Assembly: GCA_034231615.1 (NCBI GenBank)
Contig: CM067306.1
Span: forward strand, 30,698,617 to 30,762,616
Length of the DNA stretch: 64,000 nucleotides
Direction: 5' to 3'
DNA from: Meghimatium bilineatum
Taxonomy: Eukaryota > Mollusca > Gastropoda > Stylommatophora > Philomycidae
In this document: in pieces, positions 1-64,000 of the stretch
Layout of the letters: the number at the start of each line of letters is the position of its first letter
How positions within the stretch are numbered: position 1 is the first letter of the stretch
Program-made: the position numbers and the translations under genes
The notes under the pieces: model-generated
What the model saw: only the letters and a program-made list of their open reading frames with translations
Told to the model about the DNA's origin: nothing
Database searches by the model: none

Positions 1-3000
1 GAACAAAAATGGACAGCAAAGAGTTAGAGAATGTAGTCCCTCGTGCTCAGCCTCCGTGCATCTATGTTATGGGAGGTCGTAACAGTACAGATAGTCAGCT
101 GAAGAGTACAGAAAAATATGATTTCTTGTTGGATCAGTGGATACAGATGGTAAGTGGATGTTTATCCCCTTTTATAAACTAATAATTGTTACCATAGATG
201 TCAATTTTTTGGTGCACATTTCATTCTCTGGACTACATCCTGCTAATCTGAAGAAGTTTGAGAACAGACATAGAAGAAGTTGATTGCTCATATTCAATTA
301 CAAACTGAACAACAAAAACACACAGATACCCATTTCTGATATGTTTCCCAAATGTGGTAGGGGATTCTATGCCAGAATTTAACTTTTCAGTCATCTCTGA
401 ACACACCAGAGAAATAAGAACACAAATCTTTAAACTGTCACTGTCGCCATCATCACCTGCAATGGATGTCAGTTAAATCTTAGATAAGTATGCTCTCTTA
501 GATAAGTATGCTCTCTTAGATAAGTCGTCTCCGAACACACCAGAGAAATAACAACACAAATCTTTAAACTGTTGGCATCATCACTTGCAATGGATGGCTA
601 TTATTACATTTGATTAAAACTGTTAAGTGATAATTATTAATTTTGTATTATCAAATTAATCTGTGTGTCAGAGTTGTATCTGTTTTCTTTTGTACAAGAT
701 TCTTTATGGTCTGTCTCAGAGGCTGCTTTGTTATTTGTGATTATTTATGCTGTCTCAAATATTGATAGAGTGATTTTCTCAAATTATGCTGTCCCAAATA
801 GCGATTGCAAATGTCATTACATGAATATGTCCCAAATAGTAATAGCACATTTTATTACATGAATATGTCCCTCATAATTATAATAAATATGCTTTTATGA
901 ATATGTCCCACATATTGATAGCAAATGTCATTTCATGAACTAATAGGTCCAACATATTGATAGCAAATGTCATTTCATGAACTAATAGGTCCAACATATT
1001 GATAGCAAATGTCATTTCGTGAACTAATAGGTCCCACATATTGATAGTAAATGTCATTTCGTGAACTAATAGGTCCCACATATTGATAGTAAATGCCATT
1101 TCATGAATATGTCCCACATATTGATAGAATAGTATAATCACATAAACTAACCTTTCCCAAATATGTAACTAGCAGCAAAAGCCATGTTTAAGAATATTTA
1201 AATCAAACTGGTACTGTTGTGTGGCTGAGGAATATGGACAACCAGAAAACTACACACTTTCATCAATAGATTCCTGTGAAGAATAGAAGGTTTGAAATAG
1301 TATGATATGATCACTAATGAAGAACTTATGGAAAGATTAGAAACGATGGGATGTGGGATGAAACGAGATAGAACTCAAGAAGTGTGGCTGGAGATGGGTA
1401 GGACATACACTAAAAAGTTCACCAGGAAGAATTGTTCTAAAACACACATCTATCTTCTTCTGCATTCAGCATCTGTGGTCATGTTATATTGTCAGATCTG
1501 TCATCAGGACGAAGTCTTCTCCAGGTCAGAGCGGCTGCCCCATAGCTTTTGCCTCAAGTCTGTATCCTCTGGCCAGGTCTGCTGTCTCTGCTCTTTGTAT
1601 GTTGGGCAGTCCTGAAGTATGTGTTCCGGAGTCTGGGTTCCGGATCCATATTGGCATTCATCTGTGTATTAGATCCTCAATCTGTAAAGGTGACCCAACA
1701 GTCTGCAGTGGCCTGTTCTAAGGGGAAATATTGTGTGTATTGCATCATGTTTGTCTTCCACTTCCATTTGTTTCTTCCACTTTGTCTTCCACCCATAGTC
1801 ATACCCTCATTGATGGTTGTTCTATGAAGTATCTCTTGGTCTTCATCTTTTTCTTTTGTCATCTGGTACCCATTTTAATGCTTGTAGAGACAGCCTATTT
1901 TCATTCATTCATGAAACACACACAGAAAGAGGAAAGCCATATCAAAACAAATGTCAGATTAAAAAAACTGTCAAGTACTGCATGTTTCCCATTAGGAAGC
2001 TGCAGGGAGGAATTTTGTAGCTGTGTTATAAAGGCCATATGCTCTTGCTGTCACCACGTCATATACAGGGTAAGTTTTTTAATTTACTATCTGACAGAAA
2101 ACACCCAGTTCTCACCATGGATGAAAGTCTGGACCTCACGGGCGTGAGAGACCAACACTCTAACAATTTGGCCTTGTCATACATGAAGGAAATAGTTATA
2201 TACATATACACACTCTTGATCTCACTGGTGTGAGAGACCAACACTCTAACCTCTCGGCCATGTCATACGTGAAGGAAATAGTTATATAGACATAGGGTAG
2301 GTAATGCATGGAAGGAATGAAACCATTGTTAAAATTAAAAGAAGATGAAAAAAATGAATTGTGAGGACATATGTTCCACAGTTAAAAATGCCATATTGGT
2401 TTGTGTATGTCAGTGATCGGCAAAATACAGCCCACAGGATAAAGATTTGGCCCACAAGGCCAGATTGATCTAGAATTACATATGAGCTGAGTCCAGAGCT
2501 CAGAAAACACAACTTGCAGCTTTAAAGAACAGTTTATAAACATTTTATAAAAGCTTCATAAACATTTTAATAAAATAATATTGCTCCCTTACTACACAAA
2601 AACAAGCACAATCTGGTCCACCTACCCAAAATGAAAGCCCACCTCTGGTGTAAGTGGTCAAGAATCCCCCTCATCAGCTCCATAACACAAGTGTTGGTTA
2701 TCAGCTTCTCTGCTTATCCTCTTCCATGCCACAATCATCAAATGCTATCTTCACAACAAAGGTTGGCTTCAACGACCTCCAGCTTCCTCTGTCTCTTGAA
2801 CTCTTTGCCTTGGTGGTGCACTCTGCTAGACTGTAACTTATCAATCTTGTGTTGTTTCTTTACCACTTGTATCTCTGCCTACCTCTTGCACTCCTCCCGT
2901 CAAATAAGTACTTCAACAATTGTCATGTCTTTTAATACGTTCAAAATACTTTACTATAGAAAGAACTATGACTCTAGAATCTTTTGTCTCTGTCAAAAGG

Positions 3001-6000
3001 GTTCAAATGGCATAGAAGGCTGACTCCATTGTACTCAGGTGTCTCCATGTATACTTTGTCCCTCTCATCAAAATGGCATGCCCCCTGACGAGAATACCAC
3101 TCATAGCACATTGCTCCATAGCTTCCATCAATAATCCTCAGGGATTTCTGAGGAAATCAACTTTGTAAAAAAGATGCCACAAGCCAGATTCAAACCCGCA
3201 ACCTCTTGAGCATAGAGCAAACAGCTTAACCACTAAGCTACAGACATCCCCACTTTATCTCGATACTGCCTATTATCGTGTCCATGATTCACAACCATAG
3301 AAATACTTGGTGTTAATCATTTTGTAGCATTAATTGCTTCTGTATTCTTAACCCCACAGCCTCCAATGAACATAGCACGGACGGCAGTTGGTTCTGCAAG
3401 CCTTGACGGTGTCTTATATGCTGTCGGTGGTGAGTGTGCTCTTGCAGACACACAGGATGACACTCTTTACCTCCACTGTGTAGAGATGTATGATCCTGTC
3501 CGCAAGAGATGGGAACACAAGCCAAATATGAAACTTGCAAGATCCTTTGTGGCTGTAGCTGCTGTTGGAGGACATTTGTATGCTATTGGTAGGTTTCTTG
3601 ATTAATATTTAGTTGGTTGATTGATTTGTTTAGTTAATTTATTTGTGTCATTGACCCAACACATCTGTCTTTGGCAGATCAATTAGTTTTATTATATCTT
3701 GCTTTCTTAATTAATTAGTTAGTTTTGTTGGTTGATTAGTTTACTGGTAGTTACTTTTAGTTAGCCAGTCAGTCATCAGAGATTATCATCATTGCACATA
3801 GAACACATTCATAAGTGCTCTGATCTCCCCTTGAGTATATCTGCAATTACATGATGATTGAAAGTTTCAGTTCTCTGTTGACAAACTTTCTTTTAAGCAT
3901 TTAATGTTGCTCATTCATCGCAATCTCATATTTCATATCTTCCTTTATTCTGTGGTCATGGTAATGGAATCATTGCGTTCATTGACTTCTCTTGTCAGTG
4001 CAGTTTCTGGTAATGAATTCTATACGTCAGCCCTGTCCAATCACTCGATACGGTTATAGAACTTTCCAGCCAATCTGCTCTCTTATTGTTTCAAACACCT
4101 GAATGACCATGTACAAACATGGATGTCACTCCTTTCAACTTAGACCTCCCCACAACCTTAAGCCACTGTTCACAGACAACTGATATTTTTGTGATCATTC
4201 TCATTGAGTCACTGAGAATACAGAAATTGAGTGTGATTGTACATCTTCTCTTTCTGAAAGCTTTGAAATGAAGTGATTAAGAACAACACTAGGGTAACAA
4301 AAAGAGATAGAATAAACAATGACACTATAAGACATTTAACGAAAAAAATATTGTGCAAAGAATGCATAGACACACAAAAGATCAAATGGTTTGGCCACCT
4401 GATCAGAATAGAGCAAGATCACATTCCATCGACAGCCTTCAATAGATCTTCTGAAAAGAGAAACAGGGGAAGACCCAGATGAAGATGGATTGATGACATT
4501 AGAGAAATACTAGAACACCAAGGCTGCACTGTGTCAGCTGCATCACAGTTAGACAAAGAAAGAAGACTTCAGCTCCCCGTAATACCTAGTGGCATACATC
4601 GATAAGACAAGACAAAACTTTACCTACTCTGTCAGCCTGTATTTATTGTTGCATCAGATCTACTTCACTTTCCAGCAATTTACTATTTTTATTCTTCCAA
4701 AAACAGGTGGTGAAGACCGCAGTGGCAGTTTTAACATTGTAGAATGTTATAATCCTAAAACTGAAACCTGGTCGTTGGTCAATTGTATGAAACGTAGACG
4801 AGCTGGAGCAGGGGTCACTGTCTGTGATGGAAAAATTTATGTAGCAGGTAATTGTATTGTTTAGTTTAGTTGTTGGCTCATTCTGCCGAACGACAATACT
4901 TCAGGTGGATTCATGAGTACTTCTTCTGTTCTCAAACTCCTGCAGATTAGCAGGATGTAGCCTGGAGAACAGAATGCGTCCAACATGGTTTACATCTTTG
5001 TTGCGATATCTGCAACTATCAGTCTGTAGCTTATGGTAATAGAACGGAACAGGTCTGTATTTCATAGCAATGCACCAGCAGTTGATGATGACCTGAAATA
5101 TTGCCTTTGAGATAGCAATGGACCCAGATGTCCTTAAGACCATCATTAGATCTGTAGGCAACCAGAAGAAAATCTTATAAAACTGCATGTGTCTAAGACT
5201 GGAGAAGGGAATGTGCCCAAATGTTATTCTTCTTTTCAATCCCCAGGAATGAGCGATTAGCTCTTACTTCCTATTGGAGGAGCCTTCTATTCAGAGGGGG
5301 TGCAGGTCACGAGATGAGTGGATAGTTTGCTTGATCACCCATTGTTTTTCTTCCCTCTAACGAGGCCCATTGCAGCCAGCAAGCTATTCCTCATGTAGGA
5401 AGACCATTCCATTACCACCCTTCATGTTCCTAGTTCTCAGACCTAATTTCTTCCATATGAACCATTTTGGGCAACAGCGACAGTCGAATTAGACTCTAGA
5501 TTGATACACCTTTCTAGAAAAGGTGCTGCTTAGTCAAACACTATGGGGGTTTGGATTTAGCATGTGCAATTCTCACACACTCGCCTCATCTGTCTGTGAT
5601 GGCCTTCCAATACATCGCCTGATGTGGCCTGTGTTTTGATTCTCTACCATTGCATTTATCACCCAAAGAAGTAGGTAGATTGTGCCTATCCTGGATGAGA
5701 AGTTTTGCAGTTTGCGAACAATTCTTGTGTAAGAAAGACATAATTCCCCTTTATGCCTTTGTGTACTGGACCTAATTCTTTCTGTATGAGCTGTGTTGAA
5801 CAACGGCAACAGTCAAGTTAGACTAGGTTTGCAATGTACTCTAAAACAAGGACAGCTTCCCATCTACATTGCCCACAATGTCCAGAGTCTGTCTCAACAC
5901 TGATTTGGACAGATGTTTTTAACAATGTGTTCCACAACATTTGTTAAATGCTTTTCCTGTGTGCAATGGGGAACTGTATTCAAAGCTTTTTTTCATACCC

Positions 6001-9000
6001 AGGAGTGTACATTCAAGTTGGCGTATCAAATACCTGAGTAATGACTCCTACTTTGAGTGGAGTGATGGGACATGTAGGCTTCTGTGTGTTCTCACTCATG
6101 AACAGCATTTCCGCCAGTCAGTTTTGTGCTGGCCAGTTGTAGTTCCCTTGCCACTATATTGTTTCACATAGAGAACGCTGCATTCTAGTGCACTCAGTTT
6201 TGTCTTTTCCAGATCGAATGTGTACTCTTAGGATTACCATATATTAGTTATATCTACTCATATCTTGCGACAATGACATTAGCCATCCCTCCAATGTTTC
6301 TTCATTACTATGTGCCAACAGTGCTGCTGAACATGTTGTCATAGAGGTCTCTGAGTTATTGCCTGTCTCTTTGCAGGCAATTCTCATTCCCTTTACAGCA
6401 TCCTCAAACATGAGCCTAAAAGTGTTAGCCAGGAAGACAGCAGAGCAGCTGTATTTCTGTTACCAGGGTGCACCACGTGGAGGTACTTTTAGGATCTTTG
6501 TTATCTGCTAATCCTGGGTCCACATGAGAGTAATGTGAGACCCTTTGCACCCCACCCAAATGTTATACTGGTATGTTGTTTGTCCATCACGTTGTGATGA
6601 TTACCATTTGTTACACCTACTTTATGAGATCAGTAATGTTCTTGACTATGAGTTCGTAGATGGCTAATAAGTCTTATGCTGGCTGTAAAGATCTTTGAAC
6701 AGGTTAAGCATAGTATGTTCACTTTAGAGGATTTGATCTGCCCATGTCTTTCTACCTAGTTTCTGCCATTGAGCTGCTGCATTTCTCCTTTTTTTCACAA
6801 GATGTTGCACTTTTTTTCTCTTTTTTTTTAAATTTAGAGTGCCGTGTATTTCATTCAACATCTTTCCATGTATCATGATATACGTAAAAAGTTTCTAGTG
6901 AGATCTTTAGCGATTCTTTGGTAGTCGATGATCTGGCATAGTCCCACATGATCTGCCCAAATCTATGAAAATATGGCGGATTATGCAAAGCATAACTATC
7001 GGGTTAATAGGTCAAGACAAAAGTTTAAATCTTTTGAAAAATGGAGTACTGCTATTGCCATTAAGAGAGTACTGGTGCGAGACTTTATGAATCTGAAACG
7101 GAGCCTAGATGAAGACATGGTCAGAGTTTAGACTTCAGCAGAAGTCCATTAATGGGCTCTGTTTAAATTCCTGTTCCTACTACATCATCGTCAAATGTCA
7201 TCTCTCCAGTGAAGGTTGGCTGCAACAGACCTCCAACATCATCTGTATCTTCCTTTTTGGTTCACTCTGGCAGATTGTTACCTGTACATCTCAAGAACCT
7301 CCCACTTGTATCTCTGATTACCTTTTTCTCAACTCTACCCTCAAGTATGGCAAATCAAGAGAGCTATTGGCATCAGTGGGTTCGTAGTTTATTGATGTAC
7401 TGAATCAGAAGAACTGTGGGCATTAGCGAGTTTGTAGTTTATTGATGTAAAGGCATTTATCAGTCAATAGTAATCCTACTTGTGTGACCAGTTTGTGAAA
7501 TTATATATGTATTTAAAAACTTATGTATAAAGGATAGGCTATACCCACCTATTTGTAAGTCATCGTTAGCACCAGGTATGTAAAACTTGGATAGTCCTTT
7601 CTTATTTTCGTGTTCTATTGATACATTAATATTTATAATTTAGTCGTACCTACTACAGTGGAGTCTCTCCATAGCACATTCTTTAATTAATAACAAATTT
7701 CCCTATATAACAATTTTCAAAATATCCAAATATATTTATTCTATATTATTTTGTACTGTATATAGTGAATTTGTTATTACATACATATTTCAGCAGTCTG
7801 GACCAAATTGTTATAATAAGATTCAACAGTAATAACTTCCTAATGATAGGCTTATTTTTGCAGGAGGTTGTGATAAGGGCCCTCACATGGACAGGGCCAG
7901 CATGGAAGTCTATGATCCAGATTCTGGGGATTGGACTTTTGCCCCAGAGATGGAGAAAGCCTGCTCTGGACTGTCCATGGTTACAATTGACCATTTTGTA
8001 TATGCCTTTGGTGGACGCTGTCGTCACACAGATCAGTATTTTGACCTTGTAGAAAGGTACATAAAATGTCTGTCTTTTTATGTGTCTGTGTATATTTTTC
8101 TTTATCATCTCATATTTTTGTATTACTTTATCTCCTGATATTTGTGTGTTAATATAAATTGGTAGCGTATCCTATTCAGGACGTAGCCATGAACACAGCA
8201 TTTTTTTACTGTAGTGATTTTCTAGGCAATATAAATATGTTCAATAGTTTGTCATTGCTTTCTGAACGGTCCGGATGCTCATATGCCTGGGGCGGGGATT
8301 GAACTCAGTACCTTGGCCGTCACAGGTGCGCTCTGTACCACTTCGCTACAGAGCCGGACATATAATATGTCTCTTGATATCTGTGTGTTAATACAGTGTC
8401 CTGATATTTTTGTGTTAATCTATTTCCTTATATTTATGCATTCCTTTATCTTCTGAAATCTTCTTTTTCAATAAATTATTATACATTCAGTTTATATTGG
8501 TCTAGTATAGAGCAGTATGTTTTAGGTCGTAGTGGGTTTCCCGTAATTTATTTTGCAGAGATTTTTCTGTTATCCAAACTGTTGTTATGTGAACAACAAA
8601 TCTGGGACAATCCTGTAGTATGTGTTCTGGTTTTTGTGTTATGCATGAGATGCAATTTCATAGTTGCAGATGCCAGTTTGGTGTAGGTTTATTTTTAGAT
8701 GAGTCATTATAAGTCAAAATATTGTGACTTGTTCATTTCTGTTCAATTTGTTGATGTTCTGTTGCTCAGGTCTGTAGTTTCCATTTAATTCTATCCATTG
8801 AAGTCGCATAGATTGTTTAACAGGCACTTTACTTTCTTAAAACTGTGGTAACCCGGTAACAAAAGTTACCTCCAGTATTTGCCAATTCGTCTGCTTTTTA
8901 ATTGCCAGGAATGCTACAATGAACTGGTATCCATTTTACTACAGTGGAATCCATCTATAGTGTGTTCTTTTATGTTTCCCTGAACAACACTTTTAAAAAT

Positions 9001-9906
9001 CCCCTATTATATTTATTCTATATAGGAAATTTATGTTATTACATACATTTTTTGTCGGTCTAGACCAATTTGTTATGGCGGAATTCCACTGCATATAAAG
9101 AAATTCGGTTATAACACACATATCCTGTTGTACTTAGGTAGTTGTGGTGACTAGATTACCAGATATGTGACCACTATATTGTGATGGTTGTAAAGCTCTG
9201 ATATAACCAAATTATACTATCTGCGGTCGAAAGCAGTGTACCTCATCATAAGAGGTAAATTTTACTTAACCAAATACACATTCAGTCCTGCCCAATTTGT
9301 TATAATGGTATTCCACTGTAGCTTTGCATAATCAAATATATCAGGATTATAGATAGCAAAGGTGCAGGATGGTTGTTTTTTTTAAAGTAAATGGTACCTG
9401 TGTATTGGCAGGCCTGAAAAGGGAGCAAAGACTAGGTACACCATTACATGCTATGCACATCATAAGAGGCGACTAAGGATGTTTTTTGGGGGTGGAGATG
9501 GCTGTCCCATCCCATAGATGGTCACATGACCAAAAAAGTGCAGATATCACAGCAAAGCTGTAATATCCGGAATGGACTTCCGGAATGGACTTCATCCTGC
9601 TAATCTGCAGGAGTTTGAGAACAAATGCAGAAGATGAAGGTATATGGTAGCCTTTAGTTAATTGTGGACTTTCTACTCCACAGGTACAATACAGTGACCA
9701 GACAGTGGACCACAATAACACCAATGACAACTCCCCGAGCTTGGTTCGGCATTGCTGTCTTTGACAACAGAATATATGTCTGCGGTGGATTTGATGGCAA
9801 CTCTCGGTTGCGTGACTGTGAAATGTATGACCCCGAATCAGATTCTTGGACTGCTATAAATAGCATGAAAATTGGACGAGCTGGATGTGGTGCTACTGTG
9901 GTGTAG
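1..9906 (+). CDS. Kelch-like protein, C-terminal six-bladed propeller (5' partial)
   Basis: Five exons join in frame: <1-149, 3360-3588, 4707-4847, 7864-8056 and 9684-9906, ending in TAG. Each intron has GT and AG ends, and the phases (0, 1, 1, 2) match across every junction. The product shows six Kelch blades, each with a Gly-Gly doublet (IYVMGG, LYAVGG, LYAIGG, IYVAGG, VYAFGG, IYVCGG) followed by a Tyr and a Trp about 6-8 residues apart, e.g. VEMYDPVRKRW and CEMYDPESDSW. The C-terminal strand KIGRAGCGATVV would close the first blade, as in Keap1-type propellers, so the stop looks genuine. In this family the propeller presents substrates to a Cullin-3 ubiquitin ligase; the BTB and BACK domains that bind Cullin-3 must lie upstream of the window. 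The KLHL subtype is not assigned. Introns are filled with transposon pieces listed separately. Confidence 0.93.
478..527. repeat. Short 18-bp tandem repeat (three units)
   Basis: Three units of an 18-bp motif (gctctcttagataagtat type) lie in Kelch intron 1. The same monomer forms the much larger array at 16440-17175, so this is a dispersed seed of that satellite. The flank 'aacacaccagagaaata' is itself present twice, at about 402 and 534, so the unit sits inside a local duplication. Confidence 0.8.
770..1140. repeat. 42-bp minisatellite in Kelch intron 1
   Basis: About seven tandem units of roughly 42 bp carry the core aatgtcatttcatgaa plus a 'cacatattgatag' segment; units at the left edge are shorter and more diverged. 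On the minus strand the array is open and gives a 14-residue repeat (VHEMTFAINM...). That is a consequence of a unit length divisible by three and not evidence of a gene. Confidence 0.9.
1440..1690 (-). mobile_element. L-R1 type LINE, 3' end (RNase H LINE C-terminus)
   Basis: Read on the minus strand, this encodes the C-terminal tail of a LINE polyprotein: a QTPEHILQDCP motif, then TWPEDTDLRQKLWG and a stop. The same domain (CxCG...HIL..C...W) is seen at 25741-26014, 46312-46668 and 57873-58208. The 3' end reads GCAGAAGAAG, resembling the tail of SINE-A. It is a 5'-truncated relic in Kelch intron 1. Confidence 0.75.
1700..1990 (-). mobile_element. L-M LINE C-terminal fragment
   Basis: The minus strand encodes RMNENRLSLQALKWVPDD followed by a KRK(R)xRPRDT stretch, with stops. 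It aligns with the LINE at 50000-50930, which has RMNENRLPLQALKW and GRPRET. Only the C-terminal tail is left. It directly abuts the L-R1 relic, so this part of intron 1 is stacked dead LINEs. Confidence 0.7.
2131..2285 (-). repeat. Direct duplication containing a tRNA-like box A
   Basis: A unit of about 86 bp occurs twice (about 2131 and 2217), sharing gagagaccaacactctaac and gaaggaaatagttatata. On the minus strand it carries GGCCGAGAGGTTAGAG, a tRNA-type box A. It is probably the head of a tRNA-derived SINE that was duplicated locally. No box B was seen, so the SINE reading is tentative. Confidence 0.5.
2410..2640. mobile_element. Probable hAT element fragment
   Basis: It starts with CAGTGATCGGCAAAATAC and continues with several 'ggccca' stretches. 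That start and composition are typical of nonautonomous hAT elements. No matching right terminus and no 8-bp target duplication was found, so only a fragment can be claimed. Confidence 0.4.
2660..2960 (-). mobile_element. L-N LINE 3' fragment
   Basis: The minus strand matches the LINE at 31690-32170: both share a segment around 'gtctagcagagtgcaccacca' and the following Lys/Arg-rich C-terminal coding. A further relic of the same family lies at 7150-7360. All copies are broken by stops. Confidence 0.65.
2985..3253 (-). mobile_element. SINE-E, tRNA-derived, minus orientation
   Basis: On the minus strand a tRNA-like head has box A TAGCTTAGTGGTTAAG and box B GGTTTGAATC. It is followed by a body that matches the + strand copy at 14886-15112 over its length: the TGGCAT junction, 'aagctatggag', 'gagagggac' and 'tatgccatttgaa'. 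The copy ends about 100 bp before the acceptor of Kelch exon 2 (3360). Two full copies in one window show this is a real SINE family and not a tRNA gene. Confidence 0.85.
3600..4257. other. Kelch intron 2, no gene seen
   Basis: AT-rich intron sequence. It opens with degenerate 'ttagttggttgatt' runs around 3600-3780. I see no coding, RNA or terminal-repeat structure up to the LINE fragment at 4258. Confidence 0.5.
4258..4600 (+). mobile_element. L-W LINE C-terminal fragment
   Basis: It encodes VTKRDRINNDTIRH, then IKWFGHLIRIEQDHIPS, then RNRGRPR and, after one in-frame stop, RWIDDIREILEHQG. The order 'RDRIRN...KWFGHL.RM...GRPR.RWID.I' is a standard C-terminal signature of LINE endonuclease/reverse transcriptase ORFs. 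It is a 5'-truncated copy inside Kelch intron 2. Confidence 0.8.
4918..5020 (-). mobile_element. SINE-A fragment
   Basis: The minus strand carries the SINE-A 3' half: gaatgc, tacatcctgctaatctgcag, gagtttgagaac and a GAAGAAG tail. The full family structure is best seen at 23847-24125. The sequence diverges after about 5020. Confidence 0.75.
5240..6185. other. Kelch intron 3, unclassified repeated sequence
   Basis: No gene was seen. A motif of about 65 bp (cctaattctttc...tatgagc...ggcaacagtcaagttagact) occurs twice, near 5436-5505 and 5767-5830, suggesting an old duplication or two relics of one unknown repeat. No terminal repeats or tails were found. Confidence 0.4.
6190..6555 (+). repeat. 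Family E repeat, 3' fragment
   Basis: It matches the 3' portions of the long repeats at 34885-36236 and 61660-62650. Shared segments are 'gagcctaaaagtgtt', 'ccagggtgcaccac', 'ggaggtacttttaggatc', 'ggttatctgctaatcctggg' (one mismatch) and a terminal 'ccctttgcacccc'. Homology stops right after CACCCC in all three copies, marking a common 3' end. Confidence 0.8.
6560..7150. other. Kelch intron 3, nothing recognised
   Basis: Non-coding intron sequence with a T-rich tract near 6787-6830. I see no repeat family member or gene. Confidence 0.4.
7150..7360 (-). mobile_element. L-N LINE fragment
   Basis: It resembles the minus-strand relic at 2660-2960: the same spacing of 'aaggttggctgcaacagacctccaac', the 'tggttcactctg(g/c)cagattgt' region and 'ccacttgtatctctg'. 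It is heavily mutated. Confidence 0.55.
7656..7829. mobile_element. Pogo/Tigger-like MITE next to Kelch exon 4
   Basis: It starts CAGTGGAGTCTC after TA (7654-7655) and ends TTCAACAG before TA (7830-7831). The interior matches 8942-9318, sharing 'atatttattctatat', 'gttattacatacat' and 'gtctggaccaa(a)ttgttataa'. It ends only 34 bp upstream of the acceptor of exon 4 (7864), within the branch-point and polypyrimidine zone. Confidence 0.65.
8281..8358 (-). mobile_element. tRNA-like SINE head
   Basis: On the minus strand: CTCTGTAGCGAAGTGGTACA (box A region), then GAGTTCAATCC (box B) with a GC-rich 3' stem. The anticodon arm does not fold normally and there is no 3' acceptor match, so this is a SINE head or tRNA relic and not a functional tRNA gene. 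It is flanked by a 'tccgg' inverted pair (8267 and 8353). Confidence 0.6.
8500..8690 (-). mobile_element. L-R1 LINE C-terminal relic
   Basis: The minus strand gives KPEHILQDCPRF..., the same HIL..C tail motif as the RNase H LINEs elsewhere in the window, then a coding stretch that ends near 8500. It is truncated and has no clear tail. Confidence 0.6.
8942..9318. mobile_element. Pogo/Tigger-like MITE with internal duplication
   Basis: It opens TA-CAGTGGAATCC (8940) and closes TTCCACTG-TA (9319-9320). A second TTCCACTG terminus at 9084-9091 suggests an internal duplication or two adjacent copies. CAGTGGAA/TTCCACTG ends with TA target sites are typical of pogo/Tigger-type nonautonomous elements. 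Confidence 0.65.
9411..9640 (+). mobile_element. SINE-A, plus orientation
   Basis: It is a near full-length copy: 'gggagcaaag', 'gcgactaagga', 'ggctgtcccatcccat', 'gcagatatcacagcaa', 'cttcatcctgctaatctgca', 'gagtttgagaaca' and a GAAGATGAAG tail. An 18-bp stretch (tccggaatggacttccgg) is duplicated near 9569-9595. It ends 43 bp before the acceptor of Kelch exon 5. Confidence 0.85.
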
Positions 9907-10499
9907 ATGTTATGCAATTTTGGTTGTTAGTTTATGTGCAGCAGCAGAGAATTCATCCTTCATTGGGTCCTGCAGGTGTGAAAGGATATCAACTTGTGTA
10001 TACCTGTAGAGATACGAATGTCTACTCATATGTTTATGTGAATATGACACAAATAGAGATTTATACATATAAATCTGTTAATGCATGTTATCGTATATAT
10101 GTGAATATGTACATAAATGAAGATGTGAATTTGTAGGGGTGAGTGGGGAGATTGACCGTAGGAGAATTGGACCCCCCCCCCATCCTTGTATCTCAAAAAC
10201 TAATGGTCCATATGAATTTGGACCAAAATGAAAAAACACTAACAGTATTAGATCATTTCTAGGTACAACGTCCAGTTTCTTTAAGCTCACATGCATTTTC
10301 ACAATTTCTGATCACATTTTTATCAAGGAAAAAGTTGGGGCTTTGAAGTGACATTGCAAACACAATTTTTGCACATGTATTTGCATCTGTGGGTCTCACT
10401 AGGTAAACCACCCATAAAACAGAAAAACTTAGTAGATGACATGCCTTTATATTGAGGTTATCTTCTTATAGAAGCTTCATGGCACGTATTCTATACAAT

Positions 10500-10775
10500 T
10501 CCGTAGTCATAACCTTCGATAACAGTTACCATGTTGTTCCAGCAGGCCGACGTTGTGCTTGAACTAGTTACAGGCACGGCGTCAGTGGACGGAACAACAA
10601 AGAAACCTGTCGCAAGGGCCAGAGTTGTGCCCTGATGTCGACATCTGTTTCAGCGTATTTGACTCGAAACACCATCGAGTCGGATGGCTGCTGGAACAGA
10701 GGGCGGAGCACTTATGGGAATGCCCCACGTGCTGTGAGGCCAGTTTCTAACCAAGAATCAAGAACACAATTTTTG
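10500..10775 (+). mobile_element. L-R2 LINE 3' fragment inside the pogo-like element
   Basis: The segment 'ggagcacttatgggaatgcccc' (10708-10729), followed by 'gtgctgtgaggcc' and 'ctaaccaagaatcaa', recurs at the 3' ends of the LINE copies at 54506-54570 and 47130-47190. It is the C-terminus and 3' end of an RNase H LINE inserted into the transposon. Confidence 0.65.
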
Positions 10776-10849
10776 TTGCTGTTTTGCTGATTAACATAAA
10801 TAATGTTCTTTATGCCGGAAAAAGTATGAGATTCAAGAGTTTATGCAAA

Positions 10850-12235
10850 TCAGAACAATATTCATGTCATCACTCTTCCTCCACATACAGGCAACAAAGT
10901 GCAAACATTGGATCTGACTGCATTGGATCCATGAAAGAAGCATTTAGCAGATATATGGATGATAAAGAATGTTGAAAAAAACCTCTCCATCTATCAACTT
11001 GCAAAGCTTGGAGGTACCACTTTTGTTAGGGCCTCTACCAAACAAAACATTGTCTGGGTTCAAAACTACAGGTATTTGGCCACTGGATCAAGATATTTTA
11101 AATGTTGAAGATTTTCTACCTCCTGACATCACAGACAGGTCTCAGATTACAGAAGCACCAGTAACTATTTCAATTTAGTCTAATTTAGACAAGACTGATA
11201 AAAGAGCCTCAATCAGTGGTCCTTCAAACTACCTGACTTCATTGATAGCACCCTGACTTCATTGATAGCACTTATGTGGAACACAGGTTTTTGATGTTTC
11301 ACTTGAACACAACTGCCAGACTATCACTAAGACTAAGGGGTTATGAGGTGTAAATACAAAAACATACAAATTACAATACACAAGACATTTTCAACGTTTC
11401 AAACCATTAGGTCTTTTTTAAGGACCAATTTTAATTATTATATATTTATTTTTTTCATCGCATTTAATGTTTTTCATGCCATGCTCATCTTCGCTTGCGA
11501 AGGAGGAACATCATCATAATAAGGACAACACAAATTTAAACAAGTGAATATTCGGAGTCAAGTGCAAAAGGCTTGAAGGTACCAAACTCCAAATGGATTT
11601 ATTTTTTAGTTTGGCACCCTGTTATAGTGTATCTAGTGCCACTGTGGTGGTAACAATGGTTTTACTGTTTTTCAGTTTGTTTTAGATGTTCTTGAGACAG
11701 ACCTAATGGTTCAAAATGTTTTGTGTATTGTAATTTGTATGTTTTTGTGTTTGCACCTCATAACCCCTTAGTCTTAGTGATGGTCTGGCTGTTGTGTTCA
11801 CGTGAAACATCAAAAACCTGTGTTCTACGTAAGTACTATTGTTGTTCCGTTTCACTGCAGTATTACCTTATATGGCTTCATTGACAACAACATATCCAGG
11901 TGTGTCTCCAAATGATGATGCCCCAGCAGAAGCTTTAACAGTGTTTTCTCCTCCTGAATTATTTGAAGGATATCCTATGGCTGCCCCTCATAAGGAAAGC
12001 AATTGAGGGAGAAAATGTGGAAAAGCAAAGCTGACAACATCGTCTCCAGCAATGATAGAAATGAAATGCAGATCAGAAAACACAATGAATGTTACTATAT
12101 CAAAAGCCAAGAAATCACTTATTGTGCTTGAAGAAAATATAAATGATTCTGATGATACTGACAATATACCATATGATGATGCGACACAGATTCTATCGTC
12201 TCTGACACTGAGTGTGATAGTGATGATAAAAACAA
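10850..12235 (+). pseudogene. Pogo/Tigger-type DDE transposase, C-terminal relic
   Basis: Three pieces in different frames are recognisable. First, VITLPPHTGNKVQTLDL (about 10875-10928) matches the segment carrying the last catalytic Asp in pogo transposases. Second, after frameshifts, GFKTTGIWPLDQDI...EDFLPPDITDR (about 11049-11140) is the family's conserved post-catalytic motif. Third, beyond the insertion at 11265-11839, VSPNDDAPA and later GRKCGKAKLTTSSP with an acidic tail (about 11905-12235) match the usual C-terminal end. The DNA-binding domain and first catalytic residues are absent. It was not functional even before the foldback insertion, given stops on both sides. Confidence 0.8.
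11265..11839. mobile_element. Foldback-type insertion with ~150-bp inverted arms
   Basis: The left arm (11265-11415) and right arm (11690-11839) are inverted copies with few mismatches; both contain ggtttttgatgtttcac and ctaaggggttatgaggtg in opposite orientation. The ~275-bp centre includes a segment near 11545-11600 that recurs at 33245-33300 (attcggagt.aagt.caaaaggcttga). The insertion interrupts the pogo transposase relic. No clear target duplication was found. It could also be two inverted copies of one repeat. Confidence 0.75.
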
Positions 12236-12242
12236 TATCAGA

Positions 12243-12470
12243 ATGTATGGTGTGTGTCATGCAACGTATTCCTTCCAGAACGTTGTCTTCCCAATGAACT
12301 CTCTGAACCTCTCTCTGTCTTGGGCGATGTGGCTTGCATTTTCTAGCGATGTATTCATGTTATCTTTAATGTCGTCAGTCCATCGTCTTCTTGGTCTGCC
12401 CTTTCTCCTCTTCCCAGGTACTCTTCCCTCCATTATTTGTCTTTCTAAACAGGTATGGTGTAGAAAGTAA
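12243..12470 (-). mobile_element. LINE C-terminal fragment inserted in the pogo-like element
   Basis: The minus strand encodes ERQIMEGRVPGKRRKGRPRR then RWTDDIKDNMNTSLENAS and AQDRERFREFI, a classic LINE C-terminal signature (GRPR.RWTDDI...A.DRE.W). A close relative lies at 28710-28975. It is open over 96 codons, so it is younger than most relics here, though only the 3' part remains. Confidence 0.8.
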
Positions 12471-13281
12471 AAATATAAATCTTGGTCTATAAGTTGTGTG
12501 TGAGTTTGAGACAGGAAAGAGAAAAAATATTTAATTGGGAATGTCATGCAGCATGAAGATGTGGAAGTCAGCTTTTTAAGAAAAAGTTGGAAAATGTTTG
12601 ATAAGTTTTTTTGACCTACTGTAGAAGATAGAGGTACTGTTGTAGAGGGAGAGTCAAATTAAAGCAATTTTACCACAACCTATGTGCTGCAAGGGTACAA
12701 AAAGCTATCTACATTTCAAGATATTCTTTGATAATATACAATTATATTGATTGATTTTCATGGACTATTTTTCCTACTTATGGTCCATTTCACCCCACTA
12801 TGGTATCACTGTTTCAAATGTATATTTTATAAAAAGTTTTAATATTTAAACATTCTTTGAAGACTATATTCTGACATAGGTATCTAACTTAGAGATATGA
12901 ATAAAATCTCTGACTTATTATTATTTATAGTTATACTGATTTTGATGAAAATTGATGGTCCACTTCTCCCCACTCTCACCTACACATATTGAGATGTTAC
13001 ATATATGAAAATGGAGATGTGTAATGTCATATGTATGTGAATATATACATAACTAGATGCCCTGGGTGATGTGAATATGTATGCTTATTTCAATGTGTAA
13101 AAACCTCTGGAGATATCAGTGAAGCCACTTGAGAAGATGTGAATGTGTATATCTGTGGAGGTGTGAATATGCTCCCCTGTGGAAGTGTTGTTGTATACAA
13201 TTGTGGGGGTGTGATTATGCACACCTGTGGAGATGTGAATACCTGTAGATGTGTGAATGTGTACACCTGTGCAGATATTAA

Positions 13282-14738
13282 CCCACTCAATCCCAATTGA
13301 TTCATTCCCAATCCACCCGATTTCTACAGGGTATTTTGAGATTGTTTTTCTTCATATTTCCATGTGACCAAATATGCTAAATTTAGTCCTCATGTGACTA
13401 CCGGTAATGGTGACTTCCAATGTAGTTTTCCGATCATTACTAAGAGGTGTCGTATACGAGCTGTGAATTTTTGGTCAGAATGAACGTACTTATGATTCAG
13501 ATGATGTTTTGGCAACTTTTTTAGTGGAATTTTAGAAAACAAGAATCAATCAGATGTTGATGGGGAATTACTTCAGTATTTAAAAGTTGAAATTAGCAAC
13601 GATCTGTAGTGTAGGCCTAATTGATGAAGTGCACCTTTACCACCATCAGATCCTAGACCTAGTAATGATTGAGAATATTGAACATAGCTGATCTATGACA
13701 ATATTGATCAATTTCACAATAAATCAGGTCCTGCAAATGACTGATCCAGATTACTCTGCTTTTGGTTAGGACTGGGCCTAACTTTCACTATTTCCATGTG
13801 AGTCGATTTTTGAAGTACACACAGAACACACCAACAATGTGTATACTGGTATCAAAATTTTCAGAAAAATGACATTCTATTTGGAAACCTGTTTCACCAG
13901 ATAATATAACATCCAGGGCTTTCTTTATGTGAATTAGACCTATATGTTTGCAGTTTAATTAAAAGTCACAGAATGATGTCTTCCGGTGAACAGCTGCATG
14001 TGACTGCAGTTTAGTGTAGTGTCCAGAAATATATTTGAAAATATAAACAAATATTTGCACCTCAATGATAACTCCAAATTCATGCCATGAGGACTAGATG
14101 TAATTTTTAAGGTTAGATCTCTGTTTGATTTTAATCTAATCAAGTCCAGAGAGCTAATGAGGCATTAACAAGATATTAGCATTGATGAAGCTATGATAGT
14201 TTTTACTGGCAGACTCCAATTCAAACAATATACCTATATGAAAAACAAATCCTGGGGAATAAAAATGTGTTCTGCAGATCCTCATTCTGGATCTCTATAA
14301 ATTGTAGGCGTATACTGGATTATCAGACAATTGCAGGTATATACTGGATTATCAGACAATTGTAGGTGTATACTGGATAATCAGACAAACAGATGAAAGA
14401 TGGACTTGGATATCATGTTGTCATGCAGTGTAAGGGAGACTGCTTTGTAGCTTTTCATTTGAACATTCATCAGAAAATATTTTGATACAAATAAATGAAG
14501 CCAACATGAAACTGATGGGTTTTTTTCCTCTCACTTGTTACATGACAAGTAAACCTATCTTAAATGTCATCCACAAAAATGTTTTCACAGATCAGTACCT
14601 CTTTGAATCATACAAATTGATTGCAAATTATATTTTCTATTTATTTTCATGCACAGTCACTTCTGATATTTGCTGAGTTATTCCCCTTGCCCTGAGAATT
14701 AAGCCCAATGTTTTTCTTATTGGCTGGGGCTGAAAGGG
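13282..14738. mobile_element. TTAA-flanked element, probable nonautonomous piggyBac-type
   Basis: It is bounded by TTAA at 13278-13281 and 14739-14742, immediately followed by CCCACTCAATCCCA and, on the opposite strand at the right, CCCTTTCAGCCCCA. The match is imperfect. The interior has no transposase. A ~45-bp interior piece near the right end (ctgatatttgctgagttatt...) recurs at 16003-16040. The element splits the minisatellite described above. Confidence 0.6.
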
Positions 14739-14885
14739 TTAATGTATGCACATCAGAATATGTACATCTGTGATGTCAATGCATATGTAAAGAGTAATAT
14801 AGTATTTGAATGTGCTTTTTTCATGTTTGAAGCAAATTAGGTCTTGTGAAATCAATAAACTATACCACTGAATAATATTATTAGC

Positions 14886-15112
14886 AGGGTTCTCCCTGGC
14901 ATAGTGGTTAAGAAATCATGGGTTCAAATCCCGCTCATGGCATTTTGTTTATAAAGTGGATTTTTTTTTCCAGAGATCTCTGGGAGGTTATTGTTTAAAG
15001 CTATGGAGTTACATTCTATAATTTGTACTTTGGTGCCAATTTATTGAGAGGGACTGAGCATATGTGGGGTAACCCGAGTAAAATGAAATCAATCCTCTAT
15101 GCCTTTTGAATA
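14886..15112 (+). mobile_element. SINE-E, plus orientation
   Basis: A tRNA-like head (TGGCATAGTGGTTAAG, then GGGTTCAAATCCCG) has lost part of its middle. The body that follows aligns with the minus-strand copy at 2985-3253 ('agagatctctggg', 'aagctatggag', 'gagagggactgag', 'cctctatgcc.tttgaa'). Flanking sequences near 14835 and 15182 share 'aaattaggtcttgtgaaatca', a longer local duplication around the insertion. Confidence 0.8.
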
Positions 15113-15239
15113 TCATAAGCACTATAACAAACACATTGAGTATTGTGAAAACAATAAAATATAATTGTAAATAATACAAATAAATTAGGTCTTGTGAAAT
15201 CAGTAAACTGTTGAATTTTGTTTTAACTGTCCCTTTAAG

Positions 15240-15800
15240 CATTCCCATAGCAGTTTCACATCTTTCAGCAGATTCTTATTTCTCAGCAGATTCCCATAGC
15301 AGTTTCACATCTTTCAGCAGATTCCCATAGCAGTTTCACATCTTTCAGCAGATTCCCATAGCAGTTTCACATCTTTCAACAGATTCCTATAGCAGTTTCA
15401 CATCTTTCAGCAGTTTCACATCTTTCAGCAGATTCCCATAGCAGTTTCATATCTTTCAGTAGATTCCCATCTTTCAGCAGATTCCTATATCAGTTTCACA
15501 TCCTACAGCAAAATCACATAGCAGTTTAACATTTTTCAGCAGATTGTCATAGCAGTTTCACATCTTACAACAGATTCCTACATAAGTTTCACATCTTTCA
15601 GCAGATTCCCATAGCAGTTTCACATCTTTCAGCAGATTCCTATATGTTTCACATCTTACAACAGATTCCTACATAGGTTTCACATCTTTCAGCAGATTCC
15701 CATAGCAGTTTCACATCTTTCAGCAGATTCCTATATAAATTTAACATTTCTCAGCAGATTCCCATAGCAGTTTCAGATCGTTTAGCAGATGGTAAACATT
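15240..15800. repeat. 31-bp minisatellite
   Basis: Roughly 17 units of a 31-bp motif (cagattcccatagcagtttc + acatctttcag) are present. Several are shortened to a 'cagtttcacatctttcag' half-unit, and units with 'cctacata' or 'cctatat' in place of 'cccatag' lie in the right half. Confidence 0.9.
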
Positions 15801-15839
15801 GTATACTGATAGTTCCCTTAGCCAGGGGATTGCAAAATA

Positions 15840-16440
15840 GGACAGGGGTAGGAGAGCCATTTTCCGGCCTGCAAAGCAATTTTTACTGGCCTTTCAGCTG
15901 GTTTAACACTTTGTTGACCAAATTTGGCGATAGTTCAATTTCCAGTATATACCCTTGGTATATATACCGTGGTTTTTTTTATTCATTTCTTGCACAATCA
16001 CTTCTGATATTTGCTGAGTTATTCCCCTTGCCCTGAAATTATTCCTGGAGTTTTTCCCAGTGATCTTTAATGAAAGTCATAAGCACAATGATACTTCAGT
16101 TATACACCTATCATAGTGATAGTATCACTAAAAATAGCTCTCTCTGATAGTATGTCATTCCAAAATGCCCACAAAATAGTTTTACAATGTTGTTTGTGGG
16201 TGAATTCTTGAAGAATTTGAAATTTATCACAGGTAAGTTTGTGTGATCTGTTGAATGTAATGTTATATATGATTTGGGTTTTGAAATAACTCTGGGACTT
16301 TCAAATTAATTCATAAAATACAAACATTCATTATGATACATCGAACATTTGAAGGCTTTGTGTGGTGAATTTGATTTTATACACATTTTGGATGGCATGT
16401 GATTTGTTAATAAATTTGCTAACAACCTCAGAAATAATAA
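15840..16440. other. Non-coding stretch with a fragment shared with the TTAA element
   Basis: No gene was seen. At 15990-16040 it repeats interior sequence of the element at 13282-14738 (ctgatatttgctgagttatt and ccccttgccctga), so a related copy or its debris sits here. Its ends could not be set. Confidence 0.5.
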
Positions 16441-17175
16441 ATATACTCTCTTAAATACGTATGCTCTATTAGATAAGTATGCTCTCTTAACCCTCTGACC
16501 GCATATTTATTTCTGGAAGTTCTGTTAAAAAAATGTATTGGCAGGTACGTAATTGCTATCATCATCAGATTCCCCTTCAATTTCATTAGTCCTTCAAATA
16601 CATATATAGCAACTCTGTTCTTACCTCAAAGCATAATTCTGAATATTATCAGTATTTTAAATCGCGGGATAGCAATGCAAAGAAACATAAATAATTGCGA
16701 GCACGCGGAAATCGTGGGATGCGTAAAATTAAGCCAGTAGGTGCTGAACGGGGAAATCACGGGATACCCGGTCGGAGGGTTAAATAAGTATGCTTTCTTA
16801 GACAAGTATACTCTCTTAGATAAATATGCTCTCTTAGATAAGTATGCTCTCTTAGATAAGTATCTTCTCTGAAATAAGTATACTCTCTTACATAAGTATG
16901 CTCTCTTAGATAAATATACTCTCTTAGATAAGTATGTTCTCTTAGATAAATATGTTCTCTTAGATAAGTATCTTCTCTGAAATAAGTATACTCTCTTACA
17001 TAAGTATGCTCTCTTAGATAAGTATACTCTCTTAGATAAGTATGTTCTCTTAGATAAGTATCTTCTCTGAAATAAGTATACTCTCTTACATAAGTATGTT
17101 CTCTTAGATAAATATGTTCTCTTAGATAAGTATCTTCTCTGAAATAAGTATACTCTCTTACATAAGTATGCTCTA
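16440..17175. repeat. 18-bp satellite array with higher-order periodicity
   Basis: The basic unit is 18 bp (gctctcttagataagtat). Between about 16850 and 17175 variant monomers recur in the same order (…tatcttctctgaaataag, tatactctcttacataag, tatg(c/t)tctcttagata(a)…), giving a higher-order unit of about 90-126 bp repeated four times. Minus-strand translation gives an open YLREHT-type repeat of 159 residues purely because 18 is a multiple of three. A 289-bp MITE interrupts the array at 16491-16779. Confidence 0.92.
16491..16779. mobile_element. PiggyBac-type MITE inserted into the 18-bp satellite
   Basis: It is flanked by TTAA at 16487-16490 and 16780-16783. The termini are CCCTCTGACCG at the left and, on the opposite strand, CCCTCCGACCG at the right (10 of 11 match). 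Three internal copies of 'aaatc(g/a)(c/t)gggat' lie at about 16660, 16710 and 16755. Removing the element and one TTAA restores a continuous satellite monomer (gctctcttaaataagtat), so the insertion is exact. Confidence 0.88.
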
Positions 17176-17179
17176 GATT

Positions 17180-19220
17180 GCTATTCAGAAAAGTGGTAGG
17201 AAGTATAATACACTGACCTTTGAGACCAGAAAACACTATTTATAACTCTAATTGTGATTATCTTGTTGGCCAATGTCTCTGAAAATTTTATGAGTAGATG
17301 CTTCTTTCAAACACTTCTACAGACTAAGGAATGACTTTAATTTAAAATTTAGGAGAAATGTGACATCAATTGCATAGGGTAATATTGTCAAATATGGCTG
17401 AAAAGTTTAAAGTGTAGAGGAAAATCCTGGAGGTTGACTGGTATGTTTGAGAATAAATTTTACTACTATTTTATAATGATTTCTTGACATGTTTTTGCCC
17501 AGTACACCCATCTTTGGGAGATCAAGTCTGTTCACTTATTTACCTGATGTACCGGTATGTCATACTCGTAACTTGGTTTGAAATTCTGTAGTTCCTATTA
17601 ATTCTAGTTTGTGTGATGCTATGTTTTATATTCTCCTGTTTGGTGGGAATACAATTCATGTTTTTATGTCAGTCATATTTTTTAAATACATGTTTTCCAT
17701 TGGGGAGTTGCAGGGAGAAATTTTGTAGCTTTTATAGCATTTGTGTGCATTTCATAATGATGTAAATTTTCATTTCACACAACAATGGAATATTGTGCGC
17801 CTTCCACATGCAAATAAGGAGGCTGCTTAAAGCTAGAGGAATACTCCCATCTTGTGATATTTTGCAGACTTGGGTCATCTTATTAGATATTTAGCTGCAA
17901 TATTGTTTACAGTAACTGATCCCAGCTGGTGTGAAATTTTTTCCCAATATTTTCCACTTTGTGCCAGTTCATTTTCTTAAGCTAAATAAATAAGAGTATC
18001 CACGATACTAGCTTTTTATTGTCACTAGAAAATATATACTGCATAGATGGGATGGTTGACGCTTACTGGAGCTTGACAGTTTCAGAGTGAAATCATTTTT
18101 AATTTTGTTTTCATTCATAGAAAACAAAACAAAGGATTTGTTAACTCATCAATAGCAGTTAGAGGAACAAGTAAAGTATTACATAGCAGCTCATTGGTAA
18201 ATATCTAATACACAGGCATTAGAATATGGCGAAAGTGCAACATGTATATTATCAACAACGGCTCTGTTCTAATAAAAGGCTACTTGCCTACAGAATTTAT
18301 TGCTGTCCCTTGTTATATTTTGTATTCTCATTTGACCCCCCTTATTAAATTGTATATCATTTTGCATTACCAGGCACAATTTGTTTTGTAAATTTGTATT
18401 CCCGCTAAACAGGAAAGTATCAGTTTCATATGTTCCATGCTTGATTGCCTCTCTTTTTGCAGAGTGATATGGAGTTTTAACACAGATTATGTCACAGAAT
18501 CTCTTTCGTTGTCTTTTGTCTCAGCTCTTGTCCAATTCTCCGCCTTTCAAGAACTGTCCAATTGTGTCCATCTATTGAACAATAGATAACTAACACTCTT
18601 AACAGTTGGCCTGTTATTTTTACAGTCTGATTCTTTATACCTGTCTTTTACAAATAGTCAGTCCTGATTCATGTGAATTTAATCGGGGTTTCAATATTCG
18701 GAATAGGCCATATCATTTCACCATGCCTGGAAATGCAACAATAATTAAAAATAGATACCCTATACAGGAAATATTTCTATTATTATTATTGTCTTATCAT
18801 ATACTTAAGCTTGCAATCATTAAGTTTAGTCATTAAGCTTGCAGTCATTAAACTGTTATCTGTGATCAACAAATCCTGGGCTTTCATGTTTTCCTATATA
18901 AATCTAAATAAAATATATATAAAATATAATTTTAAATGTTCTATATAAATCTTTATACAGAACACATAGGTGTCAACTAGTACGGATTTTCCATATTGGT
19001 ACAAATTTCGGGCCCAAAAAAATACAACCTAAAAACCACTTACAGATCAATAAGAACATCTCATTCAAATAACTCTCAATAGGTGGCCAATATCTTGAGT
19101 GGACACCTCCTACTCGGAGGGAAGATATGTTCCACCATTTTGTTTGCAAACTTCCAATCATATAAAAGCCTGCAACCATTTGGTGGTATCTTTTGCTATA
19201 CTGTGACCCCCCCATAGCCC
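17180..19220. other. Intergenic, no gene recognised
   Basis: AT-rich sequence with many stops in all frames. Short runs such as 'attaagcttgcagtcattaa' near 18815-18850 are local duplications. I see no coding, RNA gene or transposon termini. Confidence 0.45.
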
Positions 19221-19224
19221 ATAT

Positions 19225-19330
19225 GAATGCTTCCTCTTCAGCATTGATTCTCACATTCCTGCTCATTAGTAGTCCAGAGAACAGAATGTGTTGTATACAT
19301 GGTTTACAGGACTGAAAATACACACAACAG
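19225..19330 (-). mobile_element. SINE-A fragment
   Basis: The minus strand carries the SINE-A 3' half (tactaatgag variant, gagaatcaatgctgaagagg tail, 'cattctgttctctggact'). It is an old diverged copy. A second short piece in + orientation is at 19570-19615 (tacatcctgctaaccagcag). Confidence 0.6.
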
Positions 19331-19861
19331 CACATGATGGTACAAGTGGGTTTGTGATTCCTTGTAGGCCTACATACTCTGGAAGTCTCAGATTGATCTT
19401 GTGAGTTACATTCATCATGGCCATGGATCGTAGATTATATTTCTTATAGCACAACAATAATACTATTATTTGGAAAGATGGAAAAGTGTCTACTACTACT
19501 ACTAGCATATTTCTGTTATTGCATACATATTTCATAGATTCTGACCAAGTTTTTATAATTGGATTTGACTGTACATCCTGCTAACCAGCAGAAGTTGAGA
19601 ATGAATGCTGATGTGGAAGCTGCAAGAGAAATCTACTGGGAGTTTGAAAACAAACACACAACAAATGAAAGAACATTCGGCTATTAGGATAAAGTATGTA
19701 ATTGCTCATAGAAATAACATTTCAAATACAGAGGCTGTAAACCTGAGGTGGACAATCTTCTTTGGGTTGGTGGTCCAGATAGAGAATTTTTCATTTGTTG
19801 TTTGCCACATACTTTTTTTTCTAAAACCCTTGAAACTCTTTTCTTTTGTGCTTATTCTTAA

Positions 19862-20245
19862 ACTGGTAGATTAGAAGGATGTAGTCAGGAGAACTGGATG
19901 CTTTGTGCATTGAATGAGATATCTGTCTTTTGGCCTGACATATCTGACTTCAGCATGGCTTCTGGGTCACTTTGACCATATATGGGATGGAACAGCTAAC
20001 TTCACCCTAAAACCTCATTTATTGGTCTCTTAAAACATGCATTGCAGGTAACAGTGACATTGTTCTTTAACTCTTTGTCTCCGTGCGGTTTTCCTGCTAT
20101 GCCGAACACGATAGTAAATTCATATTAAAATGTAGATTTGAGCGGCTTTTCGGCATAATGGGTCTCCAAAATGTAGATATTAGCGGCTCGGTGGATATAA
20201 AGAGTTAATCCCCTTTTGGACCCGACAATACATGGCAAAACCTTA
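19862..20245 (-). mobile_element. SINE-A copy carrying a nested 134-bp MITE
   Basis: The minus-oriented SINE-A body ('tctgacttcagcatggcttc', 'tgggtcactttgacc', 'tatgggatgga') runs to 20066 and resumes after 20205 with 'ccccttttgga.ccgacaata', which matches the continuation 'ccccctttctggccctgaca' at 24100. The interruption is the TTAA-flanked MITE at 20071-20204. Confidence 0.75.
20071..20204. mobile_element. 134-bp TTAA-flanked MITE
   Basis: TTAA sits at 20067-20070 and 20205-20208. The ends are CTCTTTGTCTCCG and, on the opposite strand, CTCTTTATATCCACCG. The interior repeats 'aaaatgtagat' and 'agcggct' twice. No coding capacity. The TTAA target suggests piggyBac-type mobilisation, although the ends do not begin CCC. 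Confidence 0.7.
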
Positions 20246-20607
20246 AAATGTTGTTGATATCCAAATTCTGCTGAGTAGTCCACTCATATCAGCACAATGA
20301 TATTCTTTTTAAAAAAGTGCAGGTCTTCTAAAGTTGACTTAGTAATTCATACAGTCAGTTAGTTACTGTTAAAGATGTCTGTAAAAGTTGTTTTCCTGGA
20401 AGTTGAAAGGTAAGTTGAAGAGGGCAGTCAATGAGGACCTTGAAGCTAAAAATAGTCTTCTCCGAGTTCAGAAGTCAGTGCATATGGTACTTTATAATCA
20501 GCCTTAGAGCCTAAAAAATGGCTTGGCTGGTCTTAGTTTGCCCACGCGTGTTGCAAAGTTTCATCTAAGGCACAAACAACTATGACACGGCTATGTTACA
20601 AAATTAT

Positions 20608-23600
20608 TCACTTATGCATGATCTTCATTTTTGGCATGCTGAGCATTGCCACCTCATCAGGAGATAGCAGGTAAGATGAAATCTCTGTCTCATCAAATTC
20701 TGAATCATTCAAATCAGGACTATCAAGGTCAACGTGTGACAAATTAATCACTTCTGGCAACAAAGTTTTATGTCTAGATTTTTTTAGAATAGACGGAAGT
20801 AGAACATCTTTCTGAGATGAATCATAACTGTTTCTTTTTGTGCGATGCTGATTTTTTGTTTGTCGTGCAGTTTTTCGTTTTGATTTATCATTTAACTCCT
20901 GGTCTGTTTCTGTAATGTTCTTATCCAAAATTCTGCTGTCAATATCATGTGACTTGAAAGCAAGCTGCATAAGACTGTTCTGAAAACTGAGAATATCATC
21001 TATGTACTTGTAGATGGTGGAGCGTTTTATATTTCTGGTAATTACCCATGGAATACTGCAAGCAAGTTTTAGAAAAAACCTGTAACACTCTGCCTGAAGC
21101 AACAGGGATATGTTTGGAAAGCTGAACATTTGTCTGAACGCTGTCATGCTAATAAAGCCTGCACATACATCTGAACTAACATAAGCATAATAGGCAGCAA
21201 TAATTATAAGCCCTTCCCTGGATCTACCTTGTGTAAGCCAAGCTTGTCTACATAGAAACAAAATATCTGTTACTTTTGACATAATTCTGGCATTGAATCC
21301 ACGATTAACAAGAAGATGTTCAATTTGAGTGCTTAAGGCCATGTGAGGAAGAGTAATGTTCAGACACTTTAACACAATTTTTTTCCCTTTCAAAAAAACT
21401 GAAAAATTGTCAACCAATTTGCGAAAGTGTATCAGAGTGATTGGGATATTATGTTGTCTGCACACAATGAAAACACAGGCGGCTGCAATATGTTCTTTGG
21501 TGGTGATATAGGCATACATAACTGGCGATCTGTCAAATACTTTATCAAACATTTCTATTGCTTCATCTTTGATAAAGTCTGTGAAACAGAGTTTATTATG
21601 AAGAAAAGCTATTTTCAGATGTCCAGCATCTTTACCATGCAGTTTTCTTTGCAGATTTGCATTCGCTGGAAGCGTCACAAAGCTATTTCTGTAAGATCGT
21701 GACATTATTTCAAATTCATCATTCATTAAAGATTCATTCCCAGCAACAGTTCCACAATCTTTGCACACCAAACGTTCATCTGCACCTAAACTGTCCATAC
21801 TAAGGTTTGTGCTGTGACATGACTTGCATGTGTTTACTGTTGGAGTACATTCAGAGTTCTTGCTTGCTGATTCTTTCTCATGCTGTGCTGTCATATTTTG
21901 TTCATTGTCAGCCATTTGACCTGATTCCAGCTCTTGACATTCAGGACATATATCTAACTGCACGTTGGCTGACAATCCATCTCCACAATACCTACAAGTC
22001 ACCTGTTCTTGTTTCACTCCGAGAAATTGAATTACATTTGTGTCAGGAGTCTGCAGATATAAGAAAATACTGTTTTGTGAGTGGGAGTGTATGAGCAGAT
22101 GTAAGAGTGGCTATGATAATGATGTAATAATCCCTTTATCTGTGAGCAGGTAGCTCTTGACAGCCTATAGCCTGTCTAATGAAAGCACAGGTTCATATCG
22201 GTGTAACTGAGGTAGCACCAAGACTCTTGAGGTCTAAAACGTATGGTTTTGTAGGGGTGGGGTTTATACAATGGTCCTACTAGATTTGATTTTCAGCAGA
22301 ATGCTGTCAAGAGAACAGAGATGCTTTGTGTTACTGTTTTGTGAAAATAAAACCAAACTCACCTGGAAATCAAACATTGGGATAATTCAAATTAAATCTT
22401 TAAAAAACTTACAAGCATGTCCTGGTGTGGGAACTCAAAAATACTAAAACAATTGTATAGGGGCCAGTCAGAACAACTATGGAATACGATTTGAAGTGTT
22501 GGGTTTCTGCTGCCATAACGAATATAGAAAAACTCAACATAATTTAAAACACGAGATTTAATTAATGCTTAGAGCAATGACCAAAACATTCCTGAAGTAT
22601 GTATATATGTATCTAGCAATAAATACATCAATGTGGTGACCTATAGGTGCATAGAATGAGTTTAAATAAATTTTTACGTGAAATTTGTTATCTAATATTA
22701 TCACATAATTTTTTTTGTAATGTATACTTCATTCTAATTTTTTTTTTTAAACAATTATCAGATACATGTTTAACCATATAGAAAATTCATTGCCGGACAT
22801 TTACATATATAATAAATATTATCAGAAGTATAATTAAATGATTCATAATAAAATTGATAACAGCAGTCATAGATAAAAATTCCTGCTGAAAAACAGGCTG
22901 GTAAAACTGCAGTTTTGCCGCTGTCCTACTAAGAGTTAATAGTGATCACCTGAAAATTCTGGGCACATCAATGGCTATTGCAGTAGACGTCGACAGGAAA
23001 ACCAGAATGATGTTTTATGTACCGTAAGTGTTCAAAGAATCGATCAGCAAGCTCCTAGCCAGTCTCACCTATGTACATCATGGTGCAGCGCTTGCAGATG
23101 ATGGCACAAATGATGTTGTGGGACACACACAAGAAACTCTCCTCAATGGTGAAGATGGCCTTGGAGGATGTGACGGACAGGTGTAGCATATAGAGTGTTT
23201 GCAGCTGATACTGCCATAATGATTTCTGATATCAGGCATAAGATGACTCCGGACCAGTAAATCCCTGATATTCTTGTCATGCCTGTGCACAACCAAAGCC
23301 TGTTGTAGAACACTTCATGTGTCTCAGGATCCGACTGGAGAAGAGGAAGGTGATGGAGTAGGATATATTTCTGTACATTTCCTGTTTGTGTCACCTCTGA
23401 CCTAATTTCTATCCTTCCGGCCACCCTCACATCTGACTAGACATGTGTACGCCAGTTATGTCGTCCCTGTTTGTCATTTTTAGATGTATGCATGAATATA
23501 ACCGTGATAAAGACCTTTTGGTCGAGATGTTGATTTGTGTGTGATTATGTGTCTTTCTAGTTATTAGCAAAACTTCATTACCCAGTTTCAAGCTTTACCT

Positions 23601-25400
23601 GTTGGATTCCATTTTTTATGCAATGAGTACATATTATACACTATCTGTTATTCACTAGGTCTAGAAGTTAGCAGTCCATATCAATGTATCCAATATATTA
23701 GACCTATTCTTTTTCTGTGTCATTTCATAATGTAACTAACATGTTCATATCATGTCATAAACAAACAAAACATGTCTACCTCACTTAAGTTATCAGCTAG
23801 ACCTGGTGGTCCTGCAACTTAGGGAAAAGTTGTGATGCCATATATCTTCTTCTTCTGCGTTCGTTCTCAAACTCCTGCAGATCAGCAGGATGTAGTCCGG
23901 AGAACGGAATGCGTTGTGGCATGGTTTACATCATTGCTGTGATATCTGCGCCTTTCGGCCTGACACATCCGACTTCAGCATGGCTTTGGGTCACTGACCC
24001 TATATGGGATGGGACAGCCAACTCCATCCCATAACCTCCTTAGTCGCCCTGTACGACATGCATGAAAGGTAAACAGTGTTGCTATTCTTTGCCCCCCTTT
24101 CTGGCCCTGACAACACACGGGTGAGACGCCATATATGAAACCTATTACCAGCGTTCTTTGTCAACACAAACAGCATTGTCTTTGACATGCCAGACACTGG
24201 ACAGTCATAAAGACCTAGTATTTCTATCACCTGTCACATTGACTAACGGAGCAAGATCTTTATCTGATATCCCAAGAATTCCTCATCGGAATCAGAATAC
24301 ATTAAAATTTCACTAAAAATGATGACAATTTCAACAGATACCTTTTGATCAAAACAGACCAGTTTAAATATTAGACCTACAAATTCGATCCACTTCCTCC
24401 TTCAGAACGAAATGTTAGAAAAGGAAGTGCAATAAGACTACAGATAGGTGACGCCATAACTGGTCACACGAGTATAAAAATCTTGTAGTTCCTCATCAAT
24501 AAATGAGTGCATAGCAACGGGCAGTAGTCAGTGGTTAAGTAATTACCTATACTGCAAGAGGCTCACAGTCAAGATAAGGGCTAGTACCCGAGGGCACAGG
24601 GGCAATGGCATCAAATTACATAAGACAAGTTCACTGGAAGCAGAACACCTCATACGAGATTAACAGTCGATCCAAATCTATGTGCCTGCTCATCTTTTCC
24701 TCTGAAGCTGTCACCCAGGGATACATTTCGACCTTCAAAGCCCAAGAGCACAATGGCCGATAAATCGTCACAGCGTAGGGCTTATAGCTAATACTCATTT
24801 ATGTCTGGTGACAGGTAAGAAGCCTGTCACAAGCTAGGGAAGCTCTGAAATACAAGCATGCCAAAAATGGATATGCCGCGCTGAAAGGTGCAAAATAATG
24901 CAGTTCTGCTGTGAAACTAGCAGCACAACGTACTTCATACTCCCTGCGGAAATCACACAAACTTTGTGCTGGTTATCTGAGAGAGAACGCAGAAGTAGGG
25001 TTACACCTAGACTGTCTGCAGTAAAGAAGACATGTTTTCTGAATTAATTTGGACCCATTCGTTATGTTTTTGATTATTGTTTGGCTTCTGGTTGGCCACT
25101 ATTTATACACTTAGCTATTTTTGGCATGTGATTCTAATTATATAAATATTGACCAACCGGATGCCCAACACTAGGCCCCATCTGGTTACGTGACAATTCT
25201 AGATAACAGGTCTTTAGTACTGTGTCAACTGTCATGGTTAAACTAATAACAGTTCGCTATAAGTCCTTGTAACTTACATCCTCTGCCTTGACAGCTGAAG
25301 CAACAGTCCCACACTCAATGCATATTTTTTGTACACTGCCTCCCTCAATATCTTCCTCTATGATAGCAAACTCACCGCATGATAAACAGCTCACTGGCAT
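20608..25400 (-). CDS. BRF2: BRF2-like TFIIIB subunit (TFIIB-related factor)
   Basis: Two coding exons on the minus strand: 25400-25278 (ATG, 41 codons, donor GAT|gtaagt) and 22050-20608 (acceptor ctgcag|ACT, stop), joined in phase 0 to give 521 residues; human BRF2 has 419. BRF2 recruits RNA polymerase III to type 3 promoters such as U6. Cys pairs at 5/8 with 27/30 (exon 1), 60/63 with 76/79, and 116/119 with 137/140 form three zinc-ribbon candidates; the last is in the usual place before the cyclin folds. Two cyclin repeats follow (about 185-275 and 290-390), with the BRF2-like CRQHNIPITL. The C-terminus keeps LLPSILKKS and the acidic NDSEFDETEISSYLLSPDEV, matching human BRF2. A tttttccag acceptor just upstream of the ATG (about 25417) suggests a 5' UTR intron. 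The 3.2 kb intron holds repeats only. Confidence 0.93.
22105..22260 (+). mobile_element. L-R2 LINE 3' UTR fragment in BRF2 intron
   Basis: 'gtgagcaggtagctcttgac', 'atagcctgtctaatgaaagc' and 'gtgtaactgaggtagcacc' match the 3' regions of L-R2 copies at 57190-57240 and 60285-60380. It contains no coding sequence. Confidence 0.6.
22260..22955. other. BRF2 intron, nothing recognised
   Basis: AT-rich intron sequence with a T-run at 22738-22748. No gene or element ends are visible. Confidence 0.45.
22960..23440 (-). mobile_element. Penelope-like/GIY-YIG element C-terminal relic
   Basis: The minus strand reads LVVHRHDKNIRDLLVRSHL, then ISCKHSICYTC, then, after a frame change, VSHNIICAIICKRC and MYIGETG*ELADRFFEHLR. 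The order 'RNLRDLLVRSKL...C..C..C...F..C...N..Y.I.C..C...YIGETGR.L.DRF.EH' is that of the connector and GIY-YIG nuclease domain of Penelope-like elements. It has at least one stop and one frameshift. A second relic is at 33790-34735. Confidence 0.75.
23847..24125 (-). mobile_element. SINE-A, near full-length reference copy
   Basis: Read on the minus strand: 'gggcaaagaatagcaacact', 'ctttcatgcatgtcgtacag', 'ggcgactaaggaggttatgg', 'gatggagttggctgtcccat', 'gtcggatgtgtcaggccgaa', 'gcagatatcacagcaatgat', 'caacgcattccgttctccgg', 'actacatcctgctgatctgc', 'gagtttgagaacgaacgcag' and an AAGAAGAAG tail. It is about 275 bp with no coding capacity and no convincing box A/B. This copy is the best template for the family in the window. 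Confidence 0.88.
24125..25270. other. BRF2 intron, no repeat or gene identified
   Basis: Somewhat less AT-rich than its surroundings (24380-25000). I looked for additional BRF2 exons here and saw no stretch with splice sites and zinc-ribbon or cyclin coding. Confidence 0.45.
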
Positions 25401-25740
25401 TCTTTGTTGTCAGGATCTGGAAAAATGTATCAAATAGTTTTGAGATAAAATTATCAGAATTTTGGAAATCTGACAAAATAAAATATATGGGCCATGGTAA
25501 CACGAGTAAGACAAATAATATGTACAAAAATCAGTTATGAAGTAGTGTTACCAAAGGACTGAAAGAAATAAGAAACATTGTCCCATCTGATTCAGTCCTT
25601 TAATACTGGTAACACTACATTATGACTTTTGTTCATCTTATCTGTTTCATTCGGTCCTTTAGCAGCAACACATTATGACGTATTCATATTACTTACCCCA
25701 TTCAGTCCTTTAGTAACATTACATTATGACGTGTTCATCT

Positions 25741-26014
25741 TCTTCTTCTTTCGTTCACTTGAAACATGTCTATATCTGTAATTCTGTCTCCTTAATAAAA
25801 CTCACTGTCTTTTGTAGTTCATACAGTATCCCATAGAGCTTTGATTCCAGTGTTGTTTCCTCTGGCCAATATGTCTGCCTCAGCGTTTCATGCTCAGAAC
25901 ACTCTTGAAGTATATGTTTGGCACTCTGTGCTGCATGTCCACATGGCCGTGTTGCCAATCTTGAACTTTGTATACATGTGACTGTGGAGTCGGTTATGTC
26001 CTGTTCTGAGACGC
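25741..26014 (-). mobile_element. L-R1 LINE, 5'-truncated copy with target duplication
   Basis: The 12-bp direct repeat ACGTGTTCATCT flanks it at 25729-25740 and 26015-26026. On the minus strand it encodes CGHAAQSAKHILQECSEHE and KLYGILYELQKTVSFIKETE before a stop, then GTGAACGAAAGAAGAAGAAG as the 3' tail. It is the C-terminal domain of the RNase H LINE, 274 bp long, inserted into one unit of the 51-bp array. Confidence 0.9.
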
Positions 26015-26219
26015 ACGTGTTCATCTTACTTACCCCATTCAGTCCTTTAGCAGCATTACATTATGACGTGTTCATATTACTTACCCCATTCAGTCCTTTA
26101 GTTACATTATATTATGATGTGTGTTAATCCTACTTGTCTCAGTTCTTTAGTAAAACTAGGCTATGATTTTTGTTCATCTTACTTGCCCCTTTCAGTCCTT
26201 TAGTAATACTTAGAGTGTC

Positions 26220-26527
26220 ATTAAGATATAAAATTAGAAATAATAACATCAAACATAACCAAAACAATACCAGTATTGGAACACATCAAAAGACAACATA
26301 TCAAGTGGTTTTCACACACTTCCAGATTACCAACAGACAGCATGCCACAGATGGCCATGACACAGACATAACAGCTATAAAGCCAGAGACAGACCATGTA
26401 AAGGATCAGGAAATCAAAGAAGCCACAGGAACAAGCGTACAAACAATACAGGAAGGTCATCTCCAGAGAACTCTTCTACCACTGATGCCACAAGGCAAAC
26501 AAGGGATACAACGTATAGATAGATAGT
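26220..26527 (+). mobile_element. L-W LINE C-terminal relic
   Basis: It contains PVLEHIKRQHIKWFSHTSRL in one frame and then degenerates, ending in a 'tagatagatag' microsatellite-like tail at 26515-26527. It sits between units of the 51-bp array. No certain target duplication was found. Confidence 0.65.
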
Positions 26528-26644
26528 AACTCTGGATTATGACTTGTGTTCATCTTACTTGTCTCATTCAGTCCTTTAGTAACACTAGGTTATGACTTGT
26601 GTTCATACAGAAAGCAGAAAAATCAGAGTTTCCTAGTGTGGCTT

Positions 26645-26925
26645 GTTTTGTGTTCATTTTCAAACTCCTGCAGATTAGCAGGATGTTATATGAAGAATGG
26701 AATGCATTGTTCATGGTTTACAGGTTAGCTGCAGTATCTGCACTTTTTGGCATGACATATCTGGCTTTAGCATAGCTTCTGGGTCACTTTGACCCTCTAT
26801 GGAATGGAACAGCCAACTCCACTCCTAAAACTTTTTTAGTCATCTCTTATAATGTACTTCCATTTAACAGTATTGCTATTCTTTGCTCCCATTTTGGGCC
26901 CAGCAACAACCAGATGAGTCATCAA
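26645..26925 (-). mobile_element. SINE-A, diverged full-length copy
   Basis: It aligns along its length with 23847-24125, from 'ttcaaactcctgcagattag' through 'catggtttacag', 'gacatatctggctttagcat', 'gggtcactttgacc' and 'tatggaatggaacagcc' to 'tgctattctttgctccc'. The AAG tail has been lost. Confidence 0.82.
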
Positions 26926-26959
26926 TAAGACTTGTCTGACTGAATAAGTTCAGAAACAG

Positions 26960-27520
26960 ATTACATGTATGTTTACCAAGAACATCAGACCAAGAAATTA
27001 ACAAAAGCCCTGGAGAAGAAATTAAATTCATTTGAAAATAAATGTCTTAGAAAGTGCAACAAGCAAGTACGAGAAGACAACAGCAATAATTTAATATTTT
27101 GAGGTAATTTCAACAAGTGAAAATATGAGGAATTACTAGTACTAGTAGTGTAGCAGAACAAGCTGGTTAAAAAATAGAAATAAGCCTACCACAGAACAGG
27201 GATGCTGGGGTAAAAAGAAAATTTTTGTTTTAAAACTCGACCAGATACTGAGAAAGTCGAGGACAACACCAGACAGCAATCTCCAACAGTACAATAAGTA
27301 TAGTTATATCGGGCCTACTACTTAGAATTGAATGAATGAATACACCTACTGAACTGAGTCCACAGTGATACTGCCATTACAAAATAATGGATAGTCGGGA
27401 TAGATGGCAAAAAAGGAAGACCAAGAGCCTAGAGACTCTTCCGTCTTCACAGAACCACCATCGAAGAAAGTATGAGTATCAAATTAGTATCAACAGTATG
27501 ACTATATGTCACAGCATGAA
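26960..27520 (+). mobile_element. L-M LINE C-terminal fragments
   Basis: KALEKKLNSFENKCLRK near 27000-27055 and a RDRWQKRKTKS / GRPRA-like piece near 27398-27470 correspond to the two halves of the LINE tail seen more completely at 50000-50930. Stops and a 'ctagtactagtagtg' microsatellite interrupt it. Confidence 0.55.
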
Positions 27521-27599
27521 AGAATGTATTTCAGCAGCATGCAAGAATTACAGTACACACTTAACACACTGGCGCACGCTGTAGGCTTACACACTGTAA

Positions 27600-27930
27600 G
27601 TTCTTTAACACAACAGCGTACTTAGCCGTACTACGGTACTCAACACACTCATGATTGTGATGCATCAATTCGCAAACAGTACGCACCGCACACTGAATTC
27701 GGTGTATACCGTAGGCCTAGTTGTTATCCTAGTACTAGATAAGATAAATGTTTCAATTTTACACGGTGGCGAGGACCAACTGTGTCCAGTACTACATGGC
27801 ATTCAAATGATAACGACAGCAACACTTAGTTTTTTATTTTCACCTTGGGTGCTTCGAGCGATCAGACGACGTTAGCAACAATAGCTGGGAGTGGGACTAG
27901 GAGGAGTCAGTGTTGCCAATTCGTTTCGTT
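27600..27930. other. Less AT-rich unique stretch
   Basis: No gene recognised. CpG and GC content are higher than in the surroundings, which could mark a promoter, but no ORF, splice structure or known motif supports that. Confidence 0.3.
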
Positions 27931-27934
27931 GAAA

Positions 27935-28025
27935 AAACCAATTTTAATAACCACTGGAAAGATCAAGGGGAAAAGAAATCGGGGACGAGTCGGGACGACA
28001 AAGAGAAAAGTTACAATGTTTCTCA
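27935..28025 (+). mobile_element. RTE LINE fragment
   Basis: 'taataaccactggaaagatc' and 'gacaaagagaaaagtta' match 39588-39646 of the large RTE copy; translation gives LITTGKIKGKRNRG. It is a short remnant. Confidence 0.7.
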
Positions 28026-28059
28026 AATAATATCTAGACTTACGTAAAACACCGGTTTA

Positions 28060-28325
28060 TATATCGCTTCAATGTAAACATGTTTCACGCAGATACCTTG
28101 TATTGATTGTCAAATAATGACGTATACATGTAAATTTAAGTAGGAAGCATGAGGATAAATGAAAAGCGATTCGGAGCTGCTAAAAGTTTTAAACAGACCT
28201 GATTCCATTCCCGTCAGTTGTCAGAATTATTTTCATTTATCCTCATGCTTCCTACTTGAATTTACTTGTATAAGATATTATTTGAAGCAGCATTGTTCTG
28301 TCTCTATGTTATTTATGTTTACAAG
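28060..28325. repeat. Long hairpin-forming inverted repeat
   Basis: The arms at about 28114-28161 and 28228-28273 are inverted copies of roughly 45 bp with very few mismatches (gtaggaagcatgaggataaa on the left). Weaker inverted homology continues outward (TCAAATAAT, GTAAACAT), for about 100 bp per arm. The ~66-bp loop (gctgctaaaagttttaaac, cattcccgtcagttg) is a direct copy of sequence at 28552-28610. Confidence 0.85.
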
Positions 28326-28419
28326 AAGACCTATTGACCCTTGTGTACGAATGTGCATGTTCTATGTTTGTGTTCCTGAGGATACTTTAATACTTGTACG
28401 GGATGTTCGTTGATGTTGT

Positions 28420-28635
28420 AATAGTCCTTGTTTCGACTGGTCTGTTCTCAGTGACTAGAGTACACAGGCTGAAGGTCTTGACGAGACCACATCTTTTTTG
28501 TTTAGGATGTGGTTGGTCAAGTACGGGAAACCTGTTTACTTGTGTTGCGAAGCGATTCAGTGCTGCTAGAATAGACCTGTTTCAATTCCCGTCAGTTGTA
28601 AGAATTATTGATATTGTTACCTAAGCAAACTAACT
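28420..28635. mobile_element. Probable SINE-D remnant
   Basis: 'cctaagcaaactaactatca' + 'acaag' at 28620-28645 is identical to a segment at 33146-33170 in the SINE-D relic. The upstream 'attcccgtcagttg' part is shared with the hairpin loop at 28060-28325. No complete tRNA-like head remains. Confidence 0.45.
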
Positions 28636-28709
28636 ATCAACAAGCACTAAAATTTGAAGGAAAAAAAACATAAATCATTTTTTTCATTAAAATGTTACAA
28701 GATATCACA

Positions 28710-28975
28710 TTATAATAATTTAAAAACTATATAATTATAGTTAATATTATATAGGCATATCAAGTGACATTCTTTCCAGAGCGTTGTCTTCGTCTTGGAT
28801 ACTCTGAACGTCTCTCTGTCCCTGGCAAGAAGGCCTGCATTCGCCAGAGACATATGCATATACTCTTTGATGTTGCTGGCCCATCGTCTACTTGACATCC
28901 TCTTCTTCTCTCATCTGGTACTCTGCCCTCCAGAATCAGCTTCTTGATACCATATAGCCGCTTTGTGTCCATAAT
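28710..28975 (-). mobile_element. L-W-like LINE C-terminal fragment
   Basis: On the minus strand: YGIKKLILEGRVPDERRRG, then in another frame RRWASNIKEYMHMSLANAG and ARDRETFR. It is a relative of 12243-12470 (RWTDDIKDNMNTSLENAS). A frameshift separates the two halves. Confidence 0.75.
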
Positions 28976-29199
28976 ACTGTAGCTTTTTCATATGATGGTA
29001 TTTAGAAGCCACCCTTCATTTAGTTTCAGTAATTTCAATGTTTTTCTTTTTCTCTGATCTTTCTGTGGCACTTCATTATTTAATATTATAATTAATATTA
29101 TTGTAAATGGCATATGCGAAATCAGTCATACAATATTTTCTCATTTTCTGTAGATGTTTTCTGCTGTATTTAGTGTTACTAACTCACTTGTAGGTACAC

Positions 29200-29790
29200 C
29201 AATTCAAATATTTAGTTACACCGATTACAGCAGATGGAAGATGTTAAACAGAAATAAGAAGCAGAATAGGACAGGCAAAAACAACATTCAGAAAAATGAA
29301 AAATATAGGCCCTATTGTGTAATATGACCTTGTCATTAGAGGTGAGAAAGAGTTCTGCATTGCTATATAACCCCTATACTAACATATGGGTGCAAGTCTT
29401 GGACAATAAACAAACTGGAAAGTGGGAGATTATAGGCAATATAGATGTGGTTCTATAGAAGAATGCTGAGAATACCATGGGCTGCCAGAAAAACTAATGT
29501 AGAGGTGTTGAAAGAGTCAAATGTGAAACGGACTTTAATCAATAATATAAGAAAATGGCAATCTTCTTTTTTAGCCACTTCATGAGACAGGCAGGTTTGG
29601 AGAACTTAGTCACAACAGGCAAAATTAAAGGCAACAGAGACAGAGGGCGACAACGTGAGAAAATATTAGACAGTTTGACAACCTGGCACGGCAAGAAAAC
29701 AACAACGACCGTGATACATAATACTCTGGACAGAGAGCTGTGTAGAGCCATGACCGCCTACGCCAGCCGGCATGGCACTTGATGATGATG
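29200..29790 (+). mobile_element. RTE LINE 3' copy, plus orientation
   Basis: It encodes MWFYRRMLRIPWAARKTNVE, NNIRKWQS, TTGKIKGNRDRGRQREKILD and ends AYASRHGT-stop, then TGATGATGA. RRMLRIPW...TGKI.G.R.RGRQR...AYA..HGT is the standard RTE ORF C-terminus and a short TGATGA repeat is a typical RTE 3' end. Stops and frameshifts are present upstream. Confidence 0.85.
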
Positions 29791-30059
29791 AACTCACTTG
29801 TATCAAAAGGCAAATGCCTACCATTCGTACCCCCCCCCCCCCCCAAATTAACGAAAAGAGACTTTTAAGAAAGGTGCTAACTGTATTCAGAAAAATGTAG
29901 CAAGATTTGACATTATAATTCCTAACTATTAGTTAATACTAGAAATAGGTCGATTCCAGATCTGCCATATTTAAGTAAAAAAACAAACTCTCCATCAATG
30001 TGTGTAGCTTTCACTGGTTGTACTTATATGTAAAGGTTGTAGAATAATAATAATCATCA

Positions 30060-30415
30060 TCAGGTGCCATGCCGGGTGGCGTAGGCGGTCATGGCTCTCC
30101 ACAGCTCTCTGTCCAGAGTATTATGTATAACGGTCGTTGTTGTTTTCTTGCCGTGCCAGGTTGTCAAACTGTCTAATATTTTCTCATGTTGTTGCCCTCT
30201 GTCTCTGTTGCCTTTAATCTTGCCTGTTGTGATAATGTTCTCCAAACCTGCCTGTCTCATGAATTGACCAAAAAAAGAAGTCCGTTTCACATTTGACTCT
30301 TTCAACACCTCTACATTAGTTTTTCTGGCAGCCCATGGTATTCTCAGCATTCTTCTATAGAACCACATCTCTATTGCCTATAATTTCTCACTTTCCAGTT
30401 TGTTTATTGTCCGGC
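30060..30415 (-). mobile_element. RTE LINE 3' copy, minus orientation
   Basis: The minus strand is open for 102 codons: the same C-terminus as 29200-29790 (RRMLRIPWAARKTNVEVLKE, ...AYATRHGT) and a CATCATCA-complement tail. Relative to that copy it lacks about 10 codons (the LINNIRKWQS segment). The two copies face each other tail to tail across 270 bp. Confidence 0.87.
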
Positions 30416-30432
30416 TATATGAACGTCTATTG

Positions 30433-30643
30433 CAGGGGTATTCATTTGGTGGCCCGCGGGCCAAATGCGGCCCGTGGAGGCCTAGTAAGTGGCCCTCTGA
30501 TCATTGCTAAAACAGTGAAATAAAGTTATAAAAAAAACTAAATATATAAAATCATTCAATGTGTTTTTTTAAATAAATCTGGCCCGTGATGATCCCCATT
30601 TTCTACATTTTGGCCCCCGAGTAAATATAATTGAATAGCCCTG
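30433..30643. mobile_element. hAT-type MITE
   Basis: It starts CAGGGGTATTCA and ends TGAATAGCCCTG, a near-perfect 12-bp terminal inverted repeat. Eight-base flanks GTCTATTG (30425-30432) and GTCTATAG (30644-30651) differ at one position, as expected for an aged hAT target duplication. The interior has paired 'ggcccgcgggcc' and 'tctggcccgtga' motifs and no coding sequence. Confidence 0.9.
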
Positions 30644-31029
30644 GTCTATAGTGTCGTTCTTTTTGTGGTATATACCTATCATCCTATGTGGTCTTTATAA
30701 AAGTGTTTTATTCGAAACATCGATTTGTGTGTGAGTTATTATGTGTGTTTCCAGTGATTAGCAAAACTTCATTGCCCTGTTCCTAGCTTTACCTATTATA
30801 CATAATGTACATGTTTTAAAGTGGAGAGATTGAAAGATATCGAGATAGGGCATATATACTATTACACACAAAAAACATAAGAAAGATGAACAATAATTCA
30901 GGAAACAAATACAAAAAAGTCTTTCATACTCAGGAATGATGCAAAATCAACAGAAGTAGGTATATATTTGTGCGTAAGTGGACATTGTTTCCTACGCATT
31001 GTATATTATTTAAGCCATTCCACGATGCC

Positions 31030-31240
31030 AGATTATCTTATAATTGTTCACGTTTTCGTCCTCGAAAGAGATAGAAATTAGGCGATCTCTGATCGATGTT
31101 GTTGAATGGCACTGTTCTCTAATGATTTTCTCTACACAGACGTCAAATAGTGTTGGTGAAAGTAAGTATCCTCGCCGAAGACCAACATTGGCAACATTAG
31201 TTGTGCACAATTCATCGATTTCGTTGTCTATGACCACAAC
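31030..31240 (-). mobile_element. RTE-like reverse transcriptase fragment
   Basis: The minus strand encodes VGLRRGYLLSPTLFDVCVEK, the LINE reverse transcriptase motif usually written GVRQGCLLSPTLFN, and ends shortly before the FADD motif (ISFEDEN). It is open for 75 codons but isolated. Confidence 0.75.
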
Positions 31241-31249
31241 ACTATTTTA

Positions 31250-31690
31250 TTTCTTTATATAGTGCCCCTATGGCGGCGACGATGTTTTTGTCATAATTAA
31301 ACCATACGTATCCCACAAACATGCTTGCCAAGAACTGTCAAAAGATTTGGTGGCATGCTATCAATAACGTTATGGAATATATCGCGTTCGTGTTGTGTTT
31401 TTCATTTATTAGACCTAGATTGAAAATGTGTTTTACTGTAGGCATATGCCCTATTTCACTTCTTCCTGTATCCGGCGTGTTCTTCTGCCAAGATTTCTTC
31501 CGCTTTGTGATTTAATATAAGCCCCTATTGGTTATAGGCATAAATCTAAGTATAACAGCTTACTTTGATTACTACGTTTTAAAACAGGATATATAGGCTT
31601 ATATATATATAGTAAATTCCAACTGAAATTTATGACTGCTTCTGTTGCGTACATATAGGGCCTATATATAAGCATTGATAAATTGTAATA
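31250..31690. other. No gene recognised
   Basis: AT-rich sequence with 'tatatata' runs near 31600; no element termini or coding seen. Confidence 0.4.
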
Positions 31691-32170
31691 AAAGGAATTT
31701 ATGGAAAATGTTGCCCAAGATGACGATGGACAGGAGACATCACAGATTCTTTCAAAATATATTTAGCTGCTGCTGGTCAATTCGCAAACAAAAAATATAT
31801 AATAAACAAACAATTAGAAGACAACATTATTGCCTTTTATGTGTGGATTTGTAGAAGAATATGGAAAAAATCATGGAAAGAGAAGAAAACAAACAAAGAG
31901 GTTCTAACAAAGCTTAATATGAATAAAGAATTATTAATGGAAATAAAGAACAAGAAAATAAAATATTTTGGACATATTAAAAAGATATGACACCTTGTTG
32001 AAGGACTTACTTTAGGGTAAAGTCGAAGGAGGGCGAACAAGAGGTAGACATAGATACAAGTGGGGGAGTAACATCCCAAGATAAACAGGTTACAGTCTAG
32101 CAGAGTGCACCACCAAAACAATAGGTAGGGGATGTTGGAGGTCTGTTGCAGTCAATCTTCTGAGACGGCA
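31690..32170 (+). mobile_element. L-N LINE 3' copy
   Basis: It encodes WKEKKTNKEVLTKLNMNKEL and IKNKKIKYFGHIKK, then, past a stop, a Lys/Arg-rich region ending in 'agatgatgatgacc'. The 'KTN.EVL.....N..L...I..RK.R..GH' order is a LINE C-terminal signature. Minus-strand relatives lie at 2660-2960 and 7150-7360. Confidence 0.75.
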
Positions 32171-32299
32171 CTAGATGATGATGACCAATTCGCCTAGAAT
32201 CGTGAATAGTCAAGGCTCTACATGGCTAATGTCATATGCGGGGACTTCCTTAATTAATTAAAAGATAACCGGTCACTTCGCCTTTAGGGGATTGTGAAT

Positions 32300-32321
32300 C
32301 TCCCCCCCCCCCCCCCCCCCC
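32300..32321. repeat. Poly-C tract
   Basis: A run of about 20 C residues. Similar shorter C-runs occur at 10169-10180, 29830-29843 and 49303-49318. Their length is likely to be unreliable in sequencing data. Confidence 0.9.
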
Positions 32322-32689
32322 GATAATTACTGAGGGGAGTGTTTATCATCTCGTTTATTTTTCCTATAGAACTAAATGTGATGTTCTATTTTCACATTGG
32401 GGAATCCCCGATCCCATTTTTAATTATAAGTTGATACTATAAGGATAAATATGAGCTCAGATAATAAACAGAAAAGGTTATCTGTAAATAGTGTTAACTG
32501 ATACAACCTGCTGACATACTTCCGCGTCTAGGATCGTATAGGCCTATATGTAATTTTAAATGTATATCATTCAATATTTCCAGCAACAATATGCACAAAG
32601 GTATACATGTAAACAAAGAGCACAAAAAATTAATAATTTCAAAACACCCTTCGGTTTACTTTGATCAGATTAAGGTAAAGGTGTGTCCC

Positions 32690-32965
32690 ATGGCAGCAAC
32701 CTGCCATTGGGGATGAAGATAACTCTTCATGTACTAAGCCGCAGAAACTATTAGGTGGGGTGGCCAGTTCCCTTTCTTGCTGTCTTTACCTCCCTAACTC
32801 ATGCGTCAGGTACTCATTTACAGCTGAGTCGACTGGAGGAGTGGTCGTGCCATGCGAGAAATCACAACCCGGATTTTTTGTTGTTTTTCGGACGTGGTTT
32901 CGAACCTGGCACGCAGTAACCCAGTGATAGAAAACACGCTTATCAACTAGGCTACCGCGTTCCAC
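32690..32965 (-). mobile_element. SINE-D, tRNA-derived
   Basis: The minus strand starts with a tRNA-like head (GGTAGCCTAGTTGATAAGCG box A; GGTTCGAAACC box B) and continues into a ~200-bp body with 'gactcagctgtaaatgagta' and 'aacctgccattgg' type sequence. A second, shorter head lies at 33030-33180. Confidence 0.8.
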
Positions 32966-33029
32966 CAGATTACCGTGTCGTTATTTCTAAAAACCGCCAC
33001 ATAATCTAATCCAGTATTTATAATTGCTT

Positions 33030-33180
33030 ACACCTTGATGTCAGGAGGAGCGGTCTAATCAGGCGGGAAATCCTGACTCGGATAATCTTTTTGTTCCAAC
33101 GCGTTTTCCGATCGGGGCTGCTGTAAACCTCTTGATATTGTGGCCTAAGCAAACTAACTATCAACAAGGCTACCACACTC
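33030..33180 (-). mobile_element. SINE-D head fragment
   Basis: The minus strand begins 'ggagtgtggtagccttgttg' (box A type) and runs through 'cctcaagaggtttacagcag'-like sequence and the 'cctaagcaaactaactatca' complement shared with 28620. It is truncated in the body. Confidence 0.55.
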
Positions 33181-33239
33181 CTCTCACGACTACAAAGTAC
33201 TAAATTTACATGGATAGCAATACAATAACGACAATACAA

Positions 33240-33300
33240 TACAAATGAATGTTCGGAGTTAAGTACAAAAGGCTTGAGGGTACAAAATTCGAAAATAAAT
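33240..33300 (+). repeat. Fragment shared with the foldback element core
   Basis: 'gaatgttcggagttaagtac' and 'aaaaggcttgagggtac' match the centre of the inverted-arm insertion at about 11545-11600. This indicates that the foldback core is part of a dispersed family and not a private spacer. Confidence 0.6.
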
Positions 33301-33439
33301 CGATTTTCAAGAGCGTACTTATATCTGTATATTATATATTAGCAAAAACGCTATCAATGACCAAAAAAACATCTTATCCAAAGTATCTTCATTTCAACTC
33401 TGTGCCACCAATGTCAAACATGATCCTTAACAACAAAAC

Positions 33440-33790
33440 ATAAAAGACAGCTGGTTACCATAGAGATGAGATATCTGAGAAAAGCCACAGGAGTGACCAG
33501 AAGACACAGAATTAGAAACGAGATCATAAGAGAAAGAGTGGGTGTCATATTAATTCTACAATACATATAAAATCAACAAATGCAATGCTTTGGTCATCTG
33601 TAAATAATGTCGTGTGATTCATTAGTTTATAAATCATATATGAAAAAGGAGAAGCAGAGTCAAGGGTAGACTTAGAGTACGCTGGATCGACAACATCAAA
33701 GAAACATTACTCGAGAACCAATTGACATTATCCGAAGCTGCCAGAAAAGCGAGAACAAGAACGTTGTATCTCCCTCGGCGCCCGTAAAGG
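33440..33790 (+). mobile_element. L-W LINE C-terminal copy
   Basis: In successive frames: MRYLRKATGVTRRHRIRNEI, then RWIDNIKETLLENQLTLSEA and ARKARTRTLYLPRRP-stop. It has the same architecture as 4258-4600 and 40690-41075. It abuts the GIY-YIG relic that follows. Confidence 0.78.
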
Positions 33791-34735
33791 GTAAAATAGA
33801 AAGGACAGATATATAGACTTATATCTGCCATTCGTGGTGTATGATCTGAGGGCAGCGACCTGGATATCGAGAGCACCATTATGATCATCACCACTGAAAT
33901 TAATGGCGACAGGGGTGGGTTCTCTGTGTTTAATGGCATCACGATATCTACAGAAGCGGTTACTCAATTTTAAGCCCGTTTCATCTATATACTTTATGTC
34001 ACAACGTTTACATATGAAAACGTAAATGACATTACAGGTTTCGACAGACAGTAGAGTTAGGTATTCCTTTGACTTTGTACTTTGATCTCATTTGGTGATC
34101 AGGGATAGATAAATGGATATAATGGATAGATAAATGAAAGAAGATTGATATAAAACGTCAGGGTCATATTAAACAAACACGGTCATGGCATAACTGAGGC
34201 GCAACTCTGGCGTTAGAACACAAGCTCGATTTCCAATTACCCATACGTTCAACGGCAAGAGTGGATAACAAACCATCTGGAGAAAGACAATAGACAATTA
34301 GTGGTAGAATGAGTTGGAGGAGTGTTAGAGTAAGTAGTAAAACGAGGTAGTGGAAGATTAGCACACGCAGTAGAAATAGAATTAGGAAAATAGATGTGAG
34401 TTGTGGAGTAAAGAAAGAGAATTCAGTTTATCGTTGTGATGAGTGCACATAAAATGATATAACTGCCCGCTGAGAACGTGGACAATGTCACGAATGAGGG
34501 AGTAGAGTAGACTGTTATTGAAGGTAAGAAAACGTAAACAGTGTAGAAGTTGACCTTTAGAAGTGCCTAAGTCATTTAAAAAGTATGATTGGAAGATATA
34601 ATACGCATGCGGTGAAACACACATTTGTTGTCAAGGCGTTGGAGTAATCGTTGCTCTCTCGGGTACAAGAAACCGGTGGACGGACGAATGTTGAAGGAGA
34701 ATCCTTTAGGAATAACATGGTGTCAACCACTGGTA
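33790..34735 (-). mobile_element. Penelope-like/GIY-YIG element relic, longer copy
   Basis: The minus strand ends with VIYVFICKRCDIKYIDETG, LKLSNRFCRYRDAIKHREPT and PVAINFSGDDHN, a GIY-YIG-type nuclease in which the usual YIGETG reads YIDETG. Upstream on the same strand lies an open stretch (QRLDNKCVFHRMRI..., FLNDLGTSKGQLLHCLRFLT) resembling the linker before the reverse transcriptase in such elements; that part is only a weak assignment. Confidence 0.65.
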
Positions 34736-34884
34736 TAGTAATTCATTGATTAATTGATTGATTGATTGATCGAACTAGAAATACATATACTGCAAAATGA
34801 AATGGAAACAACTCGACAGCAGTTAGCGATAAGATCATGTCAGGAGTATCAAAATAAATATATATATAAACCCGTAACACGTCA

Positions 34885-36236
34885 GAGTAGTATGGGTTTG
34901 TTTGTTTGTTTTGCGTTCGCTCCATTGTAACCATCACGGATATCCGTGCGATTTCCGCCGGGAGCGTGATTACGTTGTGTCACCGTTATGCGCCTTGTAG
35001 GCCTAGCACATCTGATCTCGGCATGCCTTGACAATTCGGGTGGGCTACCCTTAGCCTGTGGCAGCCTCCATATCTGTCTCCAGGCACGCGTGGTGGCGAC
35101 TCTTCGCCCAGTCGATATTTGCTCTCGTTTGACTCGCACAAGGTGTTCCACTGTCTATGAACTTGCCTCGTGTAATTGGACGTGCTGTGCCTGTGCCCAT
35201 TGGGTACTGAACCGTTTCTCATCCGTGAGCCTGGTTCCTTAATGGGAAGAACTCAACAGAGGAGTTGGACCCTGGCTCTTTCGCCCTCTTAGCCGAGGTG
35301 TCATTCACCGACATCGTGTACCCCTTGTCCAAGTTCGAGTCTAACACCACGCGTTCGAGAGCAAGGCGTTCTCGAGCTGAGCGTTCTTGTCCCAATAGCG
35401 CCTGAGCCCATCAGGTACTGAACCCTTTCTCTCTTCAAGTGTATTTCCGGTGTAGGAAAACCTGACAGTAGAGTTGGGCCAGGGCTAAATCGTTGTCCCT
35501 TTTGTGCCTGAGCCCATCGGGTACGGAACCCTTTCTCTCTGCAAGTGTACTTCCGGTATAGGAAACCTTGACAGTAGAGTTGGACCAGGACTACCATCGT
35601 TGTCCCTTTCTTGCCTAAGCCCATTGGGTACAGAACCCTTTCTCTTCGCGAGCATATTTCCGGTTTAGTAAGGCTCGACATTAGAGTTGGATTAGGGCTT
35701 CTTGCTTTACCAGACGCCAATGAATGGGTCTGGGTCTCTGCCTGTAAGGAACACAGGTAACTAGATGCTCGTCTCGAGCTGACGGAGCTTGTAGTTCCCC
35801 TTTCCTAGAGACTTTTCACTTTCTATTTGCAGTTTGCGCTGCCCTCTAGCGATGTTCTGCCCTTTCATTGTTTCATTGTACTCGGTATGAAATCTATTTG
35901 TCTCTCGCCATGCATCTACCTTTACGTGCATTTTACATTGGCCGCCCCTCCAATGTTCGGACTAGACTGACTAGCTTCACTGTATGTCGACAGTGTCGCT
36001 ATATGTGGTGATGCTGGTGGTGTCGAAGATATTGTCTGTCTCTTGTTCAGTCAAATCTCTTTCCATCTGCTACCTCCACATTCTCGGACACGATCCCCAA
36101 TTGATTTGGCCAGAATCAGCTCGAGCTGCTGTATTTCTCTTTCCAGGGTGCACCGCGTGGAGGTACATTTGGGATCTTGGTTATCTGCTAATCCTGGGTC
36201 CGCCTACAGCAATGCGTTCCCTTTGCACCCCAGTAG
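34885..36236 (+). repeat. Family E long repeat (unclassified element)
   Basis: It is colinear with 61660-62650, and its 3' part with 6190-6555. Shared blocks in order: 'gcgatttccgccgggagcgt'-type 5' block, 'cctgtg(g/a)cagcctcc', 'ctcttagc(c/t)gaggtgtcat' + 'tcaccgacat', 'ctgtatgtcgacagtg', 'ccagggtgcaccgcgtgga', 'cttggttatctgctaatcct' and terminal 'cctttgcacccc'. It is clearly richer in GC than its surroundings. No conserved protein was recognised. It lies just upstream of an RNase H LINE fragment; whether it is that LINE's 5' region is not shown. Confidence 0.8.
35155..35700 (+). repeat. ~106-bp tandem subunits inside family E
   Basis: Units begin near 35198, 35409, 35515 and 35622 with 'ccattgggtac.gaaccctttctc', then 'tttccggt.tagga' and 'cagtagagttggacca'. 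Spacing is 106-107 bp for the last three, with one unit replaced by unrelated sequence in the first gap. The copy at 61660-62650 has at most one such unit, so the array expanded in this copy. Confidence 0.85.
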
Positions 36237-36394
36237 TATGGGTATCACATTGGATGTTTCAGCACACATCCAACGATTTCTATCTTCAAGGATATGGATG
36301 AGTGATGACAAATCTGGTTCTGCCATTCCTTAATGTTGTCCGTCCATGTCTTTATGTGCTCTCCTCTGCTCTCCCCATCTCCCTTTTCGACGGT

Positions 36395-37490
36395 TCCCTT
36401 CAGTATTATTTTTAACAAGGAATCATTTCAGGCACACTACCACAATAAATATCAACAAGCTAAGGTCAAATTTCAGAGCGTAAAGCTACAAGCCAGGCGG
36501 AGCAACTGGAATAAGAAAACAGAATTGCTGAACTTTGAAAGGGATACCAGGGCACTGTGAAAGTTGGTAGAACAAGTAAATGATGAAAGTACGGGCAGGG
36601 CCAGATTTAAACTTGATAGAGTCCTAAGCTATTTGAGATATGGGGCCCTAAGCTTTTGAGATATAGGGCCCTATAACGATTAAGAATATATAGATAGTGA
36701 AATTTAAAAAATGTTGGGCCCTAAGCTATATCTTGTTTAGCTTATAGGTAAATCCGGCACTGGGTACGGGAAGATATCAAATGTCACTTTACAAAAAGAC
36801 GGAAACATCCTCATTGGTAAACAGGTAGCTTGATAATTTTCAGACTCAATTACTGAAGACAATAAAATCAAAATTAGCTCTAAGAAACAACAAGAAATTC
36901 GTGAGAAACGGGAAAACATTGAACAAGATATCAGTTTGCATAGATCTGCTGAAAGCTTTTGACGTCGTTTGGAAAGGGGGACTTCTAAAGAATTTAAGAA
37001 ATTGCAGAGTGAATGGTAGGATGTATATATGGATAAAATTATACGTACATAAAGGATAGATAGAGTACAAATAGATGATTACATAAGCAAGAAAGTCATA
37101 TTACGTCATTTGGTATTACAGGGAGGGGGGTATTGTCCCCCAGGCTGTTCCTGGTCTACATCAATGATCTGGTTTCTGAGCTACCACATGGTACAAATAT
37201 GTCAATGTATCCTGATGACTCTGTAATATAGTGTACTGAAGAACATGCGGCAGTGACTACCAAACAGGTACAGAGAGGTATGGATGCATTAACCCATGGG
37301 AAAACAGATGGTGTATCAGCATCAATATAGATAAGTGGAGCAATACTCTCTTTACTCTCACCAAAACAAAAAGCTGATGACATCAAGATAAATGGAGAGC
37401 TCTTGAAGGAAGACAACCAACATTTTGGAGTCACATTTGGCAGTGGGTTTACATGGAAGAAACAAATCAATAAAGCAGCAACAAAAGCAA
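36395..37490 (+). pseudogene. RNase H LINE (L-R type) reverse transcriptase fragment
   Basis: The reading frame, with stops, contains NKISVCIDLLKAFDVVWKGG (RT motif with the first catalytic Asp), GGVLSPRLFLVYINDLVSEL and MSMYPDDSVI, where the usual FADD or YADD reads YPDD. It ends in FGVTFGSGFTWKKQINKAA. The upstream Lys-rich part (36400-36560) corresponds to the segment before the RT. It is interrupted by a hAT MITE at 36596-36762. Confidence 0.8.
36596..36762. mobile_element. hAT-type MITE inside a LINE
   Basis: Termini are CAGGGCCAGATTTAA and, on the opposite strand, CAGTGCCGGATTTACC. Eight-base flanks AGTACGGG (36588-36595) and GGTACGGG (36763-36770) differ at one position. The interior repeats 'gggccctaagct' three times. 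No coding. Confidence 0.9.
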
Positions 37491-39768
37491 GGATTTGGAT
37501 TTGGATTAGGCACTAGAAAAGAAAGAGATGAGGTCCTGGTAGACTGGGCCAGAAATAATAATATGGTGATAGGAAATACATTCTTTTCTCATCACCCAAG
37601 ACGGCTATGGACATGGAAATGTCCAGATAATAAGATACACAATCAAATAGATTATACTCGTATCATAATAAATAAAAGATTCAAAATTCACTGAAGTCTG
37701 TTAAGACACGTCCAAGTGCTGATTGTAACAGTGATCATGTTCCAGTTGTGGGAAAGATTAATATTAGGTTAAAGAGATTAAAAACTACACGGGCAGATAA
37801 CAAACCTAATGTGAATATGCTGACAAAGAACACAGAATTACAAGAACAGTATAACATAACAATTCAAAATAGGTACAATGCGATAGAAAAAATAGAAACC
37901 ATTGAAGAACAGTGGACGATGTTAAAAGAATCATTGCAGCAAACATCTAAAGAGATCCTGCCACCTAAGAAACATCTCAATAAGAAAGACTGGATGACAG
38001 AAGATATTTTGAATATGATGAAGAAAAGAAGTCAGATGAAGAATAACATTGAAGAATACAACAAGATGAACAAAGAAATTAAACATAAGTGCACCAAGGC
38101 TAAAGAGGATTGGTTAAACGCAAAGTGCAGTGAAATAGAAAAACATTATCATAGAAATACAAGTGATACACATTTACAAATAAAGGAATTAACAGGCAGA
38201 GGGTAGGCTCACAAGACTGGGTGTCTGAAATCTAAGCAGGGACACATACTAATAGGAGAAAATGAAGTCATACACAGATGGGAAGAATATATTAAAGAAT
38301 TGTATGAAGATAACAGAAATTATATTAACTTAAATTATAACAATGAAGGTCCAAATATTTTAAAAGCAGAAGTAAAGGAAGCCATACAACACTTAAAAAA
38401 AAAATCATCGGATCCAGACAAGATTACAAAAGAAGAATTAGAAACCCTGGGAGATTATGGTCTTGAAATTATCACCAAAATGTTAAATGACATCTATAAC
38501 AGTGGCTATATTCCATCGGATTTGCTACAATCAATTTTCATAGCCCTACCAAAGAAACCTGGTGCAGTAGATTGCGAAGACCACAGAACAATTAGTCTTA
38601 TGAGTCAGATGACCAAGATTCTACTGCGCATAATAATGAGGCGTATAAGAGGAAAAATAAAACCAGAGATAGCAGAAGAACAATGCGGATTCGTAGAAGG
38701 AAAAGGCACATGAAATGCCCTATATATAGTAAGAACATTAATGGAGAGGGCCATAGAAATACAGCAAGACCTTTATCTGTGCTTCATAGATTACAGCAAA
38801 GCATTTGACAAGGTGAAGCATTCAGAGATTATAAAATTGCTAGAAAGTCTTAACGTTGATGGGAAAGATCTAAGAATAGTAAGAAATATGTATTGGAAAC
38901 AAACAGCTGCGATGAGAGTTAACAACACTATAGGTAGATATCAAAAGATAGAAATGGGTGTCAGACAAGGTTGTGTAATGTTACCGGACCTTTTCTCCCT
39001 ATATAAAGAATACATTATGCGAAATATAGAACATATGTCAGGAATAAAAGTGGGAGGATACAATATAAATAGCTTGAGATTTGCTGATGACACAGTACTG
39101 ATCGCAGGAAGCGAACAAGAACTGCAAACCCTATTAGATAAAGTAGTGAAGTACAGTGAAAACAAAAATTAGCACAAGTTGAAAAAGTGAAATATCTTGG
39201 CACCCTGTTAACATCAGAAGGTAGATGCTGAAGTGAGATAAAGAGCCGAACAGCACAAGCCAAATCAGCATTCCAAAAAATGAGAACCATTATGCAATGG
39301 AAGTCTATCAATGCATACCCGAATTCGGGTTCTGAGATGTTATATCGAACCGATTCTTTTTTATGGATGTGAAGCATGGACTATACACAATAAAATTCAA
39401 AGTGAATTGGAGGCTACAGAAATGTGGTTTCTGATAAGACTGATGAAAATACCATGGACAGCCAAGAAAACGAATGCAGAGGTTCTCATTGATGCTGGCG
39501 TAAAAAGATCAATCATATCAAACATTAGAGGCAGACAGTCAAGGTTTCTAGGACATGTGCTGAGAAGAACAAAGCTTGAACACTTAATAACCACTGGAAA
39601 GATCAAAGGGAGAAGAGATAGAGGTTGACAAAGAGAAAAGTTACTAGATGGGCTTGTATCGTGGCACGGTAGAAGATCACCAACCGAGCTTATTGACAAC
39701 ACAAGAGACAGAGAGTCGTGGAGAAACATGATCGCCTACGCCAGTCTGCATGGCACTTGATTGATTGA
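37490..39768 (+). pseudogene. RTE-type LINE, nearly full C-terminal two thirds
   Basis: Domains in order: APE endonuclease C-terminus (IGNTFFSHHPRRLWTWKCPD, NQIDYTRIIINKR; about 37500-37680), connector (37748-38206), reverse transcriptase (38300-39170) with YLCFIDYSKAFDKV, MGVRQGCVMLPDLFSLY and LRFADDTVLIAG, and the C-terminal LRRTKLEHLITTGKIKGRRD...AYASLHGT-stop. It then ends TGATTGATTGA. Stops at 38203 and 38711 and several frameshifts break the ORF, and the 5' end is missing. Its flanks on both sides are RNase H LINE sequence in the same orientation, but they are not directly contiguous there and no target duplication is visible. Confidence 0.9.
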
Positions 39769-40400
39769 CCCAAACAATGTTAAGTATACAATTAAAGCAC
39801 CAACGAGGAAATTATGTCATAATTACAAGGAATAAATTCAGGCAATTACTGTAGCCACTGAAAAACTTCTGAGTACCAATCTTGGTTCACAGTCAGTAGT
39901 ATTCCTGACAGATGCGAGATCAGCGCTCCAGTGCTCCAATTTTGAAAAATAGCAGACCTGCAAATACTACTGACCGAACTAAGCAATCAGCGTAAAATAT
40001 CTATGCAGTGTGATACCATCATATTGTGGAATACCCGGATCGAGAAAGCAGATCGTTTGCCTAAAGAGGGAACAGCTGATGATCAACCAGATGTGCCAAT
40101 AATGGACTATCAAAAGAAACATCATGGCAATTATAAAGCTAACTCCAACACAAAATGTCTACCAAATTATGAAGAGAGCAGACCAAGTTGTCATCCTGCG
40201 CCTCAGAATAGGACACAGCTGACTCCGCAGCCACATGTATAAAAATTTCAAGATTGGCAATGCGGCTATTTATAAATGTGGATAGGCACCTCAGACAGCA
40301 GTCTTAAGAAATACCCGGAATTTGAAATGCTGAGGCAAATACATGATAAATATTACATAAAGTACAAAGGTTACTATCAAAGCTTAACTATCAATGTAAA
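39769..40400 (+). pseudogene. RNase H LINE (L-R1 type), RNase H and C-terminal part
   Basis: In frame with stops: EIQAITVATEKLL-like helix, SVVFLTDARSAL (RNase H catalytic Asp), PSYCGIPG, then VVILRLRIGHS*LRSHMYKN, FKIGNAAICKCG*APQTA. It aligns with 45850-46668. The thumb region and first RNase H strand that should precede it are missing. Confidence 0.78.
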
Positions 40401-40689
40401 AAAAAAAATAATTAGCGATAAACAAAAGAGCAAAAGATATTTTTCCACGTCCCGGTCCAACTGAGACCTTTCTCAAGAAGCATATAAACATTGAACATAA
40501 AACATCGATTTTTTTCTTATGTTGTTTACCACATACACAATGTTAGGTTTGTGTGTGTAAGGTTTGTGTGTGTGGTTTGTGCTCACATATTTTGCACAAA
40601 TATCAGAAATATATTCTGATTTATCACCCTAACATGATTTTACATCACTTTTGGTATCACGTTTCCTTGAATCTATGGGAACTTATGTT

Positions 40690-41075
40690 TGTCAATGGTA
40701 TGCAATATTTTTGAACGCACATAATTGGTTACCAAACTGGACAGAGTAAGAAACGAGGATATCAGAAAAAAGTAGGAATAATGTTTTGTATCGAATATAT
40801 AGAACGTCAGCAGATAAAGTGGTGTGGTCACCATATGAGAATGGACCCAAGCCAATTTCTACTGAGAGCTTATAACAAACGATCAGCTGGATACAGAGCA
40901 AAGGGAAGACCAAGAACGAGATGGATCGATAGCATCACAACCACCCTCCACAAACACGGACTCAGTACGACTCAAGCGTCACGTCTGGCCTTGAACAGAA
41001 ACGTACAGCTCCCACCCCATCGCTTAACGGCAAGTGTTGATGCTATCAACCAGCTTCCTCCTGGGGATAGATAAT
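40690..41075 (+). mobile_element. L-W LINE C-terminal copy, open reading frame
   Basis: It is open for 97 codons: EYIERQQIKWCGHHMRMDPS, YRAKGRPRTRWIDSITTTLH, ASRLALNRNVQLPPHRLT and a stop. It is the least damaged copy of this LINE tail in the window. It is truncated upstream, so no activity is implied. Confidence 0.82.
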
Positions 41076-41129
41076 AGACAATTATTAAACAATTATTTGA
41101 GCGTGGCTTTCATTACTTGGAGATTCCTT

Positions 41130-41325
41130 CTGTAAGAAGGGCGCATCTGGATAATCGTTTTTGCCGAATACGGATGTGTCGGACCATTGTCGCAATAAAA
41201 CTTCGACACAACATATCTCCATTCTCTGTACTACATCCTGCTGGAAATCTAGTATGGCTATTGTCTTGCTACAAGAGAGATCCAGCGGGAGTTTGAGAAT
41301 GAATGCTGAAGAAGAAGAATCGTTT
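41130..41325 (+). mobile_element. SINE-B (variant of SINE-A)
   Basis: In + orientation: 'gccgaatacggatgtgtcgg', 'cgcaataaaac', 'ctccattctctgtactacat', 'cctgctggaaatctag', 'gggagtttgagaatgaatgc' and AGAAGAAGAA. It differs from SINE-A by a 'ggaaatctag...agatccagcgg' insertion, also present at 51645-52075 and 53213-53367, so it defines a subfamily. Confidence 0.83.
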
Positions 41326-41504
41326 ACATTTCGATGTTTCTTGTTCAATGTTTATATGTTTCTCGAGAAAGGTCGGAGTTGGACCAGACGTGGGAAAAAG
41401 TCATTGTTCTTTTGTTTATTGCGAATTATTTATTTTTTACATTGATAGTTAGGCTTTAATTTTAATAGTAACCTTTGTACTTTATGTAGTATTTATCATT
41501 TATT

Positions 41505-42490
41505 CATTTGGTTACTGTGGAACTCTCCATTTTGTCCGACATCCTCTGCTTTTTGGTTATTTATATGAGACAATTACACTGACCCAGAGAAACAACAGTG
41601 GAAGAAACACTTTACGGACCTCTGTATGAGTTACAAAATACGTTTATACAAAACACACTTATGAGTCAGGTTTATAGAAGAAACGAAACTTCAGATAAAG
41701 CATGTTCTGTGAAGAACATATACGAAGAGACTGATAAATCAGTTCGGAACTGTAACGGTCGGTCGCTATACTCTGAAGGATTTAGAGCACCTAAGGACTT
41801 GTCTGGTGTGCGCTGGTGATAACCTGCAGTCAACCTATAATTGTTTGTTTTTGTTTTTTTTAAACATGGCGATCTATGTTTATTTTTAAAACGTTAGTGG
41901 TAACACTACACCTGGCTCGGTTCCAGGTATGCTATTGGCATTTTAAAGATCAAATTCGACAAATTTGGCATTTTTGATGTGTTTGACTTCATGAAAATTG
42001 GGCTGGCTTATTGACCTTTTCTTGGGCTTTTTTCAAAGTTAGTAATTAAATGCAAAAGTAACTATTCAATCTATAATTCTATACGCTAAAATAAAATTCC
42101 GATATTCCGGTGTCTTTGTTAGAAAGAATAAATCTAATATTGGCAAATTTACTGATTAAATATGAACTTTGTAAACGTCTGTTGCAAAGTTGGTAGGGAC
42201 ACCGACAAGGCAATAAGTCAAGCAGTAAGAACCTCGTACCTGCCGAAATCTAGTGAGACGATTGATATAATTCAAGAGAGATCCGGTTGAATATGAAAAC
42301 GAACGGGGAAGAAAAAAAAAACCGTGAATGGAAAGTTCTCATAAAACATTTACTGATTAAACATTGAGGGGGGAGATTGAGATAAAACAACGGGTGTTTT
42401 AAAATAACACGGAAATGATAGGTCTATTGTTTGATGCCGCAAAATGCTTTCATCTGATATTATTACTGTCATCAGCGAAAATAAGTTATC
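41505..42490. other. Mostly unrecognised sequence with a short LINE tail
   Basis: 41590-41640 encodes TVEETLYGPLYELQNT, an L-R1 C-terminal scrap. The rest shows no gene, tail or terminal repeat. 'aacatttactgattaaacat' and 'aatttactgattaaatatga' (42345 and 42145) are a short direct repeat. Confidence 0.5.
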
Positions 42491-42496
42491 AGAGTG

Positions 42497-43525
42497 TAAT
42501 TGGAAGAGTAGACAGTCTTATTCTGAGGTTACATGCTAATTAAGCGGAAGAGTGGGCAGTCCTATTTTGTGGTTACATGCTAATTAAGTGAAAGAGTGGG
42601 CAGTCCTATTCTGTGGTTACATGCTAATTAAGTGAAAGAGTGGACAGTCCTATTCTGTGGTTACATGCTAATTAAGCGGAAGAGTGGGCAGTCCTATTTT
42701 GTGGTTACATGCTAATTAAGTGAAAGAGTGGGCAGTCCTATTCTGTGGTTACATGCTAATTAAGTGAAAGAGTGGACAGTCCTATTATGTGGTTACATGC
42801 TAATTAAGCGGAAGAGTGGGCAGTCCTATTTTGTGGTTACATGCTAATTAAGTGAAAGAGTGGGCAGTCCTATTCTGTGGTTACATGCTAATTAAGTGAA
42901 AGAGTGGACAGTCCTATTCTGTGGTTACATGCTAATTAAGCGGAAGAGTGGGCAGTCCTATTTTGTGGTTACATGCTAATTAAGTGAAAGAGTGGGCAGT
43001 CCTATTCTGTGGTTACATGCTAATTAAGTGAAAGAGTGGACAGTCCTATTCTGTGGTTACATGCTAATTAAGCGGAAGAGTGGGCAGTCCTATTTTGTGG
43101 TTACATGCTAATTAAGTGAATGAGTGGGCAGTCCTATTATGTGGTTACATGCTAATTAAGTGAAAGAGTGGACAGTCCTATTCTGTGGTTACATGCTAAT
43201 TAAGCGGAAGAGTGGGCAGTCCTATTTTGTGGTTACATGCTAATTAAGTGAAAGAGTGGGCAGTCCTATTCTGTGGTTACATGCTAATTAAGTGAAAGAG
43301 TGGACAGTCCTATTCTGTGGTTACATGCTAATTAAGCGGAAGAGTTGGCAGTCGTATTATGTGGTTACATTTTAATTAGGTGAAAGAGTTGGCAGTCCTA
43401 TTCTGTGGTTACATGTTAATTAAGTGGAAGAGTTGGCAGTCCTATTCTGTGGTTACATGTTAATTAAGTGGAAGAGTTGACAGTCCTATTCTGTGGTTAC
43501 ATGTTAATTAAGTGGAAGAGTGCCC
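42497..43525. repeat. 44-bp satellite with 132-bp trimeric higher-order units
   Basis: About 23 monomers of 44 bp (gtgaaagagtgggcagtcct + attctgtggttacatgctaa + ttaa). Three monomer types alternate strictly: A (gcggaagagtggg...ttttg), B (gtgaaagagtggg...ttctg) and C (gtgaaagagtgga...ttctg). A-type monomers start near 42543, 42675, 42807, 42939, 43071 and 43203, exactly 132 bp apart. Monomers at both edges are diverged and not in this order. Confidence 0.95.
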
Positions 43526-43639
43526 ATGTTGTTTAGTGTAATTTTGGAAATCTGAGTAGATGACTGAGGTGAGAGAAATAGCCAGCCATATGCGTTCATT
43601 GTTGCAAGCCTAATGGAAAGCCTTAAATAAAAAGACTGA

Positions 43640-44640
43640 AAAAAACAAGCTACAATCACATATTTTAAAAAAACTTATGAAATCCAATGAAAAAGTAACC
43701 AGCAACAATCCGGATGAATGTGAACATCTAGAAGCATATTGCAGCATCGAAAACACATCTTATACTGCAAAACGTACAATCCTAGTCATTAAGAGCAAAA
43801 CTATGGAAACCCCTACTGCTCTCAAAGCAAAAACACTTGATCATCTAGACACCCAATACCCCAGTCTTTACAGATGGATTATCAGATATGCAAAAGGAGG
43901 AGCTGGAATACTAATACTTATACCAAACACCCCAAAACTAGAACTCCAATCGCTACTGGAAATTTTTTTTTAAAAATACAGGACAAAGCTGCAAACAATC
44001 TTATAAGCATTAAAGGCTCTAGAGGAACAGAGACTCAAAGGATCTAACATAGTCTTCTTGTGTGACTGCATGTCAGTACCCCAGACCATCCAAAATTAAC
44101 CTAAAGATCTAACCAAAAAAAAACGAAAAAAACGGTAGACCTTTTAAATCAAATGTCTGCTAACAATAAAGTTGTGCCGCAGTGGATCCATACACACAGT
44201 GTAATTTCAGAAAATGAAGCAGCTGACAGACTGGCAAAAGAAGGTGCAAAAAAATAAATAATTTCTGAACAGAATATCACTGACGGAAGCAGAAATTATC
44301 ATAAAAGAAGATACAAATATACCGTCAGAGAACAGGCAGCAAATCTCAACAGGTCCCAATTATAAGGTTAAGCAGATCACAGCAAGCCACAATTTTCAGG
44401 CTTCGCCCAGGACACTATACTACAAGCACATCTCCACAAAATGAAGGCCGTCCCAACAACCAATGCCCATGTCAAAAGGGTCTACAGAACACATTCTGCA
44501 GACATGCTCACTCTACGATGATGTGAGAACTAAAATATTGTCCCAAGAGGCACATCTAAAGGTAAAGCTGTGGGGTAACTGTGAGGACCTCTTGCTGACG
44601 TCTGAATTCATGGAAGCGGCCCAACTTCCTGTATAGATTT
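43640..44640 (+). pseudogene. RNase H LINE relic
   Basis: It contains YPSLYRWIIRYAKGGAGILI (damaged RNase H start), VVPQWIHTHSVISENEAADR + LAKEG (the RNase H catalytic-Asp region, usually GN.KAD.LA) and a CxC...C tail (QCPCQKGLQNTFCRHAHSTM-like, frameshifted). It is older than the copy at 45167-46700. Confidence 0.7.
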
Positions 44641-44662
44641 ATGAGCATAGGAAACTGATCGT

Positions 44663-44768
44663 TAGACATTTGTGGCTTTAGGGACATTTGTGGCTTTAGG
44701 GACATTTGTGACTTTAGGGACATTTGTGGCTTTAGGGACATTTGTGGTTTTAGGGACATTTGTGACAC
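44663..44768. repeat. 18-bp tandem repeat
   Basis: Six units of 18 bp (gacatttgtggctttagg) are nearly identical, with 'gtgac' and 'ggttt' variants. It is unrelated in sequence to the other 18-bp satellite at 16440-17175. Confidence 0.92.
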
Positions 44769-45166
44769 ATGTTAGATGTTTTATTATGAAAATCTAGTTG
44801 GGATTATACTACCAACCAATTCAACTGGAATTCTAGAGTGTTTTTGTGTAATGTAGTGCTATTAACTCATAAATTATAACTGGAAGTACATTTTGTTTAG
44901 TTTTCGAGCGGTCCTGGTTTAACTAGGGAGCTGATGATACACTTGTTTTAACAGATAATTTGTACCCCACTACAACTACAACATCGAGTATGAGAATGGA
45001 AATTGCAGCGGTGACAGCAGCTCTCACTTAGTTGGCGACGCAGACACCAACAGATTCAGTGATTCTAACGGACTCTCAAAGTATGCTGCGCAAGATATAA
45101 AAGTGTATGATCAGAACTGAATGGGTCACTCTTCTCAACAACTCGCAGATCATTATATGGATCTAC

Positions 45167-46700
45167 AAATGGTCAAACATTGCCAAAAGATGAGACACCT
45201 ACATACCTTGGAGTCACTTTTTATCCAAGACTTACATGGAAACAGCACATAGACAAGTGCCAAACAAAAGGTACAACGAGGACAGCACTCCTTAAAAAAT
45301 TGGCTGGAACAGATTGGGGTGCAAATGGAAAAATTCTAAGTAGAGCATATACAGGTTATGTAAGACCAGCATTGGAATATGGAATGTCAGCATGGGGGAC
45401 TGCAGCCAAGAGTAACACTCAAAAGATCTCAAAGATACAAAACCGCAATCTCAGAATTATAACAGGAGGTATGAATACTACCCCAATCACAGAAATGGAA
45501 ACATGCACAGGTTTGCCATCAATGGAAGAAAGAAGAAATGAAAAAAATCCTCACACAGTATGCAAAGTTCAAATGTTTGGAGAGTCATCAAATGAACCAA
45601 AGACTAAGCAGACCTACAAAAGAGCGACTCAAAAGAGGTAGCTTTCTACACTCCGCTAAACAGCTCCAGAAATCACTAACAGATACAGACCTACAAAACC
45701 TAAAACCACTAAACACCTCTAACACATACCCAACATGGGACAGGAAAAAAAAATTCCCAAGAATTATGGACAATATACCAAGCATTATTTCGAAAACAGA
45801 CACTACTATACAAGTACTAAAGGAGACAACTAAGAATCACATACAGAAAGCATACCCAAAGGATATATGGACACATGTATATACAGATGGATCAGCGAAA
45901 GAGGCAGTATTAGATGGAGGATCAGGAATATATATAGTAACACCAGATGGAAAAGAAATAGAAAAATCCATACCCACAGGCAAACATTCCACAAATTTCA
46001 AAGCAGAAATGGAAGCCATAATAGAGGCAGCCAAAATGCTCATGAATTGCTTGCCGAGTCACAACAGACATGTAGTATTTCTAACGGATGCAAAATCAGT
46101 ATTGCAGGCATTGAAAGATCCAAAGAACACGAGCATGAATGAACTTACGGCCTGCTCACTACACCTCAGCAGTACCACCAAAGAAACAGTACTGCAGTGG
46201 ATCCCAGGTCACTGTGGCATACCTTGAAATGAAAAAGCTGATCTCCTGGCAAGGAAAGGGGGATCACTGGAAAAAATAGAAAATGATAATACGTACTATG
46301 AAAGTAAGACCATGTTAAAAGCAGAATATAAGAAAAAGTGGAAGCAAATGCACAGAACTGCAGAACCAAATGACCCCTACCACCAAATGTCACGCAAGGA
46401 ACAAACCATCATTTTCAGACTACGAACTGGTCACAACAGACTGAGAAGTCACATGTTCCGAAAGCTGAAGATTGGTGAGACAGACCTGTGCAACTGTGGA
46501 CTGAGCCCAGAGACTGCAGAACACATTCTTCATGCCTGTCAACTCTACCAAGAAGAGAGGGAGAAAATATGGCCTACTGAGACGGTACTGCTTCCAGACT
46601 TGAGGGGTTCCATGGATGACCTGAAGCGAATCACACAATTCATTGAAGCTATTGGTGCTGTAACCTGATATCTGACTGAAGAACGATGAAGAAGAAGAAG
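45167..46700 (+). pseudogene. L-R1 RNase H LINE, youngest 5'-truncated copy
   Basis: The 12-bp target duplication ATATGGATCTAC flanks it at 45155-45166 and 46701-46712. It encodes the RT end (YLGVTFYPRLTWKQHIDKC), thumb (RPALEYGMSAWGTAA), then RNase H with VYTDGSAKE, NFKAEMEAI, FLTDAKSVL and NEKADLLA, the four acidic residues all present, and a C-terminal CNCGLSPETAEHILHAC. Only two lesions were seen: a frameshift near 45540 and a TGA at 46226-46228 where Gly of GNEKAD is expected. The tail is GAAGAAGAAG at 46691-46700. It lacks the upstream RT core and endonuclease. Confidence 0.92.
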
Positions 46701-46820
46701 ATATGGATCTACTGTCCAGGTCATGCTGGGATCAGGGGAATCGAAAAAACCGATGTGTTGGCCGGTAAAATCTTGGTGAACGGCACCTAGATAAGAAGAG
46801 ACAGGATTGAATTGATTAGT

Positions 46821-46898
46821 AAACCATGGAACAACGCATTCCGTTCTCCGGACTACATCCTGATAATATGCAGGAGTTTGAGAACGAACGCAGAAGAA
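46821..46898 (+). mobile_element. SINE-A, 5'-truncated, with target duplication
   Basis: GAATTGATTAGT occurs at 46809-46820 and 46899-46910. Between them lies the SINE-A 3' end: 'caacgcattccgttctccgg', 'actacatcctgataatatgc', 'gagtttgagaacgaacgcag' and AAGAA. It interrupts the L-R2 LINE. Confidence 0.9.
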
Positions 46899-47199
46899 GA
46901 ATTGATTAGTGCAGTCATGGATACCCTACGAGAAAACGAGGAGGAAGTCGAACGAGACAATGTACATATTCAGAGAATGGTAGAAATGGGACTGACTTGA
47001 GGCGATGGAAGAAAGTGCACCACTTCGGAAAGATCAGAAGAACGCGTAATCAACAACTGATTGGAATACTGAGCTTATATATTTTAGATGGCAGACGGAA
47101 CATATTTTAGATGGCAGACGGCAAGCAGAGCATATAGGCACCTATGGGAATGCCCCCAGTGCTGTGACGCTTGTTCCTAAACAAGAAAATTTATAATTT

Positions 47200-47950
47200 T
47201 CACCAACACTAATGGCCACGTCATCAAAGAGATGGAAAGCTTCATATGATAGCAGTCGTAAATACAATGGTAACTGGGGGAAAAAATAAACACATGGCTG
47301 TTTATATCCACTATTAATCCAAAAATGTATCAAAACTAGCATAAATTAGTTTTTTTTGTGTGGGTCTTTTCCTTATGCGGTTTGGCCTTTTTCTGGTGTG
47401 ATTTTGATTTTTTCGAAAATAAATCTGGCATTCATTCACCTGGTACAGGTAGGATAGGTTCATATTTGTTTCGCAATGGAATAACACATTTTTTTAAAGT
47501 GTCACTCACAACTTGTGCAGGTACCTATAGCCTATATAGGTAAGTCTGGTTTCGTTTTACTCGTTCTTTATGACCAGATAATTCGATATAATAAAGCTGA
47601 ACATAGGAGGCGTCTCCTAACAATCATAATCAATATAGTTAGGGTTAGGGTTATAGTCATAGTGACTTAGGCACCGTACACGCACAACAAGGTATCTATT
47701 AATTTATGATAACAACATTAAATTAATCATTATATTATACAAGATGTCATCCAGGATGTTTGAAGTTTGTAGATTATGCCTGATATTTGCTATATATAAT
47801 AGACAGTCACTTTACTTTATTTCTGTTAAGGCAACTTAAGGTAAGGTATCAGTTGTGTACCATACGTACGATGGGGAAGAATATTTGAATATAAATAATA
47901 ACATTATTAAATATAAATTAAAATACTTAAATTTAAATTCTTGATCAGAA
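47200..47950. other. No gene recognised
   Basis: Non-coding. A short 'gttagggttagggtta' run lies at 47638-47653; two telomere-like units are too few to call an interstitial telomere. Confidence 0.45.
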
Positions 47951-49200
47951 TCCAGCATCATTCAAATTACTGCACAAGTTACAACGTACAAGACATTCCA
48001 GTAAAACTACAGTTTGTCTTCACTGTGCTATATAAATAGCACCACAATGTTTACATTTTTAACTATCCGACGTCACGGATTTGCATGTAACACCAATGAA
48101 ATTAATGGATGCTGTGATGTTACATCTCAGAACACAAATGACATCTACCATATTTAAAATTTTGGTGAAAGTAAAGAATAGTTCTCCACTGTGCTATAAA
48201 TAGCACGCTGTTTACTTTTTTAACTAGCTGACATCATAGATCTCCCTAACACATCAATTATCCGAGGGTTGCGAAACTGTAACTATGTGAATAAAACCGG
48301 ACACTTACCTTAGTCAGCATTCTCTGTGGGATACACTTTTTTAATTACAGAAATGAACTCCATGAATATTCCCGCTTTTCTATATAATAATAATCTACCC
48401 TAATTCTAAATACTAAACACTTATTCTACTCTTTAACACTAACTCTAATGCAAGCGTTTTCAATTAATAATATATCATTCGATTTCACATGCTTTCTTCT
48501 CCATATATGAATTTATAACGAAAGTAAGATCACGTCCTAAACACGGATGCCATAATTGTTCGAATCCGTCTGCTAAATGTATACCACTGCGCATGTCCTT
48601 TAAATTATATCTTCCCGCTATTGTACATAATAATAATTTACTTTAATTCTAACAATAGGTTAGAATTAACACTAGAAACTGATCCTAATCCGTAACCCCT
48701 AACCCCAGGCTGAATACTAACTCTAATGTAATCGTTTTAAATAAATATTAATTTTAAATACCACTTATATTCAAAACTAAATCATACAACAATACTAGCA
48801 CTCTGCAAGGCAATCACAACACAAAGGTTGGAAAACACCTCGAAGCTAGAGCAAAGGTCACAGAGGAGAACTGTACTTTACTTCAGCCAAAATTTTTATA
48901 ACTAATTAATTTTTAAAATATATAACTGATCCTAACCAGTAAAAGTAAAGGGTTGTATCCTAGTTTAAGTCACCATTGTGCTAGGAGGCACAAATGGAGA
49001 AATATACTTTACTTGTGCCTCCTAACCCTTACCCCATCCCTAATCTAAACACTAATTCCAAATTAATATGCCTTTTCAGTTAATATACCTTAATTTACAA
49101 TGCAAATTCTACTAATCACACTGCAAAGGTTAGGTAATACCTCGAAACTAGAACAAAGGTCACAGTGAAGACTTAAACTGTAGTTGTGCCGATATTCCTA
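47950..49200. repeat. Degenerate long tandem/dispersed duplications
   Basis: Several blocks recur. 'cactgtgctata(ta)aatagcac' with 'gtttac(a)ttttttaacta' at about 48018 and 48187. 'cccgct.tt.tatataataataat' and 'actctaatg.aa.cgtttt' at 48372 and 48613. 'cacctcgaagctagagcaaa' + 'ggtcacag' at 48838 and, diverged, at 49140. Spacing of 170-320 bp suggests an old, decayed tandem array. No coding. Confidence 0.6.
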
Positions 49201-49990
49201 GTTATAACTAACAATATGCTCTGTTGCCATTAGAATAGATCAAGTGTCCTAGTTGGTTGTGGGTTTTTCTGGTCATTCTAGTGAGGACACACTTCTTCCC
49301 TTCCCCCCCCCCACCCCCGATCACTTCCACTTCTATTATTCTAGAGGGGGTTCTAGAGATACTGCCAACAAGTTGACCATTAATCATAGGCATATGGTCA
49401 GAACCTGTAAGAAGGCTGTAGGCCTATCTTGGAAACATAAATCACAAAAGATGGTAGTTAAAAGAAGAATAGAAATGCCCAGGGTGACAAGACATCCTTG
49501 TTTTACAGATACGGACAGTACTAATTGTGAATGTTGTGTCCCAAAAAAATGCTATTGAGACTCCAAAATTTATTGGTCTTAAAAGATCAGTATATTTCTC
49601 ATAATTAAGAGTAAGCTTGATTGAAATTATACAATTAACCATGTCTACAAACTTAATATGAAAAGTCAATAGCTTCTTGATTAAGAACAAGATGGAGTTA
49701 AAACTGTAAAATGTTCATATAAAAAGTACTATATTTCAACCTAAATACATTTAATGTTCTAGTTAGGGATGAAAAACTGTTGGTGCCAAGTGCTGAAAAT
49801 ATTTTCATGGTTTTTAATTTAACTAATTATAGGGGTTAATTGTTTCATTAATTATTATTCACTTTTTTCACATGATTTCTGAATAAAATAAATGAACAAA
49901 AACAAATATTGCCATGGCTTATGTTTGGATCAATTTTGTATTATTATAGGATGTCCTGGTTTATCTTTTTTTTAAAAATCTGGTCACCAT
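49200..49990. other. No gene recognised
   Basis: It contains a C-rich tract (49303-49318) and AT-rich sequence. A 101-codon open stretch at 49253-49558 shows no domain, repeat or splice context that would support a gene. Confidence 0.4.
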
Positions 49991-49999
49991 AGGAGTGAC

Positions 50000-50930
50000 T
50001 AAAAGTACTTTTAATGATATGTGGAAACTATTAACATCCAAACAAATTATAAAATACTACATACACTCTACATTAATATATAGCTCAGAAACATGGATAA
50101 TGAACAAACTAGAAGACAGAGTTGATTCCCTTGAGATGTGGATATGTAGAGGAGCAGGGAGAACTTGTTGTAGAACTCATAACACTTATTCTAAGTGTGT
50201 TCCTCTCAAGATGGCTGTCCTGCTTTATTTGCAATGGAAAATTTGAAGGAAAAATTAATAACAGTTGATAACTTTTCCTATCTAGGCAGCAAAATGACAC
50301 AATATGGAGATACAACAAAAGAGATTTCTACCAGAATTGCATTGCATCAAGTGCATTCAATCACCTAATAAACACCTGGAAATAAAAACAATAAGTAAAT
50401 ATACTAAACTATGACGGTTCAACTCCAATGTAATATCTGTATTAACATATGGTTGCAAAATTTATAAAATAACAAAAGCACTAGTGAAGAATTTAAATTC
50501 ATTTGATTATGAATGATTTAGAAAACTCTTATTAAATATTGATTGGGAAGAATTCAAGTCTAACAAACAAGTTATAGAAGACACCAAAAAGCAATATGTT
50601 TCTACAATAGGAATAAAACAATGGACTTGTATCTGATATGTACTTAGAATGAATGAAAACAGACTGCCACTACAAGCATTAAAATGGATAAAAAAAAGTA
50701 AAGTAACCCATAGCATTTATTAATGCCGTAGGGGTGGGAGATGTTAGCGATCTCACATTTCAGAGGCTCTGCAAATGAGGGCGGTAGCCATCTCCTCTCC
50801 CTCTCAGTCATAAAATGGATACCAGATAACAAAAAAAAATGAGGAAGACCAAGAGAGACTCTTTGCGGAACAACCATCAAAGAGGGTATGCTATGGTATA
50901 ATATCTAAGAATTACACACAGAGCTCTGGT
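50000..50930 (+). pseudogene. L-M LINE C-terminal copy with SINE insertion
   Basis: In successive frames: LTSKQIIKYYIHSTLIYSSE, TWIMNKLEDRVDSLEMWI; later KALVKNLNSFDYE, YVLRMNENRLPLQALKW and, beyond the SINE, KWIPDNKKK*GRPRETLCGT. The protein resumes in register across the SINE at 50691-50810. Confidence 0.75.
50691..50810 (-). mobile_element. SINE-C, 5'-truncated, with target duplication
   Basis: TAAAATGGATA occurs at 50680-50690 and 50811-50821. Between is the SINE-C 3' part on the minus strand ('gagaggagatggctaccgcc', 'gaaatgtgagatcgctaaca', 'tctcccacccctacggcatt', TTACTTTACTTTTTTT tail). It matches 54641-54760. Confidence 0.92.
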
Positions 50931-51037
50931 TTTTGCCCTATGCAATGTATTTGGCGCTGAAGGAACATTAGATAAATAGGGAGAACACTATTTGGGGTGA
51001 ATTGACCTGCTGCACTCAAGGGAACCTTTAAACATAT

Positions 51038-51200
51038 TTTGTGTTTGTTCTCAAACTCCTGAAAATTAGTAGTCTGAAGATCTGAATATGTTGTGTCATG
51101 ATGGTTTACATCATAGCTGCGATATTTGTACTTTTCAACTGGCACATACTACTTCAGCATAGCTTCTGGGTCACTTTGACCTTACTTGAGATAGGACATG
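51038..51200 (-). mobile_element. SINE-A fragment
   Basis: The minus strand shows the SINE-A body from 'gtcaaagtgacccagaagct' through 'gcagctatgatgtaaaccat' to 'tttcaggagtttgagaacaa'. It is truncated at its 5' side and has no AAG tail. Confidence 0.78.
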
Positions 51201-51644
51201 ATTGTCCATGATTCACAAATGGCAACTGGGAATATGCAAGCTTTAAGGAAAGTTAGTTTTCTTATAAAAGCTTATTTATCACTTTTGCTATCACTTTCAA
51301 GTTTAGGGAGTAAAGTATAGAGCCATCTGTGACTGTCTTCTATTCAGGCATGTTGTAGAAGGTGACTAAGGAAAGTTGGGGGATAGGCTAACAACCTGTA
51401 ACCTGTAAAAGTCACCATGGTCACTACATATCTTGTATCAATTTATTTTGAATGGTCTCCATGGATGACGAAGAGATACAGGTCAGCGTACATTGCACTT
51501 TTGTTCTTTTGTGAAAGACTTCCCTTGTGGCAGGTTGTGGGAAATGCTAGGTGTACCATTACTGGAAATAGGTCAACTGATCTTACAGAAGAAAATGATA
51601 AACTAGTTGGCCCAGAGATATATGCTATAATCCTGGCAGAATTA

Positions 51645-52075
51645 TATCTTCTTCTTCAACGTTCATTCTCAAACTCCCACTAGTTTGGTGAGACAAACCT
51701 GTGGACTGAGCCCAGAGACTGCAGAACACATTCTTCATGCCTGTCAATTCTACCTAGAAGAGAGGGATAAAATATGACTCACTGAGATGGCACTACTTCC
51801 AGACTTGAGGAGTTCCATGGATGACCTAAAGCGAATCACACAATTCATTGAAGCTATTGATGCTGTAACCTGATATCTGACTGAAGAACAATGAAGAAGA
51901 AACTCCCGCTAGATCCCCTTTGTAGCAGGACTATGATGCTACTAAATTTCCAGCAGGATGTAGTCCAGAGAATGGAAATGCGTTGTGTTGCCATTTTATT
52001 TGCGCCAATTGCACCAAAACACATCAGTCTTCAGCGGGACAATGATATGATCCTCGGATACTGCCACACTGGAAT
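51645..52075 (-). mobile_element. SINE-B split by a LINE tail
   Basis: SINE-B in minus orientation: 51645-51683 (tcttcttcaacgttcattct and caaactcccactag) and 51913-52075 ('gcaggactatgatgctacta', 'tttccagcaggatgtagtcc', 'aatgcgttgtgttgcc', 'cacatcagtcttcagcggga'). The interruption is 51684-51900. Confidence 0.85.
51684..51900 (+). mobile_element. L-R1 LINE 3' tail inserted in SINE-B
   Basis: Flanks AACTCCCACTAG (51672-51683) and AACTCCCGCTAG (51901-51912) differ at one base. The insert matches 46483-46695 of the young LINE very closely (ctgagcccagagactgcaga, gacttgagg.gttccatgga, ctgactgaagaac.atgaag). Confidence 0.9.
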
Positions 52076-52119
52076 GTCCCCTTTTGGGGATTAAACATGC
52101 ATCCATAAACCCTCTAGCA

Positions 52120-52312
52120 CGGCGGTTCTCAACCTGTGGTTCGTGACACCTATGGGGGTCGAACAGCCCTTTCACAGGGGTCGCCTAAGAACATCGGACA
52201 TATGAAAACCACATTATGTAGTAGTAGCGAAAATAATTTTATGATTGGGGGTCACCACAATATGATGAACTGTATTAAAGGATCACTACATTAGGAAGGT
52301 TGAGAACCGCTA
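52120..52312. mobile_element. SPIN-type hAT MITE
   Basis: The ends read GCGGTTCTCAACCT and, inverted, AGGTTGAGAACCGC. The interior has 'gggggtcgaac', 'ccctttcacaggggtcgcct', 'aagaacatcgga', 'gcgaaaataattttatg', 'ttgggggtcaccacaa', 'gaactgtattaaagg' and 'cattaggaaggttgagaacc', in the order known for the nonautonomous SPACE INVADERS (SPIN) hAT element. Eight-base flanks CTCTAGCA (52112-52119) and TTCTATCA (52313-52320) fit the hAT target pattern with two mismatches. Length 193 bp; part of the usual centre is missing. Confidence 0.93.
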
Positions 52313-52700
52313 TTCTATCACAACCATGACTTTGAGACAACAGTAACCATATACAAGTTTGGATTTCACTTCAGATTCTCAACTAAAGAGAACTTTGTTA
52401 GAAAGGCTGTGAGCTATCAAGAGCTACTTGCTCACAGCTAAATAGCGAAAGGAATTCAGCCTAGAAAAAACCATAAAAAAGAAAATGATGCCAGGACAAC
52501 AAAAAAGAGGTAGGCCTATGCCATGAAGAAGATGAATGCAAGACATCAATAACCACCTGAACATGGCAGTCTTCTATTTACTCCTGCTCACAGCTAAAGG
52601 GATTACTTAATCATTATCATCATCACTTTTGCATATTTGATCTTTTTTTTTTAAAGAACATTTAAACTGTACATAAGATACTTTCATGTTTACTTCCAGG

Positions 52701-55700
52701 GCAAGAAACTCAAGATTTAGTTGAAATATTTTCTACTGACAACTTCTAATAATGGCACAGAAAGGATTGCTAGCTCCAGTTGTAACTATATTCTCAGTGC
52801 TCATCACTGCTGTCTGCTGCGTAGGTATGTTACAATTGCAAAGCCTGGGAGATTTTAAAATATATGGCAATAAATTTTGTAGTTTTTTTTTAACTCTTTC
52901 AGGACTTGATTATTTGTATGTTTAGACCAAATTAATTTTCAGGTGTTTAAAAGTTTCTATACATCTCTTTTTAATTGTACCACTTGACATACTAATATTG
53001 ATAAATAATGTATGTGTAATATAACGCTGAAAAGGAATTGGTTACCGAATATGAATATATAAGTACATTGAAGATATTTGACTACTTCACAAAGTTAGAG
53101 TTAGCAAAACAAAAATTTTCATTTATTATTAAAAATATTGTGACTTACCCAAATATATCCATAGTTTATATTTTGTTTCTCTCATTCAGCAAACACGTCA
53201 CAAATATGATTCTTCTTCTTCTTCTGCGTTCATTCTCAAACTCCCACTGGATCTAGCAGGATCATGGTCCTGCTAGATTTCCAGCAGGATGTAGTCCAGA
53301 AAATGGAAATGCGTTGTGTTGCCGTTTTATTTGTGTCAATGGCCTGACACATCCGTCTTTGGCGGAAAAATATGATTCAGAAGGCTAAAAGAGGGATCAG
53401 TTTTATCAAGGTTATGGCGACCTTCGACATGCAGCAATGGGTACTATTTCTGGTTCTGCATGTGATGGTGCTATCTGTCATAGATTATGGCCGCGTCCTA
53501 CTAACTTTGTCACAGTAAATAGATTGGAAAAAGTCCAAAATGAGACAATGAGAGCGGTACTGGGGTGTACTAGAGATACACCCATCTCTCCTATGAGATT
53601 TCTGCTTGATCTCCCCAGTATTAGAGTGCGACATCAGGTAGCACAAGTTAGGTTGTACCTCAAAGTGACAATACAACCACCACCCATTACACCAACGTCT
53701 AGATGAGTCAAAGGGAAAACAAATCAAGCCTGGCAGATCATGGATGGCAGAGGCTGAAGACACACTGCGAAGAGTATGTGAATTGGAAGAAATAGGAAAG
53801 GGCAGTGAATGGGTGGAGGTAGACACTGAGAAGAAATCACTGACTAAAGTAATAATACAACTAGATAAAGCGTGTTGAAAATGGGCGGACGTCAGGGCTC
53901 AGGATACAGTGTACGAACTCACCTGACTACACTCGAAACCACAAGACATAATAATATACACAGATGGCTCCATTTACAGAAACAGCATGAAGTTGGTTGA
54001 GAAATATTCAGCATATTCTACTGTCACATCAGGCATGAGGATGGAGATAGAGGGAGTTACAGCAGCACTTAATTGGTTGATAACTGATACATCAACAGAC
54101 TCTGTAATACTCACAGACTCAAAGCATACTGCACAAGATAGAAAAGTTCTTGCTAAGAAAAGAATGGTGGGACTTATTGAACAACTCAGTTGTCCAGAGC
54201 ATTACATGGATATACTGCCCTGGTCATGCTGGCGTCAGAGGAAATGAGAGAGTCGACTTAATGGCAGGCAATGCGGTGATAGACGGCACATTGCTGAGAA
54301 GAGATTTAATGAAAGCAAGAATAAATTCATTTCAAGATGCAGATGATGTTAATGAGGCTGAGAATGTACACATACAGAGAATATTAGAAATGTGAGTATC
54401 TAGAGGTGAGGGAAAGAAAAGTCAATTTTTTGGTAAGTCCAGAAGATCACACAATCAACACCTGACCGGGACTCTTGAGTCTATATACACTGGGATGGCT
54501 GCTGGAGCAGAGGTCGGAGCACTTATGGGAATGTCCCGCATTCTGAGAAGCCATTTTCTAATCAATAATCCATAGTTAGAGTTGTTGATATCCATTTTTC
54601 AAGAATGTTTAATCAAGAGTATCTAATGGTTTTTACTATAGTAAAGTAAAGTTAACCTGTAGCATTTATTAATACCGTAACATAGGGGTGTGAGATGTTA
54701 GTGATCTCACATTTCATTGACTCTGCTATGTAGGTAGCCATCTCCTCTCCCTCGCAGTCTGTACTTCCTGATAAATTCGGTACCCAATTAAGGCTGGGCC
54801 GACCTGGGAGTCGTTGCAATTTGATAAACATTTTCGCTTCAACAGGGGAATGAACCCAGGACCACTCATGCAAAGCCAGTGCTCTAACCACTGTGCTTCA
54901 TGGCCCCCCCTAAACAGTTTACTATACAGTTTATTTAATGAATTTATGTCCAAAAATGTTAAAGTTATATACATTTTTATGAATGACATCAGAAGCAATA
55001 CAAATATGAAAATATTTACATCTAGTCATGGCTTTATTACCGGTATTTACAACTTTTTATTTGCTATAAATGAATTCATCTTGTGTGGTATTCCCTAAAG
55101 CATGATTTAGCACACAGATGTGGCGTATGTGAACATCTTATGCAGTAGCAGCTACTTCACTTTTGTGTTTGCTTAGTAGTACAATGAGCACATTGCCAGT
55201 CTTTTCCACCGAAGTCAATGAGATGGACGGCCCCTGATACCTCTCATGCTCTGTGTTTAGTGGCTTTCTTCCTGGCTTGGACAATAAAACAGCATCAAGG
55301 TTGTTAGGTACCTCTGCATCTATTAAATGACAGAGTTCCTCTATCAATATGTCCTTGAAGCTTTCAAGGGGCATAGTCTTCTCAGTGCGAGGTTAGCTCT
55401 GTGTGTATAAAACATGGTTGTTATTTCTAACACCCACATAGATTATTTTTTTTCACCACTTGACTGTTTTACTTGCGTGGTTCCCATAATAGGAAATCAT
55501 CCCACACGTGTGTTATCAGGGCCCGAGAGGGGAACAAAGAATAGCAACGCTGTTTACCTTCCATGCATGTCATATGGCGTTTGAGAACGAACACAGAAGA
55601 AGAAGAAAATCATCTGATCCACTCTATATATCTATTTATTGACATATTGTAACTATGAAAGGGTGATGGTTTCTGGACTTTACTCATACCCTCAATTCTA

Positions 55701-58700
55701 ATTTCACATGTTGCACTTCCATATGTTGTTACCAGTTGGCATGGTTTCTGAGATTTTTTAATCTCTCCATCTGATACACATAACTTGATCTTCATCATTT
55801 ATGAACCATTTTGGTTCATGGACAGTTATTTTCTTATTCTTGATTTCTGATGGAAATCCTCATCTGTTCGCATTGTAAGTTCCAGTATAATGGTGGTTTC
55901 TCTGCCGCAGAAACTGGACAAGAAGTAGGGAAGAATAATACCTTTCAGCAAACAAATGATGATGTCCTGTGAAGCCTTTTAGTAGTTTCTCAAAGATTTT
56001 GACAGCATGGGTAGAGTTTGCGTCTGTTTCCAGCCTGTATGTCGTGTCCGCACCATAATATACCAACAGGTTGAAAACATATCTGGTGATGGAGTCACAG
56101 AGTCCATATGACCTTATATATTATTTTTTTGGCTTGCTTGAATTATATTACTTGTTCCTAAACCCACCCTTGTGACCTATAACCATCCCATCCATGCATA
56201 TGTTCTCAGAAGGATAGAATGTATTTTGAAAGCTTGCAGCTAATTCATTTATAAATGGCTCTATGTTACATTTATCCTGTGCATCAGCAGCATGAAACAT
56301 TGATTGGTAAATCAATAAAAATATGAATTATTTTTTGAAAATTGATCCACACCAGGGGCTACTTCTGTGTTTTTGCGGACCAAAAGTCTTTTATAGAATG
56401 TTTAGGTTCCAATCCCATGTTTATAAGTGACCAGAAACTTTATAAACATATTTTGGTCAAGCAGAGTCCATTTAGAATAGGTTGAATATTTCCTTTGAGG
56501 TGCATTCATGTACAGTTTCTGCTGGGCATAAGCACACATATACTCTCCTTCTAGGGCTTCACATGCCACACAGCTACAATCCGAGGTCTAGCTTGTCCAT
56601 TGGTAGTAGTTTGATTCATAGGCCTACCTGTAGCATTAGTAGACCTAGAAGTACCTGTGAAATCCTCTGAATCAGTAGATTCATTACTACAATTGGATGC
56701 TTGAGAGGAAGTGACATTCTTTGTATTTTTTAAATAAAATACTTTTATAAAACCTAAGCCTGACTGCTTTTATTTTTAATTTTTCGGCAAGTTCTCACTA
56801 GGCTGAATTGTGAACTGAATCATCAGTTTCCGATTCACTAATGAGCAAGCTCTGAAATATAACCATAACTTATTCAACACTGTATCTGGAAGGGGCGAGT
56901 GTTGCCATTTTTTGTCACATATAAACAATACAATAGAATTAAATAAAACACTTTCCTACAACACACATGCTTCATCCTATGAATAAAATGGATGTGAAAG
57001 TATCTAGGATGTTTTGGGGTTAAAATAAGAACCTACACTGGCCACAACGGAATATAACATCAATATATGATCATTTGAAAATTGAAACTGATATACTGGC
57101 GATTGGTCCTGTAGAGCATGGATATCAAGCCATTCTGGATTGGTGCAGAATGAGTTAATGATATGAGGATAATTATGATATAATTTCTTTAGCTGTGAGC
57201 AGGTTGCTCTTGACAAAGAGCACCTTTCTTACAAAAGCACCAGATTCTTCATGTCTATGGCTAGAATGCAAAACTTGGGAGTGAAGCATGGTGTTACAAG
57301 AAATGAACGGCATATAGGAATCAAAAGAAGAGTTATCAGCCAACGCAGAACTGGAACAGTCACTGACCACACGTTGAAGTACATATTGAATTTGAGATTG
57401 CCATACCTATGGACTTGTCAGAGTGCCATGATAATGATCTGATAACAAATAAAGGCAGAGCTGTTCCTCAGTTTAGTAGCTGAGGGGACACCTGAACACG
57501 TATAAGGTTGGTCGAATCAAAGTCATGGTTGTGTGTGTGTGTGAGGGGTATGGATGTATATTTAGTACCCAAAGAAAGGCATTCCGGTGTGACACTATAC
57601 TGGACATATCTCATCCTATCAGGAGTGTAGGATATATTCCTGGGCTAACTAGTTCATTTTTCTGTGAGTTATTTTGACACATCTGTAGTAATGGTACACC
57701 TAACATTCATCTCCACAAACGTGCAATGTCTGCTAGCCTGCATCTCTTCATCATCCATGGGGGACCATTTAACAGAAGACAAAAGTAAGAAATCGAGACA
57801 AGACATGCAGTGACAATGATTTTCTCACAGTGACAGATTTGTCAGCCTATCCCCAACTATCCCCAAAAATCCATGATAAAGGCACAACGAAAGCCTAACT
57901 TACCTCCACGGGATGACTACCACCTATTTAGCAGACAAGAACAGGTCATCATATTTCGACTGAGAACTGGACACAATAGACAAAACAGCCATATGTATAC
58001 AAAATTTAAAATTGGCACAACAGCAAAGTGTAATTGTGGACAAGTCAACCAGACTTCACAACATATCCTTCAAGAATGTGTAAACTATGACACATTAAGA
58101 TGCACATACTGGCCTTCTGATACACCAATGAATGTTAAACTTTATGGTACAAAACAAGAAATGGAAAACACTGTCCAATTTATACAAGAAACAACACTGC
58201 AGATATAGACATTATTAGCGAACGAAAGAAGAAGAAGAAGCACCTCAAAATAACCCCACAAATTTTTTTTGGGGATTATTGTTTTCGGGATCGAAATCCA
58301 TATCAATACGGAAATTCCGTACTAGTTAACACCTATGCCGTATTGACCCCAAGCAGTTACATGGGATGTGTGTTCAAAAGTGACCATCATTGATGGTTGC
58401 TGATCTGACGGTCCATGAGCTCATGCCCTTTGATTCAGATATTAAATTGCTGAGACACCATCATTGATGCAAATGTTTTCAAGCTTTCATTACAATGGAT
58501 GTGTACATACAAAATGGTGGACGTACTTTCTTACATATACAAGTAGACTGAATAGGAGAACTATTTTCTAAGTATTGCTTACTGTTAAGAGCTGTAGCCA
58601 TCTGTGTATGATAGAATGCTCTTGAGAAACTCGCACCCCATTCCCAATTGCACATAGAAAAACATGAGCTTCACACTTAATTCCTGGAGATAATGATTTC

Positions 58701-61552
58701 TTCTTCTTTTGTTCGCATGGAATGTGTCTATAAGTGAAGTGAGATAATGATTTCTTCTTTCATTCGCATGGAATGTGTCTATAATTAAAGTGAGATAAAG
58801 GATTTCTTTTTTCATTTGTAGGGAATGTGTCTATAACTGAAGTGAGATAATTTATTTTTTCTTCTTTTATTCACTTGAAACGTATCTATATCTGAAGTGA
58901 AATAATGATTTATTCTTCTTTTCTTCACTTTGTATGTGAACCAGGTTTTTGACCACGTTATCTTAAGGGCAGGCAAAGGCTTAGCAGCAATGAAGGTTAT
59001 GGCTGCTCAGCAGTGTGAGCAGAGGTTGTTATTTCTTTTGTACCAGAGTTTGGTTGTGGCTGTGGTGAAATATACTCTGGCAATTCTGATTCTTAGTCAG
59101 ACTCAGATAGAAAGATTGGATAGAATCCAGAATGCAGCAATGCATATCATACTTTGGTGCTCAAGAGACACATCGACAAGCACTATGCGGTACCGTCCAA
59201 CAGCAGAACACAGATTGCAGCATGGACGTACCTTCAAATGCATGCAGATACGGAACACCCGTTGTATTCTGTAATACAGAAAATTAAAGGCAGCAGACTT
59301 AAGAGAGAGAAGTCATGGATGGGACATGCTGAGGATGTCATACAAAGCGTGTACAGATTGCAAGATGTGGCAGCAGGTGCGAAATGGATGTCTACTCACA
59401 GATTTTGAAACGTGTTTGAGAGTAGTAATATCACTTAGCAGGGAATGCAGAGAATGGTGTCCCACAGCTGTGAAGAAAGAAGTGCAGGCTTTGGTCAGTG
59501 AGAATGCTATAGAGAGGGATGTGATTATATACACTGATGGATCTGTGATTAGACATGTTCGCAGTGCTTGGGCTTTCACAGCTCAGTGCACAGGTAAAAT
59601 GATCAGGGAGGAGAGTAGGGCCTTTGCGGTTACTACGACCCTGACCATGGAGACTATGGCAGTGTCCAGGGCATTTGAGTGGGTATGCACACAGAAGGTA
59701 ACACAGGTCTGCATATTGAGTGACTCTATGAGTATGATTAGGAAGGTACAAGTGGGTTTCGTTCACGAACAGTGGATTGAGGCCTTGAGAAAGGCGAGGC
59801 TGAAAGTGGTTACATTTATTTTTGTGCCAGGGCATGTGGGTGTTTGAGGTAATGAAAGAGCAGATCACCTGGCATCATGCACAATTGTAGCACAGGACAA
59901 TTTGACAATAGATTGATCAGACGTTTTGAACTCCTTAAGAGATATAGCACACAAGACTAAGACTAGTGTGGATGATGATCCCTTTTAAATGGCCAGGATT
60001 AAGGATCAGGGTTTGAAATTCGGTGTGGCTAGAAGTGAACATTTTGGAGGGGGAAGAAGAATGATGGTCAACCAGCATAGGACTCATACTGTCAGTAGAA
60101 GTGCAATGGCGGATACACTCAGGGAGAGATCAGAGCACCTTTGGATGTGTCCAGTTTGCAGTGATGATGATCTGACGACTAACTAACCTGGTACGTGGCT
60201 ATATCTGAAGCAAAATAATGATTTCTTCATTTGTTCACCTGGAACATGCCTATATCTGAAGTGAGATGATGATAAAATAATTCCTTTTGCTGTGAGCAGT
60301 TAGTTCTTGACAGTGCATAGCCTTTCTGACAAACATACAACTTCTTCTCAGTTGTGTAACTGAGGCGCCACCCAGACTAATAAGATTGTCTCAAAGACAT
60401 GGATGTGTAACTGAGGTGACACCCAGACTGTTGTCTCAAAGGCATGGATGTATAAGGGTTAAATTTTGATGAACATTTAGTTCCCAAAGAGAGATATTCC
60501 AGTGCTTAATCATTTCAAAATGCACAGCATACACATCTATTCCTGGACATAAAAACAATGTATTCCACACTTTCTGTTCATGAAATAGGCCTTATTTCTA
60601 TGTAGATCCATATCTTCAGTGCTTAAATTATGTCTTTCAATTTCCTGTTTTTTCATCCTGTCCCAACGATCCTCTTTTGTGTAGTTTCTTAAATCTAGAT
60701 TGGTTGGCAGAATGTAATGCAGTCCCAAAGATCATATCTGACTTCTGCAGCATATATTCTTCAATTGTCATTTTTAGCATCTTGTTCTTTTATAGTACAT
60801 TATAAGAAGTAAAACCTGGCAGATGAAAAGTGTACAATGAAGACAGAAACACTATAATGAAAGATAATTATTTTACACCCTGGCAACAGATCTGGAGATG
60901 TAGCATCACCAAAAACGTAAATTCAGGAGAGACATTAATAAACATGTTCCACAACTTGCATTCTGTACAAGTAGATAGCGCGTGCATTCTGTACAAGTAG
61001 ATAGCTTGTGTTCTGTACAAGTACTGGTAGATAGTTTCATTCTGTACAAGTAGATAGCTTGTGTTCTGCACAAGTACTGGTAGGTAGTTTCATTCTGCAC
61101 ACGTAGATAGCTTGTGTTCTGCACAAGTACTGGTAGGTAGTTTCATTCTGCACACGTAGATAGCTTGCATTCTGTACACGTAGATAGCTTGTATTCTGTA
61201 CAATTAGATAGTTTGCATTCTGCACAAGTAGATAGCTTTCATTCTTTACAAGTAGATAGCTTCTTGCATTCTGTACAAGTAGATAGCTTGCATTCTGCAC
61301 AAGTAGGTAGCAGAACTATGTAAGAATAATAATAATAAACATTTTGTTTTTTCCATTTCTTTAAATGAGTTTAAACATTTTTTTTTTATTTAAAGGAGAG
61401 AATGTGTGATCTTTGTTGTGGATATAATTTTATAATAAAATTAATTTCTTTCTTTTACACCATGCAGAAAACTGTGGCTGGAGCAATATCACTAGGATAG
61501 ATCCTTACCAGGGGCCTGTACAAATCTCAAGTCTATACGGAATAAATGCCAG
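52701..61552 (+). CDS. Secreted or type I membrane protein, first two coding exons (3' partial)
   Basis: Exon 1: acceptor-like cttccag|GGCAAG at 52700, then ATG at 52752, coding to 52824 with donor G|gtatgt. It encodes MAQKGLLAPVVTIFSVLITA then VCCVG, a good signal peptide with a hydrophobic core at residues 5-22. Exon 2: 61468-61552 (acceptor catgcag|AA, donor AG|gtacat) joins in phase 1 to give ENCGWSNITRIDPYQGPVQI then SSLYGINAR; the other two frames have stops. The exon carries one Cys and an N-glycosylation sequon (NIT). 'CG...GPV.ISSLYG' is faintly like the start of a CUB domain, but the family is not recognised. The rest of the gene lies beyond the window. The 8.6 kb intron is full of mobile elements. 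Confidence 0.72.
53180..54590 (+). pseudogene. L-R2 RNase H LINE with SINE-B insertion
   Basis: It starts FSKHVTNMI, resumes after the SINE with QKAKRGISFIKVMATFDMQQ (post-RT segment), then IIYTDGSIYRN, RMEIEGVTAALNWLI, SVILTDSKHTAQD and NERVDLMAGNAV (RNase H), and VNEAENVHIQRILEM. The 3' end is 'gagcacttatgggaatgtcc'. Several stops and shifts. It lies in the intron of the gene at 52701-61552. Confidence 0.85.
53213..53367 (-). mobile_element. SINE-B with target duplication, inside L-R2
   Basis: AAATATGATTC lies at 53202-53212 and 53368-53378. Between is SINE-B on the minus strand with its CTTCTTCTTCTGCG-complement tail and 'tctagcaggatcatggtcct' insertion. Removing it restores the LINE reading FSKHVTNMIQKAKRG. 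Confidence 0.92.
54641..54917 (-). mobile_element. SINE-C, full-length tRNA-derived copy
   Basis: TTTACTATA flanks it at 54632-54640 and 54918-54926. Minus strand: tRNA-like head with AAGCACAGTGGTTAGAGCAC (box A) and GGGTTCATTCC (box B), body with 'cccaggtcggcccagcctta', 'gggagaggagatggctac' and 'gaaatgtgagatcactaaca', and a TTTACTTTACTA tail. Length 277 bp. It is the reference copy for the truncated element at 50691-50810. Confidence 0.92.
55130..56600 (-). pseudogene. PiggyBac-type transposase relic (PGBD-like)
   Basis: On the minus strand, from 56600 down: WTLLDQNMFIKFLVTYKHG, QFSKNNSYFY; then FINELAASFQNTFYPSENIC + MDGMVIGHKGG (the first catalytic-Asp region), VYYGADTTYRLETD, KLLKGFTGHHHLFAERYYSS (the segment usually carrying the second catalytic Asp as DNYY, here ERYY), HHYTGTYNANR, then GEIKKSQKPCQLVTTYGSAT and, near 55374-55200, FKDILIEELC. 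Frames shift repeatedly. A SINE-A lies inside at 55500-55612. TTAA termini were not located, and the Cys-rich tail is not intact. Confidence 0.82.
55500..55612 (+). mobile_element. Internally deleted SINE-A in the piggyBac relic
   Basis: 'gggcccgagaggggaacaaa', 'gaatagcaacgctgtttacc', 'ttccatgcatgtcatatgg', then directly 'cgtttgagaacgaacacaga' and AGAAGAAG. The central ~150 bp of SINE-A is absent, so 5' and 3' ends are fused. Confidence 0.85.
56600..57165. other. No gene recognised
   Basis: On the minus strand a short acidic stretch (LLISESETDDSVHNSA) near 56800-56850 might be the N-terminal end of the piggyBac relic, whose family often starts acidic. Nothing else is seen. Confidence 0.35.
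57165..57640 (+). mobile_element. L-R2 LINE 3' end
   Basis: It encodes MARMQNLGVKHGVTRNER, then QRRTGTVTDHTLKY and LPYLWTCQSA, matching the C-terminus of the copy at 60000-60170 (MARIKDQGLKFGVARSE, QHRTHTVSRSAMAD, HLWMCPVCS). The 3' UTR block 'cccaaagaaaggcattccgg' follows, similar to 60481. Confidence 0.75.
57850..58240 (+). pseudogene. L-R1 LINE 3' copy, open C-terminal domain
   Basis: It is open for 111 codons: YHLFSRQEQVIIFRLRTGHN, RQNSHMYTKFKIGTT, CNCGQVNQTSQHILQEC and KLYGTKQEMENTVQFIQETT, then a stop. The tail reads GCGAACGAAAGAAGAAGAAG. This tail and that of SINE-A (GAACGAACGCAGAAGAAG) are close. It is 5'-truncated; no certain target duplication. Confidence 0.88.
58240..58680. other. 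Unrecognised intron sequence
   Basis: No element ends or coding seen between the LINE tail and the tandem array at 58685. Confidence 0.4.
58685..58930 (-). repeat. Tandem copies of a LINE 3' tail, ~61 bp each
   Basis: Four units of about 61 bp: 'ttcttcttttgttcgcatgg', 'aatgtgtctataa.tgaagt' and 'gagataatgatt'. The unit resembles the complement of the L-R1 3' terminus at 25741-25775 (cttcttctttcgttcacttg, aaacatgtctatatctgtaa). A further two units lie at 60190-60265. Confidence 0.8.
58930..60540 (+). pseudogene. L-R2 RNase H LINE, most complete copy
   Basis: Post-RT region: GKGLAAMKVMAAQQCEQRLL and LDRIQNAAMHIILWCSRDTS. RNase H: VIIYTDGSVIRHVRSAW, METMAVSRAFEWV, VCILSDSMSMIRKV, FVPGHVGV*GNERADHLAS. 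C-terminus: MARIKDQGLKFGVARSE, HLWMCPVCSDDD and a stop near 60185, then a 3' UTR with 'gctgtgagcagttagttctt'. One stop (59847) falls where Gly precedes GNERAD, close to the analogous lesion at 46226 in L-R1. The 5' RT core is absent. Confidence 0.87.
60540..60950. other. Intron sequence, nothing recognised
   Basis: No repeat family or gene identified. Confidence 0.4.
60950..61312. repeat. 24-bp minisatellite before exon 2
   Basis: About 15 units of 22-37 bp are built on 'cattctgtacaagtagatag' + 'cttg'; a longer variant unit has 'gttctgcacaagtactggta' + 'ggtagttt'. The array ends 155 bp before the exon at 61468. Minus-strand frames stay open because the unit is often 24 bp. Confidence 0.9.
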
Positions 61553-61659
61553 GTACATATTTTTTCTAAATTTATTTGTTGTACATGTTGAAAGCAGTTA
61601 TCTTTTTAAAATTTTGTTTTCATTTTTATGTCTTCTTTTACGTTTACTCTCTAATAACC

Positions 61660-62650
61660 ACTATGAAAGTTTGTGTGATTTCTGCCGGGAAGCGTGAAGT
61701 ATGTTGTGCTGCTAGTTCCACAGCAGAGCTGTGTTATTTGCGGCATGGTTGACCCATCATATCTGAGGCCCGAACATCCGAGGCCCAGCACATCAGTTTT
61801 CGTCATGCCTTTAATTCGGGTAGTGGGCTTCCTTAGCCTGTGACATCCTCCCTATCTGTCGCCAGGTGGCAAATATGTATAACTTCTATGCCATAACGGT
61901 TTATCACCCACTATGCCCTTAGACTTTTCAGGCCAAAACATGTCCCTGGGTGGCAGCCTCTGTGGAGACAGTAGTCAGGGATGTAGGCTTGGATCGACTA
62001 AGGTTCGTTCGCCCTCTTAGCTGAGGTGTCATTCACCGACATTGTAAACCCCTCATCCATATCTGAGTCTCTACTATACATATTTGAGAAACACTGTAGC
62101 TAGAAGCTTGTTCTTGAAGAAACAATATTCTCACCATGTGCATGATTCCTATATAGTAAATCATTGACGGTAGAGTTAGGTCTGACCAGTTAGGAACACT
62201 GGGGACTAAGAATTGTTCTCGAACTGAACCACTAGTTCCTATTTCCTTTTAACATTTTCCCTTTCTGTTTGTGCTTAGTGCTGCACTCTGGGACTGTGCT
62301 GCCCTCTCATCGAACTCCATATATTATATTTTTGACTCTTACTGTTCATCTTGGCATCTGCCATTTTGTGAGTTGCATTGGCTGTCTTGAGTCAAACTGT
62401 ATGTCGACAGTGACACTATATGTGTTAGCCCAGAGGTGTCTGAGATTTGCTTGTCTTTTTGCAGTCAATTCTCATTCCACCTGCATCCCTACATCCATGG
62501 ACATGAGCCTAAAAGTGTTGGCCAGGAATACAACGAGCATCTGTTTTGTATTTCTATTTCCAGGGTGTACCACGGAGGTACTTTTTAGGATCTTGGTTAT
62601 CTGCTAACCCTGTGTCCAAACAACAGCAGTGCAAGACCCTTTGCACCCCT
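61660..62650 (+). repeat. Family E long repeat, second copy
   Basis: It is colinear with 34885-36236, without the expanded 106-bp array. It includes 'gtgatttctgccgggaagcg', 'tcgccctcttagctgaggtg' + 'tcattcaccgacatt', 'tgctgccctctcatcgaact', 'actgtatgtcgacagtgaca', 'gagcctaaaagtgttggcca', 'ccagggtgtaccacggaggt' and 'gaccctttgcacccc'. No protein recognised. Confidence 0.82.
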
Positions 62651-62769
62651 TTTATGTCTTGATATGCTATGTATGAAATCATGGAAACATAAAGGAAGTA
62701 AACATCAGTAGACAGTCCAAGCTTTCAAGAGTATATTAAGGAAATTTATATATATATAGGTACAACACC

Positions 62770-63700
62770 AATGAGAAAATAGGAACCATTTATGAACAGT
62801 GGATGATGTTAAAAGAATCTATATAGCAAACATCTACAGAGAAAGATTGGATGACAGAAGATATCTTAAAGTTGATTGAACAAAGAAGAAAGCTGAAGAA
62901 TAACATAATATAACAAGATAAACATATAAATTAAATGTTATACAACATGGCTAAAGAGGAATGGTTAAATGCGAAATGCTGTGAAAAAGAAAAATATCAT
63001 CCTGAAAATAAAGACGGTGTACCTGAAGTCAATGCAGGGGAAAATATGTTAATATGAGAAAATGAAATCAAGCACAGTTGGGAAGAATACATTAAAGAAC
63101 TTTACAAAAGTAATAGAAATGAAACAGGCATACAGTACATCAACGAAGACCCTCATATATTAACTGCAGAGGTGAAAGAAGCTATACAACACTTGAAATA
63201 CAATAAATCTCCTGGATCAGATAATATTATAAAGGAAGAATTAGAAGCACTGTGGGAGTACAGCATAGAAATAATCACCAATATGCTAAATGACATCTAT
63301 AACAGTGGAAATATTCCATCTGATTTATTGCACTCAATATTCATAGCCTTACTGAAGAAACCCGGTGCAATAGAATGTGAAGATACCAAACAATTAGCCT
63401 AATGAGCCAAATGACCAAGATCCTACTTCGTATAATCATGAGATGAATAAGTGTAAAATTAAAAACAGATATTGCAGAAGAACAATGTGTATTTGTGGAA
63501 GAAAAAGGCACAAGACATGTCATATGTATAATACAAACATTGATTGAACAAATGTAATAGAAGTACAAAATGACATGTACTTGTACTTCCTAGATTATAG
63601 TAAAGTATTTGACAAGAAATTTGGCATTCAGAAATGATAATAATGCTCGAAAAATTCAATGTTGATGGAAAAGGTCTAAAGATAGTAAGAAATATGGGTT
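62770..63700 (+). pseudogene. RTE LINE internal fragment
   Basis: It aligns with 37860-38890 of the large RTE copy: EVKEAIQHLKYNKSPGSDNI, NMLNDIYNSGNIPSDLLHSI + FIALLKKPGAIECED, then, frameshifted, ...VVFGKYFDK and NVDGKGLKIVRNMG. It stops before the GVRQGC motif, so both ends are missing. Confidence 0.85.
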
Positions 63701-64000
63701 CTTTCCTAGAATGCTGGTCCCAGAAGTCACACTTTTCAATATATCGATTTCATGTTTTTAATAATTAATATTCCGGTTAATATTTTACATGCAACGAGCA
63801 GTTTTTTGAGTTGGTTTTATTTTTGGAAAGTATTATACAACCTTACATGACCCGATGTACCGGTTTCTGGAACTGGTTTTGTTTTTAAAGATTTAGTAAG
63901 TTTTAAATTGTTTTAACATTTAGTTTTTAAACAGGAAAATAAATAAAAAAACTTCTGACTTTGAAAGTCTGACTGATGACCCATAACAGGTTATGTGTCA
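63700..64000. other. Window end, nothing recognised
   Basis: AT-rich. No coding, no termini. It presumably remains within the next intron of the gene that begins at 52701. Confidence 0.35.

Follow-up and report, generated by a model that had tools for sequence, protein, structure and literature searches.

SPIN (SPACE INVADERS) elements are hAT transposons that include short non-autonomous forms and are best known from tetrapods; the rodent URR1 elements are derived from them. A 2010 study by Gilbert is said to have found SPIN in the pond snail Lymnaea stagnalis as well. For the freshwater snail Biomphalaria glabrata, one report describes about 1,000 copies of a hAT element with 'significant identity' to SPIN, and no intact transposases (PMC5440852). 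Another, citing Gilbert 2010, names SPIN sequences of Rhodnius prolixus that are non-autonomous (NA) forms (PMC11614815). Transfer of SPIN-type elements across phyla is already known, and the genome described here is a further host that leaves this principle unchanged.

The 193-bp element studied here is almost certainly a fossil non-autonomous SPIN (hAT) copy, of a family that would have come from another animal, given rise to a short form by internal deletion, been mobilised and since died. It resembles tetrapod SPIN, as represented by an uncurated reference, in its ends, in its subterminal sequence and in the internal sequence of the long copies found in the same genome, and differs from it in having a gastropod host and a short form with an internal deletion of its own. 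As in Rhodnius and Lymnaea, the host is an invertebrate; unlike the blood-feeding insect and the pond snail, it groups with a land snail. The Biomphalaria element is, by its description, also a hAT element in a gastropod (PMC5440852); its host is a freshwater snail and the present one is of land-snail type.

The window, by which we mean the whole 64-kb stretch of DNA analysed, is located 30.7 Mb into contig C9; the genome comprises 1,612,235,226 bases in 32 contigs. The sequence-only reading had placed a 193-bp SPIN element between 8-bp hAT-type flanks, and its coordinates proved exact: the element occupies 52120-52312, on the + strand and in the orientation of the SPIN consensus. It is bordered by the target-site duplications CTCTAGCA on the left (52112..52119) and TTCTATCA on the right (52313..52320). 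The two are identical at 6 of 8 positions and share a TA centre; the left one matches the family pattern. Its terminal inverted repeats are CGGCGGTTCTCAACC (52120..52134, + strand) and, read as the reverse complement, TAGCGGTTCTCAACC (52298..52312, - strand). The element therefore has the short terminal inverted repeats and 8-bp target-site duplications of hAT transposons. Its duplication also has the TA centre of the nnnTAnnn pattern that characterises the Buster group of the hAT superfamily.

An inverted repeat of 21 nt, 86% complementary, pairs 52115-52135 with 52297-52317, and the 14-bp motif GCGGTTCTCAACCT is found exactly at both ends of the element in inverted orientation. The same motif recurs at two more places in the window with 3 mismatches each, and a total of four places is not above chance (28 of 100 shuffles reached it). 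When folded as a single strand, the element is unusually stable (z -4.0, with none of 200 shuffles equally good), which probably reflects its paired ends. We found no second SPIN copy within the 64-kb window, no database protein matching the element's own 58-aa frame, and no Rfam match in the window.

The window also holds sites that the element did not enter. We joined the two flanks in a script, removing the element together with the right flank copy, and the joined sequence matched two places in the window across the junction: 57470..57598 on the - strand (69%, 90/131) and 60427..60504, also on the - strand (76%, 61/80). These matches are not due to chance (E 1e-8 and 2e-8 in two runs), and the two places are paralogous empty sites, that is, element-free copies of the host repeat into which the element inserted, duplicating about 8 bp. 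Since the joined flanks match element-free repeat copies, the element is a genuine insertion rather than a chance likeness. The empty-site copies are old, and the bases right at the junction do not align cleanly.

Several other repeats lie in the window. Remains of non-LTR retrotransposons are found at 45111-46668, 51699-51901, 57834-58208 and 58909-59847, two of them carrying RNase H (Pfam PF00075); 46494-46696 and 51699-51901 are 94% alike, and the SPIN copy stands about 200 bp downstream of the latter. The arms of a large fold-back at 29401-30412 measure 223 nt (94%) and 135 nt (98%), the inner ones standing 263 nt apart; its ends are GGACAATAAACAAACTGG, and it shows no clear flank duplication. 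A palindromic element at 11265-11839 has 131-nt arms, 92% complementary, that are 313 nt apart. Tandem arrays occupy 42365-43632 (44-bp units), 16431-17246 (18-bp) and 15179-15827 (31/18-bp).

For the family assignment we compared the element with an uncurated SPIN-like consensus, an uncurated rodent URR1-like one and, as a control, an uncurated MER5A consensus with the same terminal repeat. The SPIN reference DNA did not come from curated Repbase or Dfam entries and is a lead rather than a test; it was fixed after the window copy had been seen and before the other 39 genome copies were. The window copy is identical to it at 170 of 193 positions, with 23 aligned bases differing, and the local score of 209 compares with a maximum of 30 among 500 shuffles. 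The majority consensus of 40 genome copies (187 bp) agrees with the uncurated SPIN at every position (187/187), with a single 36-bp internal gap.

One could suppose instead that the element belongs to an ordinary, vertically inherited molluscan hAT family of which only the ends are SPIN-like. The genome is indeed rich in hAT sequences (for PF05699, 150 scored matches among 2569 first-look candidates), and the uncurated MER5A (Charlie) consensus shares the terminal repeat seen here. Yet the match to SPIN spans the whole element and not its ends alone, MER5A scores only 22-23 and thus no better than its shuffles (maximum 27), and such conservation of non-coding sequence is not expected by descent. 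We therefore regard a native molluscan family as very improbable.

The reading as SPIN draws further support from the protein databases and from long copies in the same genome, both of which back the uncurated sequence. Using the translation of the uncurated SPIN, a 97-aa chimera of two frames, as a query, we obtained 39 database proteins at E<=1 among 44 candidates; because that sequence served as the bait, their resemblance to it follows from the choice of query. Six of the 39 carry a species name, and all six are from tetrapods: Myotis myotis (2), Xenopus tropicalis (2), Gekko kuhli and Staurois parvus; the remaining 33 have none. In tblastn against the 64-kb window, 37 of the 39 matched, all within 52097-52360, in several frames and on both strands, while P0037 and P0046 had no match there.

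All 39 proteins matched the snail 40-copy consensus at E<=0.01. Its translation is identical to a Myotis peptide over 29/29 aa (P0012, bases 2-88) and to the Gekko peptide over 27/27 aa (P0013, bases 187-107), and a second Myotis peptide agrees at 31/32 aa (P0009, bases 187-92), so that the Myotis stretches combined span nearly the whole short element. The named frog peptides match less well than those of bat and gecko (Staurois P0041 20/21 aa; Xenopus P0019 23/26 and P0024 32/57). SPIN DNA patterns gave nothing in IMG/VR or GTDB contigs, nor did SPIN DNA in phages by blastn, collections in which animal DNA is not expected, and a search of the literature with SPIN oligomers found no related paper.

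The copies within the genome were aligned and their divergence measured, as had been proposed for dating the arrival. A search with the window element gave 40 scored matches, itself included, out of 959 first-look candidates, and the other 39 are spread over 18 contigs. Selected for similarity to the window copy, these 40 may be an unrepresentative sample of the family. In 21 of them the two flanks agree at 6 or more of 8 positions, and in the other 19 at fewer than 6; when flanks were re-paired in 2000 trials, such pairs numbered 3.9 on average and 10 at most. Of the 21 good pairs, 19 have the TA centre in the left flank and 20 in the right one. The hAT-type flank that had been read from the single copy is thus borne out by its own 6/8 agreement, by its TA centre, by the empty sites and by the genome-wide pairs.

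A 38-bp SPIN pattern, allowing up to 3 mismatches, occurs at 188 places in the genome (91 and 97 per strand), of which 6 are without mismatch and 39 have one; the reversed control occurs nowhere. A binomial fit to these counts, which assumes one common divergence and pools short and long forms, gives about 359 copies (289-485) at 9.3% divergence (7.9-11.0). We found no copy in 20 evenly placed 10-kb stretches (200 kb), a result that says little given that fewer than one was expected.

Over the 40 aligned copies the mean K2P distance to the consensus is 0.095, or 0.075 when CpG sites are excluded, and the mean pairwise distance of 0.177 is about twice that to the consensus. The window copy is more drifted: it matches the consensus at 164 of 187 aligned bases, has a 6-bp insertion, and stands at a K2P of 0.136. 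Only 13 columns have a second state in at least 8 copies: one gap and 12 transitions, of which 10 fall at CpG sites as assigned by hand. CpG itself survives in 225 of 397 cells. A pairwise distance twice that to the consensus, with variable columns that are mostly CpG transitions, indicates that the copies radiate from one founder. The copies are star-like, with no subfamily standing out, as would follow from one old burst of a few hundred copies. At the mammalian neutral rate of 2.2e-9, a divergence of 9% would correspond to about 40 million years; the rate in snails may differ, and we claim no age.

The segment missing from the short form exists elsewhere in the genome. A 71-nt query from the uncurated SPIN gave 40 scored matches of 84 candidates, most of them covering its positions 7-71 and up to 94% identical. 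The URR1-like query gave 42 matches, reaching positions 51-136 at most and up to 96% identical. The snail long copies thus share with rodent URR1 an internal and right-hand stretch (query 53-136 of the uncurated sequence). Query 1-50 was reached by none of the 42 matches, so that we did not encounter the rodent short form as such in the snail. In four long copies the right SPIN end, consensus bases 89 to 183-187, is present at 88.9-90.8% identity, and leftward of that end they also share internal DNA at 72-91% pairwise. One long copy, L068 (G000:C25:97289990-97290520), contains three tandem copies of a 47-bp internal unit, an internal minisatellite.

A full-length element with SPIN ends does exist in this genome: L076, the one such copy with both ends in view. 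It spans 2192 bp (182-2373 of the stretch read), begins with consensus bases 1-90 (87%) and ends with bases 89-187 (88%), and its flanks TTTAAGAC and TGTTAGAC agree at 6 of 8 positions. In the short form, 90 bases from the left and 99 from the right of a long copy are joined with an overlap of 2. The forward frames between the ends of L076 are interrupted by 27, 36 and 47 stops. The search for a full-length transposase source that had been called for thus recovered such an element, with a transposase-like gene that is broken.

Transposase-like sequence stands next to many of the long copies. Among 40 long-form places, 28 have a transposase-like match no more than 2 kb upstream on the same strand and 12 have none, the comparison covering 78 of the 152 transposase places reported. 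L073 has broken transposase-like frames, with no left end within the 2.5 kb read, and L072/L074 is truncated by a retrotransposon; the retrotransposon piece at L072 1-1734 carries RNase H and borders directly on a SPIN copy that lacks its 5' part. In L075, the second-best transposase-like match, blastn detected no SPIN end over the 3.5 kb of that stretch. The broken transposase pieces matched no hAT domain in Pfam and no hAT protein in PDB, where one unrelated match came at E 0.34. The protein is a putative hAT transposase on account of its adjacency to hAT-type ends and of what is known of SPIN. With the transposase broken in L073, L074 and L076, and presumably in the remaining copies, the SPIN family in this genome seems to be dead.

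We propose the following history for the family. A full-length SPIN from another animal would have entered the germ line of a gastropod ancestor, and an internal deletion of about 2 kb, visible in the structure of the copies, would have produced a short element keeping both ends. Transposase made by full-length copies may then have bound the common ends in trans, cutting and pasting the short form into an estimated few hundred sites. Such classical trans-mobilisation is the most likely mechanism. Decay has since broken the transposase genes of the long copies inspected, and the family is apparently dead. The window copy inserted into a host repeat with duplication of 8 bp and now differs from the consensus by 12%.

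The sequence-only reading had also taken the element as a trace of cross-phylum transfer that constrains the identity of the host. The element itself does not identify the host; a neighbouring gene does place it. A BRF2-like gene (TFIIIB 50 kDa subunit) at 20608..22110 on the - strand is a single 500-codon open frame with Pfam PF00382 and PF21886. Its database relatives number seven, and no tetrapod is among them: Bradybaena similaris, a stylommatophoran land snail, and one further sequence are 54-55% identical, and Physella, Lymnaea, Biomphalaria, Aplysia and one further sequence 40-49%. In a tree of 8 sequences the host joins the Bradybaena pair with support of 100/99; identity within the tree set is 54-57% to these closest relatives and 38-44% to Lymnaea, Physella and Biomphalaria. 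The host is thus a heterobranch gastropod, closer to land snails than to the pond snails in the set.

As SPIN is best known from tetrapods, vertebrate DNA might have contaminated the sequence or its assembly. The copy sits, however, inside a repeat whose uninterrupted copies occur in the same window, it lies far within a contig and 30 kb from the snail-type BRF2 gene, and its relatives turn up on 18 contigs. Contamination is accordingly scarcely credible.

The element is thus resident in a gastropod genome, and the consensus of its copies, which is non-coding, is identical to bat and gecko translations, while the BRF2 of the same host is only 54-57% identical to that of its closest relatives. 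Identity of non-coding DNA between snail and tetrapods is not expected by descent and argues for horizontal transfer. Cross-phylum transfer of SPIN, as first read from the window copy, is well supported by these comparisons.

SPIN might instead have entered once, in an ancestor shared by land snails and freshwater pond snails, and been inherited by both; this could account for the SPIN reportedly found in Lymnaea as well as for the SPIN-like hAT reported in Biomphalaria (PMC5440852). Against it, the copies stand only about 9% from their consensus, whereas BRF2 retains just 38-44% identity to Lymnaea, Physella and Biomphalaria, and neutral copies as old as that split should be far more diverged. 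Such a shared old entry seems improbable to us. At this divergence the copies seem more recent than the split from Lymnaea and Biomphalaria, which favours a separate entry into the present lineage. We lean towards the reading that SPIN entered the land-snail (eupulmonate) lineage independently of pond snails and Biomphalaria, as a full-length element with ends identical to those of the tetrapod invader. We met no mention of SPIN in land snails among the titles and abstract starts listed, a coverage outside which the main SPIN papers fall, and the Arion genome paper (PMC9392753) contained none of the four terms looked for.

With this genome a land-snail-like host joins the SPIN network, and long and short copies are available together in one chromosome-scale assembly. 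It allows direct testing of the time of arrival, of single against repeated entry, and of a common carrier, for example a parasite of both snails and vertebrates. If the independent entry into land snails is true, gastropods would not be one-off victims but would have received SPIN repeatedly, or relayed it, within a single worldwide wave.
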